Assembly (NCBI RefSeq): GCF_002305895.1 | Contig: NZ_CP022203.1 | Span: 1,962,501 to 2,026,500, forward strand | Direction of reading: 5' to 3' | Origin: Corallococcus macrosporus DSM 14697 | GTDB lineage: Bacteria; Myxococcota; Myxococcia; Myxococcales; Myxococcaceae | Length of the DNA: 64,000 nucleotides | Shown: positions 1 to 64,000 of the stretch, in pieces | Numbering within the stretch: position 1 is the first letter of the stretch | How the letters are laid out: every line of letters starts with the position of its first letter | Translations under genes and position numbers: made by a program | Notes under the pieces: model-generated | Seen by the model: the letters and a program-made list of their open reading frames with translations, nothing else | What the model was told of the DNA's origin: nothing | Databases searched by the model: none

Positions 1-1
1 G

Positions 2-328
2 CTCATCATCCACAAGGGGATGCTGGTGGCGCAGGGCACGGAGGAGGAGCTGGCCGCGAAGATGGGCGGCCGGGGCACCATCGAGCTGGAGGTGCGCGGC
101 GACAAGGCGCGCGCGGTGGAGGTGCTCCAGGGCTTCGGCGCGGTGGAGGTGGACCGCGCGGCGGACGGCCTGGTGGCGCTGACGGTGCGGACCTCCCCGG
201 ACCGGCGTCCCCAGGTGGCGCAGGCGGTGGTGGGCGCGGGTCTGGAGTTGTTGCGGCTGGACCAGGGCGCCGGCCAGCTCGAATCCATCTTCCTGCGGCT
301 GACACACGGCCAGGAGGTGCGCGCGTGA
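2..328 (+). CDS. ABC transporter ATP-binding protein, C-terminal end (Gld/Nos-type exporter)
   Basis: Only the last ~108 codons are in the window; the Walker motifs lie upstream of it. The visible part begins just after where the H-loop would be, with the usual tail wording (IIHKGMLVAQGTEEEL) seen in ATPases of ABC-2 exporters, and then the small C-terminal extension. The product would energise the permease encoded next, because its stop codon overlaps that gene's GTG start (GTGA, 325-328). The family assignment rests on this tail plus the downstream GldF- and GldG-like genes. It cannot be judged for catalytic integrity from this window. Confidence 0.8.
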   Translation, partial: LIIHKGMLVAQGTEEELAAKMGGRGTIELEVRGDKARAVEVLQGFGAVEVDRAADGLVALTVRTSPDRRPQVAQAVVGAGLELLRLDQGAGQLESIFLRLTHGQEVRA

Positions 329-1047
329 AGGCGCTGCTCATCGCCCGCCGCGAGCTGTCCGCGTACCTGCGCACGCTCAGCGGCTACGTCATCATCGCGG
401 TCATCCTCGCGTTGAACGGCTTGTTCTTCAACGCGTACGCCCTGGGTGGCGCCAGCAAGCGCTCCGCCGAGGTGCTGTCCCAGTTCTTCTACTATTCGAG
501 CGGCTTCACCATCGTCGCCTCGGTGTTCATCTCCATGCGCCTCTTGGCCGAGGAGCGCCAGACGGGCACGCTGCCGCTGTTGTACTCGTCACCGCTGCGC
601 GACAGGGACATCGTGCTGGGCAAGTTCCTGGCGGGGCTGGCCTTCCTGGCGCTGTACGTGGCGTGCACGGTGTACATGCCGCTGCTGGTGATGGTGAACG
701 GCAAGGTGTCCTTCGGGCACGTGGCGGCGGGGTACCTCGGCCTGCTGCTGTTGGGCAGCGCGTCGCTGGCGGTGGGGACCTTCGGCTCCGCGCTGGCGCG
801 CAACCAGTTGCTCGCGGCGATTACCTCCGCGGTGATGCTGGTGGCCCTCATCCTGTGCTGGCTGCTGGCCCGCATCACCGAGCAGCCGCTGGCGGACGTC
901 TTCAGCGCGATGTCGCTGTGGAATCAGCACTTCCCGCCGTTCCAGGTGGGGCTCATCCACGTGCGTGACGTCGTCTACTACCTCGTGGTCACCTACGTGG
1001 CGCTGTTCGCGGCCACGCGGGTGCTCGAGGCGCGGAGGTGGCGATGA
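325..1047 (+). CDS. ABC-2 type transporter permease, GldF-like
   Basis: This 240-residue membrane protein has about six hydrophobic segments, beginning with a cytoplasmic ARRELSAYLRT stretch and a first helix near residues 18-38. It has the ABC-2 permease pattern, including the loop EERQTGTLPLLYSSPL between helices 2 and 3. The GTG start is chosen because it overlaps the preceding stop and has a strong AGGAGG seven bases upstream. Its length matches GldF-like permeases, which are about 240 residues. It should form the channel for the upstream ATPase, with the GldG-like partner translated from an ATGA overlap at its end. The substrate is not known. In Bacteroidota this type is linked to gliding; that role should not be assumed here. 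Confidence 0.85.
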   Translation: MKALLIARRELSAYLRTLSGYVIIAVILALNGLFFNAYALGGASKRSAEVLSQFFYYSSGFTIVASVFISMRLLAEERQTGTLPLLYSSPLRDRDIVLGKFLAGLAFLALYVACTVYMPLLVMVNGKVSFGHVAAGYLGLLLLGSASLAVGTFGSALARNQLLAAITSAVMLVALILCWLLARITEQPLADVFSAMSLWNQHFPPFQVGLIHVRDVVYYLVVTYVALFAATRVLEARRWR

Positions 1048-2912
1048 GCGCCCGTTCTTCACGCGGGGGACTCCCCGTGACGCTGGTCTTCGTCGCGGGC
1101 CTGCTGGCCGTCTTCATCGGTGAGCGCATCCTCGGCATCGGCACGGGCCGCACCGTCCTGTCCGGCCTGGGCGTGGCGGTGGCGGTGGGCGCGCTGGGCT
1201 GGCGCCTGACGCGGATGCGGTCGGCCAGCGCGGACCGGCGCGCCGTCGAGGCGTGGGTGTCCGGCCTGTACGGCGTGGGCCTGCTGGCGCTGGGGCTCTA
1301 CTTCCTCCAGTCGGACGCGGGCTCGGCCCTCTTTGGCGGGCCGCTGTCCCAGAAGGCGCCGAGGCTGGCGGTGTCGCTGGCGGCGCTGTTCCCCGCGCTG
1401 CTCGCGTGCTGCCTGCTGCCCTTGGCGATGGTGGAGGTGGCCGCCGCGGCGATGACGCGCGCGCCGCTGCTGGAGACGGGCCGCGTCCGCAGCGCGCTGT
1501 ACTCCGGGCTGGGGCTGGCCTTCGTGCTCATCTTCGCCTTCGCGTCCATGTTCGTCGCCACCCAGGCCGACGCGACGTGGGACCTGTCCTACTTCCGCAC
1601 CGCGAAGCCCGGCGACGGCACGCGCAAGGTGATTCGCGGGCTCAACGAGCCGCTCCAGGTGACGCTCTTCTTCCCGCCCGCGAACGAGGTGGGCGAGGCG
1701 GTGGGCCAGTACTTCCGGGACCTGGCGGTGGAGAGCCCGGGGCTGCTCAACGTGGAGCGGCTGGACCAGGCGGTGGAGCCGGTGCGGGCGAGGTCGCTGG
1801 GCGTCCACAGCAACGGCACCGTCGTCCTGGCGCGCGGCGACCGGAAGGAGCCCCTCACGGTGGGGCTGGAAATCGAGCGGGCGCGCGGTCAGCTCCAGCG
1901 GTTGGACCAGGAGGTCCAGCGCCGACTGCTGACGGTGGCGCGGCCTCGCCGGGTCGTCTACTTCACGGCGGGCCACGGCGAGCGCGCCGAGTCGCGCGCG
2001 GTGCCGGGCGAGACGATGCGCCCGTCCGTGGAGAAGCTGAAGGAGCTGATGCGCGCGCAGAACGTGGACGTGCGGCCGCTCGGCGTCTCCGAGGGGCTGG
2101 GCACCGAGGTGCCGCGTGACGCCGCCGTGGTGGTGGTGGCGGGGCCGACGCAGGCGTTCCTCCCCGAGGAGCTGAATGCGCTGAGCGAGTACGCCGCGCG
2201 CGGCGGTCGGCTGTGGCTGGCGTTGGAGCCGGACGGGCCGGACCTCCAGCCGCTGCTGGAGCCTTGGGGCCTGAAGTTCCTCAAGACGCCGCTGGCCAAT
2301 GACCAGGTGTACTTCCGCACCACGCGGCAGCAGAGCGACCGCGGCAACCTGGGCACGGCGACGTTCTCCTCGCACCCGTCCGTCACCTCGCTGTCGTCGC
2401 TGGCGGGGCAAATGCCGACCGTCTTCGTGAGCGCGGGCGCGCTGGAGCAGCTTCAGCCGCTGCCCGGCGGCATCGCGCAGAACGTGTCGGTGCGCGCGCA
2501 CGGCGCCACCTTCGCGGACGCCAACGGCAACTTCACGTTGGATGCGGGCGAGACGCGGCGGCCCTGGCCCCTGGTCATCGCGGTGGAGAAGCCCGCGCCG
2601 GCCGGCCAGGAGGCGATGCGCGCCGTGGTGATGGCGGACGCGGACGCGGTGGGGGACCTGCTGCTGGGCAACATGGGCAACGCGTACCTGGCGTTGGACA
2701 CGCTGCGGTGGCTCACCGGCGAGGAGTCCATCTCCGGCGCGGTGTCCTCGGAGGAAGACACGCCCATCCTGCACACGCGGGAGCAGGACGTCCTCTGGTT
2801 CTACGCGACGGTGTTCCTGGGCCCGGCCCTGGTGCTGGCGGTGGGCTTCGTGACGACGCGCCGGCGGGGACGCCGCGCGCCGCGCCCCGCGGTGGCGGGA
2901 GGTGAGCGATGA
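1044..2912 (+). CDS. GldG-like ABC transporter auxiliary protein (large periplasmic domain)
   Basis: This protein of about 622 residues starts with several N-terminal membrane helices (to about residue 180). A long soluble segment follows, carrying the GldG/IFT52-like region (LNEPLQVTLFFPP, VVYFTAGHGERAE), and a last helix near residues 590-610 is followed by a basic tail. The ATG at 1044 is preferred over an in-frame GTG at 1038, because it overlaps the permease stop as ATGA and has GGAGG five bases upstream. In the family this subunit works with the GldA/GldF-type ATPase and permease, and all three are encoded in sequence here. It may scaffold or sense cargo outside the membrane; the precise role is unknown. 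Confidence 0.85.
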   Translation: MSARSSRGGLPVTLVFVAGLLAVFIGERILGIGTGRTVLSGLGVAVAVGALGWRLTRMRSASADRRAVEAWVSGLYGVGLLALGLYFLQSDAGSALFGGPLSQKAPRLAVSLAALFPALLACCLLPLAMVEVAAAAMTRAPLLETGRVRSALYSGLGLAFVLIFAFASMFVATQADATWDLSYFRTAKPGDGTRKVIRGLNEPLQVTLFFPPANEVGEAVGQYFRDLAVESPGLLNVERLDQAVEPVRARSLGVHSNGTVVLARGDRKEPLTVGLEIERARGQLQRLDQEVQRRLLTVARPRRVVYFTAGHGERAESRAVPGETMRPSVEKLKELMRAQNVDVRPLGVSEGLGTEVPRDAAVVVVAGPTQAFLPEELNALSEYAARGGRLWLALEPDGPDLQPLLEPWGLKFLKTPLANDQVYFRTTRQQSDRGNLGTATFSSHPSVTSLSSLAGQMPTVFVSAGALEQLQPLPGGIAQNVSVRAHGATFADANGNFTLDAGETRRPWPLVIAVEKPAPAGQEAMRAVVMADADAVGDLLLGNMGNAYLALDTLRWLTGEESISGAVSSEEDTPILHTREQDVLWFYATVFLGPALVLAVGFVTTRRRGRRAPRPAVAGGER

Positions 2913-4027
2913 AGGTTCGGGACCTGGCCCTGCAAGGGGCCCTGGCGGCGGCCGCGCTGGTGGCGGCCTTCGTCGTCTGGCAGCGCGAGCCCTCCGCGGG
3001 CCCGGGCGAAGCCACCGTGGTGGACGTCCCGGTGCGCGCGCTGGACAGCATCCGCTACGAGGACGACACCCGCTTCGTGGACGTGTTCCGGGATGCGAGC
3101 GCGCGCGACCAGCTCTGGGTGCGCCTGGGCTCCAAATCCCCCCGGCCGGGCTCCGGCGGCGCGAAAGACGGCGCGAAGGACGGCGCCACCGACGCGGGCA
3201 GCGGTGACGCCGGCACGGCCACCGCGGCCGTGGAGCCCGACGCGGGCACGGGCGCCGCCACGCCTGCTCAGCCACCCGTCGCGGCACGGGAGGCGCCGCC
3301 ACCGCCGCGCGAGCTGCGCGCCAACGAGGTGGCGGACAAGCTGTTCTCCCGCTTCGCGCCCATGCGCGCCATGCGCGCGCTGGGGGCGCTGGACGCGAAG
3401 AAGCTGGAGGAGGTCGGCCTGGCTACCTCGCCTCGCAAGCTGACGCTGACGGTGGGCGGCAAGGCGCGCGTGTTCGCCCTGGCGTCGCCCGCGGGTGGCT
3501 GGGGGACGCCGTACCTGCGCAGCGAGGAGGACGGCCGCGTGTACCTGCTGGGCCCGGCGATGCTGCCGGACCTGGAGAACGCCAGCAGCCGCCTGGTGGA
3601 CCGCCGGCTGCACACCTTCGACCTGGGTGACTTCGACGCGGTGAGCATCCGCGCGGGCGGCATCACCCGCGCCTTCCGGGCCACGGGCAAGGCGCCCGGC
3701 CCGGTGGCGCTGGCGCCGGAGGAGGCGCCGGAGCAGCCGGACGACTTCGCGCGCAACTGGCATGACCGCGTGTGGCGGATGGTGCCGCTGGACCTGCTCG
3801 GCCGCGACGAGGCGCCTCCCGGTGGCGAGCCGCAAGAGGCCTTCCGCGTGGAGTACCTCCGCGCGGGCCGCCCCGTCGGGCATGTCACGGTGGCCAAGGC
3901 CGAGGATGGCTACTACGCCCGGACCGAGCACACCTCGGGCTGGGCGCGGCTCCACTCGGGCCTGGACGCGTTGGCGGAAGAGGCGGCGCGGGTGACGGCG
4001 CCCGTGTCCTCCGCTTCGGGGAAGTGA
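2909..4027 (+). CDS. DUF4340 domain-containing protein
   Basis: This 372-residue protein has an N-terminal hydrophobic anchor (residues about 5-22, ALQGALAAAALVAAFVVW). A low-complexity Ala/Gly/Asp-rich linker follows (about residues 75-130), then a folded region that resembles DUF4340. DUF4340 proteins commonly sit behind GldG-like genes in exporter operons, as here. The ATG overlaps the upstream stop (ATGA) and has GGGAGG six bases before it. Most of the protein is probably extracytoplasmic, held by the N-terminal helix. No catalytic motif is visible. The linker is richer in simple repeats than the rest and is likely to vary among strains. Confidence 0.8.
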   Translation: MKVRDLALQGALAAAALVAAFVVWQREPSAGPGEATVVDVPVRALDSIRYEDDTRFVDVFRDASARDQLWVRLGSKSPRPGSGGAKDGAKDGATDAGSGDAGTATAAVEPDAGTGAATPAQPPVAAREAPPPPRELRANEVADKLFSRFAPMRAMRALGALDAKKLEEVGLATSPRKLTLTVGGKARVFALASPAGGWGTPYLRSEEDGRVYLLGPAMLPDLENASSRLVDRRLHTFDLGDFDAVSIRAGGITRAFRATGKAPGPVALAPEEAPEQPDDFARNWHDRVWRMVPLDLLGRDEAPPGGEPQEAFRVEYLRAGRPVGHVTVAKAEDGYYARTEHTSGWARLHSGLDALAEEAARVTAPVSSASGK

Positions 4028-4029
4028 CG

Positions 4030-4064
4030 CGCGGGTGGGGGCCTGGGCTCAGGTCCCCACCGCG
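4030..4064. terminator. Bidirectional terminator-like hairpin between convergent genes
   Basis: An interrupted stem GGTGGGG / CCCCACC (4034-4040 with 4055-4061) encloses a second stem CCTG / CAGG around the loop GGCT. CGC/GCG pairs extend the base after one bulged G. It lies exactly between two converging genes and its right arm overlaps the end of the gvpL/F-like gene. There is no long T-run on either side, so intrinsic termination is plausible but not certain. Confidence 0.5.
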
Positions 4065-4894
4065 TCCTCGTCACGCGGGCCCAGGCGCACGTCCACGAAG
4101 CTGTACGGCGCCCAGGGGCCGGTGAAGCGGAACGCGTAGGTGTCCGAGCGCGCCGCCAGGGAGCGCACCTTCTCCTCGAAGGACTCCAGCCCGGTCCGCT
4201 CGACGAGGAAGGCCGCGTTGAGCAGCATCCGCTCTCCCACGGGCGGGTGCTCACGCAGGGCCACGGCGCGTGGCCGCAGGCCCTCCAGCAGCGCGCGCAT
4301 GTCGCGCCCGGCGCGGTCCTCCACGGCGGACGCCAGCCGCTGTTCGTGCTCGGCCTCCGGCTCGTCGTCACGGCGGGCGAGCTGGGCGTCCTCCAACAGC
4401 AGCCGCTGGACCAGGTGCTCGCGGTGCCAGAGCACCTTGAGGCCCAGCTCCACCTTGCCCTCCAGCGCCTCCAGCACCCCGGCCAGCGCGTCATGGGCGG
4501 TGCGCAGCAGGTCGCGGACCTGGGCCTCGGAGGCCAAGACGGTGCCGAAGGCCGCGGGGAGCACGGTGTGCTCGCGGAGGAGGTGCTCGGTGACGCGCTG
4601 GTGGCCCAGCAGGTGCGCCCGCGTCGGGTCCACCACCCGCCCGGGCGCCTCGGACACCAGCGCCGCCAGGCCGGACTCGTGGAGGGCGTACACCTGCGTC
4701 GGGACGGTGCCCACGCCGATGCGCCCGAGCTCCAGGGCCGCCGTGGCGCGAACGATGCCGTAGAGGTACCGGGGGCCGTCCGGCGTCACCGGCTCCGGCT
4801 CGGGAGGTGGCGGCCGGGCGGCCTGGGGCGCGCGCTTGCCGCCGCGAGCCGCTCCCTTCCGGGGCCGTGTCGTCCGGGGCATGGTGCGCTTCAC
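4049..4894 (-). CDS. GvpL/GvpF family gas vesicle-type protein
   Basis: This 281-residue protein has a Lys/Arg/Pro-rich leader (about 40 residues). The GvpL/GvpF domain follows, recognisable by PRYLYGIVRA, the segment VSEAPGRVVDPTRAHLL, and HTVLPAAFGTVLASEAQVRDLL. Acidic helices and the closing FRFTGPWAPYSFVDVRLG follow. GvpF/L proteins bind GvpA early in gas vesicle assembly. The GTG at 4894 overlaps the response-regulator stop (GTGA); an ATG at 4882 is an alternative. It is the last gene of a four-gene operon headed by a tiny GvpA-like protein. No full gvp cluster is present in the window, so a role in making flotation vesicles is doubtful. A regulatory or structural reuse of the family is possible. 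Confidence 0.88.
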   Translation of the reverse strand: MKRTMPRTTRPRKGAARGGKRAPQAARPPPPEPEPVTPDGPRYLYGIVRATAALELGRIGVGTVPTQVYALHESGLAALVSEAPGRVVDPTRAHLLGHQRVTEHLLREHTVLPAAFGTVLASEAQVRDLLRTAHDALAGVLEALEGKVELGLKVLWHREHLVQRLLLEDAQLARRDDEPEAEHEQRLASAVEDRAGRDMRALLEGLRPRAVALREHPPVGERMLLNAAFLVERTGLESFEEKVRSLAARSDTYAFRFTGPWAPYSFVDVRLGPRDEDAVGT

Positions 4895-5297
4895 CTCGGC
4901 TGTGCGCCTCCGTGGGTGGCCAGCACGCGGCGGACTTCATCCACCAGCGCGTCCGGAAGGCAGGGCTTGGTGACGAAGGAGTCGCAGCCCGCGCCCTTGG
5001 CTTCGTCGGATTGGCCCGTCATCGCATGCCCCGTCAGGGCCACCACGGGGATGGTGCGCGTGCGGTCGTCGTTCTTCAGCCGCCGCGTCGCCTCCCAGCC
5101 GTCCATGATGGGCAGCGACAGGTCCATGAGGATGATGTCGGGGTGCAGCTCGAAGGCCTTGTCCAGCGCCTCCTGGCCATTCTTCGCCTCGGCCACGCGG
5201 AAGCCGGAGAACTCCAGGTACTCGGCGTACATCTCCCTGGCGTCCTGGTAGTCGTCGACGACCAGCACGAGGGGCTTCGGTGTCTCAGATGGGGTCG

Positions 5298-5301
<4 letters not shown>
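4891..5301 (-). CDS. Single-domain response regulator (CheY-like)
   Basis: This 136-residue protein is a receiver domain alone. An acidic pair is seen at DDYQDARE (residues 16-17), with the phosphoacceptor Asp60 in LMDLSLP, Thr90 in VALTGHA and Lys112 in FVTKP. No output domain follows, so it must act through a partner protein, as CheY or a phosphorelay shuttle does. Its ATG overlaps the stop of the histidine kinase upstream (ATGA), and its stop overlaps the GvpL/F-like start. That close coupling argues that the kinase is its cognate partner and that its target is close to the Gvp-like proteins. Confidence 0.93.
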
Positions 5302-7403
<2,102 letters not shown>

Positions 7404-7407
7404 TGCG

Positions 7408-7599
7408 TCAGGCTCCGTGGGGATGGGGGGGAGGCGTTCGCACCTCCACGAACTTCACCACGATGGGGCGTGTGGACGCGGGAGGCCAGTCCTGGAGCGC
7501 CTGCCCGCGGACGTTGTCGTCCCAGCGCAGACCCCGGTCCAGCACCCGGTCCAGGACGTCGACGAGGCTGGCGCTCCCAGCCATTCTTTCCACGGGCAT
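7408..7599 (-). CDS. Miniature GvpA/GvpJ-like protein (63 residues)
   Basis: The N-terminal third (SASLVDVLDRVLDRGLRWDD, residues 9-28) closely follows the first helix and turn of gas vesicle shell proteins GvpA and GvpJ, where the pattern is SLxEVxDRxLDKGxVID. The canonical continuation, with its IE-x-A strand region, is missing. It is replaced by a short strand-like segment (RPIVVKFVEV) and a Pro/His-rich tail. The ATG at 7599 is chosen because GAGGAGC lies seven bases upstream and a longer frame to 7722 reads as unrelated Arg-rich sequence. It leads the kinase/regulator/GvpL-F operon. It could be a truncated relic, or a shortened subunit that interacts with the GvpL/F-like protein. Confidence 0.6.
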   Translation of the reverse strand: MPVERMAGSASLVDVLDRVLDRGLRWDDNVRGQALQDWPPASTRPIVVKFVEVRTPPPHPHGA

Positions 7600-7623
7600 C
7601 GTCGAAGCTCCTCGGCTCCTGGG

Positions 7624-7642
7624 GCGCGTTTTTGTAACGCGC
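7624..7642. promoter_or_regulatory. Inverted repeat GCGCGTT-N5-AACGCGC upstream of mini-gvp operon
   Basis: Perfect seven-base arms flank TTTGT, about 25 bases before the ATG of the mini-Gvp gene. The placement is right for an operator or a leader hairpin of the operon. Its position in the shared divergent intergenic region is directly seen; the function is inferred. Confidence 0.4.
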
Positions 7643-7685
7643 GACGGCGAGCCGCCCCAGCGGAGGCTTGCCCGCACCCCGATTT

Positions 7686-7714
7686 GCGAACACCGGGCGG
7701 GCGCGAGTGTTCGC
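7686..7714. promoter_or_regulatory. Inverted repeat GCGAACAC-N13-GTGTTCGC in divergent intergenic region
   Basis: Perfect eight-base arms are separated by 13 bases. The element lies between the mini-gvp operon (minus) and the Rieske oxidoreductase gene (plus). The spacing of half-sites (centre to centre 21 bases, two helical turns) fits a dimeric regulator. No regulator gene is adjacent, so the binding protein is unknown. Confidence 0.45.
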
Positions 7715-7813
7715 TCCTGCACATCCGCATCGCTTCGAAGCTGGGTAGGCAGCCAGCCGCGCGTGCCGTCCCCCTGGCTTATCGCTCCGGCGCCGCGTTC
7801 CTAGCCTTGGGCC

Positions 7814-9328
7814 ATGGACGACGAGCAGCGGGCGCACAGGTCGCTTTGGACGGTGACGGCCCCCCCGCGCGACTTCCCGGCGCTGCCGGGCGACGTGACG
7901 GTGGACGTGGCCATCATTGGCGGGGGGATGGCGGGGCTGACCACGGCGTGGCTCCTGAAGCGCGCCGGCAAGCGCGTGGCGGTGCTGGAGATGCACCGCA
8001 TCCTGTCGGGGCAGACGGGGCAGACGACCGCGCACCTCACCGAGGTCCTCGACACGCCCTACACCACGCTCAAGCACGACTTCGGTGAGAAGGGCGCCCG
8101 GCTCGCGGCGTCCTCCAGCCGCGCGGCCATCGAGCAGATCGCCGCGCTGGTGGAGGAGCTGGGCATCGACTGCGACTTCCAGCGCGTGCCGATGTTCCGC
8201 TACGCGGAGACAGCGCGTGAGCTGGCGGAGCTGCACGCCGAGGTCGCCGCCGCGCGCGAGGCCGGCCTGCTGGCCACCTTCACCCAGGACGTGCCCCTGC
8301 CGTATCCGGTGAAGGGCGCGATGCGGGTGGAGGACCAGGCGCTCTTCCATCCTCGCAAGTACCTGCTCGCGCTGGCGGACCGGATTCCCGGCGACGGCAG
8401 CCACCTCTTCGAGCACACGAAGGTGACGGAGATTCACGACGGCGCGCCCTGCCGCGTCGTCACGGAGCGAGGCACCGTCACCGCTGCGGCCGTGGTGGAG
8501 GCCACCACCACCCCGCTCAACCGCGTGGCCATGCACACCAAGCTGTACCCCTACCGCACCTACGCGGTGGCGGGGCCGCTCAACGGACCGCTGGAGCCGG
8601 GCCAGTACTACGACAGCCAGGACCCCTATCACTACATCCGCACGCATCAGGTGAACGGGCGCCCCTACGTCATCGTGGGCGGCGAGGACCACAAGGTCGG
8701 CACCGAGGAGGACACCGCCCGCTGCTACGCCGCGCTGGAGGCGTACACGCTGCGGCGCTTCCCGGTGACGGACATCACCCACCGCTGGTCCGGTCAGGTC
8801 ATCGAGCCCGCGGATGGGCTGGCGTACATCGGCCGCAACACCGCCAGCCGCCATGTCTACGTGGCCACCGGCTTCTCCGGCACGGGCATGACCTTCGGCA
8901 CGCTGGCGGGGATGATTCTCTCCGACCTCATCCTGGAGCAGCAGAACCCCTACGCCGCGCTCTACGCGGCGACGCGGGTGAAGCCCCAGGCGGGCGCGAA
9001 GGACTTCCTCCAGGAGAACGCGGAGGTGGCCTTCCACTTCGTCGCGGACCGCCTGGCACGGCCGGAGGGACACCGGCTTGCGGACGTGGCGCCGGGCGAG
9101 GGCAAGGTCCTGGAGGTGGACGGGCAGAAGGTGGCGGTGTACCGCGCGGAGGACGGCACCCCGCACGCGGTGTCGCCGGTGTGCACGCACCTGGGCTGCC
9201 ATGTCCACTGGAACGGCGCGGAGCGCTCCTGGGACTGCCCCTGTCACGGCGGGCGCTTCAGCCCCACCGGCAAGGTGCTCAACGGCCCCGCCGTGAAGGA
9301 CCTGCCGGCGAAGAAGCTGCCGACCTGA
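7814..9328 (+). CDS. FAD-dependent oxidoreductase with C-terminal Rieske [2Fe-2S] domain
   Basis: This 504-residue protein begins with an ADP-binding fold (VDVAIIGGGMAGLTTAWLL, residues ~33-52) typical of the DadA/glycine-oxidase group of FAD enzymes. It runs through the matching C-terminal FAD contact (GRNTASRHVYVATGFSGTGM) and ends in a Rieske domain at about residues 410-500. The cluster ligands are visible as CTH and CPCH in CTHLGCHVHW and DCPCHGGRFS. Oxidation of an amine or similar substrate with electrons passing to the cluster is expected from the architecture. The substrate is not evident. The downstream hemerythrin gene starts 60 bases on and is probably cotranscribed. Confidence 0.9.
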   Translation: MDDEQRAHRSLWTVTAPPRDFPALPGDVTVDVAIIGGGMAGLTTAWLLKRAGKRVAVLEMHRILSGQTGQTTAHLTEVLDTPYTTLKHDFGEKGARLAASSSRAAIEQIAALVEELGIDCDFQRVPMFRYAETARELAELHAEVAAAREAGLLATFTQDVPLPYPVKGAMRVEDQALFHPRKYLLALADRIPGDGSHLFEHTKVTEIHDGAPCRVVTERGTVTAAAVVEATTTPLNRVAMHTKLYPYRTYAVAGPLNGPLEPGQYYDSQDPYHYIRTHQVNGRPYVIVGGEDHKVGTEEDTARCYAALEAYTLRRFPVTDITHRWSGQVIEPADGLAYIGRNTASRHVYVATGFSGTGMTFGTLAGMILSDLILEQQNPYAALYAATRVKPQAGAKDFLQENAEVAFHFVADRLARPEGHRLADVAPGEGKVLEVDGQKVAVYRAEDGTPHAVSPVCTHLGCHVHWNGAERSWDCPCHGGRFSPTGKVLNGPAVKDLPAKKLPT

Positions 9329-9387
9329 GCCACACGTCTTCACACCTCGGCGCGACACACATCATCCACACACGGGAGAGGGCCACC

Positions 9388-9876
9388 ATGGACGCGATTG
9401 AACTGTTGACGCAGCAGCACGACGAAGTGAAGAAGCTCTTCAAGAAGTACGAGAAGCTCTCGGACGGGGCGGAGGCGAAGCGGCAGGAGCTGTTCGAGAT
9501 GATCTCCGACCGCCTGAGCGCGCACGCCTCCATCGAGGAGCAGTACTTCTATCCCGCGGCCAAGGCGCAGGACACGGAGGACCTCCTGCGCGAGGCCGCC
9601 GAGGAGCACCTCTCCGCCAAGCGGCTCATCGCCGACCTGCTGGACCTGGAGCCGTCCGACGAGGAGTTCGACGCGAAGATGCAGGTGCTCCAGGAGCAGA
9701 TCGAGCACCACGTCGAGGAGGAGGAGGGCGAGCTGTTCAAGAAGGTCCGCAAGCTCCTGTCCAAGGAGCAGCTCGTGGACCTGGGCGTGCAGATGCAGCA
9801 GGAGTTCGAGGAGCTGATGGAGGGCGAGCCTCGCACCCAGGTGCCGGCGGAGACGGAGCACGCCGCGCCAATCTAG
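9388..9876 (+). CDS. Hemerythrin-like HHE-domain protein
   Basis: This 162-residue helical, acidic protein has paired HHE motifs. The N-terminal one is TQQHDEVKKLFKKYE with HASIEEQYFYP; the second is EEHLSAKRLI with HHVEEEEGELF. The His and Glu pattern fits a non-haem diiron site that could bind oxygen or NO. A longer frame open to 9181 overlaps the end of the Rieske gene and is not protein-like. The ATG at 9388 has GGGAGAGG just upstream. The context behind an FAD/Rieske enzyme suggests an oxygen-handling or redox role, which is inference. Confidence 0.88.
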   Translation: MDAIELLTQQHDEVKKLFKKYEKLSDGAEAKRQELFEMISDRLSAHASIEEQYFYPAAKAQDTEDLLREAAEEHLSAKRLIADLLDLEPSDEEFDAKMQVLQEQIEHHVEEEEGELFKKVRKLLSKEQLVDLGVQMQQEFEELMEGEPRTQVPAETEHAAPI

Positions 9877-9927
9877 GCGGTGCTCCGCAAGATTCGGGTT
9901 GCGCGGGGTGGGCTGGGCGGCGGCATC

Positions 9928-10614
9928 ATGGCCACGCCCATGCCCCGCCCGCCTCCCGACGTCATCCGACACCCCACCTACTACACGCCCGCGGTCCGCC
10001 GCGCCCTGGCTCGCGCGGACCCCACGCTGGGCGCGCTGATGAAGCGCGTGGGCCCCTTCCGGCTCCAGGTGCGTCCGCTGCACAGTCCCTTCGGCGCGCT
10101 GGCGGAGTCCATCGTCTACCAGCAGCTCCACGGCAAGGCGGCCGCCACCATCTTCGGCCGCGTGTGCGAGCGCGTGGGCTCGGGACGCAAGTTCACCCCG
10201 GAGGCGCTGCTGGCCGTGCCGGACACCTCGCTGCGCGAAGCGGGGCTGTCCGCCAACAAGCTGGCCGCGCTCCAGGACCTGGCGCGCAAGACGCTGAGTG
10301 GCACCGTGCCCCCGCTGGCGAAGGTGCGGCGCATGGACGACGCCGAGCTCATCGAGCACTTCACCCAGGTGCGCGGCATTGGCCAGTGGACGGTGGAGAT
10401 GCTGCTCATGTTCCAGCTCGAGCGGCCCGACGTGCTCCCCGTGGACGACTATGGCGTGCGCAAGGGCTTCATGCGCGCCTACGGCCTGCCGGAGATGCCC
10501 AAGCCCAAGGCGCTGCTCGCATATGGCGAGCGCTGGCGGCCCTGGCGCTCGGTGGCGAGCTGGTACATGTGGCGCTCGGCGGAGCTGCCCGTCGAGCCGC
10601 CCGCGGAGGACTGA
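9928..10614 (+). CDS. DNA-3-methyladenine glycosylase, AlkA/HhH-GPD family
   Basis: This 228-residue protein has a helix-hairpin-helix GPD domain. The start of the fold is SIVYQQLHGKAAATIF, the hairpin is VRGIGQWTVEMLLMF, and the catalytic Asp lies in PVDDYGVRKGF. It should excise alkylated bases, starting base-excision repair. It lacks the N-terminal domain of E. coli AlkA, like the shorter bacterial MAG/AlkA forms. The ATG at 9928 is preferred. An in-frame GTG at 9880 would add 16 residues of poor similarity. The gene converges on the MFS gene with only seven bases between stops. Confidence 0.88.
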   Translation: MATPMPRPPPDVIRHPTYYTPAVRRALARADPTLGALMKRVGPFRLQVRPLHSPFGALAESIVYQQLHGKAAATIFGRVCERVGSGRKFTPEALLAVPDTSLREAGLSANKLAALQDLARKTLSGTVPPLAKVRRMDDAELIEHFTQVRGIGQWTVEMLLMFQLERPDVLPVDDYGVRKGFMRAYGLPEMPKPKALLAYGERWRPWRSVASWYMWRSAELPVEPPAED

Positions 10615-10621
10615 CGGCGCT

Positions 10622-11887
10622 TCAGGCGGTGTTCAGCGCGGTGACGGGCGCGTGCCGCTGACGGCGCATGGGCACCAGCAGGGCCAGGAACACCACCGAC
10701 AGGCCGATGCCCAGCAGGAAGACATGGGCGTAGCCCAGGCCGAGCCCGTGCCGCGCGTCCGCGAGCCAGCCCGCGAGCGGACCGGCGGGCGCCTTGCCCC
10801 AGACCTCCAGGCTGGCGAGCAGCGTGTAGTGGGTGGCGCCGATGCGGCGGTCCACGCGGGACATCATGAAGGCGAACATCACCGTGGTGAGCGCGCCGCC
10901 GAAGAACTCCTCGGCCATGGTGACGCCGATGACGCCCGCATCGGTGACGTTGCCCGTGGCCAGCAGCCACCGGCCCACCAGCGGCACCACCCGCAGCGTG
11001 GCGGTGAGGCCCACCGCGCCCAGCAGCGGCATGCGCGAGGCCAGCACCCCGCCGGCGAGCGAGCCCATGATGGAGGCGCCGGTGCCCCACGTGCCCACCC
11101 ACAGGCCAATCTGGGCGGGAGTGATGCCCATATCGACGAGGAACGGCTTGAAGAGCACGTCGGACATGCTCTCGCCCAGCTTGTAGGTGGTGATGAAGAG
11201 CAGCAGCCAGCCCGCGCCCGGGAGCAGGAGCGCGGCCTTGAGCCGCTGGAACAGCTCGCGCCAGCCGGGCTCCCGCCGCGCGGGCAGGGCGGACGGCTCG
11301 GCGCGTGGCTCGGGTGGGACCTCCTGGGCGAAGAGCATCACGATGAACGCGGCGAGGCACAGCAGCGCCATGGCGACGAAGAGGCCAGGCCAGCCGATGC
11401 GCGCGCTGGCCCACACCAGCAGCCCGCCGCCGGTCAGCATCCCGAGCTTGTAGCCCACCACCTGCGCGGTGTTGCCCAGGCCCAGCTCACTGGGGCGCAG
11501 CGTGTCCACGGCGAAGCCGTCCACCGCGATGTCCTGCGTGGCGGCGAACAGGTTCATCAGGAAGATGAGCGCCAGCAGGAGGAGCAGGGCATCCCGCGAG
11601 GCCACGACGGCCGCGGCGGCGCAGGTGACGACGAGCCCCGCCTGCATTGGCAGGATCCAGGACTTGCGCCGGCCGATGCGCGCCGAGCCATAGCGGTCCA
11701 CCAGGGGCGCCCAGAGCGCCTTGAGGGCCCAGGGCAGCCACAGGGCGCCCAGCAGTCCAATCGTGGTCAGCGAGGCGCCCTGCGCGCGCAGGTACACCGG
11801 CAGGGCGGTCGCCTGGAAGCCGAAGGGCAGGCCCTGCACGAAGTAGAGCATGCACAGCAAGGCGAGCCGGGGCGGCGGGAGTCTCAT
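10622..11887 (-). CDS. MFS transporter, AmpG-like
   Basis: This protein of about 421 residues is almost entirely made of membrane helices (about 12). The opening [20 protein letters not shown], the loop [16 protein letters not shown] and the segment [14 protein letters not shown] are characteristic of AmpG-type permeases. AmpG proteins import anhydro-muropeptides during cell-wall recycling, but several subfamilies carry other solutes, so the substrate is open. Start codons at 11887 and 11899 are both possible. The first has GGAG close to it and the second has no better signal. The gene is convergent with the glycosylase and divergent from the amino acid permease. Confidence 0.85.
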
Positions 11888-12095
11888 TGACTCCAGCATA
11901 GAGCCACGCCGCCTCGGACGAGGAGGTGTCCGCCCGTCAGTCCGGACGTGGGGCCCTGTCCACGGCAGTGCAGAGGAGCCCTCCGGCCCATGGACGGAGA
12001 GGAGCCGGTCTCTACCCTCATCCTCCTCATGGCCGGACCCCGGCCACATCTTGCGCGGATGGCGAAGGCGGCCGAGGCGCGTGGAGCACGTCACC

Positions 12096-13523
12096 ATGCA
12101 GGAGCAGCAGGCAGGAGATGAAGCCGTGAAGCGGGGGGAGGGGGCGCCGTCGCCGTCGTTGCGCGTGGTGGACGTGATGGCCCTCACGGTCGGTATCGTG
12201 CTGGGCGCGGGAATCTTCAAGGCGCCGTCGCTGGTGGCCGCGCAGTCCGCCAGCGGCGAGGCGATGCTGCTCACGTGGCTCCTGGGCGGCGTGGCCTCGC
12301 TGGTGGGCGCGCTGTGCTACGCGGAGCTGGCCAGCGCCTGGCCGCATCCGGGCGGGGACTACCACTACCTCTACCGCGCGCTGGGCAAGGGGCCCGCGTT
12401 CCTCTTCGCGTGGGCGCGGCTGACGGTCATCCCCACCGGCTCCATCGCGCTGCTGGCGTTCGTCTTCGGGGACTACGCCACGCAGCTCTTCCCCCTGGGG
12501 CCGTATTCGTCGCCCCTCTACGCGACCGCGCTGGTGGTGGGGCTGACGGCGGTGAACATCGCCGGGCTGCGGCAGGGGACGCGCACGCAGAACCTGCTCA
12601 CCGCCCTGGAGGTGCTGGGCGTGGGCGCCGTCATCATCGTGGGGCTGCTCTTCACGCCGGCATTGGGGCCCGCGGAGGCGGCGCCCGCGCCGGCCGCGTC
12701 GTCGGGCACGGCGTGGGGGCTGGCCATGGTGTTCGTGCTGCTGACGTACGGTGGCTGGAACGAGGTGGCGTACCTGTCCTCGGAGGTGCGGGGCTCGCGG
12801 CGCACCATCGCCTGGTCGCTGCTGGCGAGCATCGGGCTGGTGACGGCGCTGTACCTGCTGGTCAACGTGGCCTACCTGCGCGGCCTGGGGCTGGCGGGCA
12901 TGGCGGACTCGGAGGCGGTGGCCGCGGACCTGATGCAGCGCGCGGTGGGCAGCGGCGGGGCGCTGGTGCTCAGCGTCCTCATCGCCATCTCCGCGCTGAC
13001 GTCCGCCAACGCCACGGTGCTGACGGGCGCGCGGACCCACTACGCCTTCGGCCGGGACAGCGTGCTGTTCAACGGCCTGGGGCGGTGGCACGCGAAGGCC
13101 AACGGCCCGTCCCGCGCGCTGCTGGTGCAGGGGGCCATCACCCTGGCGCTGGTGGGGCTGGGCACGCTGACGCGGCAGGGCTTCGAGACGATGGTGGAGT
13201 ACACCGCGCCCGTCTTCTGGCTCTTCTTCCTGCTGACGGGCGTGTCGCTGATGGTGCTGCGGGTGCGTGAGCCGGCTGCGCCGCGGCCCTTCCGCGTGCC
13301 GCTGTATCCGCTGACGCCGCTGCTCTTCATCGGCATCTGCGCGTATGTCCTCTATTCCAGCCTGGCCTTCACCGGGCTGGGCGCGCTCGCGGGGCTCGCC
13401 GTGCTGGGCACGGGCGGCGTGCTGCTCGCCGTGGAGACGGCGCGCACCCGCAGGGCCACGACGGCGGCCTCCCCCAAGGCCCGTTCCTCTCCCAGGTTGC
13501 AACGAACGAAGGAGGCGACATGA
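12096..13523 (+). CDS. APC family amino acid permease
   Basis: This 475-residue protein has twelve hydrophobic segments. The first helix carries the conserved glycine motif of amino acid/polyamine carriers (VGIVLGAGIFKAPS). Helix 6 contains the TYGGWNEVAYLSSEV stretch typical of the LAT/serine-threonine branch. The ATG at 12096 has GGAG nine bases upstream; the reading frame is open further up but without a good start. It probably exchanges or takes up amino acids at the inner membrane. Its stop overlaps the start of the exported methyltransferase gene (ATGA, 13520-13523), so the two are translationally coupled. Confidence 0.9.
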   Translation: MQEQQAGDEAVKRGEGAPSPSLRVVDVMALTVGIVLGAGIFKAPSLVAAQSASGEAMLLTWLLGGVASLVGALCYAELASAWPHPGGDYHYLYRALGKGPAFLFAWARLTVIPTGSIALLAFVFGDYATQLFPLGPYSSPLYATALVVGLTAVNIAGLRQGTRTQNLLTALEVLGVGAVIIVGLLFTPALGPAEAAPAPAASSGTAWGLAMVFVLLTYGGWNEVAYLSSEVRGSRRTIAWSLLASIGLVTALYLLVNVAYLRGLGLAGMADSEAVAADLMQRAVGSGGALVLSVLIAISALTSANATVLTGARTHYAFGRDSVLFNGLGRWHAKANGPSRALLVQGAITLALVGLGTLTRQGFETMVEYTAPVFWLFFLLTGVSLMVLRVREPAAPRPFRVPLYPLTPLLFIGICAYVLYSSLAFTGLGALAGLAVLGTGGVLLAVETARTRRATTAASPKARSSPRLQRTKEAT

Positions 13524-14125
13524 AGCGAATGATGGGGGTTCTCATGTTGACGGTGGGGGTGGCCGCGAGCGCGGCGGGCGTCTCGACGACGCAGCAGAAT
13601 GTGACGGTGCAGGTCCGCGGCGCATCGGGCAGCGCGGTGCGGGCGCCGGAGGTCCCCTTCGTCCCCACGCCCGAAGGCGCGGTGGAGGGGATGCTGGCGC
13701 TGGCGGGCGTGAAGCCCGGGGACACTGTCTATGATTTGGGCAGCGGAGACGGTCGCATCGTCATCTCAGCCGTCCAGAAGCACGGGGCGAAGCGCGCCGT
13801 GGGGGTGGACATCAACCCGGAGCGCATCTCCGAGGCCAATCAGAACGCGAGCCAGGCGGGCGTGAAGAACAAGGTGGAGTTCCGGCAGGGAGACCTCTTC
13901 GACGCGGACATCGGCGACGCGTCGGTGGTGACGCTCTACCTGCTGCCCTCCGTCAACGAGCGGCTCAAGCCGAAGCTGCTCGCCGAGCTGAAGCCGGGCA
14001 CGCGCATCGTGTCGCACAGCTTCGACATGGGGGACTGGGCGCCCACCAAGACGGTGGAGAGCGAGGGACGCACGCTCTACCTGTGGGTCGTCCCCGAGCG
14101 CGGCACGGGCGGCGCGCCCCGCTGA
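13520..14125 (+). CDS. SAM-dependent methyltransferase with signal peptide
   Basis: This 201-residue protein starts with an apparent Sec signal (MKRMMGVLMLTVGVAASAAG). A seven-stranded methyltransferase fold follows: motif I is VYDLGSGDGRIV, the acidic residue after strand 2 is in GVDINPERI, and motif IV is ASVVTLYLLPSVN. Class I methyltransferases need cytoplasmic SAM, so a true signal peptide on such an enzyme is odd. It could instead be a membrane anchor with the domain inside. The coupled permease gene upstream gives no clear functional clue. A strong hairpin follows the stop. Confidence 0.8.
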   Translation: MKRMMGVLMLTVGVAASAAGVSTTQQNVTVQVRGASGSAVRAPEVPFVPTPEGAVEGMLALAGVKPGDTVYDLGSGDGRIVISAVQKHGAKRAVGVDINPERISEANQNASQAGVKNKVEFRQGDLFDADIGDASVVTLYLLPSVNERLKPKLLAELKPGTRIVSHSFDMGDWAPTKTVESEGRTLYLWVVPERGTGGAPR

Positions 14126-14134
14126 GCGCGGCCG

Positions 14135-14170
14135 GGCCCGGCCCCCTCGAGTGGAGGGGCCGGGCCGTTT
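14135..14170. terminator. Terminator hairpin between convergent genes
   Basis: An 11-bp perfect stem GGCCCGGCCCC / GGGGCCGGGCC (14135-14145 with 14156-14166) with a 10-base loop is followed by GTTT on the plus strand. It lies between the methyltransferase gene and the end of the aminotransferase gene on the other strand and could stop both transcripts. Confidence 0.65.
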
Positions 14171-14174
14171 CACG

Positions 14175-15464
14175 TCACGGCGCCGGCTGCGGGTTGCCCG
14201 GCGTGCGCGAGTAGTGGAGCACCAGGTCCTCCAGCCGCGACAGCGCCTTGTCCAGCGTCTCCATGGAGGGGCCGAAGGACAGGCGCACGTAGCCTCGGAA
14301 GCGCGACGGCCGCGCGCGGCGCTTGCCCGGGTTCACGTCGAAGAACTCGCCCGGCACGGCGATGATCTTCTGCTCCAGCGCGGCGCGGAAGAAGCCCATG
14401 CCGTCGTTGAGCGGCGCCGGCAGGCCGGACACGTTGCCCCAGACGTAGAAGGTGCCATCCGGCGCGCGGTCCGTGCGGATGCCGATGCGCTCCAGCCGGG
14501 AGTGGAAGCGGTCCCGCTTCTCCCGGAAGGCGTTGTGGATGGCCAGGGTCTCCTTCACCACCGGCTCCTCCTGGAGCAGCGGAATCGCGGCGCGCTGGAG
14601 CGGCCGGCTGCCACCGCCATCCAGGAAGCTGCCCGCGCTGGACACCGCCTCGATGACCTGGCGCGGCCCCACCGTCCACGTCATGCGCCAGCCCGGGTAG
14701 CGCCAGTTCTTCGTGAAGCCGTCGAACAAGACGACGGGGTCCTTGTTCACGTCCTCCACGTAGCGGGCGGCGCTCTCCACCGGCAGGTGCCCGGGGCGGC
14801 CGGTCCAGATGTAGTGCGAATAGAACTCGTCCACGAGCAGCGTGCACTCGTGCTCGCGGGCCACGCTCACCCAGCGGGCCATCTCCTCGCCGTGCACCAG
14901 CTTGCCGGTGGGGTTGCAGGGGTTGGAGAAGAGCAGCGCCGACAGGCCGCGGCCCTGCACCTCGCGCCGCAGGTCCTCCGCGGTGAAGGCGTAGCCGCGC
15001 TCGCCCTCCAGGAGGATGGGGATGGCGGTGAAGGCCTTGAAGACGTCCAGCAGCTCCTCGTAGGCCGTGTAGTCCGGCAGGAAGTGGCCCAGGTTGATGG
15101 CGCCCAGGCTGGCCGCGGCGCGGGTGAGCGCCGCGCGTCCGCCGCCAGACAGGCACACGTTCTCCGCGCTGTACTGGCTGGGCAGGCCCCGGCGGTAGAG
15201 CCGGTTGTAGAGGCTGGCGATGGACTCGCGCACCTCCCAGAGGCCGGCGACGGGGGCGTACTCCATGTCGGCCACGTCGATGGTGACCTGGTTCAGCCGG
15301 GGCGGCGCGCCGGGGAGGTCTCCCGTCTCCGGCTGGCCCTGGCCCAGGTTGCACCACTCCGGGTCGCTGGAGCGGTAGCCGCGGCGGGTGGCCTCGGCGG
15401 TGACGAAGATGACGCCAGTGCGGGGCACGGCGCGGAATGCCGGAAGGGAGACGTCGTCGCTCAC
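14175..15464 (-). CDS. Class I/II PLP-dependent aminotransferase
   Basis: This 429-residue fold-type I enzyme has the PLP phosphate region LSGGGRAALTRA and the Asn-Pro pair in LLFSNPCNPTGKL. The Asp contacting the pyridine nitrogen lies in LLVDEFYSHYIW, the Schiff-base Lys in LFDGFTKNWRYPGWR, and the substrate carboxylate Arg in the C-terminal domain. It probably transaminates an amino acid; the specificity cannot be read from sequence alone. It lies 43 bases after a lipoprotein gene on the same strand and may share its transcript. Confidence 0.9.
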   Translation of the reverse strand: MSDDVSLPAFRAVPRTGVIFVTAEATRRGYRSSDPEWCNLGQGQPETGDLPGAPPRLNQVTIDVADMEYAPVAGLWEVRESIASLYNRLYRRGLPSQYSAENVCLSGGGRAALTRAAASLGAINLGHFLPDYTAYEELLDVFKAFTAIPILLEGERGYAFTAEDLRREVQGRGLSALLFSNPCNPTGKLVHGEEMARWVSVAREHECTLLVDEFYSHYIWTGRPGHLPVESAARYVEDVNKDPVVLFDGFTKNWRYPGWRMTWTVGPRQVIEAVSSAGSFLDGGGSRPLQRAAIPLLQEEPVVKETLAIHNAFREKRDRFHSRLERIGIRTDRAPDGTFYVWGNVSGLPAPLNDGMGFFRAALEQKIIAVPGEFFDVNPGKRRARPSRFRGYVRLSFGPSMETLDKALSRLEDLVLHYSRTPGNPQPAP

Positions 15465-15507
15465 GGCGTCACACCCTAGCGGAAGTCCGGGCCATGCGCG
15501 CTCCCGC

Positions 15508-16314
15508 TCAGCGGACGATGGGCACCGTCACCGGCTCCAACTCATCCACCGTCACCTCGGCCTTGCCCAGGCGCCACAGGACGGGCTGGAAGCGGGCCGC
15601 CACGCGCCGCCCGTCCGCCGTCTCCAGCACCGCGGTGCCTTCCTTCGGCAGGTATTCACCCACTTCGTAGTGCAGCCCCGTCAGCGTGAGGCGGTCGGTG
15701 CCATCGGGGCCGGTCAGCTCGCCCGGGCCGTCCAGCACCAGGGACGTGCCGCCAATCACGGGAATGCCGGCCCGCATGCCCACGCGGCCATCGACGTGGA
15801 ACGTGTGGCCCTCACGCCCGGGGACGCCGCCCCGCACGTCCGCCCACAGGCGCGTCTCGTCGCCGCAGGTGCCGTAGCCCACCTCCGCCTGGAGCGGATG
15901 CCCGTCCACCGTCAGCCCGCGCAGGTCCGCCTCCACCTCCATGAGGTCCTCGCCGCCGCGGTAGAGGAACGCGGCCTGTCCGGCGAAGCGCAGGCCATGC
16001 ACGTCACAGCCGCCTTCGTCGAAGGTGAGCACCACGCGGTCCGTCACGCTGTCATGGGGCTCCACCGTGGCGCGGGCGCAGGCCCAGCGCGTCCGCACGG
16101 TCCGCACGGCGGTGTTCAGGAACTCGGGGCGGGGCTCACCGCAGGTGTAGACCGGCAGCACGCCCAGGACTTCCAGCGCGCCACGCGCCTGGTGCGAGGC
16201 GGCCACCACGCGCTCCACGCGCTGACGGGCGGCGTCCACTTCCTCTTGCGTGGGCGCGCCGCCACAGGCGGTGGTGACGAGGACGGTGAGGGCAAGGCAG
16301 GTGATGCGTCGCAT
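15508..16314 (-). CDS. Putative lipoprotein
   Basis: This 268-residue protein has a lipoprotein signal peptide (MRRITCLALTVLVTTACGG); the lipobox Cys is near residue 17. The mature part is rich in beta-type segments and contains four further cysteines (YTCGEPRP, RWACARA, GGCDVHG, YGTCGDE) that could make disulfides in the periplasm or on the outer membrane. I do not recognise a domain. It precedes the aminotransferase gene on the minus strand. Nothing suggests truncation. Confidence 0.8.
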   Translation of the reverse strand: MRRITCLALTVLVTTACGGAPTQEEVDAARQRVERVVAASHQARGALEVLGVLPVYTCGEPRPEFLNTAVRTVRTRWACARATVEPHDSVTDRVVLTFDEGGCDVHGLRFAGQAAFLYRGGEDLMEVEADLRGLTVDGHPLQAEVGYGTCGDETRLWADVRGGVPGREGHTFHVDGRVGMRAGIPVIGGTSLVLDGPGELTGPDGTDRLTLTGLHYEVGEYLPKEGTAVLETADGRRVAARFQPVLWRLGKAEVTVDELEPVTVPIVR

Positions 16315-16493
16315 GGGCGCTTCTCCAGGGGTTGCACGACACCGCGGGTTCGCGGCGAGTCATGGCCCCATGGAGAGCAACCGTCGTGCCCGGCGCAACC
16401 TCGCGAGAACACGAGGCGCGCCCCATGGAAGGGGCGGCGCGCGCGTGCAGCGGGTTGCACAGCCCCGGCGGGCACGTCCGGGTGAAGCGGACT

Positions 16494-16970
16494 TCAGCCT
16501 TCGAGCGAAGCGCGCAGGAACCAGGCGTGCTTCTCGAACTCGGTGATGATGTCCGTGGTGAGGCCCTCGGAGTCGGTGTCGCCGTTCTCCACGAAGAGGG
16601 CGCGGCTCTTGCGCAGGCCGTCCAGGTAGATTTCGATGCGCTCGGCCAGCAGCTTCACGTGCTCCAGGTCGCGCGTCGTCTCCTGCGGGTACTCCGGCAG
16701 GCGGCTCGTCTTGCCCACGTGGCGGCTGGTGCCGTAGGCCTTGCCACCCAGCGTCACCGCGCGCTCGGCGATGGAGTCGTTGTGCGTGGCCAGGCTCACC
16801 GCGAACGTCTCGAACAGCGGGTGGAGCGAGGCGAACTGCGGGCCCTTGATGTTCCAGTGCGCGACCTTGATTTGCGAGTGCAGGTCGAGCCCATCGGCGA
16901 GCCGCTCGTTGAGGGAGTCAGCGATGGCGGCGCGGGCCTTCTCGGGGAGGGGGCTGGGGCTGCGGTACAT
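16494..16970 (-). CDS. dps: DNA-binding ferritin-like protein Dps
   Basis: This 158-residue protein belongs to the Dps family. The ferroxidase ligands at the dimer interface are visible: His in AHWNIKGP, His in ASLHPLFE, and Asp and Glu in NDSIAERAV. A later Trp/Leu-rich helix, KHAWFLRASLE, closes the four-helix bundle. The family oxidises ferrous iron with peroxide and shields DNA. The ATG at 16970 has AAGGAAG five bases upstream, and longer upstream frames are not protein-like. It lies just downstream of ahpC-ahpD on the same strand but beyond a strong terminator. It therefore needs its own promoter in the ~66 bases between them or read-through. Confidence 0.93.
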   Translation of the reverse strand: MYRSPSPLPEKARAAIADSLNERLADGLDLHSQIKVAHWNIKGPQFASLHPLFETFAVSLATHNDSIAERAVTLGGKAYGTSRHVGKTSRLPEYPQETTRDLEHVKLLAERIEIYLDGLRKSRALFVENGDTDSEGLTTDIITEFEKHAWFLRASLEG

Positions 16971-17027
16971 GGTGTCTTCCTTTCGGCTGTGGGTTTGTCG
17001 GGGTCGGCGGGTTGGATGCGCGGCGGC

Positions 17028-17068
17028 CCAAAAGGGAGCGCCCCCCGGTGTTTCCACCGGAGGGCGCT
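17028..17068 (-). terminator. Terminator of the ahpC-ahpD transcript
   Basis: Reading the minus strand, a 13-bp stem with one internal mismatch (arms 17037-17050 and 17055-17068, loop four bases) is followed by CCCTTTT. It begins about 34 bases after the ahpD stop codon. This is the best intrinsic terminator in the window and separates ahpCD from dps. Confidence 0.75.
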
Positions 17069-17101
17069 TGAAACAACGGCGATGCCTCGTGACAGGGCCG
17101 C

Positions 17102-17626
17102 TTACGACTCCAGGCCCACCGCCGCGGCGTGGATGACCGACGCGATGCGGACCGCGTCGTGCACCTGCTCCTCGGAGAGGCCGCCTTCCAGCACGACCTT
17201 CTCGTGGGACTGCATGCACATCTCGCAGCCGTTGATGGCGCTGACGGCGAGGCAGACCAGCTCGAAGTCCACCTTGTTCGTCAGCACCTGCGTGAGCCGG
17301 TTCATCCGCAGTCCGGCGCGCTTGGTCGAGTAGGACTCCTTCCCGATCATGTGCCGGAAGCGGTAGTACACATTGTTCATCGCCATCAGCGACGCCGCCG
17401 CACGCGCGTCCTCGATGACAGGCTCGGGGTTCGCGAGGGCCTTCTTCGCCTCATTCAGCATGGCCTCCTTCAGCCGCTCGTTCCGAACGGCGAAGGCGCA
17501 TGCCACGGCAGTTCCCCAACGCTGCTCCGGGGTGAGGCTGCCACCTTCCAGGACACTCTGGAGGTTGAGGCGCGTGTCCTTGTGGGAGTCCGCCAGCTCA
17601 GAGCGGACGACTTCGAGCGAGGCCAT
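17102..17626 (-). CDS. ahpD: Alkylhydroperoxidase AhpD
   Basis: This 174-residue all-helical protein belongs to the carboxymuconolactone decarboxylase/AhpD superfamily. The active-site pattern E-x3-C-x2-C-x3-H appears as NGCEMCMQSHEKVV, with the CxxC pair and downstream His. A charged YYRFRHMIG segment and a C-terminal VIHAAAVGLES also match AhpD. AhpD relays reducing equivalents to the peroxiredoxin AhpC, encoded six bases upstream in the same operon. The length is as expected for the family. Confidence 0.95.
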   Translation of the reverse strand: MASLEVVRSELADSHKDTRLNLQSVLEGGSLTPEQRWGTAVACAFAVRNERLKEAMLNEAKKALANPEPVIEDARAAASLMAMNNVYYRFRHMIGKESYSTKRAGLRMNRLTQVLTNKVDFELVCLAVSAINGCEMCMQSHEKVVLEGGLSEEQVHDAVRIASVIHAAAVGLES

Positions 17627-17632
17627 GGTGGG

Positions 17633-18187
17633 TTACCCCGCCTTCGCCAGCTTCTGGGTCAGGGTCTCCTCACCCTTGGTCCAGTTGCAGGGGCACAGCT
17701 CGTCCGTCTGGAGCGCGTCCAGCGTGCGCACCGTCTCGGAGACGTTGCGGCCCACGGACAGGTCGTTGACCGTCACGTGGCGGATGATGCCCTCGGGGTC
17801 CGCGATGAACGTCGCGCGGAGGGCCACGCCCTCCTCCTTGTGGAGGATGCCCAGCGCGTTGCACAGCTCGTGCTTCAGGTCCGCCAGCATCGGGAAGGGC
17901 AGGTCCTTCAGGTCCGGGTGGTGCGTGCGCCACGCGTGGTGCACGAACTCGCTGTCGGTGCTCAGGCCCAGGACCTGCGCGTCACGGTCAGCGAAGTCCT
18001 TGTTCTTCTTGCCGAACTCCGCGATCTCCGTGGGGCAGATGAAGGTGAAGTCCTTCGGCCACGCGAACAGGACCAGCCACTTGCCCTTGAAGGTCTCGTT
18101 CGTGATGTCCTGGAACTCCTTGCCCTTCTCCAGGGACACGGTGGCCTTCACCTTGAAGTTCGGGATCTTGTCGCCAACGGTCAGCAT
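17633..18187 (-). CDS. ahpC: Peroxiredoxin AhpC
   Basis: This 184-residue 2-Cys peroxiredoxin has the peroxidatic Cys in DFTFICPTEI with its conserved Pro and Thr. The resolving cysteine region is DELCPCNW, as in the AhpC type that partners with AhpD. It reduces hydrogen peroxide, alkyl peroxides and peroxynitrite in the cytoplasm. The ATG at 18187 has AAGGAG five bases upstream. About 70 bases upstream lies a -24/-12 element (18255-18270). The gene is divergent from a sigma-54 activator, so control by that protein is the simplest model. Confidence 0.95.
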   Translation of the reverse strand: MLTVGDKIPNFKVKATVSLEKGKEFQDITNETFKGKWLVLFAWPKDFTFICPTEIAEFGKKNKDFADRDAQVLGLSTDSEFVHHAWRTHHPDLKDLPFPMLADLKHELCNALGILHKEEGVALRATFIADPEGIIRHVTVNDLSVGRNVSETVRTLDALQTDELCPCNWTKGEETLTQKLAKAG

Positions 18188-18254
18188 TACGGCTCCTTGG
18201 GATGGGGGTCCGGCGGTGAGCCGACCCCGGTGAATGTGTTCTGTCCTACCGCTT

Positions 18255-18270
18255 AGCAGTCGCCGTGCCA
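18255..18270 (-). promoter_or_regulatory. Sigma-54 (-24/-12) promoter of ahpC-ahpD
   Basis: The minus strand reads TGGCACGGCGACTGCT. It keeps the invariant GG and GC with ten bases between them and matches TGGCAC-N5-TTGCT at all but one base. Transcription would start near 18244, leaving a ~57-base leader before the ahpC start. An activator of the sigma-54 class is encoded divergently. Confidence 0.75.
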
Positions 18271-18277
18271 GGACTTC

Positions 18278-18290
18278 GAATCAATGATTC
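18278..18290. promoter_or_regulatory. Palindrome GAATCA-A-TGATTC upstream of the -24 element
   Basis: Perfect six-base arms lie seven bases upstream of the ahpC -24 box, and a further TGATTC half-site is at 18301-18306. Its AT-rich character in a GC-rich setting suggests a protein-binding or bending site. No IHF consensus is met. Confidence 0.4.
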
Positions 18291-18343
18291 CAGGGGTTTA
18301 TGATTCACCCCCGCTGGGTCGGTGCCGCTGGGCCGGTGTCTAA

Positions 18344-18377
18344 CGAAATCTCGGTGGGGCTCGCCACTGCAATTTCG
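18344..18377. promoter_or_regulatory. 34-nt palindrome, copy 1 (candidate upstream activator site)
   Basis: The outer arms are CGAAAT and ATTTCG; the inner pairs GTGG / CCAC continue the symmetry. The sequence ends CACTGCAATTTCGGTGG, shared with copy 2. Its centre is about 116 bases upstream of the predicted ahpC transcription start, a usual distance for a sigma-54 activator site. The inner arm sequence differs from copy 2 while pairing is kept. Confidence 0.6.
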
Positions 18378-18577
18378 GTGGTTCGAAAAGTGGAGTGACG
18401 GCCGCCCGCTCGTGGCCCTCGCGAGCGGGGGCGGAAAATACGAGATGCACCGGGAGGTTGCATCAAGCGCGGACAGGCGGCGGTGCGAATGTACGGCCGC
18501 GAACGCCTGCTCCGTTCACCTACAGCAGGGAGGACACCGCTGCGCCGGGCCCGTGTTCGCGCGGTGACGGTGGACCC

Positions 18578-18611
18578 CGAAATCCCGGTGCCCGTGGGCA
18601 CTGCAATTTCG
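18578..18611. promoter_or_regulatory. 34-nt palindrome, copy 2 (near activator start codon)
   Basis: It has the same length and outer arms (CGAAAT / ATTTCG) as copy 1, with inner arms GTGCCC / GGGCAC that remain complementary. It lies 234 bases from copy 1 and ends 24 bases before the activator's likely ATG, a position suited to autoregulation. A further half-site (ATTTCG, 18625-18630) follows. Confidence 0.6.
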
Positions 18612-18635
18612 GTGGAACCCTATTATTTCGTGGGC

Positions 18636-20231
18636 ATGCAGGACGACTTTTCAGGCGCCACGGACGGCGCGAACGACGCTCGGGACCTCATCGAGCTGGC
18701 CACGGCGGAGGGCTCCGTCGGGGATTTGCTGCGCCGTGGGCTCGACTGGCTGACGCGGGTGGTGCGCTTCGACCTGGCCACGGTGTTCCTCCTCAAGGAG
18801 GGCCGGCTGGTGTCGGTGGCGGCGCGGGGGCCGCTGGCGAACGCGAAGGTGCGGCAGCACACGCTGCAGTTGTCGGAGTTCCCGTCGCTGCGGCAGGCGC
18901 TGGAGACGCGGCGGGCCAAGGCCTTCACGGAGGAGGACCACGCCCACGGGGATGGCGACCCGTTCGACGGCGTGCTGGACCTGCCGCCGGGGCACTCCTG
19001 CATGGTGGTGCCGCTGTGCGCGGGCGAGCGCTGCTACGGCGTGCTGTCCCTGGACCGGGCGGAGTGTGAGACATACCCCCAGCCGGTGGTGGAGCTGGTG
19101 GAGGTGTACGGGCAGATGCTGGCCACGGCGATCCAATCCGCCGAGCAGCGCGCCACCTTCGAGCGGCTCCACCGGCAGGACCACGAGCACGCGAAGCTGC
19201 TGGAGGCGCAGCTCGGGGGAGACTCGGAGGGCATCCTCGAGACGTCGCGGAGCCCGGTGATGCGGGACCTGGCGCGGCGGGCGCGGCAGGTGGCGGAGAC
19301 GGACACGCCGGTGCTGATTACCGGAGAGACGGGCACGGGCAAGGAGCGGCTGGCCCGGGCCATCCACCGGTGGAGCGCTCGCGCGGACCAGCCCTTCGTC
19401 ACGCTCAACTGCGCGGCCATTCCCGCGGGCCTGCTGGAGAGCGAGCTCTTCGGCCACGTGAAGGGCGCCTTCACCGGGGCCACCAAGGACCGGGCCGGGC
19501 GCTTCCAGATGGCCCACGGCGGCACGCTGCTGCTGGACGAGGTGGGCGAGCTGCCCTTCGACCTCCAGGCGAAGCTGCTGCGCGCGCTGCAGGAGAAGAC
19601 CTTCGAGCCGGTGGGCAGCGACAAGACGGTGCGCGCGGACGTGCGCATCCTGGCGGCCACGCACGTGGACCTGCAGCAGGCCATTGCCCAGAAGCGCTTC
19701 CGCGAGGACCTCTACTACCGGCTGAGCGTGTTCCCCCTGCGCCTGCCGCCCTTGCGCGAGCGCCGCGAGGACCTGCCGCAGCTGTGCGACTTCCTCCTGG
19801 AGGAGCAGGCGCGCCGGACGGGGCGGCGGGGCATGCGGGTGACGCCGGAGGGCCTGACGCGGCTGGCGGCCTACGACTGGCCGGGCAACCTGCGCGAGCT
19901 GGCCAACGCGCTGGAGCGGGCCACCATCCTCACGCGCGGGACGGCGCTGGGGCCGGAGGCCTTCGACGTGCCCACGCGTGGCGCGGCCGTGGTGGCGGCG
20001 CTGCCGGAGGAGCCCGCGCCCGCGGCGGAGGGCGTGAAGCGGGGCCCCGTGTTGACGCTGGCGGCGGTGCAGCGCGAGCACATCATGCGGGTGCTCACGC
20101 TGACCCGGGGCCGCGTGTACGGCGCCAACGGGGCCGCGGCGCTGCTGGGGCTCAAGCCGTCCACGCTCCAGAGCCGGATGAAGAAGCTGGGCATCGCCCG
20201 GCTGGAGCAGTTCGTCGTCGACGAGGCGTGA
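18636..20231 (+). CDS. Sigma-54-dependent transcriptional activator (GAF-AAA+-Fis)
   Basis: This protein of 531 residues has a GAF-type sensor domain (about 25-170) and the AAA+ activator domain: Walker [14 protein letters not shown] near 229, the sigma-54 contact loop GAFTGA near 276, Walker [11 protein letters not shown]. It ends in a Fis-type helix-turn-helix ([20 protein letters not shown]). The layout resembles NorR and FhlA. The ATG at 18636 is the first good start, although its ribosome-binding site is weak. Frames open further upstream would translate through palindrome copy 2. The divergent ahpC-ahpD operon with a -24/-12 promoter and two palindromes makes peroxide or redox control its likely job, by inference. 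Confidence 0.92.
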
Positions 20232-20247
20232 GCCTGGAGCCGCGCGC

Positions 20248-21609
20248 CTACGAGACGCGCGGCGCCGAGGGCGCCACCGGGTAGGTGCCCCGCTGGCCGA
20301 AGGGCGGGTCGAACAGCGCCGGGTCCGACTGCCGCGAGCGGAACAGGTCGATGATGTAGTTCATCCGCTGGTCCAGCTTGCCCCAGTCCTTCGCGCCAGT
20401 GCCCGTGAGGCTGTCCGGGCTCTTGTCGAGCTGGCCCAGCAGCGCCTTCAGCTCGGGGTCGTCGATGGTGCGCAGGTGCGGCGGGAAGAGCGTGGACTCC
20501 ATGCCCGGGGGCGGCGGCAAGTCATTGCCCAGCTTCAGGGCGCCGCCCGGCACCGCCAGCTTCATCATGTGCTCGGTGGCGACGCGGCGGAAGACGCTCG
20601 CCATGCCATCCACCACCGGGTTCAGCGCCGCGTCCACCACGCCCGTCTTGAGGGCCGCCTTGCCCGCGAGGTTGGCGGGGAAGGGGAGCGCGTTGAGCTG
20701 CGCCTCGATGCCCTGCTTGAGCACGTCGCGGAAGGTGTCCTTCACCGGCGAGTTGAGCGCCTTCTCGACGTGGGGCTGGAGCTGCGTCTGCTCGTGCAGG
20801 CCCACCTTGTTGTTGGCCAGGAGCATCAGCTCGGCCTTCTTGTTCGGGTCCTTCTCGAACATGGCCTGGGCGTAGTGTCCGAAGGCCTCCTTCAGCAGCG
20901 GCTTGTCGGCGGGGAAGCCGCTCAGGTACTGCTGCGTCTTGGCCGCGTCGTACTGGGTGTCGCCCTGGAAGGTCTCCACGAAGCGGGCGAACTCCTGGCC
21001 CACCTCCTCGAACACCGCCTTGTTGCCATCGGCGATGGCCTTGCTGACGTTCTGCAGCGCCTGGTTGCCCGCCGAGGCGACGTCGCCCAGCGGCAGCGAG
21101 GGAAGCCCCAGCTTGCGCAGCAGGTCGTCCACCTTGGACAGCGGCCCTCCGACGGCGTCCGCGCCCTTGAGGAGGTCCGTGAAGACCTTGGGCATGTCCT
21201 CGCCGCGGATGCTCACGCCGGCCTGCTTGGAGGCCCAGGTCGCGAAGGTGGACCAGTTGGCGTTCTCCGTGCCCAGCAGCTTCCCCATGGCGTTGGACAG
21301 GTCCGAGTAGCCCTGCGTAATCGCCTGGTTGCGCGCCACCGGGTCCGTCATGGCGGCGATGTCCCGCACCTGCGCGGCGGTGGGGTAGCTGCCCGGCGTG
21401 ACGCTCGGGCCGCGCGCCGGGAGCGCGGGGGCGTTCAGCGCCACCGGCTGCTGACGGACGGAGGGGGCCTCGAACCGGGACACCCCGGACGTACCGGGCC
21501 GCGGCGTCACCGGGGCCTGGGGCTTGACCTCGTTGCGGGCGGGACGGAGCGGCTCACGGGGCTCCGGGGGACGCACGGAGACGTTCGGGCGGATTTTCGG
21601 GGGACTCAT
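20248..21609 (-). CDS. Conserved hypothetical protein, tandem paralog B
   Basis: This 453-residue protein has a Pro/Arg-rich N-terminal ~75 residues. A helical domain follows (landmarks DPVARNQAITQGYSDLSNAM, NANWSTFATWASKQAGVSIR, VDDLLRKLGLPSLPLGD), and the end is LDQRMNYIIDLFRSRQSDP. No signal peptide or membrane helix is obvious. It is closely similar along its full length to the protein encoded immediately upstream (21659-22942). The ATG has TGGAGG three bases before it. I cannot assign a domain family or function. It has the look of a lineage-specific myxobacterial protein. Confidence 0.75.
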   Translation of the reverse strand: MSPPKIRPNVSVRPPEPREPLRPARNEVKPQAPVTPRPGTSGVSRFEAPSVRQQPVALNAPALPARGPSVTPGSYPTAAQVRDIAAMTDPVARNQAITQGYSDLSNAMGKLLGTENANWSTFATWASKQAGVSIRGEDMPKVFTDLLKGADAVGGPLSKVDDLLRKLGLPSLPLGDVASAGNQALQNVSKAIADGNKAVFEEVGQEFARFVETFQGDTQYDAAKTQQYLSGFPADKPLLKEAFGHYAQAMFEKDPNKKAELMLLANNKVGLHEQTQLQPHVEKALNSPVKDTFRDVLKQGIEAQLNALPFPANLAGKAALKTGVVDAALNPVVDGMASVFRRVATEHMMKLAVPGGALKLGNDLPPPPGMESTLFPPHLRTIDDPELKALLGQLDKSPDSLTGTGAKDWGKLDQRMNYIIDLFRSRQSDPALFDPPFGQRGTYPVAPSAPRVS

Positions 21610-21658
21610 CTCCTCCAGTATCGGTTCAATCCGGGGAAAGTTGCGTCCCTCGACGCAC

Positions 21659-22942
21659 CTACGCGACGCGAGGTGCCGGTGGCGTCACGGAATAGGTCCC
21701 GCGGCGCCCGAAAGGCGGGTCGAACAACGCCGGGTCCGACTGCCGTGTGCGGAAGAGGTCGATGATGTAGTTCATCCGCTGGTCCAGCCTGCTCCAGTCC
21801 TCCGCGCCGGAGCCCGTGAGGCTGTCGGGGCGCTTGTCGAACGCCCTCAGCAGCGTGCGCAGCTCGGGGGTCTCGATGGTGCGCAGGTGCGGCGGGAAGA
21901 GCGTGGTCTCCATGCCCGGCGGCGGCGGCACGTCATTGCCCAGGCTGAGCGCGCTTCCTGGGACGGCGAGCTTCATCATGTGCTCGGTGGAGAAGCGGCG
22001 GAACGCGCTCGCCATGCTGTCGACCACGGGGTTCAGCACCGCGTCCACGACTCCCGACTTGAGCGCCGCCTTGCCCGCGAGGTTCGCGGGGAAGAGCAGC
22101 GCGTTGATGTTCGCCTCGATGGTCTGCCGCAGGATGCCGTGGAAGGTCGCCTTCACGGGGGCATCGAGGGCCTGCTCGATTTGCGGCTGGAGCCTTCGTT
22201 GTTCGTGCAGGCCCACCTTGGTGTTGGCCATGAGTATCAGCTCGGCCTTCGTGTTCGCGTCTGCTTCGAACATGGCCTGGGTGTAGTGGCCGAAGGCCTC
22301 CTCCAGCACGGGTTTGTCGGCGGGGAACTCGCTCAGGTACTGCGCGACCTTCGCCGCGTCGTACTGCGTGGCGCCCTGGAAGGTCGTCACGAAGCGGGAG
22401 AGCTCCTGGCCCACCTCCTCGAACACCTTCTTGTTGCCTTCGGAGATGGCCTCGCTGACGTTCTGGAGGGCGTCATTGCCGGCGGAGCCGAGGTCGCCCA
22501 GGGGGAGCACGGGCACGCCGAGCTTGCGCAGCAGGTCGTCCACCTTGGTGAGCGGCCGGGTGATGGCGTCGAAGCGCTTGAGCAGGTCGGTGAAGCGCTT
22601 GGGCAGGTCCTCGCCGCGGACGCTCACGCCGGCCTGCTTCGAGGCCCAGGTCGCGAAGGTGGACCAGTTGGCGTTCTCCATGCCCAGGAGCTGCCCCATG
22701 GCGATGGAGAGGTCCGAGTAGCTCTGCGTCACCGCGTGGTTTCGCGCCACCAGGTCCTGCATGGCGCAGATGGCTCGGATTTCCTCGGGGGAGGGATAGC
22801 TGCCGGGGGCGACGCGGGGCCCTTGGAGCGGGTCCGCCAGCGTCTGGTTCTGGGTTCGCAATTCGTTGCGCGCGGGACGCGTGGGCGCTCCGGACTCCGT
22901 GGAGGGCGCGGGGACACGGGGCTCGGAGAGGGGAGTCTTCAT
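21659..22942 (-). CDS. Conserved hypothetical protein, tandem paralog A
   Basis: This protein of about 427 residues is the paralog of the next gene downstream. They share ARNxAxTQxYSDLS, NANWSTFATWASKQAGVS, KVDDLLRKLG, the PPPPGMETTLFPPHLRTI segment and the ending DLFRTRQSDPALFDPPFG. The Pro-rich N-terminus is shorter and diverged. The ATG at 22942 starts the sequence that matches the paralog; an upstream extension to 23029 does not match. Similar ACCGATA sequence lies before both starts, so the duplication included the ribosome-binding region. The function is unknown. Confidence 0.75.
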   Translation of the reverse strand: MKTPLSEPRVPAPSTESGAPTRPARNELRTQNQTLADPLQGPRVAPGSYPSPEEIRAICAMQDLVARNHAVTQSYSDLSIAMGQLLGMENANWSTFATWASKQAGVSVRGEDLPKRFTDLLKRFDAITRPLTKVDDLLRKLGVPVLPLGDLGSAGNDALQNVSEAISEGNKKVFEEVGQELSRFVTTFQGATQYDAAKVAQYLSEFPADKPVLEEAFGHYTQAMFEADANTKAELILMANTKVGLHEQRRLQPQIEQALDAPVKATFHGILRQTIEANINALLFPANLAGKAALKSGVVDAVLNPVVDSMASAFRRFSTEHMMKLAVPGSALSLGNDVPPPPGMETTLFPPHLRTIETPELRTLLRAFDKRPDSLTGSGAEDWSRLDQRMNYIIDLFRTRQSDPALFDPPFGRRGTYSVTPPAPRVA

Positions 22943-23111
22943 TCCCGTATTATCGGTGGAAACCAGGAAAAGATTTACGCCCTGCCCCCGAGGGCATGTC
23001 GGACCCGTGAGGTAGGAATATCTGGACACGCTGTTCCAGGTGGGGTTCCACTTGGGGGAGGCAGGACGGATGATAGAGGGGTGGGAGGCGGCTGGCCTGG
23101 GGAGTTCCGAG

Positions 23112-23687
23112 ATGGGGAATGAGACGAAGCGACCCGCGACCTATGAAGACCTGATGGCGTTGCCCGAGAACATGGTCGGGCAGATCATCGACGGCGAGCT
23201 CATCGCTTTGCCGCGGCCCGCGAGCCCGCATGCAGTGGCGCACTCCGTTCTGGGCGGGCTGCTCATCTCCCGGTTCCAGGTCGGCCAGCGAGCGCCGGGA
23301 GGCTGGTGGGTCGTTGACGAGCCCGAGCTACACTTCGGCCAGGACGTGCTGGTGCCGGACATCGCCGGATGGCGCCGCGAGCGCATGCCGGTGATGCGGC
23401 GCGTCCCCTTCTTCACCTTGGCGCCGGACTGGGTCTGTGAAGTGCTGTCTCCGTCCACTCGGAAGCTGGACAGGAACCGCAAGCGGGAAATCTACGCGCG
23501 TGAAGGCGTGGGGCACGTATGGCTGGTGGACCCCGCCGTGAAGACCCTGGAGGTCTTCGCGCGGCACGGGGGCGACTGGGTCTCTCGCGGGCAGTACTCG
23601 GGCGAAGCCATGGTGCGCGCCGAGCCGTTCGAGGACCTGGAGTTGGACCTGGGCGCGCTGTGGCCTCCGGAGTTGGAGGCGCCGTAG
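23112..23687 (+). CDS. Uma2 family (DUF820) PD-(D/E)XK-type nuclease
   Basis: This 191-residue protein matches the Uma2 pattern: an opening ATYEDLMALPE, the strand EIIDGEL-like segment (GQIIDGELIALPRP), VVDEPELHFGQDVLVPDIAGW with the expected acidic residues, and PDWVCEVLSPSTRKLDRNRK followed by YAREGVGHVWLVDP. The E-x-LSPST...DR..K arrangement is the nuclease-like core. Such genes are very numerous in cyanobacteria and myxobacteria; their role is unsettled. The ATG at 23112 has GGGAG upstream. The gene is divergent from the paralog pair and convergent with pxpC. Confidence 0.88.
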   Translation: MGNETKRPATYEDLMALPENMVGQIIDGELIALPRPASPHAVAHSVLGGLLISRFQVGQRAPGGWWVVDEPELHFGQDVLVPDIAGWRRERMPVMRRVPFFTLAPDWVCEVLSPSTRKLDRNRKREIYAREGVGHVWLVDPAVKTLEVFARHGGDWVSRGQYSGEAMVRAEPFEDLELDLGALWPPELEAP

Positions 23688-23698
23688 GTCCGGGGGCC

Positions 23699-24583
23699 TT
23701 ACGTAGGGCCCGTGCGGATGCCGAAGTGCTCCGCGTATTGGCGCCACGCGTGCCGTGCTTCATCGATGCTCACTTCCTGGAACCGGACAGCGGCTCCCGG
23801 ACGCCGGGCGCACAGCCGTCCCCAGTCGGCGCGAATGACGGTGGCGATGAGCGGATAGCCACCCGTCGTCGGGTGGTCGGGGCCCAGCACGATGGGCGCT
23901 CCCGACAGCGTCACCTGGATGGCGCCTCGCACCATGGGGCGCGACGTGCCCGTGCCTTCGTCGCCATGCGTGAGCACGGGCCCCTGGAGCCGCATCCCCA
24001 CGCGGTCCGTCGCGGCGGACACGGCGAAGGCGCCTGACAGCAAGGTGGCCACGGTGGCGGGCTCGAAGCGCCGGGTGTCTGGCCCGAGTGTCACGCGGAT
24101 GGGCGCAGTGGCGTCCAATGCGGCGCCGGGTGCCTTCGCCGCCACGGGCTCCCTCGCCTCACCCAGTGGCAGCATGTCCCCCGCGCGCAGCAGCCGGCCC
24201 TCGTGTCCTCCCAGCCGCGCGACGAGCAGCGTGCCTCGCCCGCCGAGGACCTCCGGCACCGCGAACCCTCCATCCACCGCCACGTAGCGCACGCTCGTGG
24301 ACTCGGGCGCGGGGAGGGTGAGGCGGTCCCCGTCTGGCAGGGTGACGGCGCGTCCATCCACGGACACTCGGACGCCGCGGCCCCGGGCGCGCAGCTCCAC
24401 CCGGCCGAAAACCTCCAGGGCCGCGGCTCCGCTCGCGTTGCCCACGGTGTGATTGGCCAGCGCGAGCAGCTCCGGGACCAGCGGTCCTCCTGGCGGCACG
24501 CCGTGCTGCATCTGCCCTGGCCGCCCCGCGTCCTGCACCGAGACGGGCGCATTCACGCCGGTGATTTCGAGCCAACCCGTCAT
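23699..24583 (-). CDS. pxpC: 5-oxoprolinase subunit PxpC (KipA family)
   Basis: This 294-residue protein has the biotin-dependent carboxyltransferase-like fold of PxpC. The diagnostic opening is APVSVQDAGRPGQMQHGVPP and the centre is ALEVFGRVEL; later come VRGAIQVTLSGAPIVLGPDHPTT and GYPLIATVIRADW. With PxpA and PxpB it hydrolyses 5-oxoproline (pyroglutamate) to glutamate at the expense of ATP. The ATG overlaps the stop of the fused PxpA-PxpB gene (ATGA, 24580-24583), so the subunits are made together. The length is slightly under the common ~310 residues. Confidence 0.9.
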   Translation of the reverse strand: MTGWLEITGVNAPVSVQDAGRPGQMQHGVPPGGPLVPELLALANHTVGNASGAAALEVFGRVELRARGRGVRVSVDGRAVTLPDGDRLTLPAPESTSVRYVAVDGGFAVPEVLGGRGTLLVARLGGHEGRLLRAGDMLPLGEAREPVAAKAPGAALDATAPIRVTLGPDTRRFEPATVATLLSGAFAVSAATDRVGMRLQGPVLTHGDEGTGTSRPMVRGAIQVTLSGAPIVLGPDHPTTGGYPLIATVIRADWGRLCARRPGAAVRFQEVSIDEARHAWRQYAEHFGIRTGPT

Positions 24584-25869
24584 CCGTCCACCCGCTCGAA
24601 GCGCACGCGGTCCCCGAGCTGAAGCACCGAGCCCTGCTCGGGCGTGAAGGCGGTGAAGTCCAGCGCGGTGCCGATGAGGTTCCAGCCACCCGGCGACGCG
24701 AAGGGATACACGCCCGTGCGGCCTCCCGCGATTCCCACCGCCAGGGCGGGCACCCGCGTGCGGGGCGTGGCCAGCCGAGGCGCGGCGATGCTCGGGTCCA
24801 CCTCGCCCAGGTAGGCGAACCCCGGGAGGAATCCCACGCATCGGACCGTGTACTCACGCGCTGTATGGCGCCGCGCCACCTCGTCTCCGGTGAGCCCCGC
24901 GCGCTCCGCGACCGCGTTCAAGTCCTGCCCGTCATAGCGCACGGAGATGGTCGTGAGCGGGCGTCCGGCCACGGGGGCTGGCACGCGCAGCAGCCGCGCC
25001 AGCGCGAGCCGGGGCTCCTCGGGCGGCGCATCCGGGGCGAAGTAGACGCACGCGTGTTCCTCGGTGATGACGGCGTCGAGCACCCCAGGCAGGGCACGAA
25101 GGGCCTCGCGCGTGGCGCGTCGCTCCAGGCCTTCGGGAAGCACCAGCCGCAGCGCGCCGTCACCCAGGGGCTCCGAGCGGAGCGCGAGCGCGTCCAACGT
25201 GGCGCGGACCTCGCGCGCCAGCTCCACCGCGCCAGGCGTATCGCCGTGGACGCAGACGGTGTCCACGCTGTCGCCGGTGGCCAGCCGCAGGGTGTTGGCC
25301 CTGGCCTGGGCGTGGTCGGTCAGCACCGCGCCGGGCTGGCCACGGGGAATCAGCGAACCGTCGGGCCGCGTGCCCCGGTCCGCGAAGCCCTCGCGGGCAT
25401 AAGGCAGTCCGGCGGCCCGGGCCGCGTCTCGAAGCGCGCCCGCGCCCGGACCGATGACGGTGACGGCTCGCCCCAGGGCCTCCACCACGCCCGCGACCAC
25501 CGCGCGAGCCAGGTCCGGTGTGGCATTCGCCGCGTGGTACAGGGCGCCGTGCGGTTTGGCGTAGGCCACCGGCAGGCGCCGTTCGGACGCCAGCTTCGCG
25601 AGCCGGCCGCACTGCGTGGCCACCTGCGCGCGCAACTGCTCCGGCGTCACGTCGAGCGCGCGCCGGCCGAAGCCCTCGCGGTCCTCGTAGGACGGGTGCG
25701 CGCCCGCGCGCGTGCCGTGCCGCTCACACAGGGTCAGCGCGCGGCGCATGGAGGCGTCGTCTCCGGCGTGCCCGCCACAGGCGATGTTCGCCACGTGGGC
25801 CAGCGCGTAGAGCTGTTCGTCCTCGCCGGGGAGCTCGCCCAGGTCGATGTTGAGGAGGCACTCCGTCAT
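24580..25869 (-). CDS. Fused 5-oxoprolinase subunits PxpA-PxpB
   Basis: This single 429-residue frame joins two proteins usually encoded separately. Residues about 1-230 are the LamB/YcsF (PxpA) barrel, with ECLLNIDLGELPG, HVANIACGGHAGDD and AYAKPHGALYHAA. Residues about 235-429 are the KipI/PxpB domain, with GRPLTTISVRYDGQDL, VRCVGFLPGFAYLGEVD and VGIAGGRTGVYPFASPGGWN. No stop or frame change lies at the joint and the linker is short. The ATG at 25869 gives the usual PxpA N-terminus; a GTG three codons upstream is possible. The PxpC gene follows by overlap, so all activities of the enzyme are in two genes. Confidence 0.88.
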   Translation of the reverse strand: MTECLLNIDLGELPGEDEQLYALAHVANIACGGHAGDDASMRRALTLCERHGTRAGAHPSYEDREGFGRRALDVTPEQLRAQVATQCGRLAKLASERRLPVAYAKPHGALYHAANATPDLARAVVAGVVEALGRAVTVIGPGAGALRDAARAAGLPYAREGFADRGTRPDGSLIPRGQPGAVLTDHAQARANTLRLATGDSVDTVCVHGDTPGAVELAREVRATLDALALRSEPLGDGALRLVLPEGLERRATREALRALPGVLDAVITEEHACVYFAPDAPPEEPRLALARLLRVPAPVAGRPLTTISVRYDGQDLNAVAERAGLTGDEVARRHTAREYTVRCVGFLPGFAYLGEVDPSIAAPRLATPRTRVPALAVGIAGGRTGVYPFASPGGWNLIGTALDFTAFTPEQGSVLQLGDRVRFERVDG

Positions 25870-25965
25870 GCCGCGCACCGTACGTGAGCGCGGGCCGGGG
25901 TGCAGCCGTCCCTGAAGCTGGAGGCGCTGGCGTGCCAGCCGACGGTGCGGTGGGAAGTTTCACGC

Positions 25966-26003
25966 ACCACCCCGGGGCTGGGGCCGGTTGGCACCGGGGT
26001 GGT
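25966..26003. other. Long-loop inverted repeat downstream of the cytochrome gene
   Basis: Ten-base perfect arms ACCACCCCGG / CCGGGGTGGT surround 18 bases that can themselves pair (CCGGT / ACCGG). It lies in the ~250-base interval between the end of the cytochrome gene (26120) and the start of the PxpAB gene, both on the minus strand. No T-run follows. It could be a terminator, or an operator for the pxp genes. Confidence 0.4.
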
Positions 26004-26119
26004 ACGCGCCCAGGAGACGCCTCGACGAGGCGCTCGCTGAGTACTTCCAACCTGGATACGCCGGTAGGGTTTTTCCTCGGTCATTTCCCGGACGTTTTTC
26101 CCAAGGGCCCTGGCGGCGC

Positions 26120-27802
26120 TCAGCGTGAGGTGGAGGTCAGCGAGGCCGGGCCTCCCGCCTTCACCCAGCGCACCAGCGCACGCGCGGTCTTCTCGTCAAT
26201 CAACTCCGCGTAGGTGGGCATGGGCGTGCCGGGGAGGAACTGCTCGGGGTTGCGCACCCAGCGGACCAGCTCCGCCTCGCTGCGCGTGGCGACCTTGGCG
26301 AGCCGGTCGTGGTAGCGCGCGCCGGGCGCATGGCAGCTCGCGCAGCCGAGCTTCACGAAGAGGCCGGCGGCGTCCACCTGGGGCACAGCGGGGCGCGGCT
26401 TGCGGCGGGGCGCGGGCTTGCTGGCTGGCTTCGAGGAGCCCGGGGCCGCGTCACCCCGCGTTGCCGAGGTGCTGGGAGTGGAGGCGTTGGAACCCTCGGG
26501 CGAGGCGGAGGTGTCGGCGGCCGCGCGCGGAGCTGGCGTCGGGGGCGTACCCACGCCCGGACCCGCTGGCGATGTGGCGGGCGTGGTGCCCGGACCCGCC
26601 TGGGAAGGGGCCTGCCTGGTCGTGTCGTCGGAGCCCTGCGCTGGTGCGTCCGAGGAGGCCTGGGGCGCCTGGCTTCCTCCCGCGTCCTGCTCGGAGGCCT
26701 TGGCGTCCGAGGAGGCCTGGGGCGCCTGGCTTCCTCCCGCGTCCTTTTCGGAGGCCTTGGCGTGCGCGGCGCCGCTGGCGGGCGCCGCAGCGGGACGGCC
26801 CTGTGCGTGAGCGCCGTCCAGCGGCGTCTGCGCGCCGTGCGTCTCCGCCACCCAGTCAGGCCGCGCCGACGTCGCGGTGAGCCGGGGCCGCGCGCCCTCC
26901 ACCGCGTTCTTCCTGTGCGGCACCGAGCGCAGGTAATCGTAGAGCGCCTGCGCCTCCACCGCGTCCATGCCCCGGAAGCGCGGCATGGGCGAGCGCAGCA
27001 CGGAGCCATCCGGCGCCAGTCCGTCCCGCACCGCGCGGGTGAAGTCCTCCAGCGTCCAGTGCGCCAGCCCCGTCTCATGGAACGTGATGTTGCTGGAATG
27101 GACCTTCCGTCCCTCCGGGTCGACGAACGCCATGCCGCCCGCGAACACGTCGTCGCCCTCCGTCTTCCGGGGGCTGAAGCCATCCGTGTGGCACGAGGCG
27201 CAGTCGTAGACGTCATGCGCCATGTAGTGGCCGTACTCCAGCGTCGCCGCCTTGGGCGGCACGGGGATGCCCGAGGCGGGGCGCTCCACCGGCTCGTTCC
27301 CGGTGATGAAGCGGAAGCCGATGCCGCCGAAGAAGCTGAACTTCGACGGCGGCGCGGGCTCCGGATCCGGCGTGAAGAGCGGGTGCCCGGAGCGCATGAA
27401 GCCCAGTACCGCCGCCAGGTCCGCGTCGCCCATGCCGTAGCTGGGCATCACCATCAGGCGCCCGTCGCGGCTCACGGCGTAGCGGATGGCGCGCGCCAGC
27501 TCTTCATCCGTCATGCCGCCGATGCCCGCCTCCGCATGGGCCGTGAGGTTCGCGGCGTAGAAGCGCCCCATGTACGAGGGCAGCTCGCGCAGCGGCGCGC
27601 CGGAGGCCGTCTCCGCGTCGCCGCCGCGATGGCATGACTCACAGCTCGCGTGGAAGATGGCGGCGCCCCGCTCCAGCGCGGCCGGGGACAGGTCCGCGCG
27701 GATGGGCGGGTAGGGGGCGTGGACGGTGCCCGCGCAGCCGGCGAGCAGGGTGGCACCCGCGAGCAGCGTGTTCCGCAGGGCGTCCAGGGGGGGGCGGCGC
27801 AT
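26120..27802 (-). CDS. Multihaem c-type cytochrome lipoprotein
   Basis: This 560-residue protein has three CxxCH haem sites: CESCH at residues 54-58, CASCH at 201-205 and CASCH at 487-491. A lipobox (LLAGC, Cys23) places it in the periplasm, tethered to a membrane. The first two cytochrome domains resemble the di-haem subunits of membrane dehydrogenases. The third is joined through a ~120-residue Ala/Pro/Ser-rich linker (about 345-465) that contains an exact-length tandem repeat. Met ligands are likely in VMPSYGMGD and MPTYAELI. The ATG at 27802 has GGAGG four bases upstream. The partner dehydrogenase is not in the window. Confidence 0.88.
   Translation of the reverse strand: MRRPPLDALRNTLLAGATLLAGCAGTVHAPYPPIRADLSPAALERGAAIFHASCESCHRGGDAETASGAPLRELPSYMGRFYAANLTAHAEAGIGGMTDEELARAIRYAVSRDGRLMVMPSYGMGDADLAAVLGFMRSGHPLFTPDPEPAPPSKFSFFGGIGFRFITGNEPVERPASGIPVPPKAATLEYGHYMAHDVYDCASCHTDGFSPRKTEGDDVFAGGMAFVDPEGRKVHSSNITFHETGLAHWTLEDFTRAVRDGLAPDGSVLRSPMPRFRGMDAVEAQALYDYLRSVPHRKNAVEGARPRLTATSARPDWVAETHGAQTPLDGAHAQGRPAAAPASGAAHAKASEKDAGGSQAPQASSDAKASEQDAGGSQAPQASSDAPAQGSDDTTRQAPSQAGPGTTPATSPAGPGVGTPPTPAPRAAADTSASPEGSNASTPSTSATRGDAAPGSSKPASKPAPRRKPRPAVPQVDAAGLFVKLGCASCHAPGARYHDRLAKVATRSEAELVRWVRNPEQFLPGTPMPTYAELIDEKTARALVRWVKAGGPASLTSTSR
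26646..26759. repeat. Two-copy 57-bp tandem repeat in the cytochrome linker
   Basis: Two adjacent 57-bp copies (starting 26646 and 26703) differ at very few bases. They encode on the minus strand two copies of a 19-residue unit, with cores ASEQDAGGSQAPQASSD and ASEKDAGGSQAPQASSD. The frame is kept, so the copy number could change without breaking the gene. Confidence 0.85.
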
Positions 27803-27942
27803 GGGTCCTCCGCGTCGAGCAGAGCCCGACGCATATCGCATCCCCGCGAGGGACGGAAAACCCCACCCGACCTGTCCATGGCGGACACCCGCCCTCACGA
27901 AGTACGGCGCGGCGCGGCAGGGTGGCTAGACTCCCGCGCACC

Positions 27943-29079
27943 ATGACGCGCCCGCTCGAGTCCTACCGCGACCTCTTCCCCGTGCTGAAGGAGCAGCTCT
28001 ACCTCAACCACGCTGGCGTGGCCCCCACCAGCCTGCGCGCCGCCGAGGCCGTGCGCGGGTGGATGGAGGACCTCGTCCACCACGGCATCAAGCACGAGCG
28101 CGGCTGGGAGGCCCACTGCGAGCGCGTGCGGGAGCTGGCCGCGCGCCTCATCAACGCCGAGCCCGGGGAGATTGCCTTCGTGCGCAACACCAGCCACGGC
28201 CTGGGGCTGGTGGCGGAGGGGCTGGACTGGAAGCCCGGGGACGAGGTGGCCGTGGCCTCCTCGCTGGAGTACCCCTCCAATGTGTACCCGTGGCTGCACC
28301 TGAGGGACCGGGGCGTGACGGTGCGCGAAATCCAGACGCCCGAAGGGGGCGTCACCCCGGAGGCCGTGGCCGCCGCCCTCACGCCGCGGACCCGGGTGGT
28401 GGCGGTGTCCTCCGTGCAGTTCGCCACCGGCTACCGCACGGACCTGGACGCGGTGGGGGCGCTCTGTGAGCGGGCCGGCGTGCTGCTCTGCGTGGACGGC
28501 ATCCAGAGCGTGGGCTGCGTCCCGGTGGACGTGAAGAAGAGCCGCATCCACTTCCTCAGCGCGGACAGCCACAAGTGGATGCTGGGCATCGCCGGCATCG
28601 GCTTCGTCTACGTGGCCAGGGAGGTGCTGCCCCGGCTGCGGCCCGTGCTGGTGGGCTGGCGCAGCACCACCGACGCGTGGAACTTCAACCGCAGCCACTT
28701 CGAGCTGCGCCCGGACGCGGGCAAGCTGGAGGAGGGCAGCGCCGCGTACACCGGCATCTACGCGCTGGGCGCCGCGCTGGAGCTGCTGCACGAGGTGGGC
28801 ATGGACGCCATCTCCACGCGCATCCGCGAGCTGCTCGGCCGGCTGGAGACGGGCCTGCGCGGGCTGGGCTGCGACGTGGGGCCCGCGCCGGCGCACCGGG
28901 CGGGCATCCTCACCTTCCTGCCTCCGGAGGGCGAGGCCCGCCCGCTCGGCGCGTGGCTGGCCGGGCGGGACGTGGCCCTCTCCGTGCGCCGCGGGCGCGT
29001 CCGCCTCTCTCCCCACTTCTACAACCTGCCCGAGGAGATGGACCGGCTGGTGGAGCTGGTGCGGACGTACCCGGGCTGA
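27943..29079 (+). CDS. Class V PLP-dependent aminotransferase (cysteine desulfurase/epimerase-like)
   Basis: This 378-residue fold-type I enzyme has the active-site Lys in LSADSHKWMLGIAGIG, the Asp-x-x-Gln pair in VDGIQSVGCVP, and the segment FVRNTSHGLGLVAEGL for PLP phosphate contacts. It lacks an obvious flexible Cys loop as found in NifS/IscS, so it is closer to isopenicillin-N epimerase-like or selenocysteine lyase-like members. The substrate is uncertain. The ATG at 27943 is the first start giving a family-like N-terminus (LFPVLKEQLYLNHAGVAP). It is divergent from the cytochrome gene and convergent with cysK. Confidence 0.88.
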   Translation: MTRPLESYRDLFPVLKEQLYLNHAGVAPTSLRAAEAVRGWMEDLVHHGIKHERGWEAHCERVRELAARLINAEPGEIAFVRNTSHGLGLVAEGLDWKPGDEVAVASSLEYPSNVYPWLHLRDRGVTVREIQTPEGGVTPEAVAAALTPRTRVVAVSSVQFATGYRTDLDAVGALCERAGVLLCVDGIQSVGCVPVDVKKSRIHFLSADSHKWMLGIAGIGFVYVAREVLPRLRPVLVGWRSTTDAWNFNRSHFELRPDAGKLEEGSAAYTGIYALGAALELLHEVGMDAISTRIRELLGRLETGLRGLGCDVGPAPAHRAGILTFLPPEGEARPLGAWLAGRDVALSVRRGRVRLSPHFYNLPEEMDRLVELVRTYPG

Positions 29080-29090
29080 CGGCCCTTGGG

Positions 29091-30011
<921 letters not shown>

Positions 30012-30031
30012 GTCGGGCGCCTCTGGGTGGG

Positions 30032-30877
30032 TCAGATGTGGAATTCGAGTGCGTCCAGCGAGCCATCCGCGCCGCGCTGACGCACTTCGCTGCGGCGGGT
30101 CACCACGGATTGAGAGGGGATGCTCTGCGTGAGCCAGGCGTTGCCGGCGATGATGCTGCCCCGGCCCACCACGGTTTCACCGCCGAGGATGGTGGCGTTG
30201 GCGTACACCACCACGTCGTCCTCGATGGTGGGGTGACGCTTCTTGTCCGTCAGCCCCTTCTCCACGACGAGCGCGCCCAGGGTGACGCCTTGGTACAGCT
30301 TGACGTTGTCACCAATGAGCGTCGTCTCGCCGATGACGACGCCGGTGCCATGGTCGATGACGAAGCGCCGGCCAATGGTGGCCCCGGGGTGGATGTCCAC
30401 GCCGGTCCGCTGGTGCGCGTACTCGGTGAGCAGGCGGGGCAGCAGCGGGAAGCCCAGCACATGCAGCGCGTTGGCCACCCGGTAGATGGCGATGGCGGTG
30501 AACCCCGGGTAGGTGAGGATGACCTCGTCCACGGTGCGTGCGGCCGGGTCCGCCTCGAAGATGGCGTCCGCGTCCTGGCGCAGCCACTCATAGAGCCCGG
30601 GCAGCCGCTCCATGAAGCGCGCCGGCAGGTCCGGTTCGATGCCCGGGTACAAGGGGGCGAGCGTGTCGCGGATGCGATGGAGGCTGGCCTCCACGGTGGT
30701 GACGTCCCGGTGGACGGCCGCGGCCGTACACTCCAGGCGCTCGGCGAAGTGGGGGAAGAGCAGGCCCAGGACCTGGCCTACGAATTCGGGAGCCGCGCGC
30801 CGTACGTCCGCAGGGAAGCAGTGGCGCTGCCGGGCTTCGAGCAGGGCCGTGACCAACCTGGCGTTGGAGTCATCCAT
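30032..30877 (-). CDS. cysE: Serine O-acetyltransferase
   Basis: This 281-residue protein has a helical N-terminal domain and a left-handed beta-helix of hexapeptide repeats: [20 protein letters not shown] carries the catalytic His-Asp region, then [16 protein letters not shown] and [20 protein letters not shown]. It acetylates serine, supplying CysK. The long N-terminal part (about 150 residues) resembles EpsC/SrpH-type SATs rather than short CysE. It is the first gene of the cysE-cysK operon, divergent from the acyl-CoA synthetase; the 207-base gap must hold both promoters. Confidence 0.93.
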
Positions 30878-31084
30878 GAGCGCCTGTTTCTAACGCAGCG
30901 CGTGGGCTGACTGCACGGCGTAATGGCACCTTCCGGGAAGACTGTTGCTTCCCCGGAGGGGGACGGCCCCCCAGGGCCCTCGCTGTCCGCGCGCCGCGCC
31001 TTCCTCCACGCCCACCTGGCATCCGGTGGACAGCGGTGTTTCACCGTGCTTGCCGGGGGGCAGCCCCGGCGGGACGATGACGCC

Positions 31085-32734
31085 ATGGCCCATTCCCCGG
31101 TCCCTTCCTATGCCCATGGCACCAGCGCCACCCCGCTGCTGGGGGAGACGATTGGACAGAACCTGCGCCGCACCGTGGAGCGGCACGGGGACCGCGAGGC
31201 CCTGGTGGTGGCGTCCCAGGGATACCGGGCCACGTATCAGCGGCTCTGGACGCTGACCACGCAGGTCGCGCGGGGGCTGATGGCCCTGGGGGTCCAGAAG
31301 GGGGACCGGGTGGGGCTCTGGTCCCCCAACCGCTTCGAGTGGGTGGCCATCCAGTACGCCACGGCCCGCATCGGCGCCATCCTGGTCAACCTCAACCCGG
31401 CCTACCGCACCTCGGAGCTGGAGTACGCCCTCAACCAGTCCGGGGGGAAGGTGCTGCTGTACGCGCGGGGCTTCCGGCAGACGGACTACCGGGCCATGGT
31501 GCGGGAGGTCCAGCCGCGCTGCACAGGGCTGGAGCGGGCGCTCGTCCTGGAGGACGACTGGCAGGGGCTGCTCGACGGCGGGAAGGACGTCTCCGAGGAC
31601 GCGCTGGCGGCCCGCGAGGCGTCGCTCCAGTTCGATGACCCCATCAACATCCAATACACCTCGGGGACGACAGGCTCTCCGAAGGGCGCCACGCTGTCGC
31701 ACCACAACGTGTTGAACAACGGCTTCTTCATCGGCGAGGCGCTGCGCTACGGTCCGGAGGACCGGGTGTGCATCCCGGTGCCGTTCTATCACTGCTTCGG
31801 CATGGTGATTGGCAACCTGGCGTGTACCAGCCACGGCGCCACCATGGTGATTCCCGCCGAGGCGTTCGACCCGCTGACGGTGCTCCAGACGGTGCAGGCG
31901 GAGCGCTGCACGTCGCTGTACGGCGTGCCCACCATGTTCATCGCGGAGCTGGACCATCCGCGCTTCGGTGAGTTCGACTTGTCGACGCTGCGCACCGGCG
32001 TCATGGCGGGCTCGCCGTGTCCGGTGGAGGTGATGAAGCAGGTGCAGTCGCGCATGCACATGCGCGAGGTGACCATCTGCTACGGGATGACGGAGACGTC
32101 GCCGGTGTCCACGCAGAGCGCCCTGGACGCGCCGCTGGACAAGCGCGTGTCCACCGTGGGCCGCGTGCACCCGCACCTGGAGGTCAAGGTCATCGACGCG
32201 GGCACGGGCGAAGTGGTGCCCCGGGGCGCCCCGGGCGAGCTGTGCACGCGCGGGTACAGCGTCATGCTGGGGTACTGGGCCAACCCGGAGGCCACCGCCG
32301 CGGCCGTGGACGCCGCCGGGTGGATGCACACGGGCGACCTGGCGGTGATGGATGAGGAGGGCTACGTGAAGGTGGTGGGCCGCATCAAGGACACCATCAT
32401 CCGGGGCGGTGAGAACATCTCTCCGCGGGAGGTGGAGGAGTTCCTCCACACGCACCCGGGCGTCAGCGAGACGCAGGTCATCGGCGTGCCGAGCCAGAAG
32501 TACGGCGAGGAGGTGATGGCCTGGGTGCGCGTGAAGCCCGGCGCGGCGCTCACCGGCGAGGAGCTGACCCGCTTCTGCTCGGGCCGCATCGCGTCCTTCA
32601 AGATTCCCCGCTACTGGAAGTTCGTGGACGCGTTCCCGATGACGGTGACGGGCAAGGTGCAGAAGTTCAAGATGCGCGAGGCGTCCGTCGCCGAGCTGGG
32701 GCTGGAGGACGCCGCGGCCATCAAGACGGCTTGA
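31085..32734 (+). CDS. Fatty acyl-CoA synthetase (AMP-binding enzyme)
   Basis: This 549-residue adenylate-forming enzyme has the P-loop [16 protein letters not shown], the A5 motif [12 protein letters not shown], the A7 Asp in [15 protein letters not shown]8 [16 protein letters not shown], and the C-terminal Lys in [12 protein letters not shown]. These features fit medium/long-chain acyl-CoA synthetases of the YngI/FadD-like group. The ATG at 31085 is preferred; a frame open to 30923 adds a leader with no similarity. The last 14 bases overlap the end of the TfoX-like gene on the other strand. Confidence 0.92.
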
Positions 32735-33101
32735 CGCGCTTCTTCGCGCGGGGCTTCTTCGCCGCCTTCTTCAGCGCGGCCCGGTTGGCGGCGTCCACCG
32801 CACGCCGAGCCCATGGCAGCAGCGCGTAGGCGTCATCCGCCGCGTCCGCGGGCGGCGTCCAGTAGCCCATCTCCACCGGCCTGGCGGCGGTGTCGTGGAC
32901 GAAGGGCCGGCACCCGGCGGCCTGGAAGTCTGGCTTCGTGACCTCATCCACCTTCAAATAGAGCTGCCCGCCAGCGATGAGCCCGAACATCCGCCCCGCG
33001 GCGTAGATGCCCCAGCCGCCGAACATCGCGCGCGCCTGCAGGGGCCCGACCTTCTCCAGCAACTCCAACGTGTACTCAACGAAGCTGTCCGTCCGGGCCA
33101 T
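32721..33101 (-). CDS. TfoX N-terminal domain protein
   Basis: This 126-residue protein has a TfoX/Sxy N-terminal fold ([51 protein letters not shown]) and a Lys/Arg-rich tail ([16 protein letters not shown]). It lacks the C-terminal helix-hairpin-helix domain of full Sxy, as do many stand-alone members. In gammaproteobacteria Sxy helps CRP at competence genes, but the role of this short form is not known. It is convergent with the acyl-CoA synthetase and overlaps it by 14 bases. The ATG at 33101 gives the domain start. Confidence 0.85.
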
Positions 33102-33133
33102 GGGGGCTCTCCACGTCTCGATGTCGCGGCACG

Positions 33134-34069
33134 CTAGCGCACCCGGGGGCCTGGAGCGGCCTTTCGTGTGCCCCAGGGCTCGGGCATGGCGCGCACCCTC
33201 TCCACGATGAAGGCCTTGAGCGCCCGCGCCGCGGCCGTGAGGTAGCCCTCGCCCCGGTGTATCAGCGCCACCTGCCGCTTCAGGCCGCCGCGCTCCAGGG
33301 GCACCACGTCGAAGCCCTGGGCGCGGTGGTCCCTGGCCATCAACTGGGGCACCACCGCCATGCCCAGGCCGCGCTCCACCATGCGGCGCATGGCCTCCGC
33401 GTTGTCCGTCTCCAGCGCCAGGCGGGGTGTCACGCCCCGCGCCTCGCAGGCGGCCTCCAGCGCCCGGGTGCCGCTCATGCCCGGGATGACGACCCAGGGC
33501 TCCTCCACGGCGTCCTCCAGCGCCAGGGGCCTGCCTGCCTTCGTCAACCGGTGCCCCCGGGGGACCGCGAGCACCAGGGGCTCCTCCCACAGCCGCTGCG
33601 CCACCAGGTCGGCGCGCCGCACGGGCAGGGAGAGGATGGCCAGGTCCAGGCCGCCGCGCGCCACGCCTTCCTCCAGGGTGGGCGCCAGCCCCTCACTCAG
33701 CCGGGGCCGCACCTCCGGGTACTGTCGAGCGAAGGCCGGGATGATGTCCGGGAGCAGGTACGCCCCCACGGTGTGCAGCGTGCCGAGCGACACCACGCCA
33801 TGCGGTGTCCCCGACAGCCGCTCCAGCTCCGAGGTGCCCGCCGTCAAGGCGTCCAGGGCCCGCCGCGCATGGGGCAGGAAGCGCTCGCCGGCGTCCGTCA
33901 GCACCGCGCCCCCGGGCGTGCGGACGAGCAGGCGCGCGCCCAGCGCCGCCTCGAGCGACTGGAGCTGCCGGGAGAGGCCGGACTGGGACAGGCCCAGCCC
34001 ACGCGCGGCGGTGGCCAGGCGGCCCGCGCGGGCGACTTCGAGGAAGGCTCGGAGCTGTTCGGAGGTCAT
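33134..34069 (-). CDS. LysR family transcriptional regulator
   Basis: This 311-residue protein has an N-terminal winged helix (LRAFLEVARAGRLATAARGL, then SQSGLSRQLQSLEAALGARL) and a two-lobed effector domain typical of LysR regulators. It is divergent from a drug-type MFS exporter 70 bases away. Two palindromes containing GCGGA/TCCGC half-sites lie in that gap, one overlapping its own start codon. Control of the exporter and of itself is the expected arrangement. The effector cannot be predicted. Confidence 0.93.
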   Translation of the reverse strand: MTSEQLRAFLEVARAGRLATAARGLGLSQSGLSRQLQSLEAALGARLLVRTPGGAVLTDAGERFLPHARRALDALTAGTSELERLSGTPHGVVSLGTLHTVGAYLLPDIIPAFARQYPEVRPRLSEGLAPTLEEGVARGGLDLAILSLPVRRADLVAQRLWEEPLVLAVPRGHRLTKAGRPLALEDAVEEPWVVIPGMSGTRALEAACEARGVTPRLALETDNAEAMRRMVERGLGMAVVPQLMARDHRAQGFDVVPLERGGLKRQVALIHRGEGYLTAAARALKAFIVERVRAMPEPWGTRKAAPGPRVR

Positions 34070-34081
34070 GCGGATTCCGCA
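34069..34081. promoter_or_regulatory. Palindrome TGCGGA-T-TCCGCA at the lysR start
   Basis: This perfect palindrome with six-base arms overlaps the start codon region of the LysR gene. It shares the GCGGA half-site with the longer palindrome 9 bases downstream. Likely an autoregulatory site of the LysR protein. Confidence 0.55.
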
Positions 34082-34089
34082 AGGAGCCT

Positions 34090-34113
34090 ATGCGGAAGAT
34101 GCGATTTCCGCAT
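34090..34113. promoter_or_regulatory. Palindrome ATGCGGAA-N8-TTCCGCAT, LysR-type operator
   Basis: Perfect eight-base arms with an eight-base centre, containing a T-N11-A type core, lie midway between the divergent LysR and MFS genes. This is the best candidate for the activation site of the exporter promoter. Confidence 0.65.
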
Positions 34114-34139
34114 GGGGAGCCGAGGCGTACAGAAGAGGG

Positions 34140-35513
34140 ATGGACGGAAGCGGCGTCACAGCGGAACCCATGGTCAGCGCGCGCCCGGGCGTGGCGCGCC
34201 GGACGGCGACGGGCGCGGTGCTGCTGGCCCTGGTGGTCAGCGCCTTCGAGGGCACGGTGGTGACCAGCGCCATGCCCACCATCACCCGTGAGCTGGGCGG
34301 GCAGCACCTCTACTCGTGGGTGTTCTCCGCCTTCCTCTTCGCGTCCACCGTGGGCGTGCTCATCTCCGGGAAGCTGGCGGACCGGCTGGGGCGCAAGCCT
34401 GTCTTCTTCGCGGGCATGGGCCTGTTCCTCGTGGGCTCGGCGTTGTGTGGCCTGGCGGACTCGGTGCCGGGGCTCATCGCCTTCCGCGTCATCCAGGGCC
34501 TGGGCGCGGGCGCGTTGCAGCCCACCACGCTCACCATCTCCGCGGACCTCTACACGCTGCGCGAGCGCGCCGCCGTGCAGGGCCTCTTCACCGGGGCCTG
34601 GGGCGCCGGCAACGTGGTGGGGCCGCTCATCGGCGGCTGGCTGGTGATGCACGCCACATGGCGCTGGGTGTTCCTGGTCAACGTGCCGGTGGGCCTGTTC
34701 GCCGCGGCGCTGCTGTACCTGTCGTACCGCGACCCGCCTCGCCGTCCGGAGGTGCGCATGGACCGGTGGGGGCCGGTGCTCGCGGGCTCCTCGGCGGCGC
34801 TGCTCCTGTTCTCGCTGGAGCCGGGCGCCGCGAGCCTGCGCTGGGCCTGCGCGCTGGCCGCCGTGGGCGCGGGCTGGCTGCTGGTGCGGCAGCAGCGCAC
34901 GACGGTGTCGCCGTTGCTCCCGGCGGAGTTGCTGCGGGACCGCGCGGTGCTCTGCGGCGTCGCGGGCGGCATGGCCGGTGGCGCGCTGCTGTACAGCATG
35001 GCCGCTTGGGTGCCGCTGTGGATGACGGAGCAGGGCGGCCACACGCCGCTGGCGGCGGGCCTGGCGCTGCTGCCGATGCTGCTGGGGTGGTCCGTGGGCT
35101 CCACCTTCGGGGTGAAGCTGCTGGTGCGCGGCGGCATGCGGCTGAGCGCGGGCGTGGGCTTCGCGGTGGCGGCGCTGGGGGCGGGATGGCTGTCCCTGGC
35201 CGCGGCGCGTGGATGGGGCGTGCCCGCCGCGCTGGTGGGCCTGGCGGTGCTGGGCCTGGGCCTGGGACCGGCCGCCAGTACGTCGCTGATTGGACCGCAG
35301 TCCCGCGCGCCCTGGCATCACCGGGGCATCGTCACCAGCGCGCTCTACGCCACGCGGCTGCTGGGCGGCTCGCTGGCGGTGGCCGTGCTCGCGCTGGCCA
35401 GCGGGCACTTCGCGGTGCAGTTCGGCCTCGCCGCGGGGCTCACCGCCATCGCGGCGCTCGGGCTGGCGCTGCTGGCTCCGGGCAGGACGGAGCCCACGGC
35501 TTCGGGCGCGTGA
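34140..35513 (+). CDS. MFS drug-type efflux transporter (DHA2-like)
   Basis: This 457-residue protein is made mostly of membrane helices (about 12-14). It has the MFS loop GKLADRLGRKPVFF between helices 2 and 3, the GxGxGxxxP-like motif C in AWGAGNVVGPLIGGWL, and the opening ALVVSAFEGTVVTSAMPTI seen in multidrug exporters of the EmrB/QacA group. The ATG at 34140 directly follows a purine-rich AAGAGGG; an ATG at 34170 is possible. The divergent LysR regulator with shared operators suggests an inducible exporter. The substrate is unknown. Confidence 0.9.
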   Translation: MDGSGVTAEPMVSARPGVARRTATGAVLLALVVSAFEGTVVTSAMPTITRELGGQHLYSWVFSAFLFASTVGVLISGKLADRLGRKPVFFAGMGLFLVGSALCGLADSVPGLIAFRVIQGLGAGALQPTTLTISADLYTLRERAAVQGLFTGAWGAGNVVGPLIGGWLVMHATWRWVFLVNVPVGLFAAALLYLSYRDPPRRPEVRMDRWGPVLAGSSAALLLFSLEPGAASLRWACALAAVGAGWLLVRQQRTTVSPLLPAELLRDRAVLCGVAGGMAGGALLYSMAAWVPLWMTEQGGHTPLAAGLALLPMLLGWSVGSTFGVKLLVRGGMRLSAGVGFAVAALGAGWLSLAAARGWGVPAALVGLAVLGLGLGPAASTSLIGPQSRAPWHHRGIVTSALYATRLLGGSLAVAVLALASGHFAVQFGLAAGLTAIAALGLALLAPGRTEPTASGA

Positions 35514-35651
35514 TGGCGGGCGCGGTGGGCGACTGCGCGTCGCTGCCGGATGGGGGGCCATCTCGGCGGCGGGGCTGGCGCTGCGTCTTCGCGCAGGCTG
35601 GGCCCCACGGCTTTGGAGCCGTGCCGGCGGGGTGAGGGGCAGGCTCTCCGC

Positions 35652-36845
35652 TCAGCCCGTGTGGCCTCCCGGGTCCGGCGTCCGGAGGCTCGCGCGCGGC
35701 GGTGCCGGTGCCGCCAGCGTTGGCGCAGGGCCTTGCAGTGCCCGCGGCCACAGCCTGGCCAGCGCGGAGCGCAGCTCGGTGGCGGTCCGGTAGCGGTCCT
35801 CGGGGCGCTTCTCCAGCAGCTTCAGCACCACGCGTTCGAAGGGCTCCGGCAGGTCCGGCCGCAGCGTGCGCGGTGGCACGGGGCGCTCCTGGACGTGCAG
35901 GAACATCAACGGCACGGGCTCCGGGTGGCGGAACGGGAGCTGGCCGGTGAACAGCTCGTAGGCCACCACGCCCAGCGCGTACAAGTCCGTGGCCGGGGAG
36001 ACCGCGGGGTTGCCCGTCACCTGCTCCGGCGCCATGTACTCCGGCGTGCCGAGCACCGCGCCCTGCGCCGTCGTCCCCATGACGTGCGTGCTCTTGGCGA
36101 GCCCGAAGTCCATCAGCTTGAGCACGCCGGTGCGGGTGATGAAGAGGTTCGCCGGCTTCACGTCGCGGTGGAGCACCCCCCTGCCGTGCGCGTGCTCCAG
36201 CGCCACCGTCGCATGGGTGAGCCAGCGCAGCGCCTCCGCCAGCGTGGCGCGCCGCTCCAGCAGCCGCTGGCGCAGGTCCACGCCGTCCAGCAGCTCCACG
36301 GTGAGGAAGTGCCGCTCGCCGTCCACGCCCGCGTCGAACACGCGCAGGATGTTGACGTGCTCCAGCGCCCGGGCGTGCTCCACCTCCTGGCGGAAGCGCG
36401 CCACCAGCGCGTCATCCGCGTGGGGCACCGCGAGGACCTTGAGGGCCACGCGCACGTCTTGCCGGAGGTCGGTGGCCTCGTACACGGTGGAGCTGCCGCC
36501 CGCGCCCAGCCAGCGCTCCACCCGGTAGCGCTGGGCCACTGTCTGACCGGGCACCAGGCCGCGCATGACGCTGGAGGGCGCGGGCACCGGGACGCCCTGG
36601 AGCCACGTGCCGTGGGGTGACATGGGCGTCACCGGGCGCAGCGTCTCGCCCAGCGACAGGGCGGGCGGCGGCGTCACGGGGCGGAGCGCCGCCTCGGGCG
36701 GAGTCTCCGCGCGCGGCGGCGCGGGGGGGAAGCCGGCGCGCGGGGGCGGCTTCACGATGGCCGGCGGCGGCGTCACCCGCGGCTGCGGCTCCAGCGCGGC
36801 GCCCCCCAGGTACGCCACGCGGTCTTCGTCGTCGGTCGAGTGCAC
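35652..36845 (-). CDS. Serine/threonine protein kinase
   Basis: This protein of 397 residues has a Pro-rich N-terminal ~95 residues and a Hanks-type kinase domain (about 105-370). Landmarks are the Gly loop LGAGGSSTVYEA, Lys in VALKVLAV, catalytic loop HRDVKPANL, DFGLAKS, and GTPEYMAPEQ. No membrane helix is seen, so it is probably cytoplasmic. A GTG start with GGGAGG five bases upstream is the best choice. It lies 37 bases after the ODP-type diiron gene on the same strand, implying a shared transcript and possibly a sensor-kinase link. Such kinases are abundant in myxobacteria. Confidence 0.93.
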   Translation of the reverse strand: MHSTDDEDRVAYLGGAALEPQPRVTPPPAIVKPPPRAGFPPAPPRAETPPEAALRPVTPPPALSLGETLRPVTPMSPHGTWLQGVPVPAPSSVMRGLVPGQTVAQRYRVERWLGAGGSSTVYEATDLRQDVRVALKVLAVPHADDALVARFRQEVEHARALEHVNILRVFDAGVDGERHFLTVELLDGVDLRQRLLERRATLAEALRWLTHATVALEHAHGRGVLHRDVKPANLFITRTGVLKLMDFGLAKSTHVMGTTAQGAVLGTPEYMAPEQVTGNPAVSPATDLYALGVVAYELFTGQLPFRHPEPVPLMFLHVQERPVPPRTLRPDLPEPFERVVLKLLEKRPEDRYRTATELRSALARLWPRALQGPAPTLAAPAPPRASLRTPDPGGHTG

Positions 36846-36882
36846 CTCGGCCTCCCTCGGCTGCGTCGTCGCGGCGTGGGTG

Positions 36883-38040
36883 TCAGGGGTCCAGCAGCGA
36901 GACGTGGGACGGTGCCCCCACGCCCTCGATGTCCAGGTGCGGGGTGGGCAGGTTGTACTCGGCCGCGGCGCTGGTGGCCTCGACGATGATGGGGCCGGCG
37001 ATCTCCGGCGGCTCGCCGTGGCACAGGAGGTCCACTACGTGCTCCAGCGTCCACTTGCCCAGGCGGTTCACCACCAGTCGCGTGCCGTCGTACTGAGACG
37101 TGTCCGCCAGCTCCTGGCTCGCCGTCAGCTTGGCCTCCACGGAGTCGCCCAGGTAGCCGCGCGCCAGCGCCAGCACCCGGTCCAGCACGGCGTTCCAGGC
37201 CTGCAGGTGCGTCTTGTCCTGCGCCTCGTCCATGATGTCCAGGCCCACCTGGAGCTTCTCCATACGCTCCAGGAACTGCTGCACCAGGGGCCCCCGGATG
37301 ATGCGGCCGTGCTGCGGCGCGATGATGTCCACGCCCGGCTCCAGCTTGCGGATGGCCGCTACCGTGCGTTGCAGCGCCGCGTTCACCGGCATGTAGATTT
37401 GATGGAAGGCGCGGATGCCCGCCCAGTCGGACTCGTCCGCCCACAGGCCCCTGGCGTTGGAGTCCGTGAGCCCGCCGAAGAGGTCTCCGGTGAAGAGCAC
37501 GCGCGTCTGCGGGTCATAGAGCATGACGGCGCCGCGGAAGTGGCAGAAGGGCGAGGGCACCGGCAGCAGGCGGTGGCCGGTGGGCACGCTGAGCCCCTGC
37601 GCGAACTTCTCCGTGGGGATGAAGCGGTGGCGCGGCAGGTTCTGGTGGACGATGAGCCGCCAGGTGTCCTCCGAGCACAGCAGGCCGGCCCGGGGCGCGT
37701 AGCGCGCGGAGATGATGCTCGCCGACGAGCCCACGTCCGGGTCCTGGTGGTTGATGAACATGGCCGACAGGCGGTCCATGCCACCGATGAGGGACGTCAC
37801 CTTGGTGTGGATGGTGGAGAAGTCGCTGCTCGAGCCCGGGTCGACGAGGAGGTTGAACTCCGTGGGCCGCTGCGTCTTCTTGTCCGTGCCGCGGAACCGC
37901 AGCAGGTAGGGGTTGGCGTAGAAGATGTTGCCGGGCTCGCGCTTGCCCACCCAGAACGTCTCGGGGGCAATCTCCACCGGCACGAGGCGGAGGTCGGAGC
38001 TCTGGCTCGGGCTCGGGACTGGGGCAACGGTGCTGCTCAT
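36883..38040 (-). CDS. MBL-fold diiron protein of the ODP (oxygen-binding) type
   Basis: This 385-residue protein has the metallo-beta-lactamase fold found in flavodiiron proteins, but without a flavodoxin domain. Metal-ligand positions are visible in FINHQDPDVGSSA (His, Asp, Asp), SPFCHFRGAVML (His), LFTGDLFGG (Asp) and APQHGRII (His). The HQDPD wording is that of ODP proteins, which bind oxygen at a diiron site and act as sensors in some bacteria. A C-terminal ~130-residue helical segment follows and resembles no domain I know. The ATG is at 38040. The Ser/Thr kinase gene directly follows in the operon. Confidence 0.85.
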   Translation of the reverse strand: MSSTVAPVPSPSQSSDLRLVPVEIAPETFWVGKREPGNIFYANPYLLRFRGTDKKTQRPTEFNLLVDPGSSSDFSTIHTKVTSLIGGMDRLSAMFINHQDPDVGSSASIISARYAPRAGLLCSEDTWRLIVHQNLPRHRFIPTEKFAQGLSVPTGHRLLPVPSPFCHFRGAVMLYDPQTRVLFTGDLFGGLTDSNARGLWADESDWAGIRAFHQIYMPVNAALQRTVAAIRKLEPGVDIIAPQHGRIIRGPLVQQFLERMEKLQVGLDIMDEAQDKTHLQAWNAVLDRVLALARGYLGDSVEAKLTASQELADTSQYDGTRLVVNRLGKWTLEHVVDLLCHGEPPEIAGPIIVEATSAAAEYNLPTPHLDIEGVGAPSHVSLLDP

Positions 38041-38262
38041 GGGCGCGGAGTTCCTTCCCTCGCTGGGGGTGATGTCACTCCCCCGTAGCAATCGGTGCGC
38101 CGCGGCCCCTGCTCCCCGGGGACACGCGTCCGCGAGCGGTCGCCGGGCGCAATTCCAGCGCGCGGGCGGGGCGGCGCGCAGCGTTTGCGCCCCCGGAGGT
38201 TGAAGCGCGTGCGAGCGGGCGGGGGGCATGGCAGGCTGGGGCCGCCCACCTTCGCTCCGCTG

Positions 38263-38733
38263 ATGCCCGACCCGTCCGTACTCGCCACCTGGGGGCTCCC
38301 GGGGCTGTTCCTCCTCGCGATGCTGGCGGGCTCCATCGTGCCGGTGCCGTCGGAGGCGCTGCTGGCCGCGCTCGTCTACGGCGGGACGGCGCCCGCGACG
38401 GCCGTCCTGATTGCCACCACGGGCAACGTCCTGGGCGCGCTGTCGCTCTACGTCCTGGGGCGCTGGGTGGCGGCCGGCGGCGGCGGCGCCCTGGGGCGCT
38501 GGTACGCGCGGCGCCGTGAGCGGGAGGGGCCCCGCATGCAGCGGGTGGAGGCCTGGACGCGGACGTGGGGCGCGCCCGTGCTCGTCATGTCCTGGCTGCC
38601 CGTGGTGGGAGACGCCTTCGTCATCGCCGGCGGCATGCTGGGGGTGCGGCTGCTGCCCTTCGTCTTCTTCGTCACGGTGGGCAAGGGCCTTCGCTATCTC
38701 GCCGTCGCGCTGTCCGCGGCCGCCGCGCTGTGA
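38263..38733 (+). CDS. VTT/DedA-type small membrane protein (YqaA-like)
   Basis: This 156-residue protein has four to five hydrophobic segments. It contains the VTT-domain features GSIVPVPSEALLAALVYGG, TTGNVLGALSLYVLGRWV and GAPVLVMSWLPVVGDAFVIA, where a Pro/Gly-rich re-entrant loop is expected. YqaA-like proteins are a compact branch of the DedA superfamily linked to lipid handling and membrane homeostasis. The ATG at 38263 is the first that leaves a sensible N-terminus. It is divergent from the ODP gene, with a 222-base gap. Confidence 0.85.
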   Translation: MPDPSVLATWGLPGLFLLAMLAGSIVPVPSEALLAALVYGGTAPATAVLIATTGNVLGALSLYVLGRWVAAGGGGALGRWYARRREREGPRMQRVEAWTRTWGAPVLVMSWLPVVGDAFVIAGGMLGVRLLPFVFFVTVGKGLRYLAVALSAAAAL

Positions 38734-38891
38734 CGCGCGCCGCGCGCGGCTTCACCCATGTTTCACGCAACGCATGACAGTCCCGACTGATAAAGAAGAC
38801 GGGTGAGCATCTCATTCCCCGTGAATCGGGTAGCGTGCGGATGTCTCAGCCGAACCCTCAACCGCTCCTTTCAGGGGCAGGACCGGACATC

Positions 38892-40624
38892 ATGCGTGAC
38901 GACGCAACTCCTTCGAGCCATGGGCTGTCGACCTGGCGGCGACATGCCGCCGCGCTGTTGCTGGCGGTGCTCGCGGCATGTGGTGGCGAGGACCTGGCGG
39001 GGGGCCCGAGGGGCTCGACGGCGCGGACGTCGGGCAGCGGCAGGATGCGCTGGGCGAGGTCCGGCTCCGCCTGCTGGCGGCGAACACGTCCAGCGGCAAC
39101 GGGCAGGACTACGACCCGGGCCACGGCATCCGCATCTTCCAGGGCACGGACGCCGACATCGTGATGATTCAGGAGTTCAACTACAGGTCGAACTCCGCGG
39201 CGGACCTCCGCAGCTTCGTGGACACGGCCTTCGGCACGCAGTTCCACTACTACCGAGAGGGCGGGGCGCAGATTCCCAACGGCATCATCAGCCGCTACCC
39301 CATCATCGCCTCGGGCGAGTGGGATGACCCGTATGTCTCCAACCGCGACTTCGCCTGGGCGCGCATCGACGTGCCGGGCCCGAAGGACCTCTGGGCCATC
39401 AGCGTGCACTTCCTCACCACGAGCAGCGGCAACCGCAACTCGGAGGCCAGCAGCCTGGTCAGCCGCATCCGGGCGAACATCCCCGCGGGTGACTACCTGG
39501 TCGTCGGCGGTGACCTGAACACCGGCAGCCGCAACGAGTCCACCTTCAGCACCCTGTCCCAGGTGGTGCGCACCGCTGGCCCGCACCCGGTGGACAAGAA
39601 CGGCAATGGCAACACCAACGCGGGCCGGAACAGGCCGTATGACCATGTGCTGGTGGACGCCGACCTGTACGCGCACCAGACGTCCGTCGTCATCGGCGGC
39701 AGCACCTTCACCAACGGCCTCGTCGTGGACACGCGCGTGTACTCGCCGCTGAGCGACATCTCCCCCGCGCTCTACGGTGACAGCGCCGCCTCCGGCATGC
39801 AGCACATGGCCGTCATCAAGGACTTCCTCATCCCGGGGGACGGCGCGTCCGGCGATGACGCCTCCGTCACGGTGACGGCGCCCAACGGGGGCGAGAGCTG
39901 GGCCGCGGGCAGCGTGCGCAACATCACCTGGACGTCCACCGGCGTCACGAACGTGAAGCTGGAGTACTCGCTCAACGGCAGCACCTGGAGCACCCTGGCC
40001 GCCAGCACGTCCGCCGCCGCGGGCAGCTACGCGTGGACGGTGCCGTCCAGCGCCACCACCACCGCCCGCGTCCGCATCAGCGACGCGTCCAACGCCAGCG
40101 TCAGCGACACCAGCAACGCGGCCTTCAGCATCACCACGGCCCCCAGCGGCGGCACGGGCAAGGTCCTCATCAACGAGGTGATGGTGAACGAGCCGGGCTC
40201 CAGCGTCGCGGGCGAGTTCGTGGAGCTGGTGAACACGGGCACCGGCGCGGTGGACCTGAGCGGGTGGACGGTGTCCGACGCGGTCAGCGTGCGTCACACC
40301 TTCCCCAGCGGCACCTCGCTGGCGGCCGGCGGCGTCATCGTGGTGTTCGGCGGCGCGGCGGGCATCCCGTCCGGCACGCCCAGCGCGGTGACGGCCTCCA
40401 CGGGCACCCTGGGCCTGTCCAACAGCGGCGACACCGTCACCGTGAAGTCGGCCACCGGCGCGGTGGTGGAGTCCGCGGTGCTGTCCTCCGGGGTGAGCGG
40501 CACGGACGGCGTGTCCGCCAACCGCAACCCGGACCTGGGCGCCACGGCGGCCTTCGTGCTGCACAGCACGCTGTCCAGCCTGAAGTCCTCGCCGGGCCGC
40601 CGCGTCACGGGCGCGGCGTTCTGA
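38892..40624 (+). CDS. Endonuclease/exonuclease/phosphatase-family lipoprotein with lamin-tail domain, frameshifted
   Basis: Two frames together make one protein of about 577 residues. The first (from ATG 38892) encodes a lipoprotein signal ending LLAVLAACGGEDLAGG. The second, offset by one base, carries the body. The join is at a run of six G (38999-39004); a seventh G would give an unbroken LAGGPEGLDGADVG. The body has an exonuclease/endonuclease/phosphatase domain (DADIVMIQEFNY, IISRYPIIA, VVGGDLNTGSRNES, NRPYDHVLVD), a Ser/Thr-rich beta domain (APNGGESWAAGSVRNITWTS), and a C-terminal lamin-tail domain (VLINEVMVNEPG, GEFVELVNTG). It probably acts on extracellular nucleic acid or phosphoesters. 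Disruption, slippage or a read error are all possible. Confidence 0.75.
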
Positions 40625-40700
40625 GACGTCTCCCGTGAAGTCCTCCGGCCCTGCTCCCCGTCCGCGCGGGGAGCGGGGCCGGGTTGCCGCGGGGTGGGCC

Positions 40701-41891
40701 TCAGTGGCGCTCCGGCGGCGTGGGCGACAGGGGCGCGCGCTCACTCGACTCCGCCGGCAGCGTGGACGGACGGATGATGGGGCTCTCCTCGCCGCTGCCC
40801 TGACCGCCTGGCGTGGACGGGTCTCCGGGGCGCGGCGTGGGCCGGCCGTAGTCGCGCTCGTAGATGCGGACCAGGGCCAGGAAGAAGGCGACGATGAGCG
40901 GGCCCAGCAGCAGGCCCACCGTGCCGAACGCGGCCAGGCCTCCGAGCAGCGCGAAGAAGACGATGGCGCCGTGCTGGTGCATGCCGCGCTTGGCCAGGAG
41001 CGGCTTCACGACGTTGTCCACCAGGCCCACCACCACCGTGCCCCAGATGGCCAGGAACAGCGCCGCCCAGGGATGGCCGCTGAAGAACATCAGCGCCGCG
41101 GCGACGAGCACGACGATGGCCGCGCCCACGGCCGGGATGAGCGCCATGAAGAAGGCCACGCCCGCGAAGAAGAGCGAGGCGGGGACGCGGGCGATGAGGA
41201 ACCCGACGAGCGCCGCCGCCGCCTGCACACCCGCGGTGGCCACCGATGACACCAGCACCGCCACGGAGACGCCGCGGAACTCCCGGAGGATTTCCCCCGT
41301 CTGCCCCCGCCGCAGGGGCGACACGCTCTCCAGCCAGCCCACCAGCTTCGCGCCATCCGTCAGCAGGAAGAACAGGGCGATGAGCATCATCACCGTCTGG
41401 AACGCGATGGAGCCGGTGGCCGCCACCACACCCGTCACCGCGCGCGCCGCGGTGCCGCCCTGCGAGCTCACCTGCTGCTGAAGCGTCTCATCGAGCTCGG
41501 CCTGCTCCAGGGGGACGCGCTCCAGCAGCCCATCCACCGCGCCCCGCACCGGGCCGGGCAGCTTGCCAATCAGCCCCTCCACGCCTTCGCGCTGCACCGT
41601 GTCGGAGACGAACTTCACGCCATCGGACACCTCGGTGACGACGAAGGCCGTCAAGCCGCCCAGGGGCAGCAGCAGGGCCAGGATGACCCCCGAGACGATG
41701 ACCCCCGCCGCCAGGCTGTGCCGTCCGCGCAGCCTCCGGCTCAGCCGCGAATAGAGGCCGTAGAAGGTTCCCGCGAGCACCGCGGCCAGGAAGAAGGCCT
41801 TGGCAAGCGGGCGGACCACCAGGGCCAGCAGGATGATGGACAGGATGATGAGGCCGGTGAACACACGCCGGGCGGTCTGCTCGGTTGCCAT
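40701..41891 (-). CDS. AI-2E family transporter (PerM/YdiK-like)
   Basis: This 396-residue membrane protein has about eight hydrophobic segments. The arrangement is typical: two N-terminal helices (GLIILSIILLALVVRPLAKA), a mid-protein soluble helical part (residues ~105-175), then the conserved ALIPAVGAAIVVLVAAALM and LAIWGTVVVGLVDNVVKPLL segments. Family members move varied small solutes or ions, and the autoinducer-2 assignment is only a family name. A Pro/Ser-rich C-terminal tail of ~45 residues is cytoplasmic. The ATG at 41891 starts MATEQTARRV. Confidence 0.88.
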   Translation of the reverse strand: MATEQTARRVFTGLIILSIILLALVVRPLAKAFFLAAVLAGTFYGLYSRLSRRLRGRHSLAAGVIVSGVILALLLPLGGLTAFVVTEVSDGVKFVSDTVQREGVEGLIGKLPGPVRGAVDGLLERVPLEQAELDETLQQQVSSQGGTAARAVTGVVAATGSIAFQTVMMLIALFFLLTDGAKLVGWLESVSPLRRGQTGEILREFRGVSVAVLVSSVATAGVQAAAALVGFLIARVPASLFFAGVAFFMALIPAVGAAIVVLVAAALMFFSGHPWAALFLAIWGTVVVGLVDNVVKPLLAKRGMHQHGAIVFFALLGGLAAFGTVGLLLGPLIVAFFLALVRIYERDYGRPTPRPGDPSTPGGQGSGEESPIIRPSTLPAESSERAPLSPTPPERH

Positions 41892-42012
41892 GCCCGTCAA
41901 GGTAGGGCTGCCTTCATGGAAGGGTAGGGACGGGCGGCGCTTTGGCCTGCCCGCCTGCCGTGCCGCCAAGAAGGCTTGGGCCTGGACGCAAGGCGGCTAG
42001 AGTGGGCGCGCC

Positions 42013-42429
42013 ATGCCGCCCTTCGACTCCCCCCCATTCACCGTCTGGTTGCTCCAGGCGCTCTGCGCTGTCTTCCTGGCCATCCTCTTCCTCCAGTCGG
42101 GCCTCGACAAGGTCATCGACTGGAAGGGAAACCTGGGGTGGCTCACCGGCCACTTCGCCAAGAGCCCGCTGCGCGGCGTGGTGCCCCTGATGCTGGCCAC
42201 CATCACCCTGCTGGAGCTGGCGGCGGGCGCGCTCAGCGCCGCGGGCCTGGTGGCGCTGGTGGCCACGGGCAGCGCGGCGCTGGCCTTCTGGGGCGCGCTG
42301 CTCTCCGCGGTGTCGCTGGTGGCGCTCTTCTTCGGCCAGCGGATGGCGAAGGACTACGCCGGCGCGGGCGGGCTGGTGCCCTACTTCCTGCTGACGCTGG
42401 TGGCCGTGTACGTCACCCGCCTGGGCTGA
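42013..42429 (+). CDS. DoxX family membrane protein
   Basis: This 138-residue protein has four membrane helices. The first carries the DoxX-type LFLQSGLDKVIDW motif, and ATITLLELAAGALSAAGL follows. Family members occur in respiratory and thiosulfate-related complexes, but many, like this, are of unknown role. The stop codon falls in the left arm of a hairpin whose right arm holds the stop of the convergent thrE-like gene. A ribosome-binding site is not strong. Confidence 0.85.
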   Translation: MPPFDSPPFTVWLLQALCAVFLAILFLQSGLDKVIDWKGNLGWLTGHFAKSPLRGVVPLMLATITLLELAAGALSAAGLVALVATGSAALAFWGALLSAVSLVALFFGQRMAKDYAGAGGLVPYFLLTLVAVYVTRLG

Positions 42430-42446
42430 GGCGGCGCGGCGCCTCA
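42427..42446. terminator. Hairpin built from the two converging stop codons
   Basis: TGAGGCG / CGCCTCA forms a perfect seven-base stem around a six-base loop. Its outermost three bases on each side are the TGA stop codons of the doxX-like and thrE-like genes. There is no T-run, so it may be a weak bidirectional terminator or may stabilise the transcript ends. Confidence 0.4.
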
Positions 42447-43703
42447 GAGCACCTTGCGCGTGGGGACCAGGGCGTTGGCGGACAGCAGCCCGGCCACCAG
42501 CGCCACGGCCACCATCAGCATGGAGAAGGCCGTGTCCACGCCGGCCACCACGTCCCGCTCCAGCAGGGAGGACAGGCTGCGGAAGCCGACGCTGCCGGGC
42601 ACCAGCAGCATGAGCCCGGGCACCAGCGTGGTGATGGAGGGCTTGTTGCGCAGCCGGGCCAGCGCGTTGCTGCCCATGGCCAGCAGCAGCGAGCCCACGA
42701 AGGCGCCCAACTGCGCCCCCAGCAGCAGCGAGCCCAGCCGGGCCCCCGCGAACGCGAAGGTGCAGGCGCCGGCAATCCATCCCCAGTCCCGGGGGCGCGC
42801 GCGGAAGAGCACGCACACCGCGAAGATGGCCACCAGCAGCATGGGGAGCTGGGTCCAGTCCGGCGGCGCGGGCGGCAGCGGCGCGACGGGCGGCGCGGGC
42901 AGCACCAGCGACAGCCGGCTGCCCAGGGCCACCCCGAAGCCCAGTTGGAGGAAGACGAGCGCCGCCGCGGTGAGCCGCGAGGTGCCGGAGATGAGGTTGC
43001 GCGTGGCCAGCTCGTTGATGGCCACCGTCAGCGACAGGCCTGGCAGCAGGACGATGAGGCCCGCCAGCGTGGCCACCTGGGCGGAGAGGGGCCCCATCAG
43101 GCTCGCGGCCACCGCGGCGACGGCGGAGGACAGGATGGCGGCCACCGGCTCCAGCACCCGCGCCGTGGTGGGCTGCTTCCGGGTGAGCACCCCCAGCGCG
43201 CCGATGAGCAGGCTGCTGAACGCCGCCACCGCCATCTCCTTGAGCCCGCCGCCGAACAGCCGCCCCGCGGCGCCGCCCGCCAGGGTCCAGCACAGGAGCT
43301 GGAGCGCCGGGCCGAAGCGGTCGGGCTGCGCGAGGATGGCCTCCACCCGCTGGGCGCCCTCGGCGGGCGGCACCTGGCCGTGGATGACGTCGTCCGCCAG
43401 CGAGTCCAGCAGCGCCAGCCGCTCCAGGTCCATGTCGCCCGGCTCCACGCGGACCAGCGAGGTGCGCAGCGCCTCCGGCGGCCCGAACGACGAGAAGATG
43501 GACGTGGGCGTGGAGAAGAAGCGCCCCTCCAGGCCGAAGCGCTCCGACACGCGCTGCATCAGCAGCTCCAGGCGGTGGGCGGGCGTGCCGTAGCGGTGCA
43601 GCGCCTCGCCCAGCCGGATGGTGAAGGCGACGGCGGCGCCCGGCGGCGGGGGATGGCTGGCGGCGGTGAGGAGCTCTGGAGGGACGGCCACGGCCGCGCA
43701 CAT
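42444..43703 (-). CDS. Threonine/serine exporter family protein (ThrE-like)
   Basis: This protein of about 419 residues combines an N-terminal cytoplasmic domain (AVAFTIRLGEALHRYGTPAH, FFSTPTSIFSSFG) and about ten membrane helices, as in ThrE where both halves are one polypeptide. The conserved ALVFLQLGFG-type helices and the C-terminal LLVPGSVGFRSLSSLL segment match the family. It probably exports Thr/Ser or related amino acids. The ATG at 43703 is preferred over a TTG eight codons upstream. Confidence 0.9.
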   Translation of the reverse strand: MCAAVAVPPELLTAASHPPPPGAAVAFTIRLGEALHRYGTPAHRLELLMQRVSERFGLEGRFFSTPTSIFSSFGPPEALRTSLVRVEPGDMDLERLALLDSLADDVIHGQVPPAEGAQRVEAILAQPDRFGPALQLLCWTLAGGAAGRLFGGGLKEMAVAAFSSLLIGALGVLTRKQPTTARVLEPVAAILSSAVAAVAASLMGPLSAQVATLAGLIVLLPGLSLTVAINELATRNLISGTSRLTAAALVFLQLGFGVALGSRLSLVLPAPPVAPLPPAPPDWTQLPMLLVAIFAVCVLFRARPRDWGWIAGACTFAFAGARLGSLLLGAQLGAFVGSLLLAMGSNALARLRNKPSITTLVPGLMLLVPGSVGFRSLSSLLERDVVAGVDTAFSMLMVAVALVAGLLSANALVPTRKVL

Positions 43704-43737
43704 GGCAGAGGCCCTGGGCCGAGTCAAACGGCGGCGA

Positions 43738-43772
43738 GGCAGGCCCCCGCGCGCCGGGGGCGCCCGCCTGCC
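43738..43772. terminator. Terminator-like hairpin downstream of the DUF3618 operon
   Basis: GGCAGGC / GCCTGCC (43738-43744 with 43766-43772) encloses a second GC-rich inverted repeat. It lies between the DUF3618 gene end (43841) and the thrE-like start. There is no clear T-run, so the termination role is tentative. Confidence 0.4.
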
Positions 43773-43840
43773 CTGGGCCCGGCGCCTTCCGCGGTCAATG
43801 TCGCTTGTTCAGGTCTCCTGGGTGCCTGGGGCTCCGCCCT

Positions 43841-44854
43841 TCAATGCGTTTTCCTTGAATCCTCCTGGCGGGTGGTCTCCACGCGGCTCGCGCTGACGCT
43901 GGAGGCCTCGGACGGCGCCAGGGCCGGGCCCCCCACACCGCCAGACGCTGGCTGTTCCTCTCCCTGGAGCTTCTCGTGGAGTTGCCCGCCGAGCTGGGAG
44001 ACCCCCTCCTTCGCGCGGCGCTTCGCGGGCTCGACGAGCTTGCGCTCCTGTCCCGTCACCGGCAGCAGGGTGGAGGCCAGCATGCCCAGCGTGATGCCGC
44101 CCACGGCCAACAGCAGGGGCTGCTCATCCGCCGTGCGGTCGAACCAGTCGGACGCTCGATGCTGGACGTCCTCACGCGAGGGCACCCGCTCCCGCATGTG
44201 GGACGCCCGCTCGCGGGCCTTGTGGACGACGTCCGTGGTGCGCTCCCGAAGCTCGGTGGCCTTGTCGGCCGCTCTGCCCTTCACCTCGTGCGCCTTGTCG
44301 CTGGCGCTGGCCCTCATGCCGGCGAGGGCTTCCTCGCCGCCCGCCCGCCGCTCCGGGATGCCGCCGATGCCCGCCCCCAGGGCCTCTTCCCGGGTGGAGC
44401 GCAGGTCATCCCGGCCGGCGCGCGGGCCGTCGTAGCGCCACCGTTCGTCCCTTCCCCCATCGGACTCGTCGTACTGGCGCGCCGCGCGTCGGGTGAAGGC
44501 CTTGCGCATCAAGGCCGAACCCACGCCCGCTCCCACGAGGGCGCCCAGCAAGCTCCAGCCCTTGGGGGTATCGGCCCGCTCCTTCAACTCCATGCTCCTC
44601 TGCATGACTGTCTCCCTGGCCTGCGTCTTGAGTTCCGTGGCTTTCTCCACGGCGGCCTCCTTCGCGTGCTGCTTGAGCTCGGTGGCCTTGTGCGTGGCGA
44701 CCTCGCGGGCACGCTCCTTCAGCGCGGCTGCCTTCTCGCTCGCGAGCGCCTTCAACCGGTCGGGCTCCGCCCTCCGGGCCAGCTCGTCCGCGAGGTGGCT
44801 CATGCGTGCCCGTGAATCTGCGATTTCATGGCGTGCGCGGTCCTGCTCGCCCAT
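43841..44854 (-). CDS. DUF3618-like coiled-coil membrane protein
   Basis: This 337-residue protein starts with the DUF3618 motif RARHEIADSRARMSHLADEL. A long charged helix rich in Ala/Glu/Lys follows, containing repeats such as KATELK. It then has a glycine-zipper-like hydrophobic segment (LLGALVGAGVGSALM), a second charged helix, and another hydrophobic stretch (LLLAVGGITLGMLASTLL). It looks like an envelope or membrane-shaping protein. It overlaps the holin-like gene upstream by ~55 bases and is the last of a three-gene operon. No enzymatic motif is visible. Confidence 0.8.
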   Translation of the reverse strand: MGEQDRARHEIADSRARMSHLADELARRAEPDRLKALASEKAAALKERAREVATHKATELKQHAKEAAVEKATELKTQARETVMQRSMELKERADTPKGWSLLGALVGAGVGSALMRKAFTRRAARQYDESDGGRDERWRYDGPRAGRDDLRSTREEALGAGIGGIPERRAGGEEALAGMRASASDKAHEVKGRAADKATELRERTTDVVHKARERASHMRERVPSREDVQHRASDWFDRTADEQPLLLAVGGITLGMLASTLLPVTGQERKLVEPAKRRAKEGVSQLGGQLHEKLQGEEQPASGGVGGPALAPSEASSVSASRVETTRQEDSRKTH

Positions 44855-45228
44855 TGCCCGTCCTCCTTGAGGGTTTGAATCGTTCTTTCAGGCCCATGGA
44901 CCTGCTTCATCCGCTGGAGCCCGCTCCAGGCGACGCCGCCGCCCACGGCGAGCAGCACCACCGCGACGATGAGCGCGGAGGCCCAGAGGGGCAGGGCCTC
45001 GGCCAGCGCCGCCACCAGGAAGGCGACGAAGGTGAGGGCGCCCAGGAGCAGCACCACGCCTCCGCCCGCCAGCAGCCTCGCGCCGGCCGACGCCTTCCTT
45101 GCTTCCGCGCGCAGCTCGGTGCGCGCCAGGGACACCTCGGCGCGAACCAGGCGGCGTGCCTGCGCGGTGAACTCCGAGAAGAGCGCGCCAAAACCGTCCG
45201 CGCCCTGATGGGGAATCGTGGGTTCCAT
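44800..45228 (-). CDS. Phage holin family (DUF1469) membrane protein
   Basis: This 142-residue protein has an N-terminal amphipathic helix (FTAQARRLVRAEVSLARTEL) and two close hydrophobic segments (RLLAGGGVVLLLGALTFVAF and ALIVAVVLLAVGGGVAWSGL). This is the usual YqjE/DUF1469 shape, found in many bacterial envelope-stress operons and not a sign of prophage. It lies between a small membrane-anchored protein and the DUF3618 protein on the minus strand. Confidence 0.85.
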   Translation of the reverse strand: MEPTIPHQGADGFGALFSEFTAQARRLVRAEVSLARTELRAEARKASAGARLLAGGGVVLLLGALTFVAFLVAALAEALPLWASALIVAVVLLAVGGGVAWSGLQRMKQVHGPERTIQTLKEDGQWASRTAHAMKSQIHGHA

Positions 45229-45242
45229 CCCTGGCGCTCCCC

Positions 45243-45656
45243 TCAGGCCTTGATGAGCCGGCCAAGCGCGAAGCCCGCCGCCACGCAGCCCGCGATGAAG
45301 AGCCCCGGCCGCTCGCGCACCCGGGACTGGGCATCCGCGAGCAGCTCGTCGGTGGTTTCGTTCTCGAGTCGTTCGGACGTGCGGCGCAGCAGCCCCGCCG
45401 CGCCGCCGAGCAGCGGCCGCGCCACCTTCGCCTCGTCCCTGTCCGAGAGGCTCTCCAGCGTGGAGACGAATCCCCGAATGCCCTTGGCCAGGTCTCCCCG
45501 GCGGCTTTCCACCTGGTGGTAGACGCGCTCCTTCGCGGCGCTGCCCAGTTGCTTCGCCTGCTCCTTGCCAGCCTGTCCGAGCCCGGACGCGGGGCCTCCT
45601 TCCGGGCGCTGCGCGTACCTGCTGCCTTGAATGCTGCCGTCACTGACGCTTCCCAT
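45243..45656 (-). CDS. Small membrane-anchored protein, first gene of the DUF3618/holin operon
   Basis: This 137-residue protein has a Gly/Gln-rich start. A charged helical region follows (EQAKQLGSAAKERVYHQVES, GIRGFVSTLESLSDRDEAKV), then a C-terminal hydrophobic segment RPGLFIAGCVAAGFALGRLI. The pattern resembles the small helical proteins that accompany DUF1469 and DUF3618 genes in many bacteria. The ATG at 45656 starts the charged part; longer frames upstream are unlikely. It stands 14 bases before the holin-like gene. Confidence 0.75.
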   Translation of the reverse strand: MGSVSDGSIQGSRYAQRPEGGPASGLGQAGKEQAKQLGSAAKERVYHQVESRRGDLAKGIRGFVSTLESLSDRDEAKVARPLLGGAAGLLRRTSERLENETTDELLADAQSRVRERPGLFIAGCVAAGFALGRLIKA

Positions 45657-45846
45657 GCTGACTCCTTCCGGTTCAGGGGGACTGGCGCGGGGCTTCACCC
45701 TGCCGGGTGCCCGCGCGCATTCGCTTCTGAAGGTAGACATGCTGCATGGCTGGCCTGGACGGAGCCTGATACGGAGGCAGGTGGGCGTTGGAGAGTGCAG
45801 GCGCCGGCGGCTGGAATGAGAGCGGCGTCCGGGGACGGAGGTCCGG

Positions 45847-46014
45847 GTGGACGGGCAGGTCCAGCGCCTGGAGGCTCCCATGCTGGCACTGGGGTTCCAC
45901 GGCTCGGACGCGGAAGGCGTGGGCACCGTTTTCGAGCGGCACCTGCCCGGGCGCGACGTGGCCGAGGGCGCGTGGCGGTTGCTGACGGACGGCGGGCGTG
46001 GCCGTCACGTGTAG
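45847..46014 (+). CDS. Small protein of 55 residues, function unknown
   Basis: A GTG-started frame with GGAGG exactly five bases upstream encodes a 55-residue, protein-like sequence (landmarks VQRLEAPMLALGFHGSDA, FERHLPGRDVAEGAWRLL). It ends ten bases before the ATG of the membrane glycosyltransferase-like gene and would be cotranscribed with it. The composition is not like the Arg/Pro-rich noise of the other frames. There is a stop 30 bases before the GTG in this frame, so it is not the tail of a longer intact gene. It could still be a decayed remnant. Confidence 0.5.
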   Translation: MDGQVQRLEAPMLALGFHGSDAEGVGTVFERHLPGRDVAEGAWRLLTDGGRGRHV

Positions 46015-46025
46015 ACTGCCTGGCC

Positions 46026-47588
46026 ATGGACGTTTCCGCGGCCCGTGAGCGTGGCGGCATCTCCGCGCGGGCCTTCTGGCTCGGTGTCTTCGGCGTCACG
46101 GCGGCCTTCGGCCTGTTCTGCCTGGGGCTCCAGTACACGCCGGACTCGCTGCACTACTTCTCCGTGGCCCGCGGGTTGCTGTCGGGCTCGGGGCTGTCGG
46201 GGACCTTGCTCGCGGTGGACACGGCCGCGCCCCGGCCGCTGGACCTGTGGCCGCCCCTGTTCCCCATGGCCTGGGCCGCCCTGCTGTGGCTGGGGCCGGA
46301 TGCGGCGGTCATCACCCTGCACCTGCTGTGCTTCGCCGTGCTCGCCGGGGCGCTCTTCTCCATGGCGCCCGCGAGACAGGGCGCGCGGTACCTCTGGACG
46401 TGCGCGGTGCTCATCATCCTGTACCGCCCCTTCGGGCACGTGGCGGCCGCGGCATGGTCCGAGCCCCTGTGCGTCGCGCTGCTCGCGCTCGCGCTGGCGC
46501 GAGAGGTCCGGGGGGCGGACGGTGCTGGCCGCTCCTTCCTGGTGGGGGCGCTGCTGGGGCTGGCGGTGCTGACGCGCTACGCGGCGCTGTTCGTCGTGCC
46601 CGGGCTCCTGTCGTGGCGCTTCGTGTGGGCCCGTGAGGCGGGCGGGCCCTGGCGCCGGCACGTCGTGAACGCGGTGGCGCTGGGCGCGGGGCTCGGGCTC
46701 GTGGTGGCGCCGTGGTTCATCCGGAACGTCGCGTTGTTCGGACAGGCCCTGGGGCCGCCCCGGGCGCCGCGCGGCGCGGGGCTGGTGGCCTCGTTGCTCA
46801 GTGGGGTGGAGACCTTGCTGGGGGACGCGTCCTTTGGCGCGTTCGGCGTGCTGTGCGTGGCGGCCACGGTGTGGCTGCTGCTGCCCGCGCTTCGAGGTGT
46901 GAAGGGGGCGCTCCCGCCAGATGACGCGCTGGCGCGCCTGCGGCCCGCGGCGCTGATGGCGGTGTCGTATGTCGCGGGCCTGTTCTGGTCGGCCACCCGC
47001 ACGCAGATGGACACGTTGGATGGCCGCCTGTTGGCGCCGCTGGGCGTGGGGTTGCTGCCGGTGACGGCGGCGGTGCTGGTGGCGCTGGTGGAGCGCTCCC
47101 GGTTGATGTCAGCGCGGGTGCTCGTCACCACCGGCGTGGTGGTGGTGGCGGGACATCTCTGGGCCCCGCTGCACGCGCGCGTCCGGCAGCCCCGGGAAGG
47201 CTTCCACCACCTCCGCGAGCGCATTGCCCCGGTGCCGGCATGGGTGGAGGCCCACGTCACCGAGCGGGACTTGCTGCTGGGGCCGCAGCTCTGGTGGGTC
47301 CATCCCTTCACACGCGCCCCCGTGGTGGCGGATGGCTACCCCGAGCGGGGCTTCCTCACGCTCCAGACGCTGGGCCCCTACCTGCGGGAGCACGGCGCCG
47401 CCTACGAGCGCTTCTTCTGGCTGGGGACCCAGCCCCCGCCGGTCGACGCGGCGTCCTTCGAGGTGGTCGAGGTCGCTCGGCTGGAGACGAACGCCTACTG
47501 GTCCACGGTGTGGAACGCCGTCTGGGAGATTCGCCCGGCGGGCCGGGTGACGCCCATGGACAGACTCAAGGCGCGGCCCGCGCCGTAG
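46026..47588 (+). CDS. Polytopic GT-C-like membrane protein (glycosyltransferase 39-like)
   Basis: This 520-residue protein has about ten to twelve hydrophobic segments and the early acidic loop QYTPDSLHYFSVARGLL. The Asp there corresponds to the catalytic position of GT-C enzymes of the dolichyl-phosphate mannosyltransferase kind. The C-terminal ~110 residues are soluble and probably periplasmic (QLWWVHPFTRAPVVADGYP). It would transfer a sugar from a polyprenyl phosphate donor, if the family call is right. Other polytopic proteins of unknown role have a similar layout. The ATG at 46026 follows the small upstream gene. Confidence 0.75.
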   Translation: MDVSAARERGGISARAFWLGVFGVTAAFGLFCLGLQYTPDSLHYFSVARGLLSGSGLSGTLLAVDTAAPRPLDLWPPLFPMAWAALLWLGPDAAVITLHLLCFAVLAGALFSMAPARQGARYLWTCAVLIILYRPFGHVAAAAWSEPLCVALLALALAREVRGADGAGRSFLVGALLGLAVLTRYAALFVVPGLLSWRFVWAREAGGPWRRHVVNAVALGAGLGLVVAPWFIRNVALFGQALGPPRAPRGAGLVASLLSGVETLLGDASFGAFGVLCVAATVWLLLPALRGVKGALPPDDALARLRPAALMAVSYVAGLFWSATRTQMDTLDGRLLAPLGVGLLPVTAAVLVALVERSRLMSARVLVTTGVVVVAGHLWAPLHARVRQPREGFHHLRERIAPVPAWVEAHVTERDLLLGPQLWWVHPFTRAPVVADGYPERGFLTLQTLGPYLREHGAAYERFFWLGTQPPPVDAASFEVVEVARLETNAYWSTVWNAVWEIRPAGRVTPMDRLKARPAP

Positions 47589-47593
47589 GGGCT

Positions 47594-48418
47594 TCAGCGC
47601 TCGCGCGCCGCGATGCCCTCGACGAGGCGCCGGAGGTCGTGAGCCAGGGCCAGGCTGTCGGGAAGCGCCCGACCGAGGAGGCTCGGCACACCCGTGGCGA
47701 CCTGGGCGGCGTTGGTGAAGGCGCACGCGCTCGCCTGGGAGAGCCGCGCGAACGGCACCGGCCGCTCCAGGACGGGCAGCGGGCCCACGTGTCCTGCCTC
47801 CAGCAGCACCTCGCGGATGATGCCGGGAAGGCATGGGGCGGACAGCGGCGGCGTGACGAGCGCGCCGTCCCACTGGACGAAGACGTTGGCCGTGGGCAGC
47901 TCGCAGACCTCGCCCGCTTCATTGCCGAGCAGGGGCAGCCGCTCCATGACCCGGTACTGGCGGAAGTAGGACAGGCCCTTGTGGTTCAGCGTGGGGTCGC
48001 CGCGGCGGTAGGCTCCGGGCTCCTGGCTGTCCAACGCGCGGCCCTCGTGGTGAAGCCGCTCCAGGTCTGGCGAGTGCGCGCGGAAGGTGAGCAGCACCCG
48101 GCCGTCACTTGCCGACAACTTCCCCACACCTTGGAAGGCCGGGCCCAGGGCGGCATCGGCGCGCAGGCAGCGCTGGAGGGATTCGCGGACCGCGTCCTCG
48201 GTGAGGTGCTCGGGGGGAGGAGGGCGCACCGCGCCTGGAAAGGCGCCCAGGCTGGCGCGCAGCCGCGCCAGATGCCGGGCGAGGAACCACGGCCTGCCCG
48301 CCTCGATGCGGAAGGTGGTGAAGAAGCCGGCCCCGAAGAAGAAGCCCTGGGCGAAGTCCCGCAGGGGCAGGTCCTCCCAGCGCCGCACCTCGCCGTTCAC
48401 CGCGACCGTGGAGAACAT
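47594..48418 (-). CDS. pabC: 4-amino-4-deoxychorismate lyase / class IV aminotransferase
   Basis: This 274-residue fold-type IV PLP enzyme has the PLP Lys in TLNHKGLSYFRQ, the Glu of EAGEVCELPTANVFV, and a Thr/Ser phosphate-binding end (LLEAGHVGPLPVLER). It lies directly after the pabB-pabA pair, 17 bases downstream of pabA. This points to the pyruvate-eliminating step that yields p-aminobenzoate rather than D-amino acid or branched-chain transamination. Those relatives cannot be fully excluded by motif alone. It converges with the GT-C-like gene. Confidence 0.88.
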   Translation of the reverse strand: MFSTVAVNGEVRRWEDLPLRDFAQGFFFGAGFFTTFRIEAGRPWFLARHLARLRASLGAFPGAVRPPPPEHLTEDAVRESLQRCLRADAALGPAFQGVGKLSASDGRVLLTFRAHSPDLERLHHEGRALDSQEPGAYRRGDPTLNHKGLSYFRQYRVMERLPLLGNEAGEVCELPTANVFVQWDGALVTPPLSAPCLPGIIREVLLEAGHVGPLPVLERPVPFARLSQASACAFTNAAQVATGVPSLLGRALPDSLALAHDLRRLVEGIAARER

Positions 48419-48435
48419 TGCCGCCTCCCGTGCGC

Positions 48436-49005
48436 TCAGCGCGCCGGCTCCAGGAAGTTGGCGAGCAGCCGGGGCCCCTGGGGCGTGAGGAACGATTCAG
48501 GGTGGAACTGGACGCCTTCGAGGCGCGGCAGCTCGCGGTGCCGCAGGCCCATGATGAGGCCGTCCTGCCACGCCGTGACTTCCAGACACGCGGGCAGGCT
48601 GTCCGTGTCCACGACGAGCGAGTGATAGCGGGCCGCGGTGAAGGGCACGGGCAGGCCTCGGAAGACGCCCTGGCCGGAGTGCTCGATGGCCGCCGTCTTG
48701 CCGTGCACCGGCACCGGTGCGCGTATCACCTTCGCGCCGAACACCTGCCCCAGGCACTGGTGCCCCAGGCACACGCCCAGCATGGGGACGCGTCCGCCGA
48801 GCTCGCGGAGGACGGCCATGGACACCCCCGCCTCGTGGGGCGTGCAGGGGCCGGGGGAGATGAGGATGTGGTCGGGCCGGAGCGCTTCGACCTGCGCCAC
48901 GGTGATGGCGTCGTTGCGCACCACCTTGAGCTCGGCGCCCTGCGCGCCCAGCGCCTGCACGAGGTTGAACGTGAAGGAGTCGAAGTTGTCGATGACGAGA
49001 ATCAT
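48436..49005 (-). CDS. pabA: Aminodeoxychorismate/anthranilate synthase glutamine amidotransferase
   Basis: This 189-residue class I glutamine amidotransferase has the nucleophilic Cys in [14 protein letters not shown], the oxyanion-hole region [13 protein letters not shown], and the His-Glu pair in [14 protein letters not shown]. It supplies ammonia to the chorismate-using partner. The ATG overlaps the pabB stop (ATGA, 49002-49005), showing stoichiometric coupling. PabA and TrpG are interchangeable in some bacteria; the neighbourhood of pabC favours folate. Confidence 0.93.
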
Positions 49006-50456
49006 CCCGTCCTCCCCACGGCTGCCAGGGCCAGGAGCTGCGAGCGCGCCTTGTTGAGCGTCTCCTTGTACTCCTGGCGGGGCTGCGAGTCGTGGACGAT
49101 GCCGCCTCCGACCTGTGCGTAGGCCCGGTGGTCCTTCACCACCAGCGTGCGGATGACGATGTTCAGGTCCAGGTCCCCCGTGAAGGACAGGTACCCGAGC
49201 GAGCCCGTGTAGAGCCCCCGGGCGTGCGGCTCCAGCTCGGTGATGAGCTGCATCGTCCGAATCTTCGGCACGCCCGTAATCGTCCCTCCGGGGAAGAGCG
49301 CGCCCACCACGTCCAGCGGCTCCACGCCCGGCGCGAGCTGGCCGACGACCTCTGATTCGATGTGGAGGACGTGGGCGTACTCGACGATGTCCATCAGCTT
49401 CGTCACTGCGACGGAGCCGTAGGCGCAGACCCGGCCCAGGTCGTTGCGCTCCAGGTCCACGAGCATGGCGTGCTCGGCGCGCTCCTTCTCGTTGGTGCGC
49501 AGCTCGTGGACGAAGCGCGCCTCCTCCTCGGGCGTCCCCCGCCGGCGCGTGCCCGCGATGGGACGGGTGGTGGCGCGGCCGTCCTCCACCCGGACGAGTC
49601 GCTCCGGTGAGGCGCTGACGACGTGGAAGCCATCGCCTTCGAGGTAGCTGGCGAAGTGGACCGGGTTGATGGCGGACAGCGTTTCGTAGAGCGCGAGCGG
49701 CTCGCCGGGGAAGTCCACCTCCAGCCGTTGAGAGAGATTGACCTGATAGGTGTCACCGGCGCGGATGTACTCGCGCACGCGCTCCACCGCGTCCAGGTAG
49801 GCCTCCTGGGTGAAGTTGGAGCGGTACCGCGCGGAGGGGCCCTCCATCGCGGGGGGCGTGGGCGGAGCCGTGGGCGTGGCCGAGCGGACGTGGGCTTCCA
49901 GGGTGTCCAGCCGGCGCTCGCAGTCCTCCCAGTCCGCGCCCGTGGCCACCGCGAGGAGGTGGCCCTCGTGGTGGTCCACGGCGAGGAAGGTGTCGACGAA
50001 CGACAGGGCGATTTCGGGCAGGTGCAGGTCGTCCCGTGGGTGCCGTGGGAGGGGCTCGAAGCAGTGCGCGGCCTCGTAGCCGAAGAAGCCCACCGCGCCG
50101 CCACAGAAGAGCGGCATTCCGGGATGGCGCACGCCGCGCCACCGGCGCAGCAGCGTGCGGAGCACCTCCAGCGGTGAGCCCTGCTGGAGCGTGCCGTCAA
50201 TGAAGCACTGTCCTCCTTGGGCGGTGAAGCGCAGGAAGGGCTGGGCGCCAAGGAAGGAGTAGCGCCCCTCGGCGCTGACCCGGGTGCTCTCCAGCAGGAA
50301 CCGGCCTTCGGCGGGGAGGGTCCGCAGGAGGTCCACGGGACGCAGCGCACCCAGCGGGAGCCGCCGCACCACGGGCACCTGGTTGTAGCCCTGGGCCACG
50401 AATGCCTGGAAGGACGTCCGGTCCGGGAAGCGCGTGGGGGAGGGCGGGCGGCTCAT
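49002..50456 (-). CDS. pabB: Aminodeoxychorismate synthase component I (PabB/TrpE family)
   Basis: This 484-residue chorismate-binding enzyme has [15 protein letters not shown], the [13 protein letters not shown] motif, [28 protein letters not shown] and the closing [16 protein letters not shown], all standard in the PabB/TrpE fold. In E. coli PabB the position after PI is Lys and in TrpE Ala; here it is Ala. The assignment to folate therefore rests on the pabA-pabC neighbours. The ATG at 50456 is chosen because the frame upstream runs into a repeat array and is not protein-like. The operon order is pabB-pabA-pabC. Confidence 0.85.
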
Positions 50457-50496
50457 GGCGAGGCGCTTGATACCAGGAACCGCGCCGGCCGCCGCC

Positions 50497-50920
50497 TGGA
50501 AGGAACGTTCCGTCCAGGCCGCTGAGGTTGAGCGCCCCGGGCCGGGTGGCTCGGGCGGAATGAACGTTCCGTCCAGGTTGCCACGTCTCGGGAGCGCTAC
50601 CGGGCCGGAGGTTGGTGGAATGAACGTTCCATCCACGAAGTCACGCCTACGGAGGGCTCCGGCTCGCTTGCCAGGGTGGAATGGCCGTTCCTATTACGGC
50701 ACTTCGCCGACGGAAGGGCCTCTCAGCCAGGGGGCGAGGATGGAATGAGCGTTCCGTCCAGCCCGCCACGTCCACGGACGGCCCGGGCTGGGCCGGTTCC
50801 GGTGGAATGAGCGTTCCTTCCACGCTGCCTCCTCAATGGAGGCCCCAGGCTGGGCATGCAGGATGGAATCAACGTTCGTCCTGTCCGCCGCGCCTCCATG
50901 ACGGGCCCCCGGGGCAGGGC
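50497..50920. repeat. Array of seven diverged ~61-bp tandem repeats with palindromic core
   Basis: Seven units start at 50497, 50556, 50616, 50677, 50741, 50803 and 50864. Each opens with a 20-base block close to TGGAATGARCGTTCCRTCCA (palindromic GGAA...TTCC; the first unit contains GGAACGTTCC). The rest of each unit is loosely conserved, around ACGGASGGCCCGGGCTGG, with spacings of 59-64 bases. Spacing is not a multiple of three and no frame is conserved. The array fills the interval between the 3' end of the large ATPase gene and the pabB start. Units are related throughout, so it is not a CRISPR. Possible roles: multi-site operator, structured leader RNA, or a DNA signal for the adjacent system. 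Confidence 0.85.
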
Positions 50921-53900
50921 TCACTCTGAGCTGCGCTCCAGCGTGCGGCGGGCCTCCTTGAGGATGTCGTCCTCGGAGAGTTGATCGGTGCGAATCGCGG
51001 AGCGGTCCGCCCTCAGTTGTTGGACCTTCCCCTCGCGCAGGACATGGAACTGGCCCGGCTTCTGGCCGGGGAGTCGGGTCTCGGCGTCGATCCGGGCCTC
51101 GGTGAACATGGGCTTGAGCTTTTTCAGGGCGTTGTCTTCCTTCACCCCGCCGACGAACCAGGTGCGCACGTTCTCCCGGCACTTGTAATCCAGGTCACCC
51201 GGGCTCTGCGTGCCCAGCATGACGCCCAGCCCCGCCGAGCGCGCACGCTTGAGGAGGTTCTCCATCGGCTGCTTCGTCGCGGGCTTGCTCGTCGCGGGAA
51301 GGTAGATGTCGGCTTCGTCGAAGAGCACGACGGCCTGGAGCTTGGAAGCGGGGTGCTGGCTGGTCCAGCGGTTCGCTTCCAGCAGCAGTTGTGACACCCA
51401 GAAGCGGATGCGGTTGAGGTCCCCCAGGTACTTGGTGCTGATGATGCTCAAGCGCGTCTTGCCCGGCTTGCGCGCGGCGCCGAGCCCGAGCAGCTCATTC
51501 ATGTCCAGCCGTTCACCGCCCGTGGCCATCAGAGGGCGAAGGTCGAGCCGAAGCACTTCAAGGTCCTGAGCGAGCTTGGCGAAGGTCTTGGGCGGCAGGC
51601 CCCCCGTCTCCTGCCTGAGCGACTCGTCCTGTTCCGCGACGAACTTCTGGACCATTTCCAGCGTCAACTCGCTTCCCGGTGGCCGCTGGACCAGCAGGCG
51701 CAAGGCCTGGGTGAGCAGTGCTCGGGCCGCCTTGTCGTTGGGACTGGTCTTGTATTCGAGCATGCCCGCGATGGCGTCCGCGGCTTGCTGCACTCCCTGT
51801 TCACGCTCTTCGGGTGACTGGCTTTCGAGGCCGCGGGGAATCACCGGGATGGCCAGCGGCCGTCCGTCGGAGCGGCCTGGCGTGTAGAGCGCGACCTCGA
51901 CCCGCTCCCGCAGCAGGCGGCGTCGCTCGATGAGGGCGGGGTCGTCCAGGTGCTCCTCCCAGGACAGCTCCCGCGCGTAGGCGGCGAGGTCTCCCTTCCG
52001 GTCGACGAGGATGGCCGGAATGCCTCGGAGGAGCAGTTGCTCCAGGACGTTGAGCGCCAGTGTCGTCTTGCCGCTGCCGGTGGTGCCCAGGAAGGCGCTG
52101 TGGCGGGTCAGCTCGGAGGGCTCCACCGTCACGACCTGGCTGAACACACCTTCGGAGGTACCAATCCGCATGGGGCCCGTGAGTGTCTCCGTGGGGCGCG
52201 CGGAGGGGGGCGAGGCGGCTGTTGGCTCGTTGCCCTTGAAACCGATGGTGGCTTTCAGTCCCCGCGGCGGTGTCAGGGTGTGTCCCGTCAGCATCTGCGA
52301 CTCGACGGTGATGCCCGTCAGCGGGTCCTCCGCCAGGAGCTCGGCGCTGCCGTGCTGGTGCCCTTGCGAGACGGCGGGCTCGCGGTGTTCGCGCAGGTCC
52401 CTCGCTTCCCGGGCACTCGTTTCGGCACGCGTCGAGGGTTTGGACTTCGCTCCGGAGAGGACGTCGGGCGCGAGGGGGGCCCCATCAGGCTGCGTTCGCG
52501 GGCTGGCGAACAGCTCCGACTGCGCCTTCGTGGCGGTGCTCCTGGCGCCGACATTGCCCATGGGCGACGCGCCACCGTTCTTGAGCGCGGGCTTGTTTGG
52601 AGCCTTCGTTCCAGGGGACGGAGGCGTGGTGTCCGGCTTCTCCAGTCCCAGCATGTCGCCCACGGACTTGAGCCGGGTGATGGGGCGTGCCGTCCGGCTC
52701 CATTCCGTGAGCGCGGCCTCGCCCGCGTGCTTCTCGCGGAAGGTGCGCAGGGCCATGAGGTCCCGAAGCTCGGTGTCTCCGACGACGACCCGCCGTCCGC
52801 CCTTGCGGAGCAGCGCGCCCAGTTGCTCGGCGATGACACCGCCGGGCCGAGCGGGAGGGAAGTCCGTGGTCCGCACGATGACGGGGGTCTTCCCCGAGGC
52901 CTTCTTGAGGGCTTCGGTCATCTGCTTGCCGAGGCCGCCGCCTCGCGAGTCCTTTTCGCACAGCGCGATGAGGAGCCTGCTCCCTTCCGGATGGAGCTGG
53001 ACGTCCAGCATCTCCTTTTCCTTGGGCTTGACGTCGAAGCGCCTGGCGTCGCCGAGCTCCTTGCTTCCCGCCTCGATGGCCCAGGCCAGCAGCTCGGCGA
53101 CATCCGCGGGCTCCTCGGGCGGGTCGATGCGCAAGGTGGCGCGGAAGTCCGTCCACAGTTGGTCCATGTCCGGCTTCAGGACCTGGTGCCGCGGCTCCGC
53201 CGGGGTGTGGGGCTTCCCCAGCTCCTGGGGGCGCTGCAGCGGGAAGCTCGCGGGCAGCTTGCCGTCCTGGATGGCCCGGTCGCGGTAGCGGCGGCACTCG
53301 TTCAGGACGTCACGGGCGCGGTGCCCGCCAAGCACCTCGAAGCCGTCCGCGGGAATGGGCCAGGTCGGGTCCGACGGGGAGAGCGTGAACCCACGCTGCT
53401 CGAACAGGGCTTGCAGTCGGCGCGCCGCGAGGTCCCGGGCCGTGTCGGCGGTGACCGTGGCCTCGAGCATCACGGGCTCTGGGTCGTTCTCGATGCGGTC
53501 CACCGTGCTCCGGTTGAGCAGGGGCTTCATCTTCACCCAATAGTCCGTGAGGCAGCAGAAGACCACGACCGCGCGAGGCACCTTGCTCGCGATGGCCGCG
53601 AGGCTGTTCATCGCGCGCCGGAAGGAGTTCTCCATCTGCGGACGCTGCTCGAAGTCGCTGACGTCCTCGACCTGGTCCACGCACAGCACGAGCGCCTGTC
53701 CCAGGCCGCCCATCAGGCGCCCCAGGTGCTCCACCATTCGCGCCGGTGCGTCGTCGGCGGTCCGGGGAATGAGGTTGCCGATGACGCGCTGGTCCGCCTC
53801 GGACAGGCTCTCGCAGCGCAGCCAGTGGAAGATGCGGCGGTTGAGGCGGGGATCTCTCCGATGCAGGTAGATGAGGGCGCGCAGCAGGTCGACTTCCACG

Positions 53901-54445
53901 TCCCGGAAGCGCGGGTCCATCAGCAGCTCGTCCGCCACGACCCGGATGGTGCCGTGCAGCTCCTCGCCCTCCAGGATCTGCTCATCCTTGAGGTGCAGCG
54001 CGTAGGCGCTGGTGCACTGGGCCATCAGTGCATCCGACAGGTGCATCAGCCCGCTGTCGTCATCGTCGCCCGCCTCATCGAAGGGCTTGTCCAGGGAGTC
54101 GATGAGGTTGGACAGGATGTAGCGGTCGTACTGCGTCACGTCGACGGTCATCGGCATGTAGCCGACGAAGCCCTGGCGCTGCCCGTGGGCGGTGTTCCGG
54201 AAGGCACGAACCAGGTGCGTCTTGCCGCTGCCTGACTCACCGAGCAGGAGCAGCAGTTTGCCGGCGCTCGGAGGCGAGTCTGACGAGGCCTTGTCGAGCA
54301 GCCGCTTGAAGGCCCGTCGTGCCGGCGCGTTGAGGGTCTCCACGTCGTACGGGTCCGCCTGCCAGATGTGCTGGCCTTGTTCGACGCTGGTGAAGACCTC
54401 GCGGGAATCGTCGAGGAAGGGTTCGAGACGGGGGTCGTTGGCCAC
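50921..54445 (-). CDS. Large dual-ATPase protein: N-terminal AAA-type and C-terminal HerA/FtsK-like domains
   Basis: This 1174-residue protein has two separate P-loops. The first is LLLLLGESGSGKTHLVRAF (about residues 64-82) with Walker B ALVLCVDQVEDV near 255. The second is AFLGTTGSGKTTLALNVLEQ near 787 with LVDRKGDLAAY, Walker B VVLFDEADIYLP near 1040, then GLGVMLGTQSPGDLDYK, as in HerA/DUF853 DNA-pumping ATPases. Between them lie an alpha/beta segment (about 470-600) and a low-complexity linker (about 620-720). The GTG at 54445 has AGGAG six bases upstream. It is the third gene of an operon with a DUF559-like nuclease. I know no named system with this exact protein. Confidence 0.85.
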   Translation of the reverse strand: MANDPRLEPFLDDSREVFTSVEQGQHIWQADPYDVETLNAPARRAFKRLLDKASSDSPPSAGKLLLLLGESGSGKTHLVRAFRNTAHGQRQGFVGYMPMTVDVTQYDRYILSNLIDSLDKPFDEAGDDDDSGLMHLSDALMAQCTSAYALHLKDEQILEGEELHGTIRVVADELLMDPRFRDVEVDLLRALIYLHRRDPRLNRRIFHWLRCESLSEADQRVIGNLIPRTADDAPARMVEHLGRLMGGLGQALVLCVDQVEDVSDFEQRPQMENSFRRAMNSLAAIASKVPRAVVVFCCLTDYWVKMKPLLNRSTVDRIENDPEPVMLEATVTADTARDLAARRLQALFEQRGFTLSPSDPTWPIPADGFEVLGGHRARDVLNECRRYRDRAIQDGKLPASFPLQRPQELGKPHTPAEPRHQVLKPDMDQLWTDFRATLRIDPPEEPADVAELLAWAIEAGSKELGDARRFDVKPKEKEMLDVQLHPEGSRLLIALCEKDSRGGGLGKQMTEALKKASGKTPVIVRTTDFPPARPGGVIAEQLGALLRKGGRRVVVGDTELRDLMALRTFREKHAGEAALTEWSRTARPITRLKSVGDMLGLEKPDTTPPSPGTKAPNKPALKNGGASPMGNVGARSTATKAQSELFASPRTQPDGAPLAPDVLSGAKSKPSTRAETSAREARDLREHREPAVSQGHQHGSAELLAEDPLTGITVESQMLTGHTLTPPRGLKATIGFKGNEPTAASPPSARPTETLTGPMRIGTSEGVFSQVVTVEPSELTRHSAFLGTTGSGKTTLALNVLEQLLLRGIPAILVDRKGDLAAYARELSWEEHLDDPALIERRRLLRERVEVALYTPGRSDGRPLAIPVIPRGLESQSPEEREQGVQQAADAIAGMLEYKTSPNDKAARALLTQALRLLVQRPPGSELTLEMVQKFVAEQDESLRQETGGLPPKTFAKLAQDLEVLRLDLRPLMATGGERLDMNELLGLGAARKPGKTRLSIISTKYLGDLNRIRFWVSQLLLEANRWTSQHPASKLQAVVLFDEADIYLPATSKPATKQPMENLLKRARSAGLGVMLGTQSPGDLDYKCRENVRTWFVGGVKEDNALKKLKPMFTEARIDAETRLPGQKPGQFHVLREGKVQQLRADRSAIRTDQLSEDDILKEARRTLERSSE

Positions 54446-54465
54446 GGGGCGCTCCTGGGTTCGGG

Positions 54466-55467
54466 CTAGACGACAACGAAGTGGAAGCTGGCGCCGAAGG
54501 ACTGGACCTCGGATTCGGCCACGTCCTTCGGATCCATGGCGGACACGAGGTCCGCGCGCGTCAGGGACAACAGGCGGGTGCGGTTGGCTTCCAGGAGCGC
54601 CGCGTTGAAGGCCTCGCGGGTGCGCCACTCGGGTTGGAGGGCCTTCCACACGTGGGAGATGAAGACCTTGTTCGCGCCGAAGCGGCCCGTGGGCAGGTCG
54701 CGGGCGACCGACAGCACGCGCTCGGCGAAGGCGGCCGGGGCAGCCTGCGCCTCCGAGCCCGGCGCCGCTCGGACCTCCGGTTCATCCTCGGAAGCGTCGT
54801 CTGCCTGCGCGACAGCGAACCGCCGCAGCAGCGACAGCCTCACGACCTCCGCGTCCGCGCGGGAGGCGCCGGCCGCACGGGCCGCCAACTGCTCCACGCC
54901 CTTGCGCGGGTCCTTCGTCTCCGTGTCCAGCATCTTCCCGAGCAAGTGCGCCTGCACCGCGCTCAAGGTGAAGGGCCGGTCCGTCTCGACACCGAGCTCC
55001 CGCCACAAGAGCCGGTCCCGCGTCTGCGCCAGCGTGAGACCTTCCTCGGCATCCAGTCCGTGCTGTCGCTGGAGCGCGGCGGCGCGAACGCCGTCCGCGT
55101 CCTTCATCCGCGCCACCACGGCCTTCGAGGCCGGCAGGTCCAGGCTGAGCGCCACCAGGTGGGTCGCCTTCAGCTTCTGCCACGTCAGCCCGCGCGGCGG
55201 CTGGTCCAGGTGGAGGAAGCGCAGCACGGCCGTCCGCCCCGTGGGCGTCAGCTCCAGGCCGCTGCGTCCGCGCAGGGCCACCGTCCCACCGCCCAGCAGC
55301 GACTCCAGCAATGACTCGAAGCGGGCTTTCCATTCCGAGCGGCTGAGCCGGTGCTCCACGAAGGGCCGGAGCGCCGCCTCCAGTTCCTTGCGCGTCCCAC
55401 GCCGCTCACCGCGCGTCATGAGCCAGGACAAGGCAATGCCTGACAGCCGCTGCTCAGCGCTTCCCAT
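54466..55467 (-). CDS. Protein of unknown function with possible winged-helix ends
   Basis: This 333-residue protein begins with a region resembling a winged helix (ALSWLMTRGERRGTRKELEA through GLELTPTGRTAVLRFLHL). A helical middle follows, and a C-terminal ~85-residue segment (GANKVFISHVWKALQPEW, LSLTRADLVSAMDPKDVA, ASFHFVVV) also looks like a winged-helix or helix-turn-helix unit. It has no signal peptide or membrane helix. It overlaps the end of the nuclease gene by 14 bases and is followed 20 bases later by the ATPase gene, so all three should be made together. An adaptor or DNA-recognition role in the complex is inference only. Confidence 0.75.
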   Translation of the reverse strand: MGSAEQRLSGIALSWLMTRGERRGTRKELEAALRPFVEHRLSRSEWKARFESLLESLLGGGTVALRGRSGLELTPTGRTAVLRFLHLDQPPRGLTWQKLKATHLVALSLDLPASKAVVARMKDADGVRAAALQRQHGLDAEEGLTLAQTRDRLLWRELGVETDRPFTLSAVQAHLLGKMLDTETKDPRKGVEQLAARAAGASRADAEVVRLSLLRRFAVAQADDASEDEPEVRAAPGSEAQAAPAAFAERVLSVARDLPTGRFGANKVFISHVWKALQPEWRTREAFNAALLEANRTRLLSLTRADLVSAMDPKDVAESEVQSFGASFHFVVV

Positions 55468-56677
55468 TCGATGCGTCCTTCCCGGTGAGCTCACCCCTGC
55501 GGGTGGCAATCAACGTGTCGAGTGTTTCCAGAATCTCTTCCAGCCGCGTCACCACGTCGTCCGCGAGGAAGCGGACCACCCAGTAGCCCGCGCGCTGGAG
55601 GGCGACGTCCTTGCGCCGGTCCCGGCGGAAGCCATCCGGGCTGCGGAAGTGGAAGTAGCCGTCAATCTCCACGGCCAGGTGCAGCGCCCTGCAGAGCAGG
55701 TCCACCTCCAGCGCCCGGCCACCGTCACCCAGGTCCAACGTGTCATTGAGGACGAAGAGGCCCCGGGTGGGGGCATGCTCCTGGAGCCGGGCGTGCAGGA
55801 AGCGCTCCGCCTCGCTCCGCGCGCGGCCATTGGCTTCACGGGAGGCGGAGGCGATGGTGCGCACCGCTGATTCGTAGAGCGCGACCACCTGCGCGGACGA
55901 GCCCTCTTGCCGGAGCCGGGCGGCCGTGGAGGCCACCACCGCTTCGGGGAACTCGGGGGCATCCTCGTCGGGCGCCGGCTCCGCCAGGTCCAGCCGGCCC
56001 TCCCGCAGCATGGCGAGGGCATGCGACTCCTCGCGCCGGAGGTGCTCGGCGAGGACCTCGGTGGAGAGCACGCAGCCCGTGGTGAGCGCGGGGGCCGCGG
56101 AGCACAGCGCCGCGGCGGTCCTGAGCGCTCGGAAGTCGGAGGCGCTGGACCGGACGCGCAGGGCCGGCGTGTTGGCGGCGGGCACCATGGCCATCAACGC
56201 CTGGAGGGCCGGCAGCGGCGCTCGGCCGATGGCCTGGCCGACCACGTCCGGGAGGGCACCGGACGGCGTCGAGACGGGGCTCTCCAGGAGGGCCCGGCAC
56301 AGCTCCCAGGCCGCGGACTGGCCCTGCGGAGGCGTCAGGCCTTCCATCAACACCCGCCGCTGGTGCGCCGTCTTGCCCCGGAACTGGAGCATCCGGGCCT
56401 GCCCCTGGGGCTGTGAGCGAGCGACGAACGCCTCCGCGTCCCCCACCAGGTCCCGCTCCCTGGCGATCGCCGCCGCCCACGCGGAGACGACCGCCCGCAC
56501 GTCGTCGCCGTCCACGAGGACGACGCTCTGGCCCCGGCGCTGAAGCCATTCTGTCCAGACACGCAGCGCCCGCTCCGGTGGCCCGACGAGCGTGCTCAGC
56601 GTTGCAATGCCTTGCGCGCGTCTCCGGGCGTGGCGGTCCAGCGCGTCGAGAAGCGCGGCATCCAGTGTCGGCTGCAA
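55454..56677 (-). CDS. DUF559/Vsr-like endonuclease-domain protein
   Basis: This 407-residue protein has an N-terminal ~270-residue region rich in helices that I do not recognise. The C-terminal domain (about 285-395) has the PD-(D/E)XK pattern of DUF559 and Vsr-like nucleases: ARSEAERFLHARLQEH, then the acidic strand RALEVDLLCRALHLAVEIDG, then RRDRRKDVALQRAGYWVVRF. The E...D...E-x-D set and the late Asp/Lys suggest an intact site. The only start near the natural beginning is TTG (56677). It is the first gene of a minus-strand operon with the unknown adaptor-like protein and dual ATPase. Confidence 0.8.
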   Translation of the reverse strand: MQPTLDAALLDALDRHARRRAQGIATLSTLVGPPERALRVWTEWLQRRGQSVVLVDGDDVRAVVSAWAAAIARERDLVGDAEAFVARSQPQGQARMLQFRGKTAHQRRVLMEGLTPPQGQSAAWELCRALLESPVSTPSGALPDVVGQAIGRAPLPALQALMAMVPAANTPALRVRSSASDFRALRTAAALCSAAPALTTGCVLSTEVLAEHLRREESHALAMLREGRLDLAEPAPDEDAPEFPEAVVASTAARLRQEGSSAQVVALYESAVRTIASASREANGRARSEAERFLHARLQEHAPTRGLFVLNDTLDLGDGGRALEVDLLCRALHLAVEIDGYFHFRSPDGFRRDRRKDVALQRAGYWVVRFLADDVVTRLEEILETLDTLIATRRGELTGKDASNGKR

Positions 56678-56871
56678 GCCATTTCCCCCAAGGTCGCGTG
56701 GATGTCTGCCATCACGGCGGGTTGGAAGCCTGCTCCCCTCCCGGACTTCGTTGCAACCCCCGGGGGAGGTATGGACAGACGCAACGCATTGTGCTCGGGC
56801 GAGTCAGACATCACATCCCAGAGGTCTTTTGGACCCCCGTGTCTGCAATTCCTGATATGCGTGTCAATGAC

Positions 56872-58455
56872 TCACGCCTCTTCGACACCCAGCGCCGCGC
56901 GCAGCTCGGGCATCCGGGCCAGCGGCACCGCGCCGAAGACGAAGCGGTCCGGCCGCACCACGGCCACGTCCGCGCCATGCTCCCGGAACCACTCCGACAG
57001 CCTGCCGGTGTGGTCCTCCACGCTGTCCACGTCCACCCCCGGCACCCCCGCGGAGCGCACGGTGACGGCGCGGGCGCCCAGGGACTCGGCCAGCTCGCGA
57101 GCCACCTCCGTCCCCGGGCTGCCGCCCCGGCTCAGCACCGCGAAGCCGGAGCCGAGGCTGTCATCCAGCAGGCGCTCCTCGCCGGACGCGCGGCGCACGC
57201 GAGGCTGCGGAAGGTAGCTGCCCTCCGCGGCCCTGCGGCCCGAGCGGCGGCCTCCCAGCAGCCATCCTTCTTCAATGGACGGCGCCGGCTTGAACTGGAC
57301 GCCCTCCACGAAGCGGCGCGCGGCGGGAATGGCCTGGAGGCCCCGGAGCACCGTGTCCCGGACCCAGGCCATGGGCGTGCTGCGCGAGGTGAACACCGCG
57401 CCCAGCCGCGCGGTGGCGTCGAGCAGGGCGCGCACGTGCGGACGGCGCTCCACCGCATAGGTGTCCAGCAGGGCCTCGGGGGCGCGGCCCTGAATCACCC
57501 AGGCCAGCTTCCACGCGAGGTTCGCCGCGTCTCGCAGGCCCGACACCAGGCCCTGGCCCATGAAGGGCGGGAGCTGGTGGGCCGCGTCACCCGCCAGGAA
57601 GGTCCGGCCCACCTGCCAGCGCCGCGCCACCAGCGAGTGGAAGCGGTAGAGCTGCGCGCGCTCCACCGTCACCCGGTCCGGATTCACATAGGGCCCAATC
57701 AGGCGGCGAATCGTGCCGGGCTGCGTCATCTCCTCGCCCGTCTCGCCCAGGCGCAGGCGGAACTCCCAGCGGAAGCGCCCCAAGGGCCCTCGCCCGACGA
57801 AGCCGGGGCGGACCGGGTCGCAGACGACGTGACACTCGGGATGCGCGTCCTCGTCCGCCACGGTGCCACAGATGGCAATCCACGGCTCCTGCTCCCCGCG
57901 CCCCTCCATGGGGATGCCGAGCAGCGCGCGGACCGTGCTCCGCCCACCGTCACACGCCACCAGGTAGCGGGCGCGCACCCGGCGCCGCTCGCCCGAAGGG
58001 GACGTGCGGTAGCACACGGTGACGCCCGCGCCGTCCTGCTCCAGCGACTCCACGTCCGTGCCGGTGCGCAGCTCGGTGCCGGCGAAGCGCCCGAGCCCCT
58101 CGCGCAGGGCCTTCTCCAGCAGCGGCTGGTGGAAGAACCAGACGGGCGTGTAGCCGTAGCCGAAGTCCACCTCGCCCAGGGGGAGCCGGGCAATGGGCTG
58201 GCCGCCCACGCCGGTGAAGGTGACGTGGCGGCCCTGGCGCAGGTCCGGCTTCAGCGCGTCCAGGAGGCCGGCGGCCTGGTAGATGCGCAGGGCCTCGTCG
58301 TCACAGGAGAAGGCCCGCGGCTGGCCGTGTGGCGCGGCCTCCCGTTCCAGGACGAGCACGCGCACACCCTGGAGTCCCAGGAGGTTGGCGGTGAGCACGC
58401 CCACCGGGCCAGCCCCCGCGATGACCACATCCACTTCCTCGATGTCCGCCGACAT
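56872..58455 (-). CDS. FAD-dependent aromatic-type monooxygenase (MhpA/PheA-like)
   Basis: This 527-residue group A flavoprotein monooxygenase has the dinucleotide-binding start VDVVIAGAGPVGVLTANLLG, the NAD(P)H/FAD DG motif in LVACDGGRSTVRALLG, and the GD motif in RTFLAGDAAHQLPPFMGQG. The ~120-residue C-terminal thioredoxin-like part is as in 3-(3-hydroxyphenyl)propionate and phenol hydroxylases. It would hydroxylate an aromatic substrate with NAD(P)H and oxygen. It is on the same strand as the nuclease/ATPase operon but 194 bases upstream of it, and there is no reason to link them. An epimerase gene lies 46 bases further upstream. Confidence 0.9.
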   Translation of the reverse strand: MSADIEEVDVVIAGAGPVGVLTANLLGLQGVRVLVLEREAAPHGQPRAFSCDDEALRIYQAAGLLDALKPDLRQGRHVTFTGVGGQPIARLPLGEVDFGYGYTPVWFFHQPLLEKALREGLGRFAGTELRTGTDVESLEQDGAGVTVCYRTSPSGERRRVRARYLVACDGGRSTVRALLGIPMEGRGEQEPWIAICGTVADEDAHPECHVVCDPVRPGFVGRGPLGRFRWEFRLRLGETGEEMTQPGTIRRLIGPYVNPDRVTVERAQLYRFHSLVARRWQVGRTFLAGDAAHQLPPFMGQGLVSGLRDAANLAWKLAWVIQGRAPEALLDTYAVERRPHVRALLDATARLGAVFTSRSTPMAWVRDTVLRGLQAIPAARRFVEGVQFKPAPSIEEGWLLGGRRSGRRAAEGSYLPQPRVRRASGEERLLDDSLGSGFAVLSRGGSPGTEVARELAESLGARAVTVRSAGVPGVDVDSVEDHTGRLSEWFREHGADVAVVRPDRFVFGAVPLARMPELRAALGVEEA

Positions 58456-58501
58456 GGACTTCCCCCCGGAAGCAGGTCCGCTGGGGAGAAGTCTAACGTC
58501 T

Positions 58502-59440
58502 CTAGGCCCCCGCGGGGAGGATGGGCGCCGATTCGCGGTAGATGCGCAGCGTGTCCGCCACGCTGTGGCGGTACTCGAAGCCCGTGGCGTCCAGGAGGCG
58601 GCGGTTGTCCACGACGATGGGGAAGCGCAGGTGGTCCAGCGCGCCCACCGACAGGCGGGGGAGGCCCGCCCGGCCCAGCAGCAGCGACAGCAGCGGCGCG
58701 GGCAATGGCACCGCGGTGCGCCCCGTCTCCCGGACGATGACGGACAGCGGAATCGGCGGCGGGCCGGCCACGTTGAAGATGCCCCGGACCTGCTTCTCCA
58801 GCGCCAGCGTCAACGCCGTCACCACGTCCTCCTCCTGCAGGACGTGGAACAGCGGGTCGTACCCGAGCACCAGGGGCACGCGCCGGCCCTTGAGGAAGGA
58901 GGACAGCGTGCCGGTGCCGGGGGCCCCCAGGGTGTAGGGCAGCCGCAGCACGGCCGTGGTCATCTTCGGCAGGCGCCACAGCGCGGTCGCCGCGTACAGG
59001 TCGGCGGCCACCAGGTCCGCCAGCTCGGGAATCGCCTCCAGCGCGCGGGGCGGCTCGTCCTCGGAGTGGTACAGCGGCGAGTCCGGCGCGGCGCCGTAGA
59101 AGGTGTGCCGCCCCACGAAGAGGACCTGCTTCACGCCGTGGGCCGCGCAGTGGTCGAACACCGCCTTGGTGCCGTCCAGGTTGATGCGCCCGCGCTCCTT
59201 GCCCGGCACGGTGAAGGCGGTGACGGTGGCCATGTGCACCACGGCCTCGGGGCGCCAGCGGCGGAAGACGTCCTCCGCGGCGCGCTTGCGCACGTCGCCC
59301 CGGTACACCTGGATGCCGGCCGCGTGGGCCTCCGCCCAGGGCCGGGTGTCGATGCCCGCCACCTGATGTCCGCGCGCGTGCAGGTGCAGCGCGAGCTGGC
59401 GGGCGATGCCTCCGGAGATGCCTGGAATCAGCACCCTCAT
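58502..59440 (-). CDS. NAD-dependent epimerase/dehydratase family protein
   Basis: This 312-residue Rossmann protein of the extended SDR class begins LIPGISGGIARQLALHLHARG (GxxGxxA dinucleotide site). The conserved DVRKRAAEDVFRRW and VVHMATVTAF follow. The usual active-site YxxxK is not visible: the position where it is expected reads ADLYAATALWRL. It may thus bind a nucleotide without epimerase chemistry, or use another residue. Its ATG overlaps the stop of the acyltransferase gene (ATGA, 59437-59440), so it is made with a lipid enzyme. Short-chain reductases of that kind can be lipid-linked. Confidence 0.85.
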   Translation of the reverse strand: MRVLIPGISGGIARQLALHLHARGHQVAGIDTRPWAEAHAAGIQVYRGDVRKRAAEDVFRRWRPEAVVHMATVTAFTVPGKERGRINLDGTKAVFDHCAAHGVKQVLFVGRHTFYGAAPDSPLYHSEDEPPRALEAIPELADLVAADLYAATALWRLPKMTTAVLRLPYTLGAPGTGTLSSFLKGRRVPLVLGYDPLFHVLQEEDVVTALTLALEKQVRGIFNVAGPPPIPLSVIVRETGRTAVPLPAPLLSLLLGRAGLPRLSVGALDHLRFPIVVDNRRLLDATGFEYRHSVADTLRIYRESAPILPAGA

Positions 59441-60258
59441 GGCAGCAGGTTCCTCCCCAGCCGCCGACTGTGCCGCTGCGCGCGGCCGCGCTCGATGAGC
59501 CCCGCGATGCGCTGCTTCACCTTCTCCACATAGCCCTCGATGACGTGGTCCTCCTCGTCCCCGGTGCCGTGGAAGACGAGCGGCTCGCCGTAATGGATTT
59601 CCAACTGCACCGGCAGGGGCAGCGGCAACAGGTAGGGCGTCAACGGGACGTAGGGCACGCCGAGCAGCTTGCCCAGCGTGTACGCGTTGAACACCGTGGG
59701 GACGGCCGAGCCGCCACCCAGGAACGCGAAGGGGATGATGGGCGAGCGCGTCTGGAGGGCCAGGCGGACGAAGCCGGTGCCGAAGTCCACCAGGGAGTAG
59801 CGCTCGTTGTAGAGCTTGGCCGTGCCGCGCGCGCCCTCGGGGAAGATCATCAGCAGCCGGTCGTCTTCCAGCAGCCGCCTGGCGTGCTCGGGCAACCCGA
59901 TGAACTGCCCGGTGCGGCTGGCCCACAGCGAGGACACGGGGAAGTTGTGGAGGAAGCGCTCCACCATGCCCTGCGCCAGCCGGGGCGGGTCCATCTCCAG
60001 CATGGTGGACGTCAGCACCATGGCGCCGTCCACCGCCACGCCGCCGGAGTGGTTGCCCACGAGCATTCCGCGGCCCCGCGGGGGGATGTGCTCCACGCCG
60101 TAGCAGCGCACGCGGAAGTAGTAGCGGTAGATGGCGCCGAAGACGCGCAGCGCATGTTTCACGTGAGACTTGGAGATGCCGTACGGGTCGACGCCGAATT
60201 CGTTGAACGGCAATTCCAGCCGGTCCACCCGGGCTTCCAATGAGTCGGTCAGGGCCAC
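59437..60258 (-). CDS. PlsC-type lysophospholipid acyltransferase family protein
   Basis: This 273-residue acyltransferase has the first motif as GNHSGGVAVDGA (H-x6-D spacing, typical of the DGAT/hemolysin-like branch rather than H-x4-D) and the later motif MIFPEGARGTAKLYNE. A FRVRCYGVEHIPPRGRGML segment precedes the His as in that branch. It should transfer an acyl chain to a glycerolipid-like acceptor at the membrane. A GTG at 60258 starts VALTDSLEAR; the ribosome-binding site is weak. The SDR gene follows by a four-base overlap. It is divergent from the ABC exporter. Confidence 0.88.
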   Translation of the reverse strand: MALTDSLEARVDRLELPFNEFGVDPYGISKSHVKHALRVFGAIYRYYFRVRCYGVEHIPPRGRGMLVGNHSGGVAVDGAMVLTSTMLEMDPPRLAQGMVERFLHNFPVSSLWASRTGQFIGLPEHARRLLEDDRLLMIFPEGARGTAKLYNERYSLVDFGTGFVRLALQTRSPIIPFAFLGGGSAVPTVFNAYTLGKLLGVPYVPLTPYLLPLPLPVQLEIHYGEPLVFHGTGDEEDHVIEGYVEKVKQRIAGLIERGRAQRHSRRLGRNLLP

Positions 60259-60373
60259 GGCGGCACCGTAGCACCCCGCCGTGCCCGGCCCCGCCGCTTT
60301 CCACGCCGGGTTCGTTGGGCACCGGCCGGGTGTTGAGCCATACTCGCTCGCGCGCCCCCCAAGCCCCCCAGCC

Positions 60374-61324
60374 ATGACACACCAGGACGAACTCGCCATC
60401 GAGGTGAAGGGATTGGTCAAGCGCTTCGGCGACGTCACCGCCGTGGACGGAGTCGACCTGGACATCCGCCGCGGCGAGTGCGTGGGCCTCCTGGGCCCCA
60501 ACGGCGCGGGCAAGACGACCACCGTGGAAATCCTCGAGGGCCTCCAGACGGCCACCTCGGGAGAGGTGCGGCTGCTGGGCCTGCGCTGGGAGAAGGACGC
60601 GGCGGCCCTGCGGGAGCGCATTGGCATGACGCTCCAGGAGACGCGGCTGGTGGACCAGCTCACGGTGGAGGAGATGGTCCGGCTGTTCACCTCCTTCTAC
60701 CCCCGCCCCCTGGAGGTCGAGGCGCTCATCGGGCTGGTGCAACTGGGCGAGAAGCGCCATGCCCGGGTGGGCAAGCTGTCTGGCGGCCAGAAGCAGCGGC
60801 TGGCGCTGGCGCTGGGCCTGGCGGGCGACCCGGAGGTGCTCTTCCTGGACGAGCCCACCACGGGCCTGGACCCCCAGTCCCGCCGCGCGTTGTGGGACGT
60901 GGTGGCGCAGCTCAAGGCGCGCGGTTGCACCGTGGTGTTGACCACGCATTACATGGATGAGGCCGAGGTGCTGTGCGACCGGCTGGTCATCATCGACCGG
61001 GGCCGGGTGATTGCGCGCGGGACGCCGCGGGACATCATCACCTCGCTGGGCGCCGAGCAGGTCATCGAGCTGGAGGCGGCGCCAGCGCCCGACCTGGAGC
61101 GGCTGCGCCCGCTGCCGGCGGTGGTGGCCGCCCAGCGGCACGCCAGCCGCATCACCCTGCGCGTGCGGGAGCTGCACCTGGCGCTGCCGGAGGTGCTGCG
61201 CGAAATCTCCGCGGCGGGCGGCCAGCTCCTGCACCTGTCCACCCGGCGTCCCACGCTGGATGACGTCTTCATCGACATGACGGGCCGCTCCCTGCGCGAG
61301 TCCGCGGAAGAGAAGGCGGCCTGA
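60374..61324 (+). CDS. ABC transporter ATP-binding protein (DrrA/CcmA type)
   Basis: This 316-residue ATPase has Walker A LLGPNGAGKTTTVEIL, signature KLSGGQKQRLALALGL, Walker B VLFLDEPTTGLDPQSRRAL, and H-loop TTHYMDEAE. A C-terminal ~80-residue extension (LRPLPAVVAAQRHASRITLR) is as in exporters of the daunorubicin-resistance type. It powers the ABC-2 permease whose ATG overlaps its stop (TGATG at 61322-61326). It probably exports a lipid, peptide or small natural product. The ATG at 60374 starts the conserved domain. Confidence 0.93.
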   Translation: MTHQDELAIEVKGLVKRFGDVTAVDGVDLDIRRGECVGLLGPNGAGKTTTVEILEGLQTATSGEVRLLGLRWEKDAAALRERIGMTLQETRLVDQLTVEEMVRLFTSFYPRPLEVEALIGLVQLGEKRHARVGKLSGGQKQRLALALGLAGDPEVLFLDEPTTGLDPQSRRALWDVVAQLKARGCTVVLTTHYMDEAEVLCDRLVIIDRGRVIARGTPRDIITSLGAEQVIELEAAPAPDLERLRPLPAVVAAQRHASRITLRVRELHLALPEVLREISAAGGQLLHLSTRRPTLDDVFIDMTGRSLRESAEEKAA

Positions 61325-62349
61325 TGAGCGCCCTGGGCCAGTTGGTGTTGATGCGGCTGCGCATGGTGATGCGGCAGCCCGAGGTGGTGTTCTGGACGTT
61401 CGTCTTCCCCGTCGTCACCACGCTGTTCCTGGGGCTGGCGTTCCGGAACGACGCCCTGGGCCCGGTGCGCGTCGCCGTGGCGGACGGGGCGGGCGCGCAG
61501 GCCCTGGTGGCGAAGCTGGAGGGCGTGCCGGAGCTGTCCGCCGAGGTCGCGGATGAGGTCTCCGCCCGGCGGCGGCTGGCGCGCGGGCAGCTCTCCCTGG
61601 TGCTGCTGCCGGGCGCGGTGCCGGAGGCGCTGGTGGACCCCAGCCAGCCAGAGGGCCGCACCGCGCGGCTCCTGGTGGCGCAGGCGCTCGCGGCGCCGGA
61701 GGGCACCCCCGCTCCCGAAGTGATGAAGGCCACGCCGGTGTCCGAGCCGGGCAACCGCTACGTCGACTTCCTCATCCCCGGGTTGCTGGGCCTGTCGCTG
61801 ATGTCCAGCAGCCTGTGGGTGGTGGCGGGCTCGCTGGTGGCGATGCGCGGAGGCAAGCTGCTCAAGCGGCTGGCCGCCACGCCCATGCGGCGCTCCCACT
61901 TCTTCATGTCCTACTTGCTGGCGCGCGTGGGGTTCGCGCTGGCGGAGATTCTCTTCTTCTGCGCCTTCGCGCGCTGGCTCTTCAGCGTGCCCATGTTCGG
62001 CAGCTACTTCACGCTGACGCTCGTGGGGCTCGCCGGGGCGATGTGCTTCGCCTCGGTGGGCGTGTTGGTGGCCACCCGCGCGCGGACGGAGGAGGCGGTG
62101 GGCGGGCTCGTCAACCTCGTCTCGCTGCCGATGATGTTCGTCTCCGGCGTCTTCTTCGCGTCCGGGAACTTCCCCTCCTGGTTGCAGCCCGTCATCCGGG
62201 CCCTGCCGCTCACGGCCATCAATGACTCGCTGCGGGCCGTCATGCTGGAGGGCGCGGGCCTGGCGTCGCTGGGCCCGCCCATGCTGGTGCTGGCCGTGTG
62301 GACCGTCGTGCCATTGGTGCTGGCCCTTCGCTGGTTCCGCTGGACGTAG
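61324..62349 (+). CDS. ABC-2 type transporter permease
   Basis: This 341-residue protein has an N-terminal helix (VVFWTFVFPVVTTLFLGLAF), a large extracytoplasmic loop, and five C-terminal helices. The ABC-2 features FLIPGLLGLSLMSSSLWVVA, GKLLKRLAATPMRRSHFF and LVSLPMMFVSGVFFASGNFP are visible. It forms the pore for the preceding ATPase. The methyltransferase gene starts 20 bases later and may belong to the same transcript, hinting at an exported, methylated product. Confidence 0.92.
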   Translation: MSALGQLVLMRLRMVMRQPEVVFWTFVFPVVTTLFLGLAFRNDALGPVRVAVADGAGAQALVAKLEGVPELSAEVADEVSARRRLARGQLSLVLLPGAVPEALVDPSQPEGRTARLLVAQALAAPEGTPAPEVMKATPVSEPGNRYVDFLIPGLLGLSLMSSSLWVVAGSLVAMRGGKLLKRLAATPMRRSHFFMSYLLARVGFALAEILFFCAFARWLFSVPMFGSYFTLTLVGLAGAMCFASVGVLVATRARTEEAVGGLVNLVSLPMMFVSGVFFASGNFPSWLQPVIRALPLTAINDSLRAVMLEGAGLASLGPPMLVLAVWTVVPLVLALRWFRWT

Positions 62350-62369
62350 CCGTCAAGGAGCGCTGCTTC

Positions 62370-63869
62370 GTGTCACAGCCTGTTTCCGCGCCGTCGCCCG
62401 CCTTCGTCCAACAGCTCAACTTCCACGCGCGAGACGCCAGCAACGAGGCCGCGGCGCTCCAGGCCGCCTTCTCGCTCGGCCTCTTCGGACACCTTCCGGA
62501 GACGGGCGCGGGCGCGCCGGTGCCTCTGGATGCGCTCGCGAAGCGGGTGGGGGGCACCTGGCGGGGGACGCGCTCCGTCGTCGAGCCGCTGGTGGCGCTC
62601 GGCTTCGTCCACCTGGAGGACGGGAAGGGCTACTCGCTGCCCGCGGCGACCGCGGCCTTCCTCCGGGATGAGGCCTTCACCGCGAAACTGCGGGAGGCGA
62701 GGCGCTGGTGGCACCCGCTGGCGCTGCTGTCCCAGGCCGTGCGCGCTGGCGGCCCCGTGGCGTGGGGCGGAGGGACGTGGGACGTGCTCGGGTGGTACCG
62801 CGCGCTGTTCCTGGCGCCGCCTCCCTCCACCCCGAGCGCGGAGGCCCGGGACTTCCATGACCGCTTCGCCCGGAACCCCGCGCGCACCCTGGCGCTGGTG
62901 GCGGCCGGGGAGCTGGACGTGCTGGCCCGCCTGGTGCGTGGGCCCGTCACGCTGGACGCGCTGGCGCGGGACGTGGGCGCTTCCGCCGAGGCGCTGGAGG
63001 TGCTGCTCGGCGCCCTGGCGGCCATGGGCATTGCCCAGGCCCATGACGCGGGCTGGGGCTTCACCGAGGCCGCGGGCCGCGCGCTGGACGCCCAGAGCCT
63101 GCCGTACTTCCAGCGGGCGCTGCCGGCGACCATGGCCTACTGGGAGGCGCTGGGGCACCTGGACGAGGCGGTGCGCGAGCAGCGCTTCCGGTTGGACCTG
63201 CGCGACCCGGAGACGGCGCGGCGCATCTACCAGGAGAACGCCTCGCGCATCTCCAGCATCTTCGCCTCGCACCTGCGGCTGAGCCGGCAGGCCGCGGCGC
63301 TGGTGCGCTCGATGCGGCCGCTGGCACAGGCGCGGGTGCTGGACGTGGGCACGGGCTCGGGCGTGTGGGGCGCGGCCTTCGGGTTGGCGGACCCCACGTC
63401 GCACGTGACGTACCTGGATTCGCCCCACGTGCTGGACGCGGTGCGCCCCCACCTGGCGAAGCTGAAGCTGGAGGCCCGCTCCGAGCTGTGGGCGGGGGAC
63501 TGCCTCTCGGTGGACTACGGCGAGTCCCGCTTCGACGTCATCCTGCTGCCGCAAATCATCCCCGCGCTGCCGTCAGCGGAGCTGCCCGGCTTCTTCGCGC
63601 GGCTGGCCCGGGCGCTGCGTCCCGGCGGGCTGCTGCTCATCTCCGGCTACCTGCTGACGGACCGGCGCGACGGTCCGCTGGACGCGCTCTACTTCGCGCT
63701 GCGCCGCTACGTGACGAACGAGGGGGACGTGCTGTCGCTGCCGGAGTTCCGCGCGCTGCTGGGGCCGGTGGGCCTCACGCAGGCGCGTGGCTTCGACATG
63801 CCCATCCAGCAGGTCGTCATCGCCCACCGGGGCGACGTCGCGTGGCCGGCCGCCGCCCCCGCCGCCTGA
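62370..63869 (+). CDS. SAM-dependent methyltransferase with doubled N-terminal winged-helix domain
   Basis: This 499-residue protein has two consecutive O-methyltransferase-type winged-helix segments, near residues 25-110 (QAAFSLGLFGHLPETG, LDALAKRVGG) and 165-245 (RGPVTLDALARDVGASAEAL, MGIAQAHDAGWGFTEAAG). A single class I catalytic domain follows, with motif I ARVLDVGTGSGVWGAAFGL near 320 and FDVILLPQIIPALPS later. The family methylates small molecules, often secondary metabolites. The GTG start has AAGGAG nine bases upstream. The duplicated domain is unusual. Confidence 0.85.
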   Translation: MSQPVSAPSPAFVQQLNFHARDASNEAAALQAAFSLGLFGHLPETGAGAPVPLDALAKRVGGTWRGTRSVVEPLVALGFVHLEDGKGYSLPAATAAFLRDEAFTAKLREARRWWHPLALLSQAVRAGGPVAWGGGTWDVLGWYRALFLAPPPSTPSAEARDFHDRFARNPARTLALVAAGELDVLARLVRGPVTLDALARDVGASAEALEVLLGALAAMGIAQAHDAGWGFTEAAGRALDAQSLPYFQRALPATMAYWEALGHLDEAVREQRFRLDLRDPETARRIYQENASRISSIFASHLRLSRQAAALVRSMRPLAQARVLDVGTGSGVWGAAFGLADPTSHVTYLDSPHVLDAVRPHLAKLKLEARSELWAGDCLSVDYGESRFDVILLPQIIPALPSAELPGFFARLARALRPGGLLLISGYLLTDRRDGPLDALYFALRRYVTNEGDVLSLPEFRALLGPVGLTQARGFDMPIQQVVIAHRGDVAWPAAAPAA

Positions 63870-63887
63870 TTCCTTTTCGGGAGCATC

Positions 63888-64000
63888 ATGGAACCGCTGC
63901 GTACCTTCTTCATGGAGGACTACCTGGAGGGCTCGCGCTTCACCGCGCGCTTCAACCTGGGGGAGTCCGGTGGACGCCCCGTCACCGTGGGCGAGCTGCT
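63888..64000 (+). CDS. N-terminal fragment of a further gene, function uncertain
   Basis: The window ends 37 codons into this frame. It opens with MEPLRTFFMEDYLEGSRF and continues FNLGESGGRPVTVGELL. A GGGAG ribosome-binding site lies four bases before the ATG, and the gene begins 18 bases after the methyltransferase stop. The FNLGESG...VTVGELL wording recalls the start of some class I/II aminotransferases, but too little is present to be sure. It is likely cotranscribed with the methyltransferase and maybe the exporter. Confidence 0.5.
   Translation, partial: MEPLRTFFMEDYLEGSRFTARFNLGESGGRPVTVGEL

Follow-up and report, generated by a model that had tools for sequence, protein, structure and literature searches.

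An ORC-HerA operon fixed in sampled Myxococcus genomes is a probable DNA interception system whose predicted nuclease carries a putative pseudo-AAA+ domain

Three adjacent genes in the 64,000-nucleotide stretch of DNA analysed here (the window), part of a host genome of one contig (8,973,512 bases), probably encode a machine that intercepts invading DNA, of the Orc/CDC6 and HerA/FtsK capture type, with a plug-in nuclease. Their products are a nuclease subunit (NUC), a winged-helix protein (WH) and a dual ATPase (ATP). "HerA/FtsK capture systems" were predicted as a computational class by Rakesh, Aravind and Krishnan in 2024 (NAR, PMC10853773), and because the operon shares its core domains with that class, its kind is not new. 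What is new here is the fixation of a system of the ORC-HerA capture class as a core locus of a bacterial genus, Myxococcus, among the genomes sampled; an apparently ATP-dead AAA+-fold domain carried by the nuclease, as judged from a structure model; one clade in which the nuclease has been lost; and the appearance of PtuA/PtuB in one genome. The initial annotation overlooked the AAA+-like N-terminal half of NUC and was not in a position to reveal the genus-wide fixation or the effector swap; its reading of the three proteins as a DNA-translocating, nuclease-armed complex is still the best inference.

Operon layout and linkage

NUC, WH and ATP follow one another in that order on the minus strand (Table 1), the first two frames overlapping by 14 nt and a 20-nt gap separating WH from ATP, in exact agreement with the tight three-gene operon originally described. 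By operon similarity, the nearest named relatives are Myxococcus.

Table 1. Genes and domains of the operon, in positions of the window
Feature	Position	Strand	Basis or remark
NUC, 407 aa, nuclease subunit	55454..56677	-	TTG start; DUF559 PF04480 E=2.6e-8 (Pfam)
NUC residues 1-235, AAA+-fold domain, degenerate P-loop	55973..56677	-	AlphaFold2 model and structure comparison
NUC residues 285-395, DUF559 / Vsr-like EDxHD endonuclease domain	55493..55825	-	structure Z-scores, profiles, catalytic residues
WH, 333 aa, winged-helix protein	54466..55467	-	ATG start
WH residues 1-84, N-terminal winged helix	55216..55467	-	model pLDDT mostly 83-95
WH residues 244-330, probable second winged helix	54478..54738	-	low-confidence model, pLDDT about 50-73
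ATP, 1174 aa, dual ATPase	50921..54445	-	GTG start
ATP residues 40-400, ORC/Cdc6-like AAA+ domain	53246..54328	-	AAA_22 E=1.6e-10, AAA_16 E=2.1e-10 (Pfam)
ATP residues 440-605, conserved domain after AAA+	52631..53128	-	alignment
ATP residues 606-755, variable low-complexity linker	52181..52630	-	gap-rich, unconserved in alignment
ATP residues 756-1150, HerA/FtsK-type translocase domain	50996..52180	-	DUF87 E=3.8e-9 (Pfam)

Distribution counts come from a WH profile search of 195 Myxococcota genomes, and copies in other phyla are individual records. The operon was detected in 63 of the 195, and by hand tally the order NUC-WH-ATP is kept at 60 of the 66 Myxococcota loci with readable upstream DNA, a pattern at odds with the possibility, raised in advance, that the genes stand apart in most genomes. 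The six exceptions are L097, L112 and L113, two loci of genome G132 and one locus of genome G131. L097, L112 and L113, which lack NUC, form a monophyletic trio in the tree, and the same genomes carry a complete second copy; the nuclease is lost in this one clade. The same gene order recurs in single copies from Tsukamurella (L019) and Nonomuraea (L021), both Actinomycetota, and from the alphaproteobacterium Methylobacterium (L020). ATPs from the distant copies are 37-46% identical to that of Tsukamurella and about 25% identical to that of the window.

In the Tsukamurella record (L019:4888-14951), labelled "plasmid 22", rpsQ and rplN flank a segment that holds the operon together with a VapBC pair and a DEAD/DEAH helicase; operons for ribosomal proteins are present on this 224-kb "plasmid", which is probably a piece of chromosome. 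Another record, "Comamonas sp. KCTC 72670" (L004), shows the Myxococcus operon and synteny with 71-94% identity to the window genes, and is probably mislabelled. In a MAG (L011:2541-8117), a single 1.8-kaa open frame spans NUC and ATP, and WH is read in a different frame; apparently the stop codon of NUC has been lost or a frameshift has occurred. L075 has a similar layout.

The linkage bears directly on whether the three genes lack a joint function, as neighbours unrelated to one another or as the decaying remnant of a mobile element. The few copies without NUC would fit such an account, but it is refuted at the level of sequence by a gene order kept across phyla, by overlapping frames, by intact catalytic motifs (see below) and by pairwise dN/dS values of 0.17-0.44 for NUC, WH and ATP, well below 1 and indicative of purifying selection; we give it almost no weight.

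A dual ATPase joining ORC/Cdc6-like and HerA/FtsK-type domains

Both P-loops previously noted as intact in ATP were found, GESGSGKT at residue 69 and GTTGSGKT at residue 787, and Pfam matches to AAA_22/AAA_16 and to DUF87, all scoring better than the cut-off, bear out the proposed combination of an AAA region with a HerA-like end. In the AAA+ domain, K75 and T76 of Walker A, D257, E260 and the sensor-2 residue R378 are present in all 55 distinct ATP sequences, as are the Walker A motif, D1043-E1044, R1067/R1069 and the sensor Q1080 of the HerA domain. Because both sets of ATPase motifs are invariant in these sequences, both motors are probably active. The AAA+ domain is assigned to the ORC branch by its sensor-2 motif pattern together with general AAA matches, rather than by a tree.

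The domain that follows the AAA+ region keeps C496, R525, P531 and G550-R551 in 55 of 55 sequences and returned no significant Pfam family or PDB match. Between the ORC and HerA portions lies a linker that differs strongly among relatives in both length and sequence; it is shortest in L016 and longest in L004. The top PADLOC match of ATP is Mad8 (mad8, E=1.2e-24), with HerA models next; ATP scores far under the NCBIfam HerA cut-offs.

A predicted nuclease with a pseudo-AAA+ half

The C-terminal DUF559-type nuclease of the initial annotation is recovered by its Pfam match, and comparison of the domain with VIA-align gives Z-scores of 10.6 to NGO0050 (3hrl), 10.0 to I-Bth0305I and 8.2 to Vsr, alongside profile matches to 3hrl (E=9e-10) and 3r3p (E=0.0016). 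This places it among the Vsr-like/EDxHD members of the PD-(D/E)XK superfamily. Far from lacking its acidic residues on alignment, NUC retains the catalytic E, D, ExDG, H and D, along with the surrounding R/K/D/Q residues, in every one of 82 distinct sequences, and from these conserved residues it is predicted to be an active nuclease.

The N-terminal domain is modelled with an AAA+ fold (AlphaFold2 from 12 sequences, mean pLDDT 80), for which VIA-align gives a Z-score of 10.3 to TnsC over 165 residues, 9.4 to RdrA and about 9 to ORC; Foldseek alone gave weak matches. The P-loop position reads GPPERAL as against the GxxGxGKT pattern, and Walker A was found in none of the 82 distinct NUC sequences, G-P(-P) alone being conserved there. 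Profile comparisons of the NUC N-terminus with ATP, and with the extension of a PtuA protein described below, were not significant, so any kinship with either is one of fold only.

WH, proposed earlier as a possible winged-helix protein, is supported as such by its structure model and by fold comparison, the N-terminal winged helix scoring Z 9-10 to winged helices of the MarR/PadR type, of MukF and of Hel308. Residues 244-330, the probable second winged helix, are in the alignment the segment most similar to the distant copies. No family match to WH was found in Pfam, PADLOC or NCBIfam.

An apparent effector swap in one genome

One fragmented genome (G131) carries a Septu variant on two contigs. 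On contig C88 (L107:3467-5593), directly after an ATP homologue comes a protein of 709 aa. Its residues 303-706 match PtuA (E=6e-90), and its N-terminal ORC-like extension, homologous to the ORC domain of ATP, reaches 37 bits against the ATP profile, compared with at most 2.8 for 1000 shuffles. On contig C7 (L133:1781-4899), ATP, an ORC-like plus PtuA protein and PtuB (E=6e-45) stand in a tight row. The ORC-like AAA+ extension at the N-terminus of the G131 PtuA is about 300 aa long. A Septu effector thus stands in the place of NUC after the WH/ORC-HerA core, which apparently takes a different nuclease in this genome. Taken with the clade that lacks NUC, the G131 PtuA/PtuB arrangement is consistent with a core of WH and ATP to which the nuclease appears to be a replaceable plug-in.

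Comparison with known systems

No profile library among Pfam, PADLOC and NCBIfam places all three proteins together in a known system. The earlier statement that the operon matches no nameable system holds insofar as no PADLOC system fits, but the class predicted in 2024 has the same core domains. As laid out in the main text of that study (PMC10853773), the Orc/CDC6 type comprises an Orc/CDC6 AAA+ domain, an inactive REase (iREase) inserted after the AAA+, an active REase, HerA/FtsK and a wHTH, and capture systems are proposed to intercept invading DNA while it is being replicated, transferred or packaged. A 2026 paper (PMC12839542) returns to the theme. The window operon has four of these five features, namely the Orc/CDC6 AAA+, a HerA/FtsK domain with arginine finger and Gln sensor, a nuclease and a wHTH. 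Where the class has its inactive REase, ATP has the conserved domain of residues 440-605, and from its position and motif pattern we infer that this domain may be the counterpart of the iREase. The main text of PMC10853773 names two active REase families for the class, one of them common to AbiJ, and makes no mention of DUF559/Vsr-type nucleases, PtuA/Septu or myxobacteria. A further difference is that the window operon, rather than being a mobile neighbourhood, is fixed in the core genome.

Septu (PtuA-PtuB) and retron type I-A effectors resemble the G131 variant, in which PtuA and PtuB follow a core of the WH/ORC-HerA type and PtuA has the extra N-terminal ORC-like AAA+ domain; the combination of PtuA with PtuB was seen in the G131 variants only, and PADLOC gives none at the window operon, which is not a Septu system. 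MADS is defined by the set mad1-8. The HerA half of ATP matches best to Mad8, an anti-phage component, but in a PADLOC scan of the three proteins no other mad model was matched except a P-loop-only mad3 (E=3e-4), and we rejected membership. HerA-NurA, HerA-DUF4297 and HerA-SIR2 likewise pair a HerA-type translocase with a nuclease or effector, but in the present operon an ORC-like AAA+ domain is fused to HerA, the nuclease combines a DUF559/Vsr-like domain with a pseudo-AAA+ half, and WH is a third subunit. NUC matches only DUF559/MTES_1575 in Pfam; there is no NurA partner, and HerA-NurA membership was rejected. DndFGH, according to the main text of PMC10853773, also combines a HerA/FtsK domain, a nuclease and a wHTH without a modification gene of its own; it was rejected on the grounds that PADLOC gives no DndF or DndG match, the distant copies showing a weak match to the DndH HerA domain (E=6e-7). 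No relevant publication came up in a literature search pairing DUF559 with HerA or DUF87.

Fixation, divergence and genomic setting

The operon is present in 27 of 27 Myxococcus genomes sampled and, by our own count, in 16 of 16 sampled Corallococcus genomes. Every Myxococcus copy with enough flank adjoins pabB-pabA-pabC (names assigned by sequence reading), and part of this setting is kept in Corallococcus. In the same 27 Myxococcus genomes, CBASS SMODS genes (19 genomes) and type I HSDR_N genes (21 genomes) are patchy and scattered. Most genomes hold a single copy of the operon and several hold two. Relative to pabB, its dN is higher by a factor of about 1.8-2.6; it peaks in NUC and exceeds that of most neighbouring genes. 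Searches for close relatives found none in phages, none in viral contigs (two weak P-loop-only matches at most) and none on plasmids beyond three records, two of them apparently chromosomal. No linked DNA-modification gene was recognised at the operon.

Known defence genes, for which a search of the vicinity had been proposed, were mostly absent from a scan of the operon neighbours, with one CBASS neighbour: at L097:14086-17050 (G092), a CBASS cyclase and E1-E2 genes adjoin the NUC-less WH-ATP copy. In the pooled flanks of related loci, one protein matches PtuA (E=2e-167) and another PDC-M20B (E=6e-124).

These data bear most heavily on the main rival explanation, a housekeeping complex for DNA-end processing or chromosome maintenance, analogous to archaeal HerA-NurA, that would serve repair, recombination or segregation in fruiting myxobacteria. 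Fixation in both genera beside conserved neighbours, purifying selection on a mostly single-copy locus, and the absence of phage copies and near absence from plasmids are all what this explanation would predict. We nevertheless consider it unlikely, as many other Myxococcota lack the operon, copies in distant phyla are sporadic, several genomes carry two copies, NUC is lost in one clade, a Septu effector takes the nuclease's place in one genome, the locus is related to defence modules, divergence outpaces most neighbouring genes, and a NurA partner is missing.

Discussion

We favour anti-invader DNA interception. In our model, WH would recognise or load on foreign DNA together with the ORC-like AAA+ ring formed by ATP, and the HerA/FtsK ring, joined to the ORC module through the flexible linker, would reel in the duplex. 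The modelled fold of the NUC N-terminus suggests that this ATP-dead domain would dock as an inactive protomer of the ORC ring, leaving the Vsr-like domain to cut the threaded DNA. The parts, their conservation, the intact motifs, the linkage and the swap are evident from the sequences themselves; we infer the ring assembly, docking, translocation, target and sparing of self DNA.

Several observations argue for interception: the conservation of NUC-WH-ATP order across three phyla; the invariance in 55 ATPs of both ATPase sites and of the HerA arginine and Gln sensor; the invariant nuclease residues and absent Walker A in 82 NUCs, with an AAA+ fold by structure comparison; the proximity of the HerA half to Mad8 and the match of the core domains to the published class; and the Septu effector swap, the one CBASS-adjacent copy and the fast divergence, fastest in NUC. 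Against it stand the fixation in all sampled Myxococcus and the position at the pab cluster in every copy with enough flank, unlike most defence systems; the lack of close phage or viral relatives, the few plasmid records and the absence of a recognised linked modification gene; and a Septu link drawn from two contigs of one genome.

The invader need not be a phage. The operon might instead be a domesticated core trait that keeps out, in a restriction-like manner, plasmids, integrative elements or the DNA of other cells met in predation or fruiting-body contact. HerA/FtsK domains are part of systems that pump DNA in conjugation and segregation, and the capture class is proposed to intercept DNA in transfer, as the main text of PMC10853773 has it; fixation in social, DNA-releasing predators also accords with this idea. 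Such a target is a prediction, and the operon also occurs in non-myxobacteria; we judge this reading very unlikely.

Returning to anti-invader interception, we tentatively extend it to a plug-in immune platform, in which the WH and ORC-HerA core would take interchangeable effectors through ORC-like docking domains, active or ATP-dead, accepting sometimes a Vsr-like nuclease and sometimes the whole Septu pair, and would serve as a fixed core-genome immune organ in social myxobacteria. This extension is possible, though we would not yet count on it. The pseudo-AAA+ domain of NUC and the ORC-like domain of PtuA give it the form of a concrete hypothesis, that different effectors attach to one DNA pump, and a HerA-controlled Septu effector, if true, would be unexpected. 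For a class predicted in 2024, our literature search found no experimentally studied member; in Myxococcus the operon is fixed, syntenic and intact, so knockouts would be straightforward. Most likely, NUC, WH and ATP jointly seize and destroy foreign DNA.
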